A stretch of 35,632 nt of DNA from a virus: IMG/VR virus record IMGVR_UViG_3300023179_000283, positions 1-35,632 of that record; one strand, given 5' to 3'. Within the stretch, counting starts at the first letter, position 1, and every line of letters starts with the position of its first letter. Below the pieces are notes generated by a model that searched no databases, was not told the DNA's origin, and saw nothing but the letters and a program-made list of their open reading frames with translations. Below, in pieces: positions 1 through 35,632 of the stretch. Position numbers and translations under genes: made by a program.

Positions 1-139
1 TGAGAATGGCACGCAACATAAGCTCTTTCAAGAAACATTTATGGATTTAGGAGTGTCTGTACCCGTTTTTCCCATTACCGATGCTTCAACCGACAACTTA
101 GACGATTGGTTACTCGCCCATCAGGTAGAACACCAGGCT
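1..139. repeat. Terminal direct repeat (left copy)
   Basis: These 139 bases recur at 35494-35632. The only difference is A at 127 against C at 35620, a synonymous third-position change (GTA/GTC, Val) in the gene that crosses the junction. An exact overlap at the two ends of a contig is what assemblers produce from a circular or circularly permuted molecule. The mismatch suggests two co-existing variants rather than copying of one sequence. A genuine packaged terminal repeat is less likely because it lies inside a coding gene. Confidence 0.95.
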
Positions 140-274
140 TTTGCGGGTCTTTTAGGGCTAAATAACCCCTTTAATATGCTCGATGTGGACTGGAATAACG
201 AGTCAGATTTCTACGATTGGATCGCTTCTCACCTCTATATTCATCAACAAATTGCTGCGGAACTAGGACTGTAA
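2..274 (+). CDS. Hypothetical protein, 3' part of the gene crossing the contig ends
   Basis: The reading frame is open from base 2, so this is the C-terminal part of a gene whose start is at 35429 on the other end of the contig. Joined, the protein is about 112 residues. It is acidic and rich in aromatic residues, with histidines spread along it (AHQVEH, SHLYIHQQ). No signal peptide or membrane segment is visible and I do not recognise the family. It stands directly upstream of the internal virion protein genes and downstream of an XhlA-like membrane protein, so it is transcribed with the late genes. An ATG at 41 exists but is internal to the joined gene. Confidence 0.85.
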   Translation, partial: ENGTQHKLFQETFMDLGVSVPVFPITDASTDNLDDWLLAHQVEHQAFAGLLGLNNPFNMLDVDWNNESDFYDWIASHLYIHQQIAAELGL

Positions 275-277
275 ATT

Positions 278-664
278 ATGGAACAAAAACCCCTTTACCC
301 CCTCCAAGAAAAAACGGATTTTGTTGCACCGCAACAAGATGATGAAGTAATGTCATTGATTCAGCGTAAAGGTCAACCAACACCCGTAGAACAAACACCA
401 GAAGTCACTAAAGCTAAGAATGATTTACGCAGAGTAATTCAACAAGTCGGCATTGATCCACAGCGCATCATCCTAGCGGGTCAATATGCGGAACGAGCCT
501 TGCGTGATCCCTCTATGTACCCAGTTGCTATTCAAATGGCAATTAAGGAAAATCTGATTTCAGAGAGTGACATAGAACCAGGTGGCATTAATTACAAGCT
601 GTTAGCAGCGGGTATTACTGCTGGAAAGTTAACTCAAGAATTACTAGATGAGGGAGCGCTCTAA
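278..664 (+). CDS. Hypothetical protein, probable virion-associated
   Basis: A 128-residue protein of unknown family. The first 45 residues are Pro/Gln-rich and look disordered; the rest is predicted helical by composition (KAKNDLRRVIQQVGI, QYAERALRDP). It begins three bases after the upstream stop and its stop overlaps the next start (TAATG at 662-666), so it is coupled to the internal virion protein genes that follow. Position suggests a small structural or assembly protein. No catalytic motif is visible. Confidence 0.8.
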   Translation: MEQKPLYPLQEKTDFVAPQQDDEVMSLIQRKGQPTPVEQTPEVTKAKNDLRRVIQQVGIDPQRIILAGQYAERALRDPSMYPVAIQMAIKENLISESDIEPGGINYKLLAAGITAGKLTQELLDEGAL

Positions 665-1470
665 TGGGTAAGGCAACACCAGTTATCGTAACCGTTGTAG
701 CGGTTGTAGCCAGTATTTATGCTGGACCACAAGTCGGTGCTGCAATTTTAGAAGGAATGGGCGTTACAGGAGCTTCCGCAGCTACTACTGCTGCTGTTGG
801 TGGCGCAGCCATTTCAGGATCAACTAGCGCTGTTAACGCTGCCGTTAATGGCAAAGATGTCAATGGCATCTTAGAAGCGGGTGCAAAAGGCGCTGCTTCT
901 GGTGCGGTAGGTGGCGCAGTAGGCGCTCAAGTACCCGCTGGAGAAGCCGTAGGTCGTGGCATTGCTTCTGGTGCAACAAGTGGTGCAACAAGCGCAGCAT
1001 TGAATAAGCGTGATCCCATTACAGGAGCTATTGTTGGTGGCGTAGCGGGTGGTGTTACAGGCGGTATTACTGAAGCGTTTGCTGATCCCAATATTGGTGA
1101 TGTAGAAGCACAAGAAGGTGGATTCTATGGTGAAAAAGGTGTTAACGAGCCTTTAATTAATCCTGAACTACAACGCTTTATTGCTTCAACTGGTGGTCGT
1201 TTAGCGGGTCAATTTACAGCAAGAGAGCTTACTGATACTAGCGGTGGTGGTACAACTTATCAACCTACGGCTGGTGGAGCAACAACGCAACCAATTGGTG
1301 AACCAACGATGGGAATTGGCGCACCAGGATCGGCTGCTCTAGGTCAAGCATTGCGAATTGGTAGCGGTGAACCAGGCGCTCCCATTGAAAGCCCTGGTGG
1401 TGGTGAACCAGCAACCAGACCAGTATGGAATATTGCATCACTACGGGTAAAAGACGAAACTGGGGGTTAA
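664..1470 (+). CDS. Gly/Ala-rich internal virion (ejection) protein candidate
   Basis: 268 residues. After a hydrophobic start (TPVIVTVVAVVASIYAG) there is a long low-complexity stretch rich in Gly, Ala, Thr and Ser (about residues 30-135) with GxxxG-like spacing, typical of proteins that pack helices in membranes. Residues 146-156 carry DVEAQEGGFYG, the same motif that occurs twice in the next gene. The tail is Gly/Pro/Thr-rich. Such proteins, followed by two long helical proteins, are the usual pattern of podovirus internal core proteins that are ejected with DNA and form a channel through the cell envelope. The role is inferred from composition and position, not from a recognised domain. 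Confidence 0.75.
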   Translation: MGKATPVIVTVVAVVASIYAGPQVGAAILEGMGVTGASAATTAAVGGAAISGSTSAVNAAVNGKDVNGILEAGAKGAASGAVGGAVGAQVPAGEAVGRGIASGATSGATSAALNKRDPITGAIVGGVAGGVTGGITEAFADPNIGDVEAQEGGFYGEKGVNEPLINPELQRFIASTGGRLAGQFTARELTDTSGGGTTYQPTAGGATTQPIGEPTMGIGAPGSAALGQALRIGSGEPGAPIESPGGGEPATRPVWNIASLRVKDETGG

Positions 1471-1471
1471 T

Positions 1472-2494
1472 ATGAGCAAACTATTAATGAAATCATTGAA
1501 AGCGGATTTGCCAGCATTGGCAGAATTAATCCGTTCTCAAGGTCGTGGCAGAGATACAGTCCTTGCCCACATTACCCCTAAAGAAGCTGCCTTGCTCAAA
1601 CGCAGAGGTGGATCTGGAACAACCAATCCTGATACTGGCTTGCCTGAGTTTGAAGATTTTGGTGGCGACTATAGCTATGATGTAGAAGCTCAACCAGGCG
1701 GTTTTTATGGTGGAGAAGCTCCTACACCCCAACAATTTGCAGAAGTTTATCCACAATACACTCCAGAAATGATGCCTACAACGGCTGAAGTTCCAACGCC
1801 TAGTTACGATGTTGAAGCACAGCCTGGTGGATTTTATGGCGGTGCAGCACCAACGGCTGCTGAGTTTGGGCGTGGTTTGCCAGCGGGTCGAGATCAATAT
1901 GAATTGGCTGCTGGTGGAATTACCCCACCACAAATTGCAACCCCTCCGCAAGCTGAAAAATCGATTTTAGAAAAATTAGGAATATCTCCTAAAGATGCTG
2001 TTCGTCTAGGATTGGGTGCAACATTGGCGGGTGGATTAACGGCTGCTAATGTGGCAAGAACCCGTCAAGCTGGACAACAAGCTCAAGCAGCTCGTGGTGA
2101 ATTAGCAGCATTAGGAAAGCCATATCAAGAAGCTGGCGCACAATTAACGGGTGCAGCGCAGCGTGGTGAACTAAGCGCAGCTAGCCAACAAGCCTTACAA
2201 GCTGCTCAAGCCCAAATGGCGCAAGGTGTGGCTACTCGTGGTGGTGTTGGCGCTGCTCAAATGCAAACACAAATTGCTTCACTAAGAAACCTATTGTTGG
2301 AAAATCAATATAACTTTGGATTAAAAGTTGCTCAAATTGGTGACAATTACGCAATGGGAGCAATTAAATCAGGTATGGAAGCGGATCGTGCTATTGGAAC
2401 GGCTAATCAACAATTCTATGGTCAATTAGCTCAATTGCTTGCTCCATTCATTACTGGAGCTTCATCACCAACACCTAATGTAAGGACTACATAA
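1472..2494 (+). CDS. Internal virion protein candidate with two DVEAQPGGFYGG motifs
   Basis: 340 residues. The N-terminal half contains two copies of DVEAQPGGFYGG (starting at residues 70 and 113) in Pro/Thr-rich linkers. The C-terminal half is Ala/Gln-rich and helical (about residues 190-275), with a glycine-rich hydrophobic segment near 175-190 (VRLGLGATLAGGL). It starts one base after the upstream stop and overlaps the next gene by one base (TAATG). Together with its neighbours it forms the presumed ejection-protein block. Helical Ala/Gln-rich C-termini are common in such proteins. The motif has no function I know. Confidence 0.75.
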   Translation: MSKLLMKSLKADLPALAELIRSQGRGRDTVLAHITPKEAALLKRRGGSGTTNPDTGLPEFEDFGGDYSYDVEAQPGGFYGGEAPTPQQFAEVYPQYTPEMMPTTAEVPTPSYDVEAQPGGFYGGAAPTAAEFGRGLPAGRDQYELAAGGITPPQIATPPQAEKSILEKLGISPKDAVRLGLGATLAGGLTAANVARTRQAGQQAQAARGELAALGKPYQEAGAQLTGAAQRGELSAASQQALQAAQAQMAQGVATRGGVGAAQMQTQIASLRNLLLENQYNFGLKVAQIGDNYAMGAIKSGMEADRAIGTANQQFYGQLAQLLAPFITGASSPTPNVRTT

Positions 2495-3963
2495 TGGCTG
2501 AACTTGATAAGGCTCTTGGAATTAAAACTGATTCCACAGATATTCTTTCTAGGGCTGGTCAAGCTAAGACTGGCACGCAAGCTCGTGAACTGCTAACTGA
2601 AGCTGGTAAACAAAAGGTTCAAGCGCTTGAACAAGAAAGGGTTGCTGCAACGCAAAAGCCTATTGAAGAAGCTCGTATTAAAGGTGATTATGCTCAAAAA
2701 GAAGCTGAATTATATAAAGAAGCGGACATTACACGCAAAAAGAAACTAGAGGAAGCTCCTTTGCCTGAATTTAGACCAAATGAAGATACTTTGGTTGGTA
2801 TGGCTACTTTAGGAAGTTTGATTGGTTTAATTGGTCAAACTTTGGGAAATACTGGTGGTAAACAATCTGCTCTTAACTCTATTAATGCCATGTCTGGCAT
2901 GATGGCTGGTTATCAACAGGGCAAAAAAGACTATATGCGGGTGCAGCAATTAGAGTTTGAAAAAAACTTTAATGCAATGAAAGCCAAGCAAGAACAGATC
3001 CAAAAAGAATTTGAAGCCGCAATAAAAAAAATGCCTTATGACCTTGCTAAATCTAGACAAGATATGGAAGTAGCTTTAGCAAAGGCTAGCAGCCCTTTAT
3101 TAACTGCTGTTTATCAGAAACAGGGTGCGGAAGCTACTTACAAAATTATTGATGACCTTGGCAAAAGTATTCAAAAAGCAGAGGAAATAGCCAACAAAGC
3201 TAATATGGCTAAAGATAAATCTCAAATGACTAAGGGTGGAGCTGCTAACGCTCGTTATGCCTTTAACATTGCAGAATCTTTTGGTCAGGCTGCAACCGAT
3301 GTGTTAAATGTGGCACAAATGCCAAAAGGCACAGTATTGGGTATGTTTGCTGATATGGCTGGTAAATCTGGCGATTCGTTTACCCAATCATTAAGCAGCA
3401 CTCTTAGCCGTAAGTTGACCAAAGAAGATGAACGGATTATGCAAGTGATTGTAAGCGGTCTAGAAGCTAATATGTCTAGAGCATTAGGCGGTGGTTATGC
3501 TCAGTCTGGAGCTAAGTATATGATTGATATATACAAACAACAAGTTCCCAAAGCTGGCGATTCACCTATTGTAACGGCTATATTCCTTGCTCGTGTCAAA
3601 CAAGAATTGGGTATTTTGGCTAAAGCGTTTAGCGCACATCCAGGATCTACAGAGGGTTATGTTCAGCAAATGAATGATTACATGGATGCTATGAACCAAG
3701 CTATCCCATTCAATGTATCTGATGTAATTGCAACTAAACGAAGAACAAGAGAAAGCATTTCGCAACAATCAGAAAAAATAATTAACGCTCCATCTAGGAT
3801 GCCTTTGCCAGTTGCTCCAAACACATCTCCCACAGCGCCAGCAACCGCAAAAATAGCAACTCAAGCTGATATTGTTACTACGGCTGCTTCAAATAATATT
3901 TCGGTAGAAGAAGCAAAAAGCCGATTAAAAGCAAAAGGTTGGACTATTGAGGGAGAACAATAA
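2494..3963 (+). CDS. Long helical internal virion protein candidate
   Basis: 489 residues, mostly charged helix and coiled coil (residues 40-90 and about 140-250, rich in Lys, Glu, Gln and Ala). A short Gly-rich hydrophobic stretch (TLVGMATLGSLIGLIGQTLG, about residues 101-120) could insert in a membrane. The C-terminus ends in a small charged domain (VEEAKSRLKAKGWTIEGEQ) resembling a substrate-handling or anchoring tail. Starts and stops overlap both neighbours by one base. Size, helical content and position between the Gly-rich protein and another ejection candidate suggest a core protein released with the genome. No enzymatic motif is visible. Confidence 0.78.
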   Translation: MAELDKALGIKTDSTDILSRAGQAKTGTQARELLTEAGKQKVQALEQERVAATQKPIEEARIKGDYAQKEAELYKEADITRKKKLEEAPLPEFRPNEDTLVGMATLGSLIGLIGQTLGNTGGKQSALNSINAMSGMMAGYQQGKKDYMRVQQLEFEKNFNAMKAKQEQIQKEFEAAIKKMPYDLAKSRQDMEVALAKASSPLLTAVYQKQGAEATYKIIDDLGKSIQKAEEIANKANMAKDKSQMTKGGAANARYAFNIAESFGQAATDVLNVAQMPKGTVLGMFADMAGKSGDSFTQSLSSTLSRKLTKEDERIMQVIVSGLEANMSRALGGGYAQSGAKYMIDIYKQQVPKAGDSPIVTAIFLARVKQELGILAKAFSAHPGSTEGYVQQMNDYMDAMNQAIPFNVSDVIATKRRTRESISQQSEKIINAPSRMPLPVAPNTSPTAPATAKIATQADIVTTAASNNISVEEAKSRLKAKGWTIEGEQ

Positions 3964-5369
3964 TGAACGGTAGAAACCTACTAGGGGATACCCAAACTCA
4001 AGGTCGCAATTTATTAGCAGAATCCGACCCTCCCAAACCGCCAGAACCCGAACCAAAAAAACCAACTCTTGCTAGCGAATTTGCCGAAACTGGTAAAAAG
4101 GCTGCCACAGTTGGGTACGGTGCAGTTACAGGATTGCTAGGCTCTTTTGGAGAGCTTGAAAAATTTGGTGCATACGATGTTCCTGAATTTTTAGGTTTAC
4201 GGGAAAAGGGTGAGCGTGATAAGTTAATGGGTCGGGAAACTATTTTTCCGACTACCGAGGAGGTTCGTAAAGGACTGTCTAAAATTGGCGTTGAAAGACC
4301 AAAAGAAGAATATCGTGGCTACGAAACCGCTGGTGAAATTGTTGGTGGCTTAGGAACAGCCTTACCATCCCTTGCCAAAACAGGAACACGAGCATTGTTA
4401 GGAACACCATCTAAAGTTAGTGAAGCAACTGCACGAAAAGCCGAAGAATTAGGGTTTAAGTTATCTCCCGCCCAAGTTCGCCAAGATGTGCCGATCTCAG
4501 CCAAAGGAGCGACTGGAGCTGCACAAACCAATCAAACATTGGCAAACAAGTTAGCTACAGAAGGAACGGGTAAGGCTACAACTGAAATTACCCCTGAATT
4601 TATTGGTAAACGCTTAAAAGACTTAGGTAAAGAATTTGACAATATTTACAAAGGAAAAACCTTTGCGGTTGATTCTAGTATTGTTGGCACACTCAATAAC
4701 ATTATTGCTAGAGAAAGCGAACTTGGATTTGCTGGAGTTTCATCGGTAAGGCAAGCTGCTCAAAGTATGCTTGATAATATTCAAGCTGCTGGCACTTATG
4801 TTGTTCAAGGTGACGATTTACAGCGTTTGCGTAATGCTATGACACAAAGCGCTAGATCAACGGCAAGCCGAGGTAACGCCCATGAGATTTATGAGTTGGT
4901 GGATGTTATCGATAACGCTGTTGGCACATTTAATCCAGCCGTTACCAAGAAACTTTCTGAACTAAGACCGCTTTACAGAAACTCCATCATTTTGGAGGAT
5001 TTGTACCGTAAGGGCGGTATTCGCCAAGGAAACATTAGCCTTGAAATGTTAGGCGATATGTTGCGTGGCAAACGGGATGCCGTAAGAAGAACTGCCCAAG
5101 ACATTGACGAATTGGGAGAATTGGGTCGTGAATTGCGTTTGCGTGCAAGGTGGCAAGAAGTAGGAGCTGCTGAAACTCCAAGCGCAGATGTGCTTAAAAA
5201 GGCTCTAGGAACGACAATGGGCGGTGTGGCAAGTCTAACTGGCTTGCGATCCGCTGCTGCCCGTAAAGCGCAAAAAGCGTTGGCAAGAAAGCCTGTTACA
5301 CCAGCAGAGGGTGTAGGCGCTATAACGGGTGCTGGAGCAATGCTTCCAAGAGAAGAAACAAATGAGTAA
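3963..5369 (+). CDS. Internal virion protein candidate with N-terminal GRNLL repeat
   Basis: 468 residues. The N-terminus has two copies of GRNLL at residues 3-7 and 14-18, then a Pro/Lys/Glu-rich linker, then mixed helical sequence, with Gly-rich hydrophobic patches (VGYGAVTGLLGSFGEL, YETAGEIVGGLGTALPSL) and a basic C-terminal helix (RSAAARKAQKALARK). It is the last of the large proteins in the presumed ejection block. The next gene starts inside its last codons (overlap at 5362-5369). I do not recognise a catalytic motif. A peptidoglycan-degrading domain, common in such proteins, is not evident here. Confidence 0.75.
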   Translation: MNGRNLLGDTQTQGRNLLAESDPPKPPEPEPKKPTLASEFAETGKKAATVGYGAVTGLLGSFGELEKFGAYDVPEFLGLREKGERDKLMGRETIFPTTEEVRKGLSKIGVERPKEEYRGYETAGEIVGGLGTALPSLAKTGTRALLGTPSKVSEATARKAEELGFKLSPAQVRQDVPISAKGATGAAQTNQTLANKLATEGTGKATTEITPEFIGKRLKDLGKEFDNIYKGKTFAVDSSIVGTLNNIIARESELGFAGVSSVRQAAQSMLDNIQAAGTYVVQGDDLQRLRNAMTQSARSTASRGNAHEIYELVDVIDNAVGTFNPAVTKKLSELRPLYRNSIILEDLYRKGGIRQGNISLEMLGDMLRGKRDAVRRTAQDIDELGELGRELRLRARWQEVGAAETPSADVLKKALGTTMGGVASLTGLRSAAARKAQKALARKPVTPAEGVGAITGAGAMLPREETNE

Positions 5370-5568
5370 GAAAAACAAAGGCTTAAACCCCGAACTTGAA
5401 GGAGCAATTGAGAAGTTGCTAGCCGATGTTATGTCTGATCCAATGGCATCTTTAACCGACAAGTGCAAGGTATTAGACCGAGCAATCAATGTGGAAAAGC
5501 TCAAGCAAAAGATTAGTGATGATGAATGGGGTAGTGGGTTTATTGCTACTGAGGATGAGGAAGGTTAA
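5362..5568 (+). CDS. Hypothetical small protein
   Basis: 68 residues starting at the ATG at 5362, which overlaps the end of the upstream gene (ATGAGTAA). An in-frame ATG lies further upstream at 5329, but the overlap start gives the more natural lysine-rich N-terminus MSKKNKGLNPEL. The protein is helical and charged (NPELEGAIEKLLADVM), with an acidic C-terminus. It links the virion-protein block to the lysis cassette. Family not recognised. Confidence 0.75.
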   Translation: MSKKNKGLNPELEGAIEKLLADVMSDPMASLTDKCKVLDRAINVEKLKQKISDDEWGSGFIATEDEEG

Positions 5569-5602
5569 ACTATGAACTGTTTTAACTTCTCAGGGGATAT
5601 TT

Positions 5603-5824
5603 ATGGAAGCAATCGCACTCATTCGCCTAGCGTTAAAGGTCATCTCAGACCGCTTGCTGGTGATTTTGGCACTCGCCCTATCGTTTTCTCTAGCGTGCTG
5701 GACCATGTACGATCCACAACTGGAACGCCTAGGGACAATGGCTTTTTTCAGCATTTTCAGTTATCTTCTACTCAACACCAGAAAGAGAGAAACCCATGAA
5801 AGCACCAACATCCAAACCGAATAA
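5603..5824 (+). CDS. Small membrane protein, holin/antiholin-like
   Basis: 73 residues with two hydrophobic segments (about residues 17-35 and 44-58) and a charged C-terminal tail (NTRKRETHE). A Shine-Dalgarno AGGGG sits seven bases before the ATG at 5603. A second frame starting at 5572 covers the same DNA but its product lacks membrane segments or a clear ribosome site, so I prefer this frame. Two-segment membrane proteins next to an endolysin are often holins or antiholins. A second holin candidate follows at 6358, so this one may be an accessory or antiholin. Confidence 0.65.
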   Translation: MEAIALIRLALKVISDRLLVILALALSFSLACWTMYDPQLERLGTMAFFSIFSYLLLNTRKRETHESTNIQTE

Positions 5825-6011
5825 AGGCTATGACTACACTTATGCTTGCCGACCACAAGTACCCTCGGATACGACTGGTGGCGGTGTAGCGTGGAAATCA
5901 GGTCAGTTACCCAATGGTGGGTTTCGGTCTGTATTTCAATTTGACGGTACAAACCCCAAGAATTCGCCAACCTCTAAGCCTGGCAATGCTGGTGGGAAGG
6001 ACATCATCTAA
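5796..6011 (+). CDS. Hypothetical small protein
   Basis: 71 residues, rich in Gly, Lys, Pro and Asn, with no membrane segment or recognised motif. It starts within the last codons of the membrane-protein gene after a purine-rich stretch (AGAAAGAGAGAAA), and its stop overlaps the next ATG (TAATGG at 6009-6014). Low-complexity soluble composition (TSKPNKGYDY, NSPTSKPGNAGGKD) suggests a flexible virion-associated or assembly peptide. Function unknown. Confidence 0.65.
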   Translation: MKAPTSKPNKGYDYTYACRPQVPSDTTGGGVAWKSGQLPNGGFRSVFQFDGTNPKNSPTSKPGNAGGKDII

Positions 6012-6358
6012 TGGCAAACAATATCCCATTTCAAGAGATGGGCAAAACGGTTCGGATCAATGTAAGCACATCTGCTAACACCGTAGCCATAACAGCCGAT
6101 TCTCCATGCAATCAGCTTCGTATCCATAATGGTACGGCTGCCGAGGTTTTTATTCGTTGCGATACATCATCCACATCCGATGCTGCTATTCCTGTTGCTG
6201 GCACACCGAACTACGGTACTATTTTGCATAACAATCAAACCGTTATTTTTACAGCACCACGCATAACCACTACTGAAGGCGGATATACATTTTATGTGTC
6301 CGCTATCGTGGCTTCAGGTACTGCAACGGTATATGTCACACCAGGCGAAGGTTTGTAA
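6011..6358 (+). CDS. Beta-rich virion protein, paralogue of the gene at 33943
   Basis: 115 residues of Thr/Ala/Val-rich beta sequence. It ends in VYVTPGEGL, matching IYITPGDGV at the end of the gene at 33943-34269. The segments NQLRIHNGTAAEVFI and NQYRIINAGTSVVFL also align, so the two are paralogues sharing one fold. Such small beta proteins usually decorate the capsid or tail. Starts and stops overlap both neighbours by one base or more (TAATG). Being placed between two membrane proteins is unusual for a decoration protein, but fits a late transcription unit. Confidence 0.75.
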   Translation: MANNIPFQEMGKTVRINVSTSANTVAITADSPCNQLRIHNGTAAEVFIRCDTSSTSDAAIPVAGTPNYGTILHNNQTVIFTAPRITTTEGGYTFYVSAIVASGTATVYVTPGEGL

Positions 6359-6726
6359 TGATTATTGAATCCATCATCGGTGCGTTAGTTCCCGTTGGTG
6401 TTGAAGGCATTAAACAACTGATCGCCAATTGGACTAATGGTGGCAAGCCTGTTTCGATTGACGATCAAATCAAACTCGATCAATCGGAAATAGCCCGCAT
6501 TGAAGCCCTTGCTAAGCTTGATAACCCTGGTGGCACACCTAGTCAATGGGTGGTTGATTTAAGAGCGTCTAGCCGCTATTTAGGCGCTTTAATCGTCATT
6601 GTGGTTGGCTTATCCACGCTGTATTTCAGCACAACAGAATCCATCCAGCGCATTGGCATTGAAGCAGCCAACATCGCTTTTGGATTTTTGTTTGGCGCTC
6701 GCATTATGGCTAATCTGAAAAAATGA
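6358..6726 (+). CDS. Holin candidate, GTA-holin-like (3TM superfamily)
   Basis: 122 residues. Two strong membrane segments at about 74-91 (YLGALIVIVVGLSTLYF) and 101-117 (IEAANIAFGFLFGARIM), plus an N-terminal amphipathic stretch. The phrase WVVDLRASSRYLGAL before the first segment is typical of the phage holin family known as holin of 3TMs, found in gene transfer agents and phages. It would permeabilise the inner membrane at the end of infection. Its stop overlaps the start of the endolysin gene (ATGA), which is the normal lysis-cassette arrangement. Confidence 0.72.
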   Translation: MIIESIIGALVPVGVEGIKQLIANWTNGGKPVSIDDQIKLDQSEIARIEALAKLDNPGGTPSQWVVDLRASSRYLGALIVIVVGLSTLYFSTTESIQRIGIEAANIAFGFLFGARIMANLKK

Positions 6727-7142
6727 TAAACAGTAGAAATATCAATGACTTACTTCCAAATGTTCAAGTGCGAGTTGAGAAGTTTCTTGAACTGTGTGAA
6801 GAAGAAGGTATTGATCTTTTAATTACTTCAACTTATCGTGATAATGAATCACAGGAAGCTCTTTATGAACAAGGAAGAACACGACCTGGAAAAATTGTTA
6901 CAAACGCCAAATCAGGAGAATCTTGGCACAATTATCGCTGTGCTATTGATATTGTTCCTCTCGTTAATGGTAAGCCCAACTGGGATGGATCTGATCCTAT
7001 TTGGCAAACAATTGGCGAGTTAGGAGAGAAGGCTGGATTGGAGTGGGCTGGTCGCTGGCACTCATTTAAAGAATTAGCGCATTTCCAGTACACAGGCGGT
7101 TTAACTTTGGCAGACCTAAAAGCGGGGAAAGAAATTGCCTGA
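6723..7142 (+). CDS. Endolysin, M15-family peptidase (L-alanyl-D-glutamate type)
   Basis: 139 residues, the usual length for a single-domain phage M15 endolysin. The zinc-binding signature is visible: SWHNYRCAIDIV gives His69 and Asp76, and LAHFQY gives His120, with Glu117 as a likely catalytic acid. TSTYRDNESQEALYEQGRTRPG matches the family's substrate-groove region (shown here only in part by TYRDNESQEALY). It cuts peptide cross-links in peptidoglycan of Gram-negative hosts. No signal peptide is present, so it relies on a holin, whose gene it overlaps by ATGA. High confidence in family; exact bond specificity is inferred from T5-type relatives. Confidence 0.9.
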   Translation: MINSRNINDLLPNVQVRVEKFLELCEEEGIDLLITSTYRDNESQEALYEQGRTRPGKIVTNAKSGESWHNYRCAIDIVPLVNGKPNWDGSDPIWQTIGELGEKAGLEWAGRWHSFKELAHFQYTGGLTLADLKAGKEIA

Positions 7143-7689
7143 TGAAATAATGAATCTTGTTGCTAAAGAAAGAGATCCGCAACTTCTTGAACAAGCGAGA
7201 AAAGAATATCCCGTTCTTAAAGATTTAGATATTGGTTATAAATTTTCTCCTGGCGCTGGCAAGGGATTTTTAGAATATTACCCGCCTGAAGAAACTGGTA
7301 GTCCAGAATATCCAAGACCAAAAGAATTGCCTATGGGTAAACCAGGTATTGAAGTGTATGATCCAAAAACAAGACCTATTGATGTGTTAGGAGATATTGC
7401 ATCGCACTATATGATTTATAACGATCCCAAAATGATTGAATATTACAAACAGTTTGGCAGCTCTTTATCTCCTGAACAACAAGAATTTATGCGTAATAAA
7501 TATTTTTTTGAACAGCAACAGTATGGAGAGAATAGACCTTATGAACAATGGTATGAGATGAGTGGTTTGCCTGGATATTTCAGGGCTTATCCTTTCTCTC
7601 AATGGTCACCAGAGGATATTCAAAAATCATATAGCCCTGAACAAATTAAATTGTTAGATCAAGTAAAACAATACTTAGGAGTTAAATAA
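7135..7689 (+). CDS. Hypothetical protein downstream of endolysin
   Basis: 184 residues if started at TTG 7135, which overlaps the endolysin stop and has a purine-rich GGGGAAAG before it; an ATG at 7150 gives a version five residues shorter. The protein is rich in Pro, Tyr and Glu, with conserved-looking phrases [37 protein letters not shown] and LSPEQQEF. Similar sequences occur in uncultured aquatic phages as far as I recall, without known function. No signal peptide, membrane segment or metal motif is visible. Location in the late operon suggests a virion or lysis-associated role. Confidence 0.72.
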
Positions 7690-7829
7690 TGCCACTCAAG
7701 AAAGGTAGTAGTAAAAAAACCATTTCCAAGAATATTCGAAAAATGATCCGAGAAGGCTACCCACAAAAACAAGCAGTAGCAGCAAGCCTGTCATCAGCAA
7801 GAAAAGCAAAACGGAAAGCAAAAAGATAA
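7689..7829 (+). CDS. Small basic phage protein (DUF6496-like)
   Basis: 46 residues: it opens [18 protein letters not shown] and contains [15 protein letters not shown], then a Lys/Arg-rich tail. Small proteins of this pattern are widespread in phages and resemble the DUF6496 group; that assignment is from memory. It overlaps the upstream stop and the downstream start by one base each (TAATG). Very high positive charge and lack of aromatic residues suggest nucleic-acid binding, possibly DNA condensation in the head. No direct evidence for that role. Confidence 0.85.
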
Positions 7830-8062
7830 TGGCGCAGCGCAAAAAAGGTCCTAGTCTTTCGGTTGGTCGTGGCGAGAAGCTCTCCGTTTCCGCTGGCGGG
7901 GGTTTGACTGCGAAAGGGCGAGCCAAATATAACCGAGCCACAGGATCAAACTTAAAAGCACCCCAAAAATCAGGTAGTCGGCATCGCTCATTTTGTGCCA
8001 GATCGAAACATTGGAAGGGTGAACGGGGTAAAGCAGCTAGACGCAGATGGGGGTGCAGATGA
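7829..8062 (+). CDS. Small basic phage protein (GLTAKGRAKYN family)
   Basis: 77 residues, strongly basic. The segment GGGLTAKGRAKYNRATGSNL followed by KAPQ and then SFCARSKHWKG is a pattern I recall from many phage proteins of unknown function (DUF6321-like). Two cysteines (one in SFCAR, one in the last three residues) are present. Start overlaps the upstream stop (TAATG) and its stop overlaps the next start (ATGA at 8059-8062). The family is usually placed near structural or terminase genes. Function is unknown; DNA or RNA binding is plausible from charge. Confidence 0.85.
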   Translation: MAQRKKGPSLSVGRGEKLSVSAGGGLTAKGRAKYNRATGSNLKAPQKSGSRHRSFCARSKHWKGERGKAARRRWGCR

Positions 8063-8226
8063 AACCAGGACTTTATGCCAATATCCATAAAAAGAGAGAG
8101 CGCATCCGTAAGGGATCAGGCGAGCGTATGAGAAAGCCTGGAAGCAAAGGTGCGCCAACCGAAGCAGCATTTCGTAAGTCTGCCAGGACAGCAAGGAAAA
8201 GAAAAGCCCGCACAAGGCGGGCATAA
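8059..8226 (+). CDS. Small basic phage protein (KPGLYANI family)
   Basis: 55 residues opening MKPGLYANIHKKRERIRKGS, then KMRKPG-like sequence (MRKPGSKGAPTE) and a very basic C-terminus (KRKARTRRA). This is one of the commonest small phage proteins and its function is unknown. It starts by ATGA overlap with the previous gene. It is the last gene of the rightward half, and its final codons form the terminator hairpin at 8206-8222, so coding and termination share the same bases. Confidence 0.87.
   Translation: MKPGLYANIHKKRERIRKGSGERMRKPGSKGAPTEAAFRKSARTARKRKARTRRA
8206..8222. terminator. Bidirectional hairpin terminator between converging halves
   Basis: GCCCGC (8206-8211), loop ACAAG, GCGGGC (8217-8222). 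Read leftward, the stem is followed by TTTTCTTTT, a proper intrinsic terminator for the minus-strand transcript. Read rightward it is followed by the weaker ATAAGTTTAATT. The rightward stop codon comes two bases after the stem, so the hairpin lies inside coding sequence. Confidence 0.8.
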
Positions 8227-8228
8227 GT

Positions 8229-8423
8229 TTAATTACCAAATATTTCATTAAACAAACTTAATGGCATTACTTCGACTTCAGCTTTTTTGATTTTTGTTTC
8301 ATGCCCTAATTTTTCAAATTCAGCAGCTTTTTTCTTTGCTGCTTTTTCTGTGTCGTAAGAGCTATAAAACTTGCCATCTTTAATAAGTTGATAGCGAATT
8401 TCTTTGCGCCATTTATCGGTCAT
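8229..8423 (-). CDS. Hypothetical small protein under its own strong promoter
   Basis: 64 residues, charged and helical in the centre (TEKAAKKKAAEFEKLGHETK) with basic and acidic residues mixed. The phrase RYQLIKDGKFYSSYDT suggests a small alpha/beta fold. No known family. GGAG lies eight bases before the ATG, preceded by the leader box AACCTAACT. A perfect sigma70-type promoter at 8478-8506 and an inverted repeat in the leader indicate separate and probably strong early expression, and it is the last gene before the terminator. Proteins with this arrangement are often host take-over factors, but nothing in the sequence proves that. Confidence 0.8.
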   Translation of the reverse strand: MTDKWRKEIRYQLIKDGKFYSSYDTEKAAKKKAAEFEKLGHETKIKKAEVEVMPLSLFNEIFGN

Positions 8424-8434
8424 ATTAATTCTCC

Positions 8435-8445
8435 AGTTAGGTTAA
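8435..8445 (-). promoter_or_regulatory. Leader box AACCTAACT before the 8229 gene
   Basis: In mRNA sense TTAACCTAACT is followed immediately by GGAG and the ATG at 8423. The same box stands before the genes starting at 13905, 15619, 16060 (AACCAACTA) and 16195. Its constant position next to the ribosome site suggests a translational or post-transcriptional element rather than a promoter part. Confidence 0.6.
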
Positions 8446-8451
8446 AGAACA

Positions 8452-8471
8452 GTAGATAATTTCTCATCTAC
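8452..8471 (-). promoter_or_regulatory. Inverted repeat in the leader of the 8229 gene
   Basis: In mRNA sense GTAGAT, eight bases GAGAAATT, ATCTAC form a six-base-pair inverted repeat just downstream of the -10 box of the promoter at 8478-8506. It could be a repressor site covering the transcription start, or a short 5' hairpin stabilising the mRNA. Confidence 0.45.
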
Positions 8472-8477
8472 ATAATC

Positions 8478-8506
8478 ATTATAACATAACTAATCTTATT
8501 TGTCAA
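8478..8506 (-). promoter_or_regulatory. Consensus sigma70 promoter
   Basis: Reading leftward: TTGACA (8506-8501), a 17-base spacer, TATAAT (8483-8478). Both hexamers and the spacing are the exact bacterial consensus. The -35 box overlaps the stop codon of the upstream methyltransferase gene. It drives the 64-residue gene ending at 8229. It is the best promoter I found in the window. Confidence 0.9.
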
Positions 8507-9234
8507 GTGCCAAATTTTGAAGCGCAGTAGTCGGTAACGATCTGATTGCATAGTTCTTCTTGATCTGGTGTTGCAACCAGAATGTCAAAGTACCAAATCG
8601 TTGTATCGCTATGACCTTGCTTCATACGCCAGATGTAGTTCATTAAATGCAACATCTGTTCAGGATCGTTGGTCTGCGTTACAAATTCCCCATAATTATC
8701 AAATAGATAGAATTGACTGTACCCTTGGGATAATAGCTGAATGGGTACTTTTGAGAACTTGTAATACTGCTCTGCTGTCCTAAAGTCTGCTTCATAGTAG
8801 ATCAACGGTTTCTTTTCAAACGAGCAGCTCTGAATTACATCCCAGTCGTAGCCATCGGTGTCAATCTTAATGAGCGACAAATCATCCACCTCATACTCTC
8901 TAATAACAGTATCAAGCGGAATACCGACTGTACCTACCTTGCCTTTAACGAGCTGCACCTTGTTCTCTGGAAACACCTGGCGCACATGGTCATAGTTACG
9001 GGCAAGATACTTAAAGATGTTCTCCTCTGCTTCAACGCAAACAAAGGATAGTGCGGGATTGTTTGCCATCATGGATGCCATGAGTAATCCGCAGTTCGCA
9101 CCGACATCAATGACTGTGCCATCAATGTACTTACCTAAGAATGGCAAGAAGCGGTCATAGAGCTTGTGTTTCTGCTGGTAGTGAGGAATAGGATTACCAG
9201 GGTTTACCTCTAAACGAATATCTTGAATTTGCAT
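8503..9234 (-). CDS. FkbM-family SAM-dependent methyltransferase
   Basis: 243 residues. The SAM-binding loop is clear at VIDVGANCGLL (residues 41-51), followed by FVCVEAEE (the acidic residue that holds the ribose). The FkbM-type motif KIDTDGYDWDVI sits at 123-134. FkbM enzymes methylate hydroxyl groups of sugars or small molecules. It lies two bases downstream of a glycosyltransferase gene and has a good Shine-Dalgarno (GGAG), so the pair probably acts on the same glycan. The acceptor could be host surface polysaccharide, a virion protein glycan or a modified base; the sequence does not decide. No signal or membrane segment, so it is cytoplasmic. Confidence 0.85.
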   Translation of the reverse strand: MQIQDIRLEVNPGNPIPHYQQKHKLYDRFLPFLGKYIDGTVIDVGANCGLLMASMMANNPALSFVCVEAEENIFKYLARNYDHVRQVFPENKVQLVKGKVGTVGIPLDTVIREYEVDDLSLIKIDTDGYDWDVIQSCSFEKKPLIYYEADFRTAEQYYKFSKVPIQLLSQGYSQFYLFDNYGEFVTQTNDPEQMLHLMNYIWRMKQGHSDTTIWYFDILVATPDQEELCNQIVTDYCASKFGT

Positions 9235-9236
9235 AA

Positions 9237-9995
9237 TTACTCCGATGGGGTTAGTTGACCTTCAAACGCATAAGTACCAATGTGGGCTAATTGACACCAA
9301 GGCGCTGCGTACACCTTGCCACCCATTTCCCGCCAAGTACGGCAAAAGTGATAGTCTTCGGAGAGCAAACGGTTTGTTCCAGGTTCAATGGAAGTCGTAA
9401 AGTATTCTTTAATTGGCTCGGATTGTTTCATCATGCCACCTAAGTCAATCACATCATTGGAGTAACTTGGTACAACCGCATCCATCTTTTCAAAGACCTC
9501 ACGCTTAATCAACATAAAGCCAGTACCGCCATTGAATATCTCGACTGGGATGCCAATTGGAACGGTGACCTCGCCCACATAATCCACCAGGTTCACCACA
9601 AAGCTACCCGTATGGTTCTTAAGCTGATCGAATGGTACACCCCGATCCATTGCTGCCTTGACCTGATACCAGTTAATCTCTTTTTTAGGATAGATTCCGC
9701 ACAGAACATCCTTGTCAGCTCGAATCATGTGGATTACATCATCGGCACGAAAACGAATGTCGGAATCAATAAACATCAAATGAGTACATTCTGTTTTCAA
9801 AAAGGTAGATGCCAATGAGTTTCTGGCTCTGGTAATCAAGCTCTCATTAAACATAAAGCTAAAGTGAACATCCACGCCATTACCTTGGCAAGTGGTCATT
9901 AGCTGGATAACGGACTGCATATAGTAACCAGCGCACATTCCACCATACATCGGTGTTGCTACAAATAATTTAGTTTTTGGGGTTTCGATTTGCAT
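9237..9995 (-). CDS. GT-A fold glycosyltransferase
   Basis: 252 residues. The start KLFVATPMYGGMCAGYYMQS and FNESLITRARNSL match phage glycosyltransferases, and MFIDSDIRF gives the DxD metal and nucleotide-sugar motif (Asp77, Asp79). NGGTGFMLIKREVFEKM and LSEDYHFCRTWREMGGKVY are typical acceptor-side segments of this family. It overlaps the upstream nuclease-like gene by 26 bases and is followed at once by the methyltransferase gene. It transfers a sugar from a nucleotide-sugar donor; the acceptor is unknown. Related genes in other phages are placed near structural or modification genes. Confidence 0.85.
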   Translation of the reverse strand: MQIETPKTKLFVATPMYGGMCAGYYMQSVIQLMTTCQGNGVDVHFSFMFNESLITRARNSLASTFLKTECTHLMFIDSDIRFRADDVIHMIRADKDVLCGIYPKKEINWYQVKAAMDRGVPFDQLKNHTGSFVVNLVDYVGEVTVPIGIPVEIFNGGTGFMLIKREVFEKMDAVVPSYSNDVIDLGGMMKQSEPIKEYFTTSIEPGTNRLLSEDYHFCRTWREMGGKVYAAPWCQLAHIGTYAFEGQLTPSE

Positions 9996-10482
9996 ATTCT
10001 TTAAATTCCTTTATTGGTGTTAATTGTTTAATAGTTACCACACAGTTATCTTGATAGCCTAAATTTTTTACTTGGTGAACACTAGCAAATCGATCACGAC
10101 TGATTGCGCCACAAATACGAACCGTATCTTCGCTTAATATTTTTACAAGTATGGCAACATCGGCTACAAATTTATCCATACTCTGAAATAACAAAAGTTT
10201 TGCTCTTGTTGTTTTAACATCAACTTTCCAGCCTTTATAAATAAAATCATATCCAGGATCACCACCCAAATAATTATCGGTATTAACAGGCAAACCAAGC
10301 TCGTTTGCAACTGCCCATTCACCAGTTAAACCCTCTCTAGCTGTAGCAAAGTTATCTCTAGCTTGATCGACCCGTTTGTAATTAATTAATCCCTTATCTC
10401 TTTTATATTTGCAACGCTCGGCAGCAGCCCAAGCAATTTGATAAGTTTCCAAATCTGATAAAAACACAATCATATTTATCAT
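9970..10482 (-). CDS. PD-(D/E)XK nuclease-like protein
   Basis: 170 residues. The order Glu55 (TGEWAVA), Asp79 (DPGYDFIYKG) and VDVKTT with Asp88 and Lys90 matches the E...D...DxK core of PD-(D/E)XK nucleases. The front half is a basic helical region (AERCKYKRDKGLINYKRVD). The start at 10482 overlaps the preceding stop by ATGA; an in-frame ATG at 10473 is the alternative. Possible roles are Holliday-junction or branched-DNA cleavage, host DNA breakdown, or a restriction-like nuclease. The active-site pattern is visible but the subfamily is not, so the function is only tentative. Confidence 0.72.
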   Translation of the reverse strand: MINMIVFLSDLETYQIAWAAAERCKYKRDKGLINYKRVDQARDNFATAREGLTGEWAVANELGLPVNTDNYLGGDPGYDFIYKGWKVDVKTTRAKLLLFQSMDKFVADVAILVKILSEDTVRICGAISRDRFASVHQVKNLGYQDNCVVTIKQLTPIKEFKEYANRNPKN

Positions 10483-10565
10483 TTACCAAAATGATCTGGC
10501 ACGATCTTTATAATGACTTTGCCATTTGGTAAGAACCCTACAATCTCATAAGTCACATCTTTCAT
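10479..10565 (-). CDS. 28-residue microprotein
   Basis: A 29-codon frame opening MKDVTYEIVGFLPNGKV and rich in beta-forming residues (KVIIKIVPD), like a single hairpin. It starts three bases after the stop of the upstream gene, with a purine-rich AAGCGAGTGAGAT before the ATG, and ends by ATGA overlap with the nuclease-like gene. Coupling on the downstream side and protein-like composition argue it is translated. Function unknown. Confidence 0.6.
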   Translation of the reverse strand: MKDVTYEIVGFLPNGKVIIKIVPDHFGK

Positions 10566-10568
10566 ATC

Positions 10569-10781
10569 TCACTCGCTTTCTTTTCTTAATTTATCTACTT
10601 CTTCTCGCAAGGACTGTATTAAATCTGCAAACCTATTATTAATTTCTTGCAACTCCGCTATGCGGTCTGCTTGTTGGCGAATCATTTTTGCGGCACTGTC
10701 TCTTGGAATTAATGGACCTTTTTCCAATTCATCAGCCATTTCTAACGCAGTTAATTTATCTGCCAATTCGTATGCGTTCAT
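10569..10781 (-). CDS. Coiled-coil hypothetical protein
   Basis: 70 residues, almost entirely helical. The C-terminal half (ADRIAELQEINNRFADLI, then SLREEVDKLRKESE) has heptad spacing typical of a parallel coiled coil. The N-terminal phrase MNAYELADKLTALEMADEL is one I recall from other phage early operons. GGGGAG stands six bases before the ATG. No catalytic motif. A role as a small scaffold or regulator in DNA metabolism is guesswork based on neighbours. Confidence 0.78.
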   Translation of the reverse strand: MNAYELADKLTALEMADELEKGPLIPRDSAAKMIRQQADRIAELQEINNRFADLIQSLREEVDKLRKESE

Positions 10782-10837
10782 ACAATCTCCCCGTTAGTGC
10801 CAGCAGCTCAAAAAGATGGCTGGCGCACCTTACCTAA

Positions 10838-11215
10838 CTATCCTTGCGGATTCTCTTTTGAGCTAGAGGGGATTACTTCAATCATTACTTGGCAGCCACC
10901 ACCTTTGACTTGCTCTCCTCGCTCAATCAATAGCTTTTGCACCTGAACATCCGAATCGAAAATACCAGCGTGTTCTAAGCTATCCAGAATCGCTTTGGCG
11001 CAATTGTCAATATCCATCAGCTTCTTGTTTCTTGGCTGCAAAACAATATGAACCATGAGCGACTGTGAACCCAATTTCGGTACTCTCCGTTGTAAACATT
11101 CAATCCAAACTGCCTGGCGAAACTCTTGACCACGCTTGCTGATAAACCTACGATGCCCACTCGCAATCCAATAATTATTAATTGAGGGCGGGTAAGGTAG
11201 GTTTAATCGAATCAT
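10838..11215 (-). CDS. rusA: RusA-type Holliday junction resolvase
   Basis: 125 residues, the usual RusA length. The signature LPYPPSINNYW is at the N-terminus, and MDIDNCAKAILDSL supplies the catalytic acids Asp68 and Asp70 plus Lys74, with FDSDVQV adding Asp87 and Asp89. RusA cuts four-way junctions symmetrically, resolving recombination and replication intermediates before packaging. It starts by a one-base TGATG overlap with the secreted-peptide gene and belongs to the same operon as the exonuclease, annealing protein and SSB-like protein. The set makes a full phage recombination pathway. Confidence 0.9.
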   Translation of the reverse strand: MIRLNLPYPPSINNYWIASGHRRFISKRGQEFRQAVWIECLQRRVPKLGSQSLMVHIVLQPRNKKLMDIDNCAKAILDSLEHAGIFDSDVQVQKLLIERGEQVKGGGCQVMIEVIPSSSKENPQG

Positions 11216-11358
11216 CAGCAGCCGATAGGTCTAAATGGTCCTTGTGTGCCAACATCCCAACAACACATACCACCTTTACCATCAGGCACGCACTTCACCT
11301 GGGCTGATACGCTTAACGACATCATGGATAACAAAACAATTGCAATTGCTTTTTTCAT
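11215..11358 (-). CDS. Small secreted Cys-rich peptide
   Basis: 47 residues. The first 19 form a textbook Sec signal peptide: MKK, a hydrophobic core (AIAIVLLSMMSLSV) and the cleavage site VSA before Gln20. The mature 28 residues contain four cysteines (23, 32, 33, 47), with KCVPDGKGGMCCWD and a C-terminal PIGC, so disulfide bonds in the periplasm are likely. AAGGAG lies six bases before the ATG, overlapping the stop of the SSB-like gene, and its own stop overlaps the resolvase start (TGATG). It is therefore cotranscribed with recombination genes yet exported, which is odd. Candidate envelope-acting factor such as superinfection exclusion; that is inference. Confidence 0.8.
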   Translation of the reverse strand: MKKAIAIVLLSMMSLSVSAQVKCVPDGKGGMCCWDVGTQGPFRPIGC

Positions 11359-11368
11359 GCTCATCTCC

Positions 11369-11635
11369 TTAAAATGGTACTTCACCATCATCAACTCGAT
11401 TTACTTCTTTGGGGTATTGCTGAGTATTCTGGGGTTTCCAGTTATCCTCTGACAAACTAATCAACTGCCCTTTTGGGGTGTTCTTAGTCCAGCCAGCAAT
11501 CTTTAAGGTTTGACCCGCCTTGTAATCTTCTGATAGAAGGATCGTGCCTTTCCAATCAGGTGATCGCTCATGCTTGCGATCTGTGTTCTGAAACAACACA
11601 CCTTTGCCCATCTGGGCGATATGTCCATTAGCCAT
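11369..11635 (-). CDS. SSB-like / DUF736-like protein
   Basis: 88 residues. The pattern KGVLFQNTDRKHERSPDWKG followed by GTILL, then LKIAGWTKNTPKGQLISLS, resembles a group of short phage and bacterial proteins with an OB-like fold that are thought to bind single-stranded DNA. The C-terminus is acidic and ends in EVPF, similar in style to the acidic DDIPF tail by which SSB proteins contact partners. It overlaps the annealing-protein gene by eight bases. In this operon it would cover single strands made by the exonuclease. The family call is moderate. Confidence 0.7.
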   Translation of the reverse strand: MANGHIAQMGKGVLFQNTDRKHERSPDWKGTILLSEDYKAGQTLKIAGWTKNTPKGQLISLSEDNWKPQNTQQYPKEVNRVDDGEVPF

Positions 11636-12470
11636 TTAATCCTCCTTGTTCAGCTATCTTGGATAAAAACTTTGCCATCTGATTACCATTCCAGGTCTTA
11701 GTAAACGCATCATTAGCGTTGCGTAAACGGTTGTACTTTAAGGTTTTCTCTTTGGCATCGAGCTTCGAGTTCTTAATCTTGGCGTACAGATCCACAAACC
11801 CATTGACCCAATCCTCCAAGTTCAAATAGGTTGCATACGGTTCTGGGTTGTCTGGAATGTAGAGTGGCAGCTTATGGATCAAGCCACCAATATTTGACTT
11901 TGGGGGTGTGAATGTAACCTCCCCGCTATCTACATCAACGGTTAGCTCATCGCTTTTGATTTCCTCAATTGTGATCGCTTTCTCATGTTTTGCTGGTTCA
12001 AAGTCTGCCACTTCTTCAGGACTGTAGAATCCCGTAACTGAGCCAGGAAACACGCTTCGTATGCCTTCTGAAATGCATCGGGATCTAAGCATTGCTCTGG
12101 GGAACTTCTGCCAGCCCGAACCTGGTTTGACAAGCCCGATCCTGGTTGCCTGTTCAATTGTCCAGGTAACGGCAAGCTCTCCACCGTTGGGGTGACTAAA
12201 TACGCCTGTAACTTTTTCATCGGTGTAATCCTTCCAATCGACTTTACCGCCAGCATTTTGAAAACGAGCCAGCATCGCATCGGCTTTCAATGCTGGTCTG
12301 CCCTGGATAATATGAAAGTCACGAGCTGCTGTGGCTGGATGTAAACCCTCTGCTTGAGCTACTGCCATCAACGCTAGAACGCTATTCTTATCCTTCATAC
12401 CAAATAGCCCTGATTGTGCTATCGCACCCGCCATTTGATCCATATCATTAAAACTCACGATATTACTCAT
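11628..12470 (-). CDS. RecT-like single-strand annealing protein
   Basis: 280 residues. The segment NSVLALMAVAQAEGLHPATA, then RDFHIIQGRPALKADAMLA, is typical of RecT/Bet-type annealases (the phage recombinase superfamily), as is WQKFPRAMLRSRCISEGIR. The last 120 residues are more variable and acidic to basic. The protein pairs complementary single strands made by the exonuclease encoded just upstream, supporting recombination and recombination-dependent replication. Its ATG overlaps the stop of the membrane microprotein (ATGA) and it overlaps the SSB-like gene at its end. No canonical promoter directly upstream, so it depends on the upstream transcript. Confidence 0.85.
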   Translation of the reverse strand: MSNIVSFNDMDQMAGAIAQSGLFGMKDKNSVLALMAVAQAEGLHPATAARDFHIIQGRPALKADAMLARFQNAGGKVDWKDYTDEKVTGVFSHPNGGELAVTWTIEQATRIGLVKPGSGWQKFPRAMLRSRCISEGIRSVFPGSVTGFYSPEEVADFEPAKHEKAITIEEIKSDELTVDVDSGEVTFTPPKSNIGGLIHKLPLYIPDNPEPYATYLNLEDWVNGFVDLYAKIKNSKLDAKEKTLKYNRLRNANDAFTKTWNGNQMAKFLSKIAEQGGLNG

Positions 12471-12553
12471 GTCATCATCTCCGCTAAAGTTAGGACTAAA
12501 TCAACGACAGAAGTGGCTGCCATTACCCATACTGCTATATCGATGGTATTCAT
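12467..12553 (-). CDS. 28-residue membrane microprotein between exonuclease and annealase
   Basis: The frame opens MNTIDIAVWVMAATSVVDLV and ends LTLAEMMT: one continuous hydrophobic helix of about 20 residues with acidic residues inside. It starts by ATGA overlap with the exonuclease stop and ends by ATGA overlap with the annealase start, so ribosomes would pass from one gene to the next through it. Double coupling in a gene this short is hard to explain unless it is translated. It may be just a coupling peptide, or may tether recombination to the membrane. Either is inference. Confidence 0.7.
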   Translation of the reverse strand: MNTIDIAVWVMAATSVVDLVLTLAEMMT

Positions 12554-13452
12554 TTGACTAAGAACCTCCGAGATCCTGGCTGCTCGATTACGAACTTCTC
12601 ATAAATATCTGGCATCGCCTGTTTGAATAGATCACTAGAAAAGCGCTTGGATGCTTTACTAGCCCTCCAGGTTACGAGTGTTTCACCTGAGTAAGTAGTG
12701 ATACTGCCACGCTCACCCATTGCATTACGGATCGCCACCTCTACGGCTTCGGCTTGATCCTCTAGCGCCTTAATGCTCGCCTTGTATTGCTTGAGCTGCG
12801 CTACTGCGATCTCGATTTGCTGAGTAGCGACTAGGGCATCCTCGTTGCTGGTTGGATAGATTAGCTTGGTTTGCTCGATGCTTTCCGCTGGCGGTAGCGT
12901 ATCGGTTTTACAGAACGCCCAGAGCTTCGCCATCTGTTGCACCAATTCATCTTTTTGAGCCTGGCTGATATTGAACTCAAAGGTAAGGAACTCTTGACCT
13001 CCAAAAAGCACAGCCAAAAATATACGATCAATGCCATGACAAGCGCACTCATGTACCAATTGGGCATAGTCAGCATCAGGAATCCGATTGGTGTCGGCAT
13101 CAAACTTATTGCGAACTCCCGCATTGTAGTTTTTAGCTTCAATAAGCACACGACCATCTGCACTAATGAAATCAAAATGAGAACGAAACCAAGATTCTGT
13201 TGGATGTGTGAGAGCATAATCCGCTTCCTTTAACTCCATCTTATGCCGATCCTGGAATAAGCGCCCAATGATCGGTTGCATGACATGACCCATCTGCACC
13301 GCTTCATTGTCGGATAGATCAGGAATCTCTCGTTTACCTTGCTTAGTGAGTATGGCATCCACCGCACGACCATTCGCAGCCATGCGGGAATCACCACTCC
13401 ACCATGCTGAGTTTCTCACCTCAGCAGCAAAGTCCGCTTGATTATTTGCCAT
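12550..13452 (-). CDS. YqaJ-family recombination exonuclease
   Basis: 300 residues. The nuclease core is visible: HFDFISADGRVLIEAKNYN gives Asp94 and the Glu105-Ala-Lys107 pair of the PD-(D/E)XK fold used by lambda-exonuclease/YqaJ enzymes. The region GHVMQPIIGRLFQ corresponds to the family's helix that normally carries a Glu before Pro; here it is Gln59. The last third is helical with coiled-coil character (KQYKASIKALEDQAEAVEVA). The enzyme would degrade one strand from DNA ends to supply single strands for the RecT-like protein encoded downstream. GGGAG lies seven bases before the ATG. Confidence 0.87.
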   Translation of the reverse strand: MANNQADFAAEVRNSAWWSGDSRMAANGRAVDAILTKQGKREIPDLSDNEAVQMGHVMQPIIGRLFQDRHKMELKEADYALTHPTESWFRSHFDFISADGRVLIEAKNYNAGVRNKFDADTNRIPDADYAQLVHECACHGIDRIFLAVLFGGQEFLTFEFNISQAQKDELVQQMAKLWAFCKTDTLPPAESIEQTKLIYPTSNEDALVATQQIEIAVAQLKQYKASIKALEDQAEAVEVAIRNAMGERGSITTYSGETLVTWRASKASKRFSSDLFKQAMPDIYEKFVIEQPGSRRFLVK

Positions 13453-13453
13453 A

Positions 13454-13690
13454 TCAAGCTCCCTTTGTAAGGATGTTTAATAGTGCCATTAGATGATTAA
13501 CTTGCTTACGATAGAATTCCACCTTATCCCGCAACTCGCTAATCTCATCTAGCCCTTGCTGGACAGCTTCATCTTGTCGCTCAGTTAATCCTTCTAACTT
13601 TGTAATGCGATTGTTTAGATCCCGTACATCTTGCTCTGTGTAAATTGGTACGGACTTTGGTTTGTTCTTGCTTCCTGGTGTTCTTGCCAT
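13454..13690 (-). CDS. Coiled-coil protein with basic N-terminus
   Basis: 78 residues. The start MARTPGSKNKPKSVP is basic and AT-hook-like in feel, and the rest is a heptad-patterned helix (LNNRITKLEGLTERQDEAV, ISELRDKVEFYRKQVNHLM). GGGAG precedes the ATG, overlapping the stop of the upstream gene. One base separates it from the exonuclease gene. A small DNA-binding coiled coil next to recombination genes could be a loader or regulator; nothing more specific can be read. Confidence 0.75.
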   Translation of the reverse strand: MARTPGSKNKPKSVPIYTEQDVRDLNNRITKLEGLTERQDEAVQQGLDEISELRDKVEFYRKQVNHLMALLNILTKGA

Positions 13691-13692
13691 GG

Positions 13693-13905
13693 TTATCTCC
13701 CGAAAGGAATGGTTGATAGATCGTCTAGTTCGCTGGTGTTACTCTCAACAAACCACTTCGCTTCTTGACCGCATTTGTTTTCTAAAAAGCGCATTTGCAT
13801 TGCATCGGAATAGATCGAGCGCCCATCAACGGGGTTGATCCAGCTATCCTTTTTGCAAGTGTGAGCGCCTGGAATATAGTGTTCGCAATCGACACATAGC
13901 TTCAT
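13693..13905 (-). CDS. Small zinc-binding-like phage protein
   Basis: 70 residues. Cysteines 4, 7 and 17 (MKLCVDCEHYIPGAHTC) plus Cys45 (ENKCGQEAKWF) make a likely zinc site. Proteins of this pattern (cysteine pair, a DPV/NPV-G-R-IYxDA segment, then CG) are common in phage early regions and unassigned in function. It is the first gene left of the AT-rich repeat array and has its own leader: box AACCTAACT, then AGGAG, then the ATG. A probable promoter lies at about 13950-13976. Confidence 0.8.
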   Translation of the reverse strand: MKLCVDCEHYIPGAHTCKKDSWINPVDGRSIYSDAMQMRFLENKCGQEAKWFVESNTSELDDLSTIPFGR

Positions 13906-13915
13906 AAGTTCTCCT

Positions 13916-13976
13916 AGTTAGGTTAATTGATTAGGTACTACAACGACAGATTACACCATTATTTTTTCTAATGCAA
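13916..13976 (-). promoter_or_regulatory. Leader box and possible promoter for the 13905 gene
   Basis: In mRNA sense TTAACCTAACT (13926-13916) directly precedes AGGAG. Upstream, TGTAAT (13955-13950) preceded by TGG makes an extended -10 box; TTGCAT (13976-13971) is a poor -35 at a short spacing of 15. The box is well supported by its recurrence; the promoter is tentative. Confidence 0.5.
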
Positions 13977-14011
13977 CTATTTTTTTAATCATCTATTTGC
14001 ATAAAGCATAC

Positions 14012-14208
14012 ATAGAATTCTATATCATAGATATATAGTAATATATATATAGTAGTAGAATAGACATAGTAGTTCTAATAGACATCGTAGAATAGATACT
14101 TCGTAGAATAGAATCCATCTATTCTCTTTCTATCATATAACTTCGTAGAATAGACATAGTAGGGTAATAGATATAGAAGCATAATAGACATCGGAGAATA
14201 GTCTATTC
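14012..14208. repeat. AT-rich iteron-like array, candidate replication origin
   Basis: AATAGA occurs in direct orientation at 14059, 14077, 14091, 14107, 14149, 14166 and 14183, spaced about 14-18 bases, with one copy reversed at 14118. The 18-mer GTAGAATAGACATAGTAG is exact at 14055 and 14145, 90 bases apart. The array is flanked by the palindrome ATAGAATTCTAT (14012-14023) and by GAATAG-T-CTATTC (14196-14208). The segment has no gene on either strand and is very AT-rich. Such arrays bind initiator or partition proteins. It is the longest repeat cluster in the genome and lies beside the recombination genes. Confidence 0.7.
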
Positions 14209-14230
14209 GTCTATGTACGATAGAAGTAGG

Positions 14231-15049
14231 TCAGTCACCGCAAAAGCATGGGATCGCTTCATCATCCCCAAACATTTTGGATTGCTCTTGCGTGTATTTG
14301 AGCATTTGGGCGTAAGAAGGTCGGTCTTTTCGAAAGCGTGCGCCATCGCCTGTGTATTGCCCTTTGCTGTGGATGCGCTGTTCTTGTTCAGCCCACCAAG
14401 TCGCACGAGCTGGCTTTTCAGAAATTAAGGATTGGATGGTTTTTGCGCCCTTGAGAAAGCATAGGTCACAATTGCCATGTAATGTTTTGCCACCGATATT
14501 GGGTAAACCTAGGTCAAATGGTTGCTCTTGCCAAAACTTTCCCACATCCTCTGCGGTTACACCCGCAGCGACAAGCGGGGTGCGCTCTCGTGGTATTTTG
14601 GCTGCTCTGCGGGGTTCATCGGCTCTGATTCCAACCCAATCCATTTGTTCGTTGTGCTTCCATCCTAAAGACTTAATAAATCGGTGTATCGTGCGTATTT
14701 TCAATTCAACCGTACAAAAACGGGTAACGGGATTGGGTAGGTAGTTTTTCTTGGTTATCAGGGCTTCAAACGGCTCGCCCGATCTGCTGGCGGTAAAAAA
14801 GTCCACCTCTTTATATTTGGGTTCTTCAGGCGAATACTCCAACCAATGAATTTTGACCCCCCAATGGTCGGAACAGTCTTGGACAAATCGGAGGGTTGCT
14901 TCTTCTTCTTTTCCCGTATTGGCAAAACAGGCGAGAGCGTTTTCGGGTAAACCGTTATTAGCCTGAATCACCTGGTAGAGCATATAGGCGGAGGTGCGCC
15001 CACCTGAAAAGGAGATAACTGTAGGTTCAAGGATGGTGTAAGGATTCAT
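14231..15049 (-). CDS. PAPS-reductase-like PP-loop enzyme with cysteine cluster
   Basis: 272 residues. The PP-loop SGGRTSA at 15-21 and FANTGKEEEATLRFV (42-56) are classic for the phosphoadenosine phosphosulfate reductase/ATP-pyrophosphatase fold. Cys112 (TRFCTVELK), CDLC (194-197) and the C-terminal CFC (268-270) could bind an iron-sulfur cluster or zinc. In phages such enzymes are suspected in sulfur transfer to nucleic acids or in cysteine metabolism, but substrates are unproven. Its start has no strong Shine-Dalgarno and a nested hairpin lies just upstream (15063-15120), so expression may be regulated. It sits between small early genes and the repeat array. Confidence 0.82.
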   Translation of the reverse strand: MNPYTILEPTVISFSGGRTSAYMLYQVIQANNGLPENALACFANTGKEEEATLRFVQDCSDHWGVKIHWLEYSPEEPKYKEVDFFTASRSGEPFEALITKKNYLPNPVTRFCTVELKIRTIHRFIKSLGWKHNEQMDWVGIRADEPRRAAKIPRERTPLVAAGVTAEDVGKFWQEQPFDLGLPNIGGKTLHGNCDLCFLKGAKTIQSLISEKPARATWWAEQEQRIHSKGQYTGDGARFRKDRPSYAQMLKYTQEQSKMFGDDEAIPCFCGD

Positions 15050-15062
15050 TTAAAGCCCATTA

Positions 15063-15120
15063 GAAGCGAAAATAATTAGGGGGTGAGGTTACCCCCTTGG
15101 TGTTTGATAGAAAACGCTTC
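15063..15120. terminator. Nested hairpin ahead of the PP-loop enzyme gene
   Basis: Inner stem AGGGGGT (15078-15084) pairs with ACCCCCT (15091-15097) over a six-base loop. Outer arms GAAGCG (15063-15068) and CGCTTC (15115-15120) also pair. Read leftward, the inner stem is followed by AATTATTTTCG, a weak intrinsic terminator. It lies directly before the PP-loop gene, so it would attenuate read-through from the small genes upstream. Confidence 0.55.
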
Positions 15121-15205
15121 ACAGAAGCATTAAGAGGGTCAAGAAAATCACCCAAAGAGCCGAAAGCGCTGCAATTTCCCAAGGCTTATCGTTGTAATTA
15201 ATCAT
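15119..15205 (-). CDS. 28-residue membrane microprotein
   Basis: The frame opens MINYNDKPWEIAALSALWV and continues hydrophobic to the end (IFLTLLMLL), giving one membrane helix at about residues 11-28. Its ATG overlaps the stop of the upstream 37-residue frame (ATGATTAA). GGGA lies about twelve bases before the ATG, so the ribosome site is weak and coupling is likely. It resembles in size and type the microprotein at 12467-12553, without sequence identity. Confidence 0.6.
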   Translation of the reverse strand: MINYNDKPWEIAALSALWVIFLTLLMLL

Positions 15206-15311
15206 GGCGTAGAGTTCCCTTTTTGTTTGTGGATAACCAAGCGCCCAAAGACAAGGGATTTACCCCTTGCTTGGCGCACCAATAGAGGTAGGCTTGGTAT
15301 TTGGTATTCAT
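15198..15311 (-). CDS. 37-residue hypothetical protein
   Basis: The frame opens MNTKYQAYLYWCAKQGVNPL and contains LGAWLSTNKKG, a composition rich in aromatic residues like a small folded helix pair. The ATG overlaps the upstream stop (ATGA at 15308-15311) and its own stop overlaps the next start. This coupling on both sides supports translation. No family recognised. Confidence 0.68.
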   Translation of the reverse strand: MNTKYQAYLYWCAKQGVNPLSLGAWLSTNKKGTLRHD

Positions 15312-15619
15312 ACGGTTTCTTCTTGGTTAATCAGTTCGTCTGCGATAACCTCGGCACAGAACCACACCACCGCATTAGCAAACGAGGTGAACCCCTGTGC
15401 AAGTGCTTTGGTTAAATATTCGGGAGTTTCGCCTGTTTGGTCGCACCAATCGCTAACAATGGTGTGTAATTCCTCGGTGTATTGACCATAAAGGGCAATC
15501 GTTTGACTGTAATAAATCATCGTACCCGCAGAACCATTAACGCAACCATAACGAGCAATTTCTTTTAATTCCTCGATTTCATAGTTCTGAATCATGTGGT
15601 TTTTGAATGTGTCTTGCAT
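15308..15619 (-). CDS. DUF7222-like phage protein
   Basis: 103 residues. LKEIARYGCVNGSAGTMIYY followed by SQTIALYGQYTEELHTIV is a pattern I recall from a family of phage proteins annotated as DUF7222, with a GC-x-GxxG-x-IYYxxT core. It is mostly helical and acidic. Function unknown. The leader shows TATCTAACTAAGGAG before the ATG, a variant of the shared AACCTAACT box merged with the Shine-Dalgarno. It starts a run of three overlapping small genes. Confidence 0.8.
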   Translation of the reverse strand: MQDTFKNHMIQNYEIEELKEIARYGCVNGSAGTMIYYSQTIALYGQYTEELHTIVSDWCDQTGETPEYLTKALAQGFTSFANAVVWFCAEVIADELINQEETV

Positions 15620-15676
15620 AGTAATTCTCCTTAGTTAGATAAAAGTGTTGTTTTTATGCTGGCTTTGTTTTTCGGA

Positions 15677-16060
15677 TCAGGAAACATAAGAACCGAACAA
15701 TCCCGCCTTGATGTATGTGTCGCAGCCCATTTCTACTTCTTTCCAAGTTGAATAAAAAGAGTCATGTGTAATGCAGTCATCATCATTGAAAAACTGAGCA
15801 ACGAAGCCATTTTCTACTTTTGCAACTTCGCAATAGTTTTCGATTAAATACCACTCGGCTAAAGGTTTGTCGTTGTCATCGTCATAAGTGCCAAATGTCA
15901 TAGAACCATCATTTAGACAATATAAGGCGCAATCAATCATAAAGTCATAGGTTTGATAGATTGGTGAGTTTGTATCAACTGAATACTGATTTTTTTTGAC
16001 AGTTATGGGAAGGTTAACAATTACCGCTTGAGTTTCTTTGTCAATGAATATTAGCTTCAT
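15677..16060 (-). CDS. Acidic hypothetical protein
   Basis: 127 residues with a clear surplus of Asp and Glu, including YDDDNDK and FFNDDDC. Sequence is beta-rich with many aromatic residues (YQTYDFMIDCALYC, EWYLIENYCEV). It follows the 35-residue membrane protein in the leftward early operon and has its own leader (AACCAACTA, then GGAGG). Very acidic early phage proteins are sometimes DNA mimics that block host nucleases; the composition allows this but no motif proves it. No family recognised. Confidence 0.75.
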   Translation of the reverse strand: MKLIFIDKETQAVIVNLPITVKKNQYSVDTNSPIYQTYDFMIDCALYCLNDGSMTFGTYDDDNDKPLAEWYLIENYCEVAKVENGFVAQFFNDDDCITHDSFYSTWKEVEMGCDTYIKAGLFGSYVS

Positions 16061-16087
16061 AAATCCTCCGATTAGTTGGTTAAATGA

Positions 16088-16195
16088 TTATTCAAAGTAA
16101 ATTAACACAGCAAAAAAAGCATAAGAAACAGCAATAAAAAAATATAAAACCTTGTGTTCTGCTGAATACAATTTATTTAAAAGTTTGTTAATCAT
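16088..16195 (-). CDS. 35-residue single-pass membrane protein, first leftward gene
   Basis: The frame opens MINKLLNKLYSAEHKVLYFF and continues IAVSYAFFAVLIYFE, one membrane helix at about residues 16-33 with a basic cytoplasmic front. The leader has AACCTAACT, then CGAGG, then the ATG at 16195, and a -10 box TATAAT with a palindromic operator stands upstream (16218-16246). Being the first gene of the leftward unit, it should be among the earliest expressed. Function unknown; small early membrane proteins often act in superinfection exclusion. Confidence 0.72.
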   Translation of the reverse strand: MINKLLNKLYSAEHKVLYFFIAVSYAFFAVLIYFE

Positions 16196-16208
16196 AATTT
16201 CCTCGTTT

Positions 16209-16266
16209 AGTTAGGTTATGCAATTAGATTGCATAGATTGATTATACACAAATACAGGTTATGCAA
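16209..16266 (-). promoter_or_regulatory. Leftward early promoter with palindromic operator
   Basis: Leftward -10 TATAAT lies at 16246-16241; no good -35 is seen at 17 bases. Just downstream, ATGCAAT-TAG-ATTGCAT (16218-16234) is a perfect 7+7 inverted repeat over the expected transcription start. AGGTTATGCAA occurs at 16213-16223 and again at 16256-16266, so the half-site is repeated on both sides of the -10. TTATACACA (16242-16250) is also a match to the DnaA-box consensus. The leader box AACCTAACT follows at 16209-16217. The layout is that of a repressed promoter. Confidence 0.65.
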
Positions 16267-16339
16267 CATATTTGATTATTGTATTTTTTAATCGAAAATC
16301 AATTTTTGATAGCCAGCAACTAAGATCGGAAAAGTTGCA

Positions 16340-16385
16340 TAGTCTATCTTCTATATTCTATAGACTATAATATATATGTCTATAG
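16340..16385. repeat. Overlapping palindromes in AT-rich DNA
   Basis: TAGTCTAT (16340-16347) pairs with ATAGACTA (16360-16367). CTATAGAC (16358-16365) pairs with GTCTATAG (16378-16385). The middle arm is shared, so the two hairpins or operator dyads exclude each other. TATAAT occurs at 16366-16371 within the second dyad. The element is a candidate operator or part of an origin. Confidence 0.6.
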
Positions 16386-16501
16386 TTATATAATTAATTA
16401 GTAATGTAGTAAATAGTTATATAGGTAAATTGGGGATTTGGTGAAGTGATTGGAAGATTGCCCACCCTCCGCCCTCTGCGTAAATGGGAAAATGGACAGG
16501 G

Positions 16502-16530
16502 ACACTCAACACAGTTCCAGGAGTGTTTTT
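16502..16530 (+). terminator. Rightward intrinsic terminator-like hairpin
   Basis: ACACTC (16502-16507), a 13-base loop, GAGTGT (16521-16526), then TTTT. No rightward gene precedes it, so it would end either an unannotated RNA started in the AT-rich part or stray transcription. The loop is long, so confidence is limited. Confidence 0.4.
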
Positions 16531-16656
16531 CCGTTAGCGTTTAGGGCTTGGGTCGGTTTGTCCGTTGCTCGTCATGACACGCTAGACTTCGGGCTTTTTG
16601 ATTGGACTTTGGGCGGTGGAGTGCGTGACCCCCAACTCAATCCCCCCAGAAAAAAT

Positions 16657-17376
16657 TTACAGTTTTTGTAGGCAGACTGTATTAGGCGTTAGATTGATCG
16701 TATCGGAGGTTCTGCCGTAGATGGTTCGGCTAAGTACGCCAAAGGCATTGAAAACATTGAAGGTTGTCCAGAGTGGTCCAGTATCAATGGCTATGATGTG
16801 CTGGCAATAATTGGACAGATTCCCAATCTGCGTTACATCCATACCCCACTCCAAGGTGCTATTGGTGAGTCCTGTGGGGTGCGTAGTGATGACTTTTAAC
16901 CCCTGATTACAGAGTTTTCGTACCAATTCCACGAAATATTGGGGGTGAAAGTCAGGTAATTGCCCACTCATCGGTGGTGCGTTAATGATGAGGTAGTCAA
17001 AAGGCTCAAAGGTTCTGGCGTTCAAAGCGGGGTAATCGAACAATAGATCCCCCTTGCTGGCTATAGGATTGGAAATACCGAGTACGGAGGATAGGTAAGT
17101 AAACCAATCCAGATGGAAGTTCACCCAATGTCTGCATTGTGGGTGCTGGTAAAAGAAGTTATTAACCCCAATCCAGGCGTTGACCGAGTTCGGGTGGATC
17201 GAGAGATCCTTCAGGTAGATCGGAAACTCGTCAATGATGGGCGCAAGCTGGATGTGATGCTGCGGATTGCAATGGTGTGTGAACTCTTTATCGGGATTGA
17301 GGATGGATGCCTTACGCAAATAGTTAAGGTGTATAAGGTTATCCCCTAGATGGTATTCATTAAATGTGTATATCAT
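16657..17376 (-). CDS. GT9-like (heptosyltransferase-type) glycosyltransferase
   Basis: 239 residues. The start FNEYHLGDNLIHLNYLRK matches the GDxI-type opening of glycosyltransferase family 9, and AIDTGPLWTTFNVFNAFG (Asp198, Gly200, Pro201) matches its C-terminal D-[ST]-G-P motif that holds the nucleotide sugar. It is shorter than cellular enzymes (about 320-350), so the N-terminal domain is reduced. It stands alone on the minus strand, divergent from the gene at 17413 and separated from the other leftward genes by the 461-base gap. No clear Shine-Dalgarno precedes the ATG. Likely role: sugar transfer to a surface or virion glycan. Confidence 0.75.
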   Translation of the reverse strand: MIYTFNEYHLGDNLIHLNYLRKASILNPDKEFTHHCNPQHHIQLAPIIDEFPIYLKDLSIHPNSVNAWIGVNNFFYQHPQCRHWVNFHLDWFTYLSSVLGISNPIASKGDLLFDYPALNARTFEPFDYLIINAPPMSGQLPDFHPQYFVELVRKLCNQGLKVITTHPTGLTNSTLEWGMDVTQIGNLSNYCQHIIAIDTGPLWTTFNVFNAFGVLSRTIYGRTSDTINLTPNTVCLQKL

Positions 17377-17384
17377 GTTATTAT
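17356..17384 (+). promoter_or_regulatory. Possible rightward promoter at the start of the late half
   Basis: TTCATT (17356-17361), a 17-base spacer and TATTAT (17379-17384) form a moderate sigma70-type promoter; the -35 matches only half the consensus. AAGGAG at 17401-17406 follows and serves the first rightward gene. It overlaps the start of the divergent glycosyltransferase gene. Confidence 0.4.
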
Positions 17385-17412
17385 GGTACTACAGATTAAT
17401 AAGGAGAGAATG

Positions 17413-17625
17413 ATGATAGAGATTCAAAAAGACATTCCCTTGCCAGCCGAGAAAAAGCGCAATGTGTACCCATATAAGGAAATGGACATTGGGGAAAGTT
17501 TCTTGGTCAAAGAAGGCAAGATTCAAATTGTCTGCAATGCTAATTACCGAGCTGGCAAAGTTTCGGGTAAAAAATTTATCGCTAGACGAGAAGGGGATGG
17601 GGTACGGGTATGGAGAACGGCATAA
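17413..17625 (+). CDS. Small phage protein (KFxxRxExGVRVWR pattern)
   Basis: 70 residues. VYPYKEMDIGESFLV and KKFIARREGDGVRVWR are features of a small family common in phages (DUF7303-like, from memory), of unknown function. I place the start at the second of two adjacent ATGs (17410, 17413) because it stands six bases from AAGGAG. It is the first gene of the rightward half. A short beta fold with a basic C-terminal strand suggests nucleic-acid contact, not proven. The next gene overlaps its last 16 bases. Confidence 0.75.
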   Translation: MIEIQKDIPLPAEKKRNVYPYKEMDIGESFLVKEGKIQIVCNANYRAGKVSGKKFIARREGDGVRVWRTA

Positions 17626-17849
17626 AGACAGCAAACGGTTCAATGACCGTAGAGCAGTACATTGAGAAGGCAAGTGACGATGCCAAAAAAATGTACATGG
17701 AACGGATCTGGCGCATGGACAAAGAGCAGATCTTTCACGAACTGATGCGGGTTCATGCGGAAAGCTCTAAGCTCCTCATGCAAGCCCAAGCGGAGTTAGA
17801 TTACCTTAAAAGCCTAGTTGAGCAAGATGACGGGGATGCAAGACATTGA
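17610..17849 (+). CDS. Helical hypothetical protein
   Basis: 79 residues, helical and charged: MTVEQYIEKASDDAKKMY and HAESSKLLMQAQAELDYLKS have coiled-coil character. It starts inside the upstream gene after GGGTA and ends inside the next gene. No family recognised. Position at the head of the terminase operon suggests a packaging or early-late switch role, without evidence. Confidence 0.7.
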   Translation: MENGIKTANGSMTVEQYIEKASDDAKKMYMERIWRMDKEQIFHELMRVHAESSKLLMQAQAELDYLKSLVEQDDGDARH

Positions 17850-18075
17850 CAAGATTAACCAAGAGCGACTGCTTTACAAGACCGAGATGATGCGAGCCAT
17901 AGCGTGTCGTAAGAAGAAGGACAAAATAGCACTAGCAGCCGAATGGAAAGCCAAGTATTCTGAGATGACTTACAACGCACTCATTCAACTGGCACGCAAC
18001 CATTCCGCTAGACTAAAAGTCGCTTATTGGGATCTCCCGAACTTTGAACACAAACGATTAGGCAAACACCAATGA
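17827..18075 (+). CDS. Helical basic hypothetical protein
   Basis: 82 residues from ATG 17827; a second ATG at 17836 is possible and a TTG at 17818 less so. The protein is helical and basic (ACRKKKDKIALAAEWKAKY) with a C-terminal segment LARNHSARLKVAYWDLPNF. It overlaps its upstream neighbour and ends by ATGA overlap with the glycosyltransferase gene. No family recognised. Confidence 0.68.
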   Translation: MTGMQDIDKINQERLLYKTEMMRAIACRKKKDKIALAAEWKAKYSEMTYNALIQLARNHSARLKVAYWDLPNFEHKRLGKHQ

Positions 18076-18794
18076 AAAGCGCAGCGGTCATTACCGTTAC
18101 CAAAGGTCGGCATACTTTAGAAAAGACCATGCGCTCGGTGACGTACCAAAGCTATCCATGCACCCACTACATTTTGTGCGATGGCGATGATGAGAGTAGC
18201 CTGGCACAGTTTTACGATATGACCCAAGATTATTCCGAGTACAAAGCCAGGTGGTGCTATTGGGGTAATCGGATTGGTGGTAACGGCTGGCTTGGACAAA
18301 AATGGTTAGCAGCTGCACCACAACTCATTACCGAAGATGTGACTTTCTTTTGCAATGACGATGATTGGTTTGACGAACACCATGTTCGCTACATTATGGC
18401 GAAAATTAATGCGGGCTGTGATTGGGCGTATTCTTTACGCAATGTGTATGACGAGCAAGGCAACTTTCTCTTGCAAGACAACTGCGAAGCATTAGGAGAA
18501 TTGCATCACGCCTGGAATATGGAAGGGCATCATTTTGTGGATTGGTGTATGTGGGGAATGAGAACTGACAAACTGCAACCGATTGCCCATATTCTCAATC
18601 GTAAAGAGTTAGCGGTAGATCGCCACTTTTATCAAGCAGCTAAACAAATTTATCCGAACTTTGCTTGCACCAACAAACACACCTTTAATTTTCGATTAGG
18701 TGGTGGCTGTGGTGTACAGAAAGAATTTTTTGAAATAGGCAACAAATGGATGTTAGAAAAATTTAATAACAAATTGCCTTGGATTACCACATGA
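18072..18794 (+). CDS. GT2-like (GT-A) glycosyltransferase next to terminase
   Basis: 240 residues. The opening SAAVITVTKGRHTLEKTMRS and YILCDGDDES are typical of family 2 glycosyltransferases, and FFCNDDDWFD (Asp96-98) is the nucleotide-sugar/metal site. ELAVDRHFYQ and the end LGGGCG are acceptor-side features. It is coupled by ATGA overlaps to both the gene before it and the terminase gene after it, so it is a late gene. Coexpression with packaging genes favours glycosylation of virion proteins or of DNA about to be packaged, over early host-surface change. The acceptor is not known. Confidence 0.82.
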   Translation: MKSAAVITVTKGRHTLEKTMRSVTYQSYPCTHYILCDGDDESSLAQFYDMTQDYSEYKARWCYWGNRIGGNGWLGQKWLAAAPQLITEDVTFFCNDDDWFDEHHVRYIMAKINAGCDWAYSLRNVYDEQGNFLLQDNCEALGELHHAWNMEGHHFVDWCMWGMRTDKLQPIAHILNRKELAVDRHFYQAAKQIYPNFACTNKHTFNFRLGGGCGVQKEFFEIGNKWMLEKFNNKLPWITT

Positions 18795-20551
18795 ATTTTA
18801 ATCAAGAATTGTTTTACAAGTTTTGCTCACAGCTTCAGATTGAAACTAAAGAGCAAGGCTTAAAAAAGATGGGCAACCTACTCGGTAGCCAAACTTATGT
18901 AATGGATGAGATTACTAAAGGATTGCAAGACGATGTGCATTTCTTTGTAATCTTGAAAGGAAGGCAACTTGGCATCACAACAATTTCACTCGCACTCGAT
19001 CTCTACTGGCACTTTACACACCCAGGGCTTCAGGGAACACTTACAACGGATACGGAAGAAAACCGAGATATGTTCCGATCAACCTTGGGAATGTATATGG
19101 ATGGTTTGCCCAAGGAGTACCGCATCCCGATCCTTGCTCACAACCGAAATCAGCTTTCCCTCAAGAACCGCAGCCGTATCTTTTATCAAGTCGCTGGACT
19201 TAGAGCTAAAGGAAGTCTGGGTCGTGGCAAGGCTATTACATACTTGCATGGTACAGAAACAAGCTCTTGGGGAGATGAAGAAGGACTAGCATCTTTATTG
19301 GCATCACTCGCAGAAACAAATCCTGATCGTCTGTATATGTTTGAGAGTACAGCACGAGGATTCAATATGTTCCACGATATGTATGTCACCGCTAAACGGG
19401 CAAGAACGCAACGAGCAATTTTTTGTGGCTGGTGGCGCAATGAACTGTATATGCTCGATCCTGAGAGTAGCACCTACAAAGTCTATTGGGATGGCAAGCT
19501 CACAGGCGAAGAAAAAGAATGGGTCAGAGATATTAAAAAACTCTACGGCTATGAAATCAATTCAAGGCAGATTGCCTGGTGGCGTTGGAAACTCTACGAA
19601 GGAATTAAAGACGATTCGCTGATGTACCAAGAGTTTCCTCCTACCGAGGATTATGCGTTTGTGATGACGGGAACTTCTTTCTTTTCTAATGCGAGGTGTA
19701 CGGATGCTGTCAAAAAGATTAAGCGAATGGACTGTGAGTTTTATCGATACAGCTTTGGAGTTAACTTCCAAGATACTGAAGTGGTTAAGTCCACAGAAAG
19801 ATTGGCTACACTCAAGGTTTGGGAACAGCCTGTTGATACTGCTTATTATGTTATTGGCGCTGATCCCGCTTACGGTAGTTCTGATTGGGCTGATCGTTTC
19901 TGTATTCAAGTCTTTAGGGTATATGCTGATGGTCTTGAGCAAGTGGCTGCGTTTGCGACTTCCGAACTAAACACCTATCAATTTGCTTGGATTATTGCTC
20001 ACTTAGCGGGTGCATACAAAAACTCTACGCTGAATTTAGAAATCAATGGTCCAGGTCAAGCCGTTATTAACGAACTGAAAAACTTACGCAGACAAGCCGC
20101 TGCAATGGGATCTGCTTTAGGTAAAGACTTAATGGATGTGTACGCCAATATGCAAAATTACATTTGGCGCAGAAACGATACTCTGGGTGGCATCTCCAAT
20201 AGCATTGGCTGGCTCACTACATCGGCTACGAAAGAGAGGATGTTGACCTACATGAAAGATTACTTTGAGCGTGGCATGATGGACATTTACGACATGGATA
20301 CCATTGAGGAAATGAAAACCATGATTCGAGATGGTGGTTCAATTGAAGCATCGGGTCGCAATAAAGATGATCGAGTAATTGCTAGCGCCTTAGCGTGCGC
20401 TGCGTTTGCTGAACAAGTGCAACCTAGGCTTATTGCTCAAAAGATTACACGAGAAGTATCCAAGGTTCAGGATGATTTCACCCCAGAGCAGTTGACAGTT
20501 GGGCGCAATGTGTCAGACTACCTCAAACGAATAGGGGTGTATGGGCAATGA
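18791..20551 (+). CDS. terL: Terminase large subunit
   Basis: 586 residues from ATG 18791, chosen because it overlaps the upstream stop (ATGA); a TTG at 18779 is the alternative. The ATPase half has a Walker A-like LKGRQLGITT (55-64) and a Walker B segment YLHGTETSSW with Glu156. The nuclease half has GADPAYGSSDWADRF with Asp358 and the C-terminal DDRVIAS with Asp526/527. It powers DNA translocation into the procapsid and cuts concatemers. The order ATPase then RNase H-like nuclease and the length are normal. The portal gene lies two genes downstream. Confidence 0.93.
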   Translation: MNFNQELFYKFCSQLQIETKEQGLKKMGNLLGSQTYVMDEITKGLQDDVHFFVILKGRQLGITTISLALDLYWHFTHPGLQGTLTTDTEENRDMFRSTLGMYMDGLPKEYRIPILAHNRNQLSLKNRSRIFYQVAGLRAKGSLGRGKAITYLHGTETSSWGDEEGLASLLASLAETNPDRLYMFESTARGFNMFHDMYVTAKRARTQRAIFCGWWRNELYMLDPESSTYKVYWDGKLTGEEKEWVRDIKKLYGYEINSRQIAWWRWKLYEGIKDDSLMYQEFPPTEDYAFVMTGTSFFSNARCTDAVKKIKRMDCEFYRYSFGVNFQDTEVVKSTERLATLKVWEQPVDTAYYVIGADPAYGSSDWADRFCIQVFRVYADGLEQVAAFATSELNTYQFAWIIAHLAGAYKNSTLNLEINGPGQAVINELKNLRRQAAAMGSALGKDLMDVYANMQNYIWRRNDTLGGISNSIGWLTTSATKERMLTYMKDYFERGMMDIYDMDTIEEMKTMIRDGGSIEASGRNKDDRVIASALACAAFAEQVQPRLIAQKITREVSKVQDDFTPEQLTVGRNVSDYLKRIGVYGQ

Positions 20552-20943
20552 AACCGACTTTACCCAAGTCTGTACTTCGCAAAACCATTAAACGATTCTT
20601 AAAAGATCGCAATCGAGGTATCAGTATTGAACTATTTGCCGATCTGTGCGGGGTGTCCTCTAGTATTTTGGAAGCCGTCTTTAGAGATGAAACCGAACCA
20701 TTGACCGAATATATCCAGCGCAGAGTGTCTAAAGGCTATACCGAGTGGAAAAACGGGGAAGTAGCCATTATGCAAAACCGAGATACCAGCAAATTTGTGC
20801 AATACCGCAAAGAAGCAAAGCCAGTCTTGTATAAGAATACGGGTTTACACCTAGTTAATGGTGAGATAAAGATTAAAGTAGGTATTAGTAATAGATGTGA
20901 TTATGATAGTGTAACGCTTGATGAGCAATTAGGAAGGGGATAA
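20548..20943 (+). CDS. HTH protein, small terminase candidate
   Basis: 131 residues. A helix-turn-helix is likely at residues 26-47 (SIELFADLCGVSSSILEAVF), followed by a mixed charged region and a beta-rich C-terminus (LHLVNGEIKIKVGI). It starts by ATGA overlap with the large terminase. Small terminase subunits carry an HTH that binds the packaging site, usually upstream of the large subunit, so this would be a reversed order. A late transcriptional regulator is the alternative. Confidence 0.65.
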   Translation: MKPTLPKSVLRKTIKRFLKDRNRGISIELFADLCGVSSSILEAVFRDETEPLTEYIQRRVSKGYTEWKNGEVAIMQNRDTSKFVQYRKEAKPVLYKNTGLHLVNGEIKIKVGISNRCDYDSVTLDEQLGRG

Positions 20944-20944
20944 G

Positions 20945-21499
20945 ATGCCAGTCAAAAATGATTACAAATGCCCGACACATGGGTATTTTGAGAGTACCAA
21001 AGCGCAATGTCCAATGAAAGGATGCCAAGATGAAGTTTTTATCGTTTTTTTGCAAGCTCCAGCAACTATTTCGGCTAAAACGAAGTTCACCGACAACTCC
21101 ACCAAGCAACTCGCAATGGAGTTCGGAATGTCAGACATCAAAACCACGAGGGAAGGCGAACACCAAACGGGATACCTCACCCGCAAAAACAAGTTCACCG
21201 AAAAAGAGTACGAGCAAGCCGAAAAGTACGCAACCCGTAAAAGAGGGGTCAACAAAGACAAGATCCAACCTCAACAGATCCCGCAAACGCCAGCAGAAGC
21301 CCGCCCTGGTGATGCAGCGATCTGGGGTGGTGGATTCCAAGGACTAAATATGCAATCGTTGTTAACGGGTAGAGCAATTCAATCGGTTAAAGGTGAAGCG
21401 GTGGGCTTGACACCATCTCAGGCTGGTATAAACTCAGGACCTAGAGTAGATCCAAAAGCAACCTTGAGAGATCCTGATAATCTAAAGATCAAGACATGA
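20945..21499 (+). CDS. Zinc-ribbon hypothetical protein
   Basis: 184 residues. The N-terminus has a compact metal site: Cys9, His12, Cys22 and Cys27 (CPTHGYF, CPMKGC), like FmdB/rubredoxin-type ribbons. The remainder is basic and flexible, with KNKFTEKEYEQAEKYATRKR and a Pro/Gly-rich C-terminus. It lies between the terminase and portal genes, overlapping the portal start. Similar proteins occur at this place in other uncultured phages as I recall. A role in head assembly or packaging is inferred from position only. Confidence 0.75.
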   Translation: MPVKNDYKCPTHGYFESTKAQCPMKGCQDEVFIVFLQAPATISAKTKFTDNSTKQLAMEFGMSDIKTTREGEHQTGYLTRKNKFTEKEYEQAEKYATRKRGVNKDKIQPQQIPQTPAEARPGDAAIWGGGFQGLNMQSLLTGRAIQSVKGEAVGLTPSQAGINSGPRVDPKATLRDPDNLKIKT

Positions 21500-23130
21500 G
21501 AATCCCGTCAAATAACGCAGACCGAGAAGATTTTTATTTAGACATTATGCAAAAGTGCATGGTGTCAAAAGAGGAAAGGCGGGGAGATTACAACACATTA
21601 CGGGCTTATTACTTATTTGGCTCTGGACCAGAAGATCCTCCAGCCTACTTTAATAAGATTAACCCGCACCTCGATCAACTTTCATCCTTTCTTTATTCAG
21701 CCGAAACCACACGATTCTCCATCGGTTTAGGCGCATCGGTAAACCCGATTGAACACCGCAAAAGTCCAGCGTTAACTCAAGCATTGAATGACGAGTGGCT
21801 CAATTCTAATGCTGACCAAGTTTTTTCTTCGGCTTTGAATTGGTCGTTGGTGTACAACTCTAGCTTTGTGAAGCTGGTAATGAAAAACGGTATTCATCCT
21901 TACATGGTCGAACCCTCTGCAATGGGCGTACTGCGTGAGGATACCCCTTATACAGACAGGCAAGAAGCGCTAATTCAGACCTACTACATTACCAAGTCCG
22001 ACCTCTACGCCCGTCTGTATTCCCATCCAAAACGGCAAGAGATTGTGGATAAGCTCTCCACAATGGTATCTCCCAAAGAATCCGAGATGCCCGATGCCGT
22101 AAACCGCATCATTACAAGCCAAACCAATCCGACTATTTACGGCAATGTCAACATGGACTTGTATGGTGAAATGAAATATGTTCCACGAGTCGCTGAAGAT
22201 ACCGTAGAGATGCACGAACTATGGGTGTGGAATGACGAAACAGAAGATTATCAAGTGGTGACCATTGCTAGCCCTAGGGTGATTATTTATGACCGCCCAG
22301 GTGCTAGCCTTTTTCTTAAAGGCGAATGTCCATTTATCCAGGTTTGCCCGAACCCCTTGTACGACTACTATTGGGGAGAATCCGAGTGTCAAAAGCTCAT
22401 TCTCTTGCAGCAGCTTCGTAACCAGCGCATGAACGAAGTATTGGATCTCTTGTCCAAGCAAGTTAGCCCGCCAACCGCATTAGTAGGATTTACGGGTATA
22501 TTGGATGAGAAGAACTTTGCTTTGAACCGAGCTGGTGGTTTATTGGCAACCGATATGCCAAACGCCAAAGTAGATCGTCTAGCACCACAGATGCCGACTG
22601 ATCTATTTGAGGTCATTCGTGAGATTGATGCGATGTTCTCCGAGGTTTCGGGGATAAGCAATGTTCTTTCTGGGCGTGGCGAATCAGGTGTTCGCAGCCA
22701 AGGACACGCTAGCCAATTAGCCAGATTAGGTAGCTCCAGAGCCAAGAAACGGGCATTGGTCGTTGAGGATAGCTTAGAAAAGATGGCTACTCTATACCTC
22801 AAGCTCATGCAAGCCTACGATCCAACACATTTTGTGGACACCGAAGGCAAAGAGTTTATTGCCGAACAATTTACCAAAGACTATGTGGTTAAGGTCGATG
22901 CTCACAGCAACAGTCCAATCTTTACCGAGGATCTCAAGCAATTAGCGTTTAATTTGTTCAAGGCTCAAGCCATTGACAAAGAATCCCTACTTGACTTGCT
23001 TGAACCTCCAATGAAACAATTGTTGAAAGACAAATTAAAGCGTCAAGAAAAAGAGGGCGGTGGCGCAGCACCTCAGTCTGGTGGAGCGCAGCCGATTAAG
23101 TTACCAAAACGGGAGCAACAAGTTGGCTAA
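21496..23130 (+). CDS. Portal protein
   Basis: 544 residues. The length, position after the terminase, and segments such as YWGESECQKLILLQQLRNQR, VSGISNVLSGRGESGVRS and a helical C-terminus (EDLKQLAFNLFKAQAIDKES) are typical of phage portals. Twelve copies form the ring through which DNA enters and leaves the head. The last 30 residues are Gly/Gln-rich and basic. The call rests on overall pattern, context and length rather than one signature. It overlaps the previous gene by ATGA and the next gene by eight bases. Confidence 0.88.
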   Translation: MRIPSNNADREDFYLDIMQKCMVSKEERRGDYNTLRAYYLFGSGPEDPPAYFNKINPHLDQLSSFLYSAETTRFSIGLGASVNPIEHRKSPALTQALNDEWLNSNADQVFSSALNWSLVYNSSFVKLVMKNGIHPYMVEPSAMGVLREDTPYTDRQEALIQTYYITKSDLYARLYSHPKRQEIVDKLSTMVSPKESEMPDAVNRIITSQTNPTIYGNVNMDLYGEMKYVPRVAEDTVEMHELWVWNDETEDYQVVTIASPRVIIYDRPGASLFLKGECPFIQVCPNPLYDYYWGESECQKLILLQQLRNQRMNEVLDLLSKQVSPPTALVGFTGILDEKNFALNRAGGLLATDMPNAKVDRLAPQMPTDLFEVIREIDAMFSEVSGISNVLSGRGESGVRSQGHASQLARLGSSRAKKRALVVEDSLEKMATLYLKLMQAYDPTHFVDTEGKEFIAEQFTKDYVVKVDAHSNSPIFTEDLKQLAFNLFKAQAIDKESLLDLLEPPMKQLLKDKLKRQEKEGGGAAPQSGGAQPIKLPKREQQVG

Positions 23131-23287
23131 TCAAAACATTGCACCAAAGGCAGATCAGCCTAGAGTAACCACAGAATCGTTAAAGCGTGGTGAAAAACCC
23201 GCTGGTTTGGAGTATCGTGTAACGAACATACAAAGTTATGGTCGTAGTCCAAAGACAAGGACTATGGGCAGACAAGTTAGGGGATAG
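23123..23287 (+). CDS. Small basic protein after portal
   Basis: 54 residues if it starts at TTG 23123, which overlaps the portal stop and has GGGAG seven bases upstream; this explains the frame better than an ATG further inside the portal gene (23060). The sequence is basic and flexible (QPRVTTESLKRGEKPAG, SYGRSPKTRTMGRQVRG). Its C-terminus is Arg/Gly-rich. It begins a run of three small basic products before the capsid genes. Function unknown. Confidence 0.68.
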   Translation: MANQNIAPKADQPRVTTESLKRGEKPAGLEYRVTNIQSYGRSPKTRTMGRQVRG

Positions 23288-23303
23288 TTAACTGGAGATG
23301 GCT

Positions 23304-23348
23304 ATGTACGGCAAAAAGATGAAGCGTGGTCGTAAGACCCGTAGATAA
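23304..23348 (+). CDS. 14-residue polybasic micro-peptide
   Basis: The product is MYGKKMKRGRKTRR: nine of fourteen residues are Lys or Arg. GGAG lies six bases before the ATG at 23304 (an ATG at 23298 is too close to it). The stop is followed at once by a hairpin (TTTCAC/GTGAAA, 23350-23368). Tiny basic peptides package DNA in some small phages; a leader peptide is the other reading. The clear ribosome site makes translation likely. Confidence 0.62.
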   Translation: MYGKKMKRGRKTRR

Positions 23349-23428
23349 GTTTCACTGTGAGGGTGAAAACAAGGTTGTGGCTGCCTGACCTTATAACTAG
23401 GTGACCGCTGCTAATTGGAGAAATCAAA

Positions 23429-23470
23429 ATGGCACGCAAAGCTCGCAAAGGTCGTAAAGCTCGCAAGTAA
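23429..23470 (+). CDS. 13-residue protamine-like micro-peptide
   Basis: The product is MARKARKGRKARK, a near-perfect repeat of Ala/Gly-Arg-Lys with four Arg and four Lys. TTGGAG stands eight bases before the ATG. Its stop codon begins the hairpin TAATCC-GTAA-GGATTA (23468-23483). The sequence cannot be a chance frame of low-complexity DNA as codons vary (CGC/CGT, AAA/AAG). A DNA-condensing role is inferred from composition. Confidence 0.65.
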   Translation: MARKARKGRKARK

Positions 23471-23539
23471 TCCGTAAGGATTATTCGGGTGACCGATAAC
23501 CTCCCTTGGGGGGAGGGAAGCAAAAATAATACCCCCCAC

Positions 23540-23569
23540 TTGACAAGCAATAGATTAGGTTTAATCTAT
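23540..23569 (+). promoter_or_regulatory. Possible capsid-operon promoter with dyad
   Basis: TTGACA at 23540-23545 is a perfect -35 box, but no good -10 appears at 16-18 bases. Four bases later ATAGATTA-GGTT-TAATCTAT (23550-23569) is a perfect 8+8 inverted repeat, which may be an operator or activator site replacing the -10. It lies 25 bases before the gene at 23594. Confidence 0.4.
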
Positions 23570-23593
23570 GCAGTAATTTGATAGGAAAAAGTT

Positions 23594-24073
23594 ATGGCAG
23601 TAGCACCAGACAAATTAATGGAAATGATTAGAAGCCAACGGGATTCCGCTACTCCTACTGGTGTTCCTCCTACCCCAGAAAATCCTTCTGCTGGTATATC
23701 CGATTCAAGCACACCTCCCATGAGCGCACCCATGTCCACGCCCGAACCTAAGATGGGAAATCGAGAAGGCGCAATGGTCAATCTGTCAATGGCAATGGAT
23801 TTATTAAAACAAGCTCTACCAGCCATCGGTGCAGAATCGGAAGAAGGCAAAAAATTATTAAGCGCAATCCGTATGGTTACGGGTGTGCTTGGTCCTAAAC
23901 AAGATCAAGCCAGCGCTTTGCAACCGTCAGAAATTTTACAGATGTTACAAACCTTACCTCAAGCTGGTGGCGCTACGCCTGAAGGTAAAGCAATGTCACA
24001 AGCGCCAGCAATTCCTGGAATGGCTGCTCCAGCACCATCGCCTGTAGCCACTCCTTCACCTCAACCCATGTAA
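23594..24073 (+). CDS. Pro/Ala-rich protein upstream of scaffold and capsid
   Basis: 159 residues. The ends are Pro/Ser/Ala-rich and disordered (VPPTPENPSAGISD; AAPAPSPVATPSPQPM); the middle (residues 55-105) is helical (MVNLSMAMDLLKQALPAIGA). AGGAAAAAG precedes the ATG. It is the first protein of over 100 residues after the portal and stands two genes before the coiled-coil scaffold candidate, so a head-assembly role is likely. No known family. Confidence 0.75.
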   Translation: MAVAPDKLMEMIRSQRDSATPTGVPPTPENPSAGISDSSTPPMSAPMSTPEPKMGNREGAMVNLSMAMDLLKQALPAIGAESEEGKKLLSAIRMVTGVLGPKQDQASALQPSEILQMLQTLPQAGGATPEGKAMSQAPAIPGMAAPAPSPVATPSPQPM

Positions 24074-24083
24074 AGGACTAAAA

Positions 24084-24269
24084 ATGGAACTCTTTAAACC
24101 TCGTGGCGCAAGTCAACCACGCAAACCAACAGACAATAACCAGAAAAACGGTCAAGTAATTAACACTCCCCGTTATTCTCAGTTCGGTGGCTTAACCGCT
24201 GCGAACAAGGCTGGCTACAAGAACATGATGTCGATGAGCCAACCTGGTGATACTAAAAAAGTTATTTAA
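24084..24269 (+). CDS. Small hypothetical head-region protein
   Basis: 61 residues, rich in Gln, Asn, Lys and Gly, with TPRYSQFGGLTAANKAGYKN in the middle and a basic N-terminus (FKPRGASQPRKPT). No secondary structure stands out and the family is not recognised. It lies between two presumed head-assembly genes; ribosome site AAGGACT is seen before the ATG. Confidence 0.68.
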   Translation: MELFKPRGASQPRKPTDNNQKNGQVINTPRYSQFGGLTAANKAGYKNMMSMSQPGDTKKVI

Positions 24270-24289
24270 TCTAAGTTAGGGGATAAAAA

Positions 24290-24817
24290 ATGAGCTTAGA
24301 AGATATTAGTTTAGAGCAACGGGATGAGTTAGCCCTCTTGATGAAAGAGTTGGCTGAAAATCCCGCTACTCGTAAAGAAGCCTTGCGTTTGACCAAAAAG
24401 GTTAGACCCAATTTGCCTATTCCTGAACTAGAGCTTGAGGATTACACCGAGAAGAAGGTGACACAAGCTGAAGATCGGGTAGCCCAATTGGAAGCCAAGC
24501 TCAAGGAAAAAGAATCGTTGGAAGAACTACAAAAGCGCAGAGATAAACTAATTAAAAAAGGTTTAGCTTCGGAAGAAGATATTGAGGAAATCGAGAAAAT
24601 TATGCTTGAAAAGAAAATATCCGATCACGAAACTGCTGCCGAGTATTTCGACTGGATGAAACAAGCTGCTCAACCCACACCGTCTGGTTACAACCCAAGC
24701 CCACTCAAAGGATTTAATTTGAATGAGTATTGGAAGAATCCAGTACAAGGCGCAAGGAATGAAGCAGCAAAAGCATTGGCTGAGTTGCGTAAAAACACTC
24801 GCCCAATTGGTATTTGA
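24290..24817 (+). CDS. Scaffolding protein candidate
   Basis: 175 residues, highly charged and helical. A long coiled coil spans about residues 55-125 (KVTQAEDRVAQLEAKLKEKE, LEELQKRRDKLIKKGL), and the C-terminus is basic and more open (FNLNEYWKNPVQGARN). Scaffolding proteins of tailed phages are typically small, acidic to neutral coiled coils encoded directly before the major capsid gene, as here. Spacing to the capsid gene is 46 bases with its own GGAG. The leader TAAGTTAGGGGATA before this gene resembles one at 23275-23287. Confidence 0.75.
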   Translation: MSLEDISLEQRDELALLMKELAENPATRKEALRLTKKVRPNLPIPELELEDYTEKKVTQAEDRVAQLEAKLKEKESLEELQKRRDKLIKKGLASEEDIEEIEKIMLEKKISDHETAAEYFDWMKQAAQPTPSGYNPSPLKGFNLNEYWKNPVQGARNEAAKALAELRKNTRPIGI

Positions 24818-24863
24818 AGTTTGCAGTAGAAGGGGATATTTGAATTTTGTTTGGAGATAAACT

Positions 24864-25874
24864 ATGCCTATAGGTGGCGGTATTCTTCCAGCATCGGGTA
24901 CATCGCAATATAACGAACTTACTTATGTAACTCGTAGAGCGTTTATCCCCAAGCTGGTCGTACAACTTTATAACAGCACACCCTTGATGGCTGCGTTGAT
25001 TGCTAACAGTCAACAGGCTTCTGGTGGTGTATCCCAAGTAACTGTACCAGTTCAAGGCGCACAATTCGTTAACGCACAATGGTCTGACTACTCTGGTAGC
25101 TTTACGCAACCAGCCGTTCAGCAAGGTGCATTTAACGCTGAGTTCAACCTCAAGCTGATGATTGCTCCCGTACCGTTCCTCGGTATGGAAGGTGCTGTAC
25201 AGCAAGACTATGCCATTATTCCATTAATTGAAGCTCGTATGAACGATGCAACCAATGTAATGATGGATGCAATGGCTACTGCGTTGTACAACAACTACAC
25301 CAATACTCAGCAGTTTATTGGTTTGCCAGGCGCAATTGACGATGGTACAAACCTTGCAACCTACGGTAACATTAACCGTTCTACCTACACATGGTGGAAG
25401 TCTAAGGTTTATGCTGCTGGTGGTGTAAACCCAACTCGTCAAAATGTCCTTCAGTACATCTCTGGAACTGTGAAGAACGGTGCAGAAGTGCCTACTTTTG
25501 GCGTTTGCGGATTCGGTACTTGGACACTTTTAGCTCAAGATTATGTAGGTCAAGAGCAATATGTGATTACCCCAGGTAGCGGATTTGATGGCGATGCTAA
25601 CGGTCCTCAAGCTGCTTTCAGAGCGTTGATGGTCGCTGGTGTACCTATTTATCCAGATCCTTATTGCCCAGAGGGTACTGTCTATTTCATTAACTCGAAC
25701 TACTTGAGCTTGTACATTCACGATCAAGGTAGCTTCGTATTTACTGGATTTGAAAGCACTCTACCAAACTGGCAGATTGGTTATGTTGGCGCTGTCTTGA
25801 TGATTGCTGAATTAGTAAGCACCAAGCCGAAGTCAATGACCAGAGTTTCTGGCTACAACTCTATTAGTCTATAA
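24864..25874 (+). CDS. Major capsid protein (HK97 fold, inferred)
   Basis: 336 residues. Position after the scaffold candidate, length, balanced composition and good ribosome site (GGAGATAAACT) fit the major capsid protein. Segments such as AFIPKLVVQLYNSTPLMAAL at the N-terminus and IPLIEARMNDATNVMMDAMA (a long spine-like helix) and the C-terminal VGAVLMIAELVSTKPKSMTR fit an HK97-type fold. No separate protease gene is seen, consistent with no N-terminal cleavage domain here. The fold is inferred from pattern; the capsid identity is strongly supported by context. Confidence 0.87.
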   Translation: MPIGGGILPASGTSQYNELTYVTRRAFIPKLVVQLYNSTPLMAALIANSQQASGGVSQVTVPVQGAQFVNAQWSDYSGSFTQPAVQQGAFNAEFNLKLMIAPVPFLGMEGAVQQDYAIIPLIEARMNDATNVMMDAMATALYNNYTNTQQFIGLPGAIDDGTNLATYGNINRSTYTWWKSKVYAAGGVNPTRQNVLQYISGTVKNGAEVPTFGVCGFGTWTLLAQDYVGQEQYVITPGSGFDGDANGPQAAFRALMVAGVPIYPDPYCPEGTVYFINSNYLSLYIHDQGSFVFTGFESTLPNWQIGYVGAVLMIAELVSTKPKSMTRVSGYNSISL

Positions 25875-25886
25875 GGAGAACTAGTC

Positions 25887-26225
25887 ATGGCACTCGGCTT
25901 AAATAAAATCCTGATTTCAGGTAGCAACGCTAATACACCTGGTGCGTATTGGCAGCTTACAACCATCAGCGCAACTACCGCTGGTAATGTCGTACCCGCT
26001 GGAACTTATATTGCATTTGCAACAGCTAATGTGATTATTCAAGCAGTATCGGCTTACAACACAACCACAAGTACTGCAACATGGGGTAATGTGGGCGCAA
26101 TCAATGTGGGTGGCGTTGTGATCTCTGATGGTGTGAATGTCCGTATGTTGGCAACTACTAATGCTACAGTCACCTTGGCTGAAGTAAATGGTGGACAAGC
26201 TGTTTCTGGCACTTACAACAGTTAA
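25887..26225 (+). CDS. Capsid decoration-like protein
   Basis: 112 residues, rich in Thr, Ala, Val and Gly, beta-rich (GAYWQLTTISATTAGNVVPA, TYIAFATANVIIQA). It follows the capsid gene by twelve bases with a strong AAGGAGAAC ribosome site. The same ribosome site serves the next gene. Small beta proteins directly after a capsid gene are usually decoration or head-stabilising proteins. No family name can be assigned. Confidence 0.75.
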   Translation: MALGLNKILISGSNANTPGAYWQLTTISATTAGNVVPAGTYIAFATANVIIQAVSAYNTTTSTATWGNVGAINVGGVVISDGVNVRMLATTNATVTLAEVNGGQAVSGTYNS

Positions 26226-26236
26226 GGAGAACAGAA

Positions 26237-26698
26237 ATGGCTAACTCGAATCGTGTTGGTGCGCTATACCTAGACAGTTTTGGATATGGCGTACTTGGAA
26301 AATTAACTGCTCAGTCCTTAGCAACAACAGGTACTGCTCAGATTAAGATTCCTTTGTTGTCAGGCGGGTTAACCAACAGCGGATCAACAGCAAACTCTGG
26401 TGGGGTTATTGTTCGGCAAGTTACCGTACAAAATCCTACTGGATCTATTGCTAGTGCAAATATTGGTATCACTATTTCAAGCACAGGCGATATGACCTCA
26501 AGCAATGTGGTTGTTGCTAATGTGGTCTTGTCATCTGTTAGCGCTGCTGGTAAATACCAAGATTTGACGGTTGCATATCCAGCAAATACGGAAATTACTG
26601 GAAACCAAACGCAAGCACTTTATGTGAATGTGAATACCGCTTCTGGTAACTCAAACACCGTAGATATTGTTGTTTATGGACAAGTGGTGAGCTTCTAA
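26237..26698 (+). CDS. Beta-rich structural protein
   Basis: 153 residues, beta-rich with Ser/Thr/Asn repeats (ANIGITISSTGDMTSSNVVV, NTEITGNQTQALYVNVNT). AAGGAGAACAG precedes the ATG. It looks like an immunoglobulin-like or decoration protein exposed on the head or tail. It overlaps the next start by one base (TAATG). No catalytic motif. The strong ribosome site suggests a high copy number. Confidence 0.75.
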   Translation: MANSNRVGALYLDSFGYGVLGKLTAQSLATTGTAQIKIPLLSGGLTNSGSTANSGGVIVRQVTVQNPTGSIASANIGITISSTGDMTSSNVVVANVVLSSVSAAGKYQDLTVAYPANTEITGNQTQALYVNVNTASGNSNTVDIVVYGQVVSF

Positions 26699-27030
26699 TG
26701 ATTTATGTAACCAACAACACCCAAGAACCCCTTAAAGATGGCTTTGGTGGTGTCTTTTATGATTTTCTTCCAGGTAAGACAATTCAAATACCTGAAGAAG
26801 CTGCAAGACACATTTTTGGTTACAACGATCCTGATAAAGCGCCTTACTTGGCAAGGTTAGGGTGGGTAAAAAATACCAAAGAAATGCAGATCGGTTTAGA
26901 CCGTTTAGCGCAATGGGATTTATCCACACAACCGCCTAAAAAGAACCAATCGTTATCCCCGTTGGTAGAACGAGTACCTCTCCCTTCCCAAAAGAAGGGC
27001 GGGGGAAAAGTCTTATCGGTGGCAGCATGA
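26698..27030 (+). CDS. Hypothetical head-tail region protein
   Basis: 110 residues. The N-terminal half is compact (MIYVTNNTQEPLKDGFGG, FLPGKTIQIPEEAARHIFGY) and resembles short phage proteins that carry a loading-type beta domain; the C-terminus is Lys/Gly-rich and flexible. It lies between head decoration and head-tail adaptor genes. No family recognised with confidence. Confidence 0.75.
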   Translation: MIYVTNNTQEPLKDGFGGVFYDFLPGKTIQIPEEAARHIFGYNDPDKAPYLARLGWVKNTKEMQIGLDRLAQWDLSTQPPKKNQSLSPLVERVPLPSQKKGGGKVLSVAA

Positions 27031-27047
27031 TTTATGGGAAATAATAA

Positions 27048-27965
27048 GTGGCTACACTTAACACCTACATTACAGAGGTTCGTAGGTTACTGCACGATGC
27101 TAACGGGAATTTTTATAGCGACAGTCAGTTAACCGATTACATTAATTCTGCTCGTGAGCGAACAGTACGAGATACTGGATGCTTGCGTGAAATAGTAGTA
27201 ACTCAAACGCCTTGCATGGTAGCTCCTGGCGCAACCATTGGTGGCGTAAATCCAGCTTATCCTAGTGCGTGGGAAGCTGATACTGCTTATTCTGCTGGTG
27301 ATTTTGTTTTTAGCAACATTTTTATTTATCAAGTAACTACGGCTGGCACAACAAGCGATACCGCACCACCGTATCCACAGGCTAGTCAAAACAATTACAA
27401 CAACTATCCACCCTCAACCGAGTTTTTTAACGGTACTTGCGGATTAACTTATGTGGGTAATTGCGAAAATATCAGCTATGCAGCTCTAACTTATCTTGTT
27501 GGCTCTAGTCCACTTGCACCTTCTACGGGTACTACGGTACTGGATGTCATCAATATCAACCTGTATTGGGGTAATACTCGTGTACCAATGGACTATTTGT
27601 CCTGGTCAGACTTCAATACCCGCTTGCGTTTTTGGCAAAATTACATTGGCAGACCCCTTGCATTTAGCATTTACGGGCAACAACAGATCTTTTTAGGTCC
27701 TGTACCCGATGAAATTTACCAGCTAGAGATTGATTGCGTGGTATTGCCGTTGCCATTAAGCTCATCAACACCTAATGCAACCGATGTTATTAATGATCCA
27801 TACACTTCTGCGGTCAAATTTTACGCTGCTTACCTAGCTAAGTTTTATGAACAAAGCTATGGCGAATCAGAAATTTACAAACAAGAGTACGCTAAACAAG
27901 TTAACTCCATTCTTAATAGCGTATTTACCCGTAGGATTCCAAGCCCATATAGTTCAGGATTCTAA
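27048..27965 (+). CDS. Head-tail adaptor-like protein
   Basis: 305 residues starting at GTG 27048; no in-frame ATG lies nearby. The opening TLNTYITEVRRLLHDANGNF and YSDSQLTDYINSARERTVRD is the pattern I recall for phage adaptor proteins that sit under the portal. The middle is beta-rich and aromatic; the C-terminal FYAAYLAKFYEQSYGESEIY is helical and also typical. Position between the capsid block and the tail stabilisation gene fits a connector. Podoviral gp4-like or DUF6682-like placement is a suggestion only. Confidence 0.78.
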   Translation: MATLNTYITEVRRLLHDANGNFYSDSQLTDYINSARERTVRDTGCLREIVVTQTPCMVAPGATIGGVNPAYPSAWEADTAYSAGDFVFSNIFIYQVTTAGTTSDTAPPYPQASQNNYNNYPPSTEFFNGTCGLTYVGNCENISYAALTYLVGSSPLAPSTGTTVLDVININLYWGNTRVPMDYLSWSDFNTRLRFWQNYIGRPLAFSIYGQQQIFLGPVPDEIYQLEIDCVVLPLPLSSSTPNATDVINDPYTSAVKFYAAYLAKFYEQSYGESEIYKQEYAKQVNSILNSVFTRRIPSPYSSGF

Positions 27966-27967
27966 AC

Positions 27968-29968
27968 ATGGCTGCTGCGGAACAGAAAAAGTCCTACCAA
28001 GTCATTAAGCAGTTTAAAGGACTAAACACCAAAGCCAACCGTACAGCCATTGGGGAAGATGAGTTTAGTTGGGTAGAAAACGCTCAACCAATTGGTTATG
28101 GCAACCTAAAGATTACGCCAGCAGAAACAACTGCCAAGGATTCTGGCAATGTAGCCGTTACTTTTGCCAATACCGTTAGTTATTTATCCTCAATTAACAT
28201 TGGCGTTAAAGATTATGTGGTGGCGTTTGAAGAAAATGGCGCAGCGCAATATTTTGACATTACGAGCGATGTAACTGGCAATATTGCTTCAGCGGGTACT
28301 TTCTCTAGTTCTGGAATAAATGTTACCCAATGGAACAATGAACGAATGCTTATTCTTGATCCAGACAAGGGGTATTCAACTTGGGATGGCAATAATGTTG
28401 TAACTATTGGTTCTGTCGGATTGATAGGAATTACTAATGGAGGATCTGGATATACCAGCGCACCAAGCGTAATCATTAGCGGTCCAGATCAAACGGGTGG
28501 GGTGCAAGCCAATGCGACTGCAACAATCTCTGCTGGTGCGGTCACAGCCGTAAATCTATCCAATGCGGGTACTGGATACACCAATGCAGCTAACTTAACC
28601 GTTACCTTTAGCGGTGGCGGTGGAGCAAACGCAACTGCCGTTGCAGAACTTTTGTCTTTTAAAACAGGCACTTTAAACTTAGTGGTTGTCAACGGTGGTT
28701 CAGGATATACAAACGCAGCCAATGTAACGGTTAGTATCTCTGGCGGTGGTGGCACAGGCGCAACGGCAAAAGCGATTGTGGCTGGCAATGTGGTCACCCA
28801 AGTCATTATGACCAATGCGGGAAGCAACTACACCAATGCTGCCAATGTGACGGCTACGGTATCGGGTGGTGGTGGATCAGGTGCAGTATTAAAAGCAATT
28901 GTCAATAGCGATCAAAATGTGGGCATAGCGACCTTTTCTGGGCGGGTATGGATCGCATCAGGGCGCAATGTCGCTTACAGCGCTGCGGGGTCGTATAGCG
29001 ACTTTACAAGCGTTTCTGCTGGATCAATTACCCTAACCGACAGTACCTTGCATGGCAACATTGTTCAGCTTCTATCAGCCAATAACTTTTTGTACATTTT
29101 TGGCGATGATTCAATTAATGTGTTCTCAGATGTTAGGGTTACTACTAGTGGTACTACTCTGTTTACCAATACCAATGTGAGCGCTTCCGTTGGTTCAAAG
29201 CTACCCCACGCCATATTCCCATACTTCCGTTCAGTTCTATTTATGAACGACTATGGGGTATATGCCTTAGTTGGATCAACGACTTCCAAGATTTCAGACG
29301 GTTTAGACGGGATGTTCCCCAACATTGACTTTACCTCGCCCGTTTATGCGGGTCAGGTATTACTCAATAACATTCTTTGTGCAGCCTTTAACTTCCGTTA
29401 TTACGATGCAACATTTACTCAAAGCTACCGTTATATCCAGGCGGTCTTTTTTGAGAAAAAATGGTTTATAACCAGCCAGGGCAATAGCCTTAAATACATT
29501 ACTTCCGTACCCGAAGGTGGTCGGATTGTCTTGTATGGGGTATCAAATAACGGTCTTTACAAGCTCTATAACGACAGCACTAGCAGTATTACTAGCCGAG
29601 TGCAAACGGCTTTGTTGCCATTAACCGATCCAATCCGTACCAAGCAAGCCTTAAAGTTTGGCATTGAAGCTACCCTTACTCAAGGAGCTGCTTTAAATGT
29701 AACGGTAGATTCGGAATATGGATCAAGCCCAACTTATACCCTTGGAAACTTTATTACCTGGTACAACACTAGCAGCACTACGATCCCTTGGATAAATAGC
29801 AGTTCTACAGTAATATCTTGGATAGGTGGATATGGCTCAGGCTATCAATTATATAAGTCCGATGCTATGCAATGGGGTAAATACTTAGGGTTAACCAGTA
29901 CTTCAGATAATGCTGGTTTTGTGTACAACACATTTGAATTTGAACATGAATTGAGAGTGAGGTTCTAA
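27968..29968 (+). CDS. Tail stabilisation-like protein with internal Gly-rich repeats
   Basis: 666 residues. The N-terminal segment YQVIKQFKGLNTKANRTAIG and ENAQPIGYGNLKITPAE is typical of phage stabilisation/tail-hub proteins. Residues about 157-315 hold four copies of a repeat with core G-x-x-YTNAANVTVxxSGGGGxGA (a beta-strand unit of about 40 residues). The C-terminal third is beta-rich and aromatic (ITWYNTSSTTIPWINSSSTV). It follows the adaptor gene by two bases. It is likely a tail component; the repeats may be a receptor or glycan-exposed insertion. Confidence 0.8.
   Translation: MAAAEQKKSYQVIKQFKGLNTKANRTAIGEDEFSWVENAQPIGYGNLKITPAETTAKDSGNVAVTFANTVSYLSSINIGVKDYVVAFEENGAAQYFDITSDVTGNIASAGTFSSSGINVTQWNNERMLILDPDKGYSTWDGNNVVTIGSVGLIGITNGGSGYTSAPSVIISGPDQTGGVQANATATISAGAVTAVNLSNAGTGYTNAANLTVTFSGGGGANATAVAELLSFKTGTLNLVVVNGGSGYTNAANVTVSISGGGGTGATAKAIVAGNVVTQVIMTNAGSNYTNAANVTATVSGGGGSGAVLKAIVNSDQNVGIATFSGRVWIASGRNVAYSAAGSYSDFTSVSAGSITLTDSTLHGNIVQLLSANNFLYIFGDDSINVFSDVRVTTSGTTLFTNTNVSASVGSKLPHAIFPYFRSVLFMNDYGVYALVGSTTSKISDGLDGMFPNIDFTSPVYAGQVLLNNILCAAFNFRYYDATFTQSYRYIQAVFFEKKWFITSQGNSLKYITSVPEGGRIVLYGVSNNGLYKLYNDSTSSITSRVQTALLPLTDPIRTKQALKFGIEATLTQGAALNVTVDSEYGSSPTYTLGNFITWYNTSSTTIPWINSSSTVISWIGGYGSGYQLYKSDAMQWGKYLGLTSTSDNAGFVYNTFEFEHELRVRF
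28437..28905 (+). repeat. Tandem Gly-rich protein repeats inside the tail gene
   Basis: Four translated units begin with GSGYT, GTGYT, GSGYT and GSNYT and end in SGGGG or a shorter form, starting near 28440, 28567, 28696 and 28816. Spacing is about 120-130 bases. At DNA level they are diverged copies, so the repetition is old or maintained at protein level. Confidence 0.8.
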
Positions 29969-29969
29969 T

Positions 29970-30566
29970 ATGCCAGTTCCGTATGTATTTGGTAATGCAA
30001 CGGCAGCTATCCCGTTAACAAATCTTGATGCCAACTTTAACACCGTAGCAACACTTGGTAACGCATCAATTGGATTAGGGAATACCACTACTGCTGTCGG
30101 AAACTTAACCCTAAACAATGTCACCATCAATAGCGGAACAATCAATTCTGCCGTTAGTTTATCGGGCAATGTCACCATTGGTAATACTACTGTTGGACTA
30201 GGTAACACAGCGACTACCGTTGGAAACTTAACCTTAACTAATACAACGGTTACCAACTACACAGAAACTCTTAGTAATAGCTCTGGCGGTAATGTCACTA
30301 TTAGCTTGGCTAACGGCACTTATCAGAATGTCAATGTAAACGCTACGATCACGATTACCTTGCCTTCCTCTGTAGCGGGTAAGAGTTACACCGTACAAAC
30401 CTATTACACCGCTAATAACTCGTTCTCTTGGGCGGGTGGCACTAGCATTAAATGGGCTGGAAACACCGCACCAACACCAACGGCTACTAGCGGAAAGGTG
30501 GACATCTTTAACTTCTACTGCGATGGCAATGTGACCTATGGCGCAGTTTACGGACAGAACTTCTAA
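29970..30566 (+). CDS. Short tail-fibre protein
   Basis: 198 residues, low-complexity Asn/Thr/Gly-rich beta sequence in repeats such as [17 protein letters not shown] and [17 protein letters not shown]. The C-terminal half ends in a more regular beta domain (KSYTVQTYYTANNSFSWAGG, KVDIFNFYCDGNV). The repeat unit recurs in the fibre gene at 34273-35247, with close DNA similarity. It follows the stabilisation gene and starts a run of fibre genes. Fibre or receptor-binding role is inferred from the repeats and location. Confidence 0.78.
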   Translation: MPVPYVFGNATAAIPLTNLDANFNTVATLGNASIGLGNTTTAVGNLTLNNVTINSGTINSAVSLSGNVTIGNTTVGLGNTATTVGNLTLTNTTVTNYTETLSNSSGGNVTISLANGTYQNVNVNATITITLPSSVAGKSYTVQTYYTANNSFSWAGGTSIKWAGNTAPTPTATSGKVDIFNFYCDGNVTYGAVYGQNF

Positions 30567-32941
30567 TGTTTAGCTCACGCAAAACTGGTTCGGCTAGTAA
30601 CGCTTATAACCTAACCAACTCCTTACGCTTTCGGTCTAGTGCTTCTGCTTATCTAAATAGAACTCCAGCTAGTGCTGGCAATCGTCAAAAATGGACTTGG
30701 AGTGCTTGGGTAAAACTTGGAACTATTGATGCTAGTAACGGCACTTTATTTAATGCTGGAACAACTAGCGGTGAAGGAACTAGATTTTATTTAAGATATA
30801 CAGGAAGCTCATTACAAACTGGTTATGGTTCTGCTAACTATTTTTCAACAAGTAATTTATTGCGTGATCCGTCTGCTTGGTATCATATTGTTTGTGCTTA
30901 TGATTCAACGCAAGCAACAGCCAGCAACAGAATTTTGCTTTATATAAATGGTGTTTTAGCTACTTATACTTTTGGCACAAATGTTACTCAAAATGTGAAC
31001 GGTGCTGTAAACAATAATGTTTCACATCAAATAGCTAGTGACCAAATTATTCCAGGTGGGTACTTTGATGGCTACATGGATGAGATTAACTTCATTGATG
31101 GTCAAGCTCTAACCCCATCTTCATTTGGTGCTACATCTGCTGCTACTGGTGTATGGCAACCTATTAAATACACAGGCACATACGGAACGAATGGATTCTA
31201 TTTACCATTCACCAACACAACATCTACCTCAACTTTAGGTAACGATTTCTCAGGTAACGGCAACAACTGGACAACTAATAACATTAGCTTAACTGCTGGC
31301 TCTACTTATGACAGCATGACCGATGTGCCGACATTGACAAGTGCTACTGCTGCTAATTATTGTGTATTGAATCCTTTGATAACTCCAGCAACAACAACAA
31401 TTATCAATGGAAATTTGGGATTAAGTGGTTATACAGCATATTCTTCTGAAACTGGAACAGTTGGTGTTTCAAGTGGCAAATGGTATTATGAATTTATTGC
31501 TCAAGCAGATGCAATGAGTGGTATTACTGGAACTCCAAATGGTTCAAATTATCCAGGTCAAGCATCAAATGCTTATGCTTGGGATTCTGCTAATGCAACA
31601 AAATATAATAATAATACTGGTTCATCTTACGGCTCTGCTACTTCTGCTGGAGATATTGTTGGTGTAGCATTTGACTTAGATAGTGGTTCTATTACATTTT
31701 ATAAAAACAATGTAAGCCAAGGAACTGCTTATACATTTACACCTAGTGGAACATATTTTCCTGTTGTTAGAAATGGTTCTTCTACTAACACATCTGTAAA
31801 CTTCGGTCAAAGACCATTCGCCTACACCCCACCAACAGGCTTTAATAGACTAAACACATTTAACTTACCTACTCCTACGATTGGTGCTACTGCATCTACA
31901 CAGGCGAATAAGTATTTTGATGCTACTACTTATACTGGCAATAACAGCACTCAGTCGGTAACAAATAGTGGTTCTATGCAACCAGATTTTGTATGGGTTA
32001 AAAACAGAACTAATGCTTATACACATCTTTTATATGATGTTATTCGTGGTGTTGGAACACTAAAAGCAATTAGCTCAAGCGAAACAACTGCTGAAGGTGG
32101 AATGAGTGATAATGCTACTTTTGGTTATTTGTCAGCACTAAACTCTAATGGATTTACTGTTGTATCGGGTTCTACTGCGAACTCTTATACAAACTCATCT
32201 AGTAATAATTATGTTGGATGGCAATGGAAAGCTAACGGCTCAGGCTCAACCAACACAGCAGGTTCTATTACATCTACAGTAAGTGCTAATACAAGTGCTG
32301 GATTCAGTATTGTTACTTATACAGGCACAGGAGCTAATGCAACGGTAGGACATGGTTTAGGTGTTGCACCCTCATTCATTATTGCTAAAGCAAGAAATTC
32401 AGCACAAAGATGGACTGTTTACACAGCCGCTTTAGGTAATGGATACTATGGCTATTTAAATGAAACTTTTGCTTTTGATACAGCTAATGCGAGCTTGAGA
32501 TGGAATACTGCACCCACAAGTTCTGTGTTTGGTGTTGGAACTTCTGTTGATGTAAATGGTAATACAACAACTTATGTAGCCTACTGCTTTGCACAAGTCG
32601 CTGGTTACTCTGCATTTGGTTCTTATACAGGGAATGGTTCTACAGATGGTCCATTTGTGTTTACTGGGTTTAGACCTAGATTTGTGCTGGTAAAAGAATC
32701 GTCTGCTGCTGGAAATAACTGGGTTATTTATGACACCGCAAGAGATACTTACAATGAGTGCAGTAAGATTCTATATCCAAATTTATCTAATGCGGAGTTT
32801 GATGGTTCAACTGTTAATTTAGATATTTTATCAAACGGATTTAAACCTCGTGACAATTGGGGTGGGAACAATAATAGCGGTTCAACCTACATCTACATGG
32901 CATTTGCCGAATCACCCTTTAAGTATAGCAATGCCAGATGA
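30566..32941 (+). CDS. Large tail-fibre/tail-spike protein with LamG- and SPRY-like domains
   Basis: 791 residues. An N-terminal LamG/concanavalin-like domain is suggested by NRTPASAGNRQKWTWSAWVK and YFDGYMDEINFIDGQALTPS (residues about 25-190). A B30.2/SPRY-like domain follows (SSGKWYYEFIAQ, then VGVAFDLDSGSITFYKNN; about 290-420). The rest has two repeats of the DUF7483 type, each with PDFVWVKNR or APSFIIAKARN and ending in a YVGWQWKA or YVAYCFAQ strand. These domains bind carbohydrates in other fibre proteins. Its DNA is AT-richer than the neighbouring head genes, and it overlaps the HNH gene by ATGA. Receptor binding is the likely role. Confidence 0.82.
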   Translation: MFSSRKTGSASNAYNLTNSLRFRSSASAYLNRTPASAGNRQKWTWSAWVKLGTIDASNGTLFNAGTTSGEGTRFYLRYTGSSLQTGYGSANYFSTSNLLRDPSAWYHIVCAYDSTQATASNRILLYINGVLATYTFGTNVTQNVNGAVNNNVSHQIASDQIIPGGYFDGYMDEINFIDGQALTPSSFGATSAATGVWQPIKYTGTYGTNGFYLPFTNTTSTSTLGNDFSGNGNNWTTNNISLTAGSTYDSMTDVPTLTSATAANYCVLNPLITPATTTIINGNLGLSGYTAYSSETGTVGVSSGKWYYEFIAQADAMSGITGTPNGSNYPGQASNAYAWDSANATKYNNNTGSSYGSATSAGDIVGVAFDLDSGSITFYKNNVSQGTAYTFTPSGTYFPVVRNGSSTNTSVNFGQRPFAYTPPTGFNRLNTFNLPTPTIGATASTQANKYFDATTYTGNNSTQSVTNSGSMQPDFVWVKNRTNAYTHLLYDVIRGVGTLKAISSSETTAEGGMSDNATFGYLSALNSNGFTVVSGSTANSYTNSSSNNYVGWQWKANGSGSTNTAGSITSTVSANTSAGFSIVTYTGTGANATVGHGLGVAPSFIIAKARNSAQRWTVYTAALGNGYYGYLNETFAFDTANASLRWNTAPTSSVFGVGTSVDVNGNTTTYVAYCFAQVAGYSAFGSYTGNGSTDGPFVFTGFRPRFVLVKESSAAGNNWVIYDTARDTYNECSKILYPNLSNAEFDGSTVNLDILSNGFKPRDNWGGNNNSGSTYIYMAFAESPFKYSNAR

Positions 32942-33402
32942 TAAATAGACAAAGAAAACCTCGCATTGATTTATATGGTTATGAAAATGACTATGGAGTT
33001 GTTGTTAAAACTGAAAATCCAAATAAATGGTTTATTTCGTGTAAATCTTGCGGAAAGGAGCATGAACAAGTTGGTAGAGAAATACAACGAAATCAAGCTC
33101 CTAGGTCATGTGAAAATTTTGAACCGTACAATAAAATTTTTAAAGAAAAGCGTGATGGAATAATTCGTAGGCAATATGGAATTACATTAGAGCAATACAA
33201 TGAAATGCTCATTGACCAAGATTATAAATGTGCAATTTGTGGTAATGAGGATGAGGTTGAAGGCAGAAAGCTAGCAATAGATCATTGTCATAAAACAAAA
33301 AAAGTAAGAGGTTTATTGTGCGGGAAGTGTAATAGAGGTTTAGGTTTATTTTATGACGATTTAGAGTTGCTACAAAACGCAATATCTTATTTAGCGAGGT
33401 AA
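32938..33402 (+). CDS. HNH endonuclease (recombination endonuclease VII type)
   Basis: 154 residues. The C-terminal domain has Cys98 and Cys101 (CAICG), DHCHKTKKVRGLLC (Asp115-His116, His118, Cys128) and CNRGLGLF (Cys131), the zinc and HNH arrangement of the endonuclease VII fold. A second cysteine pair (CKSCG) and CENF lie in the N-terminal half. It is coupled by ATGA to the tail-fibre gene and stands between fibre genes, a favourite place of free-standing homing endonucleases. AT-rich DNA supports recent entry. A role in resolving DNA branches cannot be excluded, but RusA already covers it. Confidence 0.85.
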   Translation: MINRQRKPRIDLYGYENDYGVVVKTENPNKWFISCKSCGKEHEQVGREIQRNQAPRSCENFEPYNKIFKEKRDGIIRRQYGITLEQYNEMLIDQDYKCAICGNEDEVEGRKLAIDHCHKTKKVRGLLCGKCNRGLGLFYDDLELLQNAISYLAR

Positions 33403-33404
33403 TT

Positions 33405-33953
33405 ATGTTTGCTTTAGTTCAAAACGGAATTATTCAATTTTTAATACAGCCTGGAGTGCCGTTTAGCTGGAATGGGGTTAGTTATCCTGGAAACTGGATT
33501 CAGTTAGCCAGCCCTGAACAAAGAGCTTCTATCGGTATTTGTGATGTAGTGTATGGTCCACAAGAAAGCGATCAATACTATTGGGTTCAGCAAAATGCAC
33601 CCGTTTATAACGCACAAACCAATCAGGTGGACATTAGCTTTACTTGCACACCTAAGAATCTAACTGATATTAAATCTAACGCATTTAACCAAATAAACAA
33701 TACTGCTTATTCCATCCTTTTTCCTACTGATTGGATGGTGGTCAAGTCCGTAGAAACTAGCACACCGATCAATCCAGATTGGAATACTTGGAGAGCATCC
33801 ATTCGGGCTACTGCCGATCAAACCAGAACTGCGGTAACGGGTGCTGCCGATGTTGCTGCGGTGCAAACTATTATGAGTAATATCCAATGGGCTAAATCAC
33901 CATCGCAAGTTGCATTAGAAGCAGAACAAGTGGAGGTGCAAGATGGGAATTAA
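33405..33953 (+). CDS. Tail-fibre assembly-like protein (DUF4376-type)
   Basis: 182 residues. The opening GVPFSWNGVSYPGNWIQLAS and the later LLFPTDWM-like region (YSILFPTDWMVVKSVETSTP) with RASIRATADQTRTAV are typical of phage proteins annotated with DUF4376 or tail-fibre assembly. The second half is helical and probably grips the fibre foot. It follows the HNH gene by two bases and overlaps the next gene by eleven. Chaperone or fibre-adaptor function is the usual assumption and is not proven here. Confidence 0.75.
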   Translation: MFALVQNGIIQFLIQPGVPFSWNGVSYPGNWIQLASPEQRASIGICDVVYGPQESDQYYWVQQNAPVYNAQTNQVDISFTCTPKNLTDIKSNAFNQINNTAYSILFPTDWMVVKSVETSTPINPDWNTWRASIRATADQTRTAVTGAADVAAVQTIMSNIQWAKSPSQVALEAEQVEVQDGN

Positions 33954-34269
33954 TGCTTTTACCAAAACGGGTAATACCGTCACATTTACGGCTGCTGCAA
34001 CTGCTCCAACTCCAGTTCAAGTTACCAATACCACGATTGGCGGTAACCAATATCGGATCATTAATGCTGGAACAAGCGTAGTTTTTTTAGGTTATGGCAC
34101 AACGGCTGCCGAAGCGACTTCTGCATCAGCCAATGTCACCAGTAGCGGTGCTGCTTTTCCATTATTAGCGGGTACAGACGAAATTTTGACTTTTGTACCA
34201 AATGCGTACTTTACGGGTACAAGCACAGCAAACGCAACAATTTACATAACCCCTGGCGATGGAGTGTAA
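33943..34269 (+). CDS. Beta-rich virion protein, paralogue of the gene at 6011
   Basis: 108 residues, Thr/Ala-rich beta sequence ending IYITPGDGV. The same ending and the NQYRIINAGTSVVFL segment match the gene at 6011-6358. It starts inside the last codons of its neighbour. Location between fibre genes points to a tail-tip or head surface position. The pair probably arose by duplication; divergence is too great to see at DNA level. Confidence 0.75.
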   Translation: MGINAFTKTGNTVTFTAAATAPTPVQVTNTTIGGNQYRIINAGTSVVFLGYGTTAAEATSASANVTSSGAAFPLLAGTDEILTFVPNAYFTGTSTANATIYITPGDGV

Positions 34270-34272
34270 AAC

Positions 34273-35247
34273 ATGGTTCTCAAGGTCGTTACAAGCGGAT
34301 CGGGCGGTGGCGGTACAGGAACAGTAACCTCAATTGCTGCGGGTACTGGCATCAATGTTAGTCCTAGTCCAATTACTACTACGGGTACTGTTTCACTTGC
34401 AAATACCACAGTAACGGCTGGAATTTATGGCAATGCAACAACTGTTTCTCAGGTAACCGTCAATGCTCAAGGACAAATTACAAATGCAGCTAATGTTACG
34501 ATTAGTGGTGTTTCTCCTGGTGGCGCTGCTGGCGGTGACCTTACTGGCACTTATCCTAATCCTACGCTCAACACTTCTGGGGTTGTTGCGGGTATCTACG
34601 GCAATGCAACAACTGTTAGCCAAGTTACGGTAGATGCTAAAGGTCGTGTAACCACAGCAGCCAATGTAGTTATTGCCATATCCAATACTGCAATCACTAA
34701 CGGCAACATTACCATTGGTAACACTACCATTGGTCTTGGAAATACTGCCACTACCGTTGGAAACCTAACATTACAAAATGCTAATATTGCTTCCGTTGCT
34801 GCTACCTTTCCTAATAGCTATCTTGCTAACTCCTCTGCTACCTTGGGAAATACGACTGTAACCCTTGGCAGTACAACAACATCAGTAGGAAATTTAACTC
34901 TTAATAATTTGACGGTTAACGGATTTAATAAAGCCTTAACCACTAAAACAGCAAACTACACCGTTACATTAACGGATTGCACCGTTTTAGCTAATGCTGC
35001 TACAGGAAATGTCACCATTACTTTGCCAACATCGGTTGGCGCAACTGGAAGAACTTATGCTGTCAAGAAAATTGATAGCTCTGCTAATGTAGTAACTATA
35101 GCCACTACTTCATCGCAAACGATTGATTCGTTTACAACTGAGGTTTTGGCTAGACAATTTGATGCGGTGCAAGTGCAATCAGATGGATCTAACTGGTTCA
35201 TCATCTCATTTGTACCAGGTAGAAACGGAACTTCGGGTAGCTTCTAA
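34273..35247 (+). CDS. Tail-fibre protein with duplicated repeats
   Basis: 324 residues. It opens with a Gly-rich hinge ([19 protein letters not shown]) and carries the widespread fibre motif [26 protein letters not shown] occurs twice, and [15 protein letters not shown] matches a unit of the gene at 29970-30566. The C-terminal 80 residues form a regular beta domain ([35 protein letters not shown]) seen in many phage fibres. It is the last large gene before the junction. It is likely to form a trimeric fibre tip. Confidence 0.82.
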
Positions 35248-35426
35248 TGGAAACCACACAATTTTTAATTGACGAAACACGAGCTAAACTAAACACCCAT
35301 GAAGCGGTGTGTGAAATTCGCTATGACAGTATTTGCGCCCGCTTAAAGCGGATTGAAACCATTTTGATTGCTTCTGCTGGCTTTATTGTGGCTTCTTTAG
35401 CTGCAATTGCCTTCAAAATCCACTAA
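35247..35426 (+). CDS. XhlA-like small membrane protein
   Basis: 59 residues. A charged helical front (FLIDETRAKLNTHEAVCEIR, RLKRIETIL) is followed by one membrane helix at about 38-57 (TILIASAGFIVASLAAIAF), matching the shape of the XhlA haemolysin-like family that supports phage lysis. Its start overlaps the fibre stop (TAATG). It lies far from the holin and endolysin in the linear map but in the same rightward half. The family call is by shape, not signature. Confidence 0.65.
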   Translation: METTQFLIDETRAKLNTHEAVCEIRYDSICARLKRIETILIASAGFIVASLAAIAFKIH

Positions 35427-35428
35427 TT

Positions 35429-35632
35429 ATGAACATGGAAACCCTCTCAATCGTGAAATTTGGAGATATTGATTCTCTCCAAGACTTTCTTTTTGAGAAT
35501 GGCACGCAACATAAGCTCTTTCAAGAAACATTTATGGATTTAGGAGTGTCTGTACCCGTTTTTCCCATTACCGATGCTTCAACCGACAACTTAGACGATT
35601 GGTTACTCGCCCATCAGGTCGAACACCAGGCT
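35429..35632 (+). CDS. Hypothetical protein, 5' part of the junction-crossing gene
   Basis: The ATG at 35429 (a second in-frame at 35435) opens a frame MNMETLSIVKFGDIDSLQD that runs off the contig and continues in frame at base 2. Joined, the protein has about 112 residues. It starts two bases after the XhlA-like gene stop. The only difference between the two copies of the overlap is silent in this gene. I do not recognise the family. Confidence 0.85.
   Translation, partial: MNMETLSIVKFGDIDSLQDFLFENGTQHKLFQETFMDLGVSVPVFPITDASTDNLDDWLLAHQVEHQA
35494..35632. repeat. Terminal direct repeat (right copy)
   Basis: Same 139 bases as 1-139 with C at 35620 instead of A at 127. This overlap indicates a circular assembly of about 35,493 unique bases. 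See left copy. Confidence 0.95.

Follow-up and report, generated by a model that had tools for sequence, protein, structure and literature searches.

The window, i.e., the whole stretch of viral DNA that was analyzed (35,632 nucleotides), carries two very short basic open reading frames among its portal, scaffold-like and capsid genes. The portal protein gene (21496–23130, plus strand) is of the SU10 type (Pfam PF23899, SU10_portal, E = 4e-11; phrog_1216, portal), and its stop is overlapped by the TTG start of g54 (23123–23287, plus strand), a gene for a basic protein of 54 residues. Two micro-ORFs follow on the same strand: P1, MYGKKMKRGRKTRR, extending from the ATG at 23304 to the TAA at 23348 (23304–23348), and P2, MARKARKGRKARK, extending from the ATG at 23429 to the TAA at 23470 (23429–23470). 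Each is preceded by a GGAG ribosome-binding site on the plus strand, at 23294–23297 for P1 (spacing of 6 nt to the ATG at 23304) and at 23417–23420 for P2 (spacing of 8 nt to the ATG). A second in-frame ATG at 23298 touches the GGAG of P1, and a start there is less likely than at 23304. Directly after P1, the plus strand reads as a hairpin, TTTCACT-GTGAG-GGTGAAA (23350–23368), and another, TAATCC-GTAA-GGATTA (23468–23483, plus strand), starts at the stop codon of P2 and includes it. The first-pass annotation had described the two micro-ORFs with a GGAG each, a hairpin directly after each peptide and the basic 54-residue protein just upstream, and all of these are confirmed. The P2 region also scores as a 9-bp tandem repeat. 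Downstream, g159 (23594–24073, plus strand) is followed by ORFs of 61 and 175 residues and by the gene for the major capsid protein, so that the major head protein is also among the neighbors. Searches of PHROGs gave no match for g54, g159, the 61-residue ORF or the 175-residue ORF.

Between P2 and g159 there is a conserved −35-like element, TTGACA (23540–23545, plus strand), with a weak and inconsistent −10; TTGAC is seen in 119 of 128 spacers. A promoter scan of the window and four distant relatives called no promoter at the TTGAC site, and a terminator scan of the window found none at the micro-ORF site. Immediately 5' of TTGACA lies an inverted repeat, GGGGGG...CCCCCC (23512–23538), the stem of which is changed on both sides in relatives (GGGTAGC/GCTACCC and GAGGGT/ACCCTC, compared by eye); it possibly serves as a regulatory RNA or as an operator. 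With its two ends (1–139 and 35494–35632) sharing a 139-bp overlap at 99% identity, the window probably represents a complete genome, circularly permuted or circularized, of about 35.5 kb. Two related phage contigs (L201 and L202) sit in two lake MAGs labeled as uncultured betaproteobacteria, which is a weak hint at a betaproteobacterial host, given that phage contigs can be mis-binned.

On both strands of the 35.6-kb window, P1 and P2 are the only SD-led ORFs of 8–30 codons in which K/R make up at least 40%. Using portal similarity alone, with the portals of the window and of L085 as the two queries, we collected 118 distinct portal-to-g159 spacers, in which the portals are 63–96% identical to that of the window; the identities and E-values in our locus tables are relative to each query. 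At the same place, SD-led basic micro-ORFs occur in all 118 spacers: 79 spacers have two, 34 have one, and 5 have three. In dinucleotide shuffles of the first 49 spacers, one such ORF appeared in 0.5% and two in 0%, and no such basic micro-ORF was present on the reverse strand of these 49 spacers. Overall, hundreds of relatives have 1–3 such genes, of 9–16 residues each, between the portal and capsid genes. A search of IMG/VR with a DNA pattern for RKxRKxRKxRK-stop returned at least 119 stretches; among the matches listed, those with a start codon and a ribosome site all have the portal and/or g159 of this family adjoining.

The translation signals are maintained together with the frames. For P2, the ATG and TAA are kept in 159 of 159 relatives, and GGAG in 156 of 159, at a spacing of 6–10; for P1-type ORFs, GGAG is found within 18 nt upstream in 150 of 164, mostly at a spacing of 6. 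The in-frame omega, obtained from a minimum-spanning-tree count and not from a codon model, is 0.27 (0.265) for P2, compared to 3.2 and 5.5 in the other sense frames, and 0.29 (0.291) for P1, compared to 1.6 and 3.4. At one Arg position of P1, the codons CGT, CGC, CGG and AGA are all used, whereas another position takes six Arg codons and, rarely, Lys. The hairpin at the P2 stop codon is found in 125 of 159 relatives with P2, compared to 34 in shuffles; the hairpin 3' of P1 is found in 55 of 120 relatives, compared to 35 shuffled, which is a moderate enrichment only. Loss of the frames with retention of the hairpins was not seen, as portal-selected relatives down to 63% identity keep at least one frame. 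The comparison of relatives that had been proposed as a check was thus carried out, and it shows peptides kept with synonymous change (118 of 118 loci, in-frame omega below 0.3). These comparisons strongly support P1 and P2 as genuine translated genes, and also the earlier suggestion that such genes are missed by annotation. In two deposited relatives, MW202825 (L199) and MW202753 (L200), minus-strand hypothetical genes occupy the portal-to-g159 gap and the peptides are unannotated. We rejected these antisense genes; the antisense frames are not conserved, and those across P1–P2 are open in only 8–35 of 127 relatives. A frameshift fusion of P1 and P2 was also rejected, as their relative frame is random.

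The encoded peptides are nearly pure Lys/Arg with the small residues A, G, S and T, which swap freely between the basic residues. Among 323 micro-ORFs of the clade that includes the window, 313 (97%) have a net charge of +7 to +9, one contains an acidic residue, and six contain I, L, V, F or W. Classifying the peptides by the C-terminus, we define the following three types: (i) P0, ending in SCK or SCR; (ii) P1, ending in RR, KR or CR; (iii) P2, ending in RK. The P0 type, present in some relatives (e.g., L062, L104 and L192), has a Cys adjoining the C-terminus. In a FastTree tree built from the portals of 157 loci, the presence of P2 changes at least 5 times and that of P1/P0 at least 10 times, and none of the 157 loci is without both P2 and P1/P0. 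This pattern is suggestive of P1/P0 and P2 being interchangeable; it is not proof, because the change counts are parsimony minima and the P2 pattern served to select some of the 157 loci.

Beyond this clade, the distant relatives carry different peptides with similar charge and length. L302 (52% identity to the query and about 50% to the portal of the window; GC 60%) has two peptides, MKRHKRGKRKMKR and MAKRRGGRKHKRK, and L308 and L309 (49% and 46% to the portal of the window) have one each. Further loci, which are 36–54% identical to L309 in the search table (L310, L340–L345 and L348), include L310 with MARKRRGRKSKR and MARKRKGRKGKR, L340 with MRHKRSAKRKMRR and MAKRRGGRKHKRK, L341 and L348 with MARGKRGRRHK in each, L342 with MSMPKRGRRGRKHR, L343/L344 with MARRGRRHR, and L345 with MARRRRRGRKSRR. 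The GC content is 56–61% in the three distant relatives that were measured, and the charge is encoded by AAG together with CGN codons of several kinds. At the ten distant loci, almost every Lys codon is AAG, compared to mostly AAA, except for the last codon, in P2 of the window's clade. TTGAC is located 55–197 nt 3' of 11 of 13 distant micro-ORFs, and none was found for the two of L310. In L302 and L345, the scan called a terminator with a T-tail downstream of the micro-ORFs and ahead of the next gene; in L308 and L309, hairpins are visible after the micro-ORFs and no T-tail was called.

One related clade (L311–L339, L346, L347 and L349; 43–51% identical to L309) lacks a micro-ORF in the 900 nt 3' of the portal. 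A relocated micro-ORF was sought across two whole genomes of this clade, but the short ORFs present elsewhere were all scattered and unrelated. A g54-like motif is present in 32 of 32 loci of the peptide-less clade and in 0 of the 10 GC-rich loci having micro-ORFs. Since g54 and the micro-ORFs show reverse patterns, some small basic protein is retained at this place in every genome examined. The g54-like protein of the peptide-less clade has a basic C-terminus.

The spacer between P1 and P2 contains a predicted H-type RNA pseudoknot (23371–23406, plus strand), in which stem 1 pairs 23371–23375 with 23388–23392 and stem 2 pairs 23379–23386 with 23399–23406. Its 3' end is about 10 nt upstream of the P2 GGAG in the window. 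In an alignment of 12 diverse relatives, 90% of the cells are paired, and there are 21 double-change cells compared to 5.0 in shuffles (0 of 500 shuffles); when the same alignment is slid, 60.6% are paired at best. It should be noted that the figures are flattered, as these 12 relatives had been selected by hand and also served for drawing the structure. Among 91 distinct sequences in the anchored register, stem 2 is 80.5% paired (at most 76.4% in shuffles), and compensatory types occur at 6 of 9 positions; in the GGCTT subtype, the two middle positions of stem 2 are mismatched. The MFE fold of the 273-nt region is of ordinary stability (z −0.9), and therefore the covariation is the sole basis for the structure. 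A pseudoknot-like core is present in 105 of 109 spacers with P2 and in 0 of 19 without P2, and the remaining four P2 spacers have, by eye, divergent versions of the pseudoknot. The core was not seen by eye in the printed spacers of L302, L308, L309, L310, L341, L344 and L345, and Rfam gave no match at E ≤ 5 in 22900–23900.

A covarying leader pseudoknot just upstream of the ribosome site, as in control of the gp32/S15 type, was found for P2 only. Its position and co-occurrence with P2 suggest that the pseudoknot exerts translational control of this gene. In a review, the pseudoknot of T4 gene 32 is named as perhaps the sole viral example with a role in translational autoregulation (PMC3014915); the P2 leader may provide a further one. 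The likeness is in a pseudoknot that precedes the ribosome site of a gene, the product of which (here, P2) probably binds nucleic acid (PMC3014915). Compared to that of T4 gene 32, the P2 pseudoknot differs in sequence and is nearer to the ribosome site, and P2 itself is unrelated and far smaller.

Our main reading, to which we assign a probability of about 0.45, is that P1 and P2 are trans-acting polycations that are made with the packaging and head genes, bind nucleic acid, and plausibly condense or package DNA. According to this scheme, based on sequence comparison, micro-proteins of 9–16 residues would be translated along with the head and packaging proteins and would bind the phosphate backbone of nucleic acid through their positive charge. 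Their most likely use would be to neutralize or condense the phage DNA during or after packaging, and P2 would additionally be under translational feedback via the upstream pseudoknot, as is T4 gp32. A more specific version, possible but doubtful, is that protamine-like peptides of about 13 residues in a large clade of tailed phages condense the genome in the head, with P2 balanced by a new autoregulatory pseudoknot; the peptides could then be among the shortest conserved viral genes.

Several systems are comparable. The J protein of phiX174 is found in the mature virion and is rich in positive charge (PMC7096446). The peptides resemble it in being small, strongly basic (+7 to +9) and encoded among structural genes, in the portal-capsid interval; this comparison is by size, charge and position, the peptides being too short for a sequence test. 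However, J is several times longer than these peptides of 9–16 residues, and the phage encoding the latter is a tailed dsDNA phage that has a terminase motor. Furthermore, J has a C-terminal capsid-binding part, whereas the peptides consist of the basic stretch alone, without a C-terminal non-basic capsid-binding segment (they end in, e.g., RK, RR, KR or CR). Baculovirus P6.9, which packs viral DNA (PMC12159748), and the adenovirus core peptide mu, compared by name, are polycations of Lys/Arg and small residues, like P1 and P2. Those viruses, however, build nucleocapsids or cores without the packaging motor of tailed phages, and P1 and P2 are independent ORFs of about 13 codons. The same genome encodes another short basic phage protein of unknown function, a 77-residue member of the DUF6321 family (PF19846) at 7829–8062; it is located elsewhere in the genome, and its sequence is unrelated to P1 and P2.

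Some observations count against packaging. Tailed phages pack their DNA by an ATP-driven motor. In one survey, the capsid charge of tailed phages clusters apart from that of viruses that neutralize their genomes with basic domains (PMC7096446). Because of the motor and of this separate cluster, the peptides are not expected to be needed. The existence of a related clade without the peptides also counts against this reading, and the peptide composition would equally suit RNA binding or a host target.

RNA binding is the less probable but best surviving alternative. Under this explanation, the peptides would be regulators resembling arginine-rich-motif binders, which recognize structures in phage mRNA (for P2, its own pseudoknot) and tune the translation or termination of late genes. 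The covarying pseudoknot, which in the window ends about 10 nt 5' of the P2 GGAG, its co-occurrence with P2, and the peptide composition all fit, and T4 gp32 provides a precedent for autoregulation via an upstream pseudoknot (PMC3014915). However, the peptides persist without the pseudoknot in P1-only genomes, its core is unseen in the printed spacers of distant relatives, and the retention of charge while the exact sequence drifts is a better fit to nonspecific binding.

A host-directed role or a role as an assembly cofactor is slightly less probable again. The peptides would in that case bind a protein surface or the host ribosome, RNA polymerase or nucleoid, or bridge the acidic scaffold and the portal. 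Small phage proteins commonly act on their hosts (PMC11323111), and the neighbors are the portal, scaffold-like and capsid genes; nevertheless, a specific protein interface is disfavored by the near absence of hydrophobic residues in the 323 ORFs and by the freedom with which A, G, S and T replace one another between the basic residues, and the gene position speaks against an early role in host takeover.

Control of the capsid genes by P1 and P2 as leader peptides had also been raised by the first-pass annotation; such a role, through attenuation or stalled ribosomes, is unlikely. Short ORFs with runs of Lys/Arg codons, followed by hairpins and located upstream of capsid genes, have the appearance of leaders, and the scans of the window gave neither a terminator nor a full promoter between P2 and g159. 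However, residue identity is kept and codon identity is not (CGN, AGA and CGG interchange, as do AAA and AAG), the copy number varies from 1 to 3 with independent turnover of P1 and P2, and a TTGAC element separates P2 from g159; in L302 and L345, the T-tailed terminator splits the micro-ORFs from the next gene, with the TTGAC element downstream. Least probable, and hardly tenable, is an untranslated DNA or RNA element (a repeat, a packaging site or a structured RNA) mimicking ORFs, for which the 9-bp repeat score of P2, the hairpin-rich surroundings and the pseudoknot could be cited, but which is at odds with an omega below 0.3 in frame and above 1.5 in the other sense frames, the preserved start, stop and SD, the random frame relation of P1 to P2, the antisense frames not being kept, and the changed codons with unchanged charge in GC-rich relatives.

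The preferred reading, of nucleic-acid-binding polycations, concerns genes of 9–16 codons, which are shorter than many annotation pipelines accept. The phage small-protein catalogue of Fremin et al. 2022 reportedly indicates that many small genes are missed by annotation. The same has been found for small microbial genes in GMSC, in which ORFs were predicted from 30 nt upward (PMC11364881), and sequences of the P1/P2 type may sit there unremarked; a literature search with the peptide strings found no relevant publication. Here, the comparative evidence is strong enough to call genes this short real. Entry of the peptides into the head, if it occurs, would give tailed phages a protamine-like layer, which is unexpected under motor-driven packaging.
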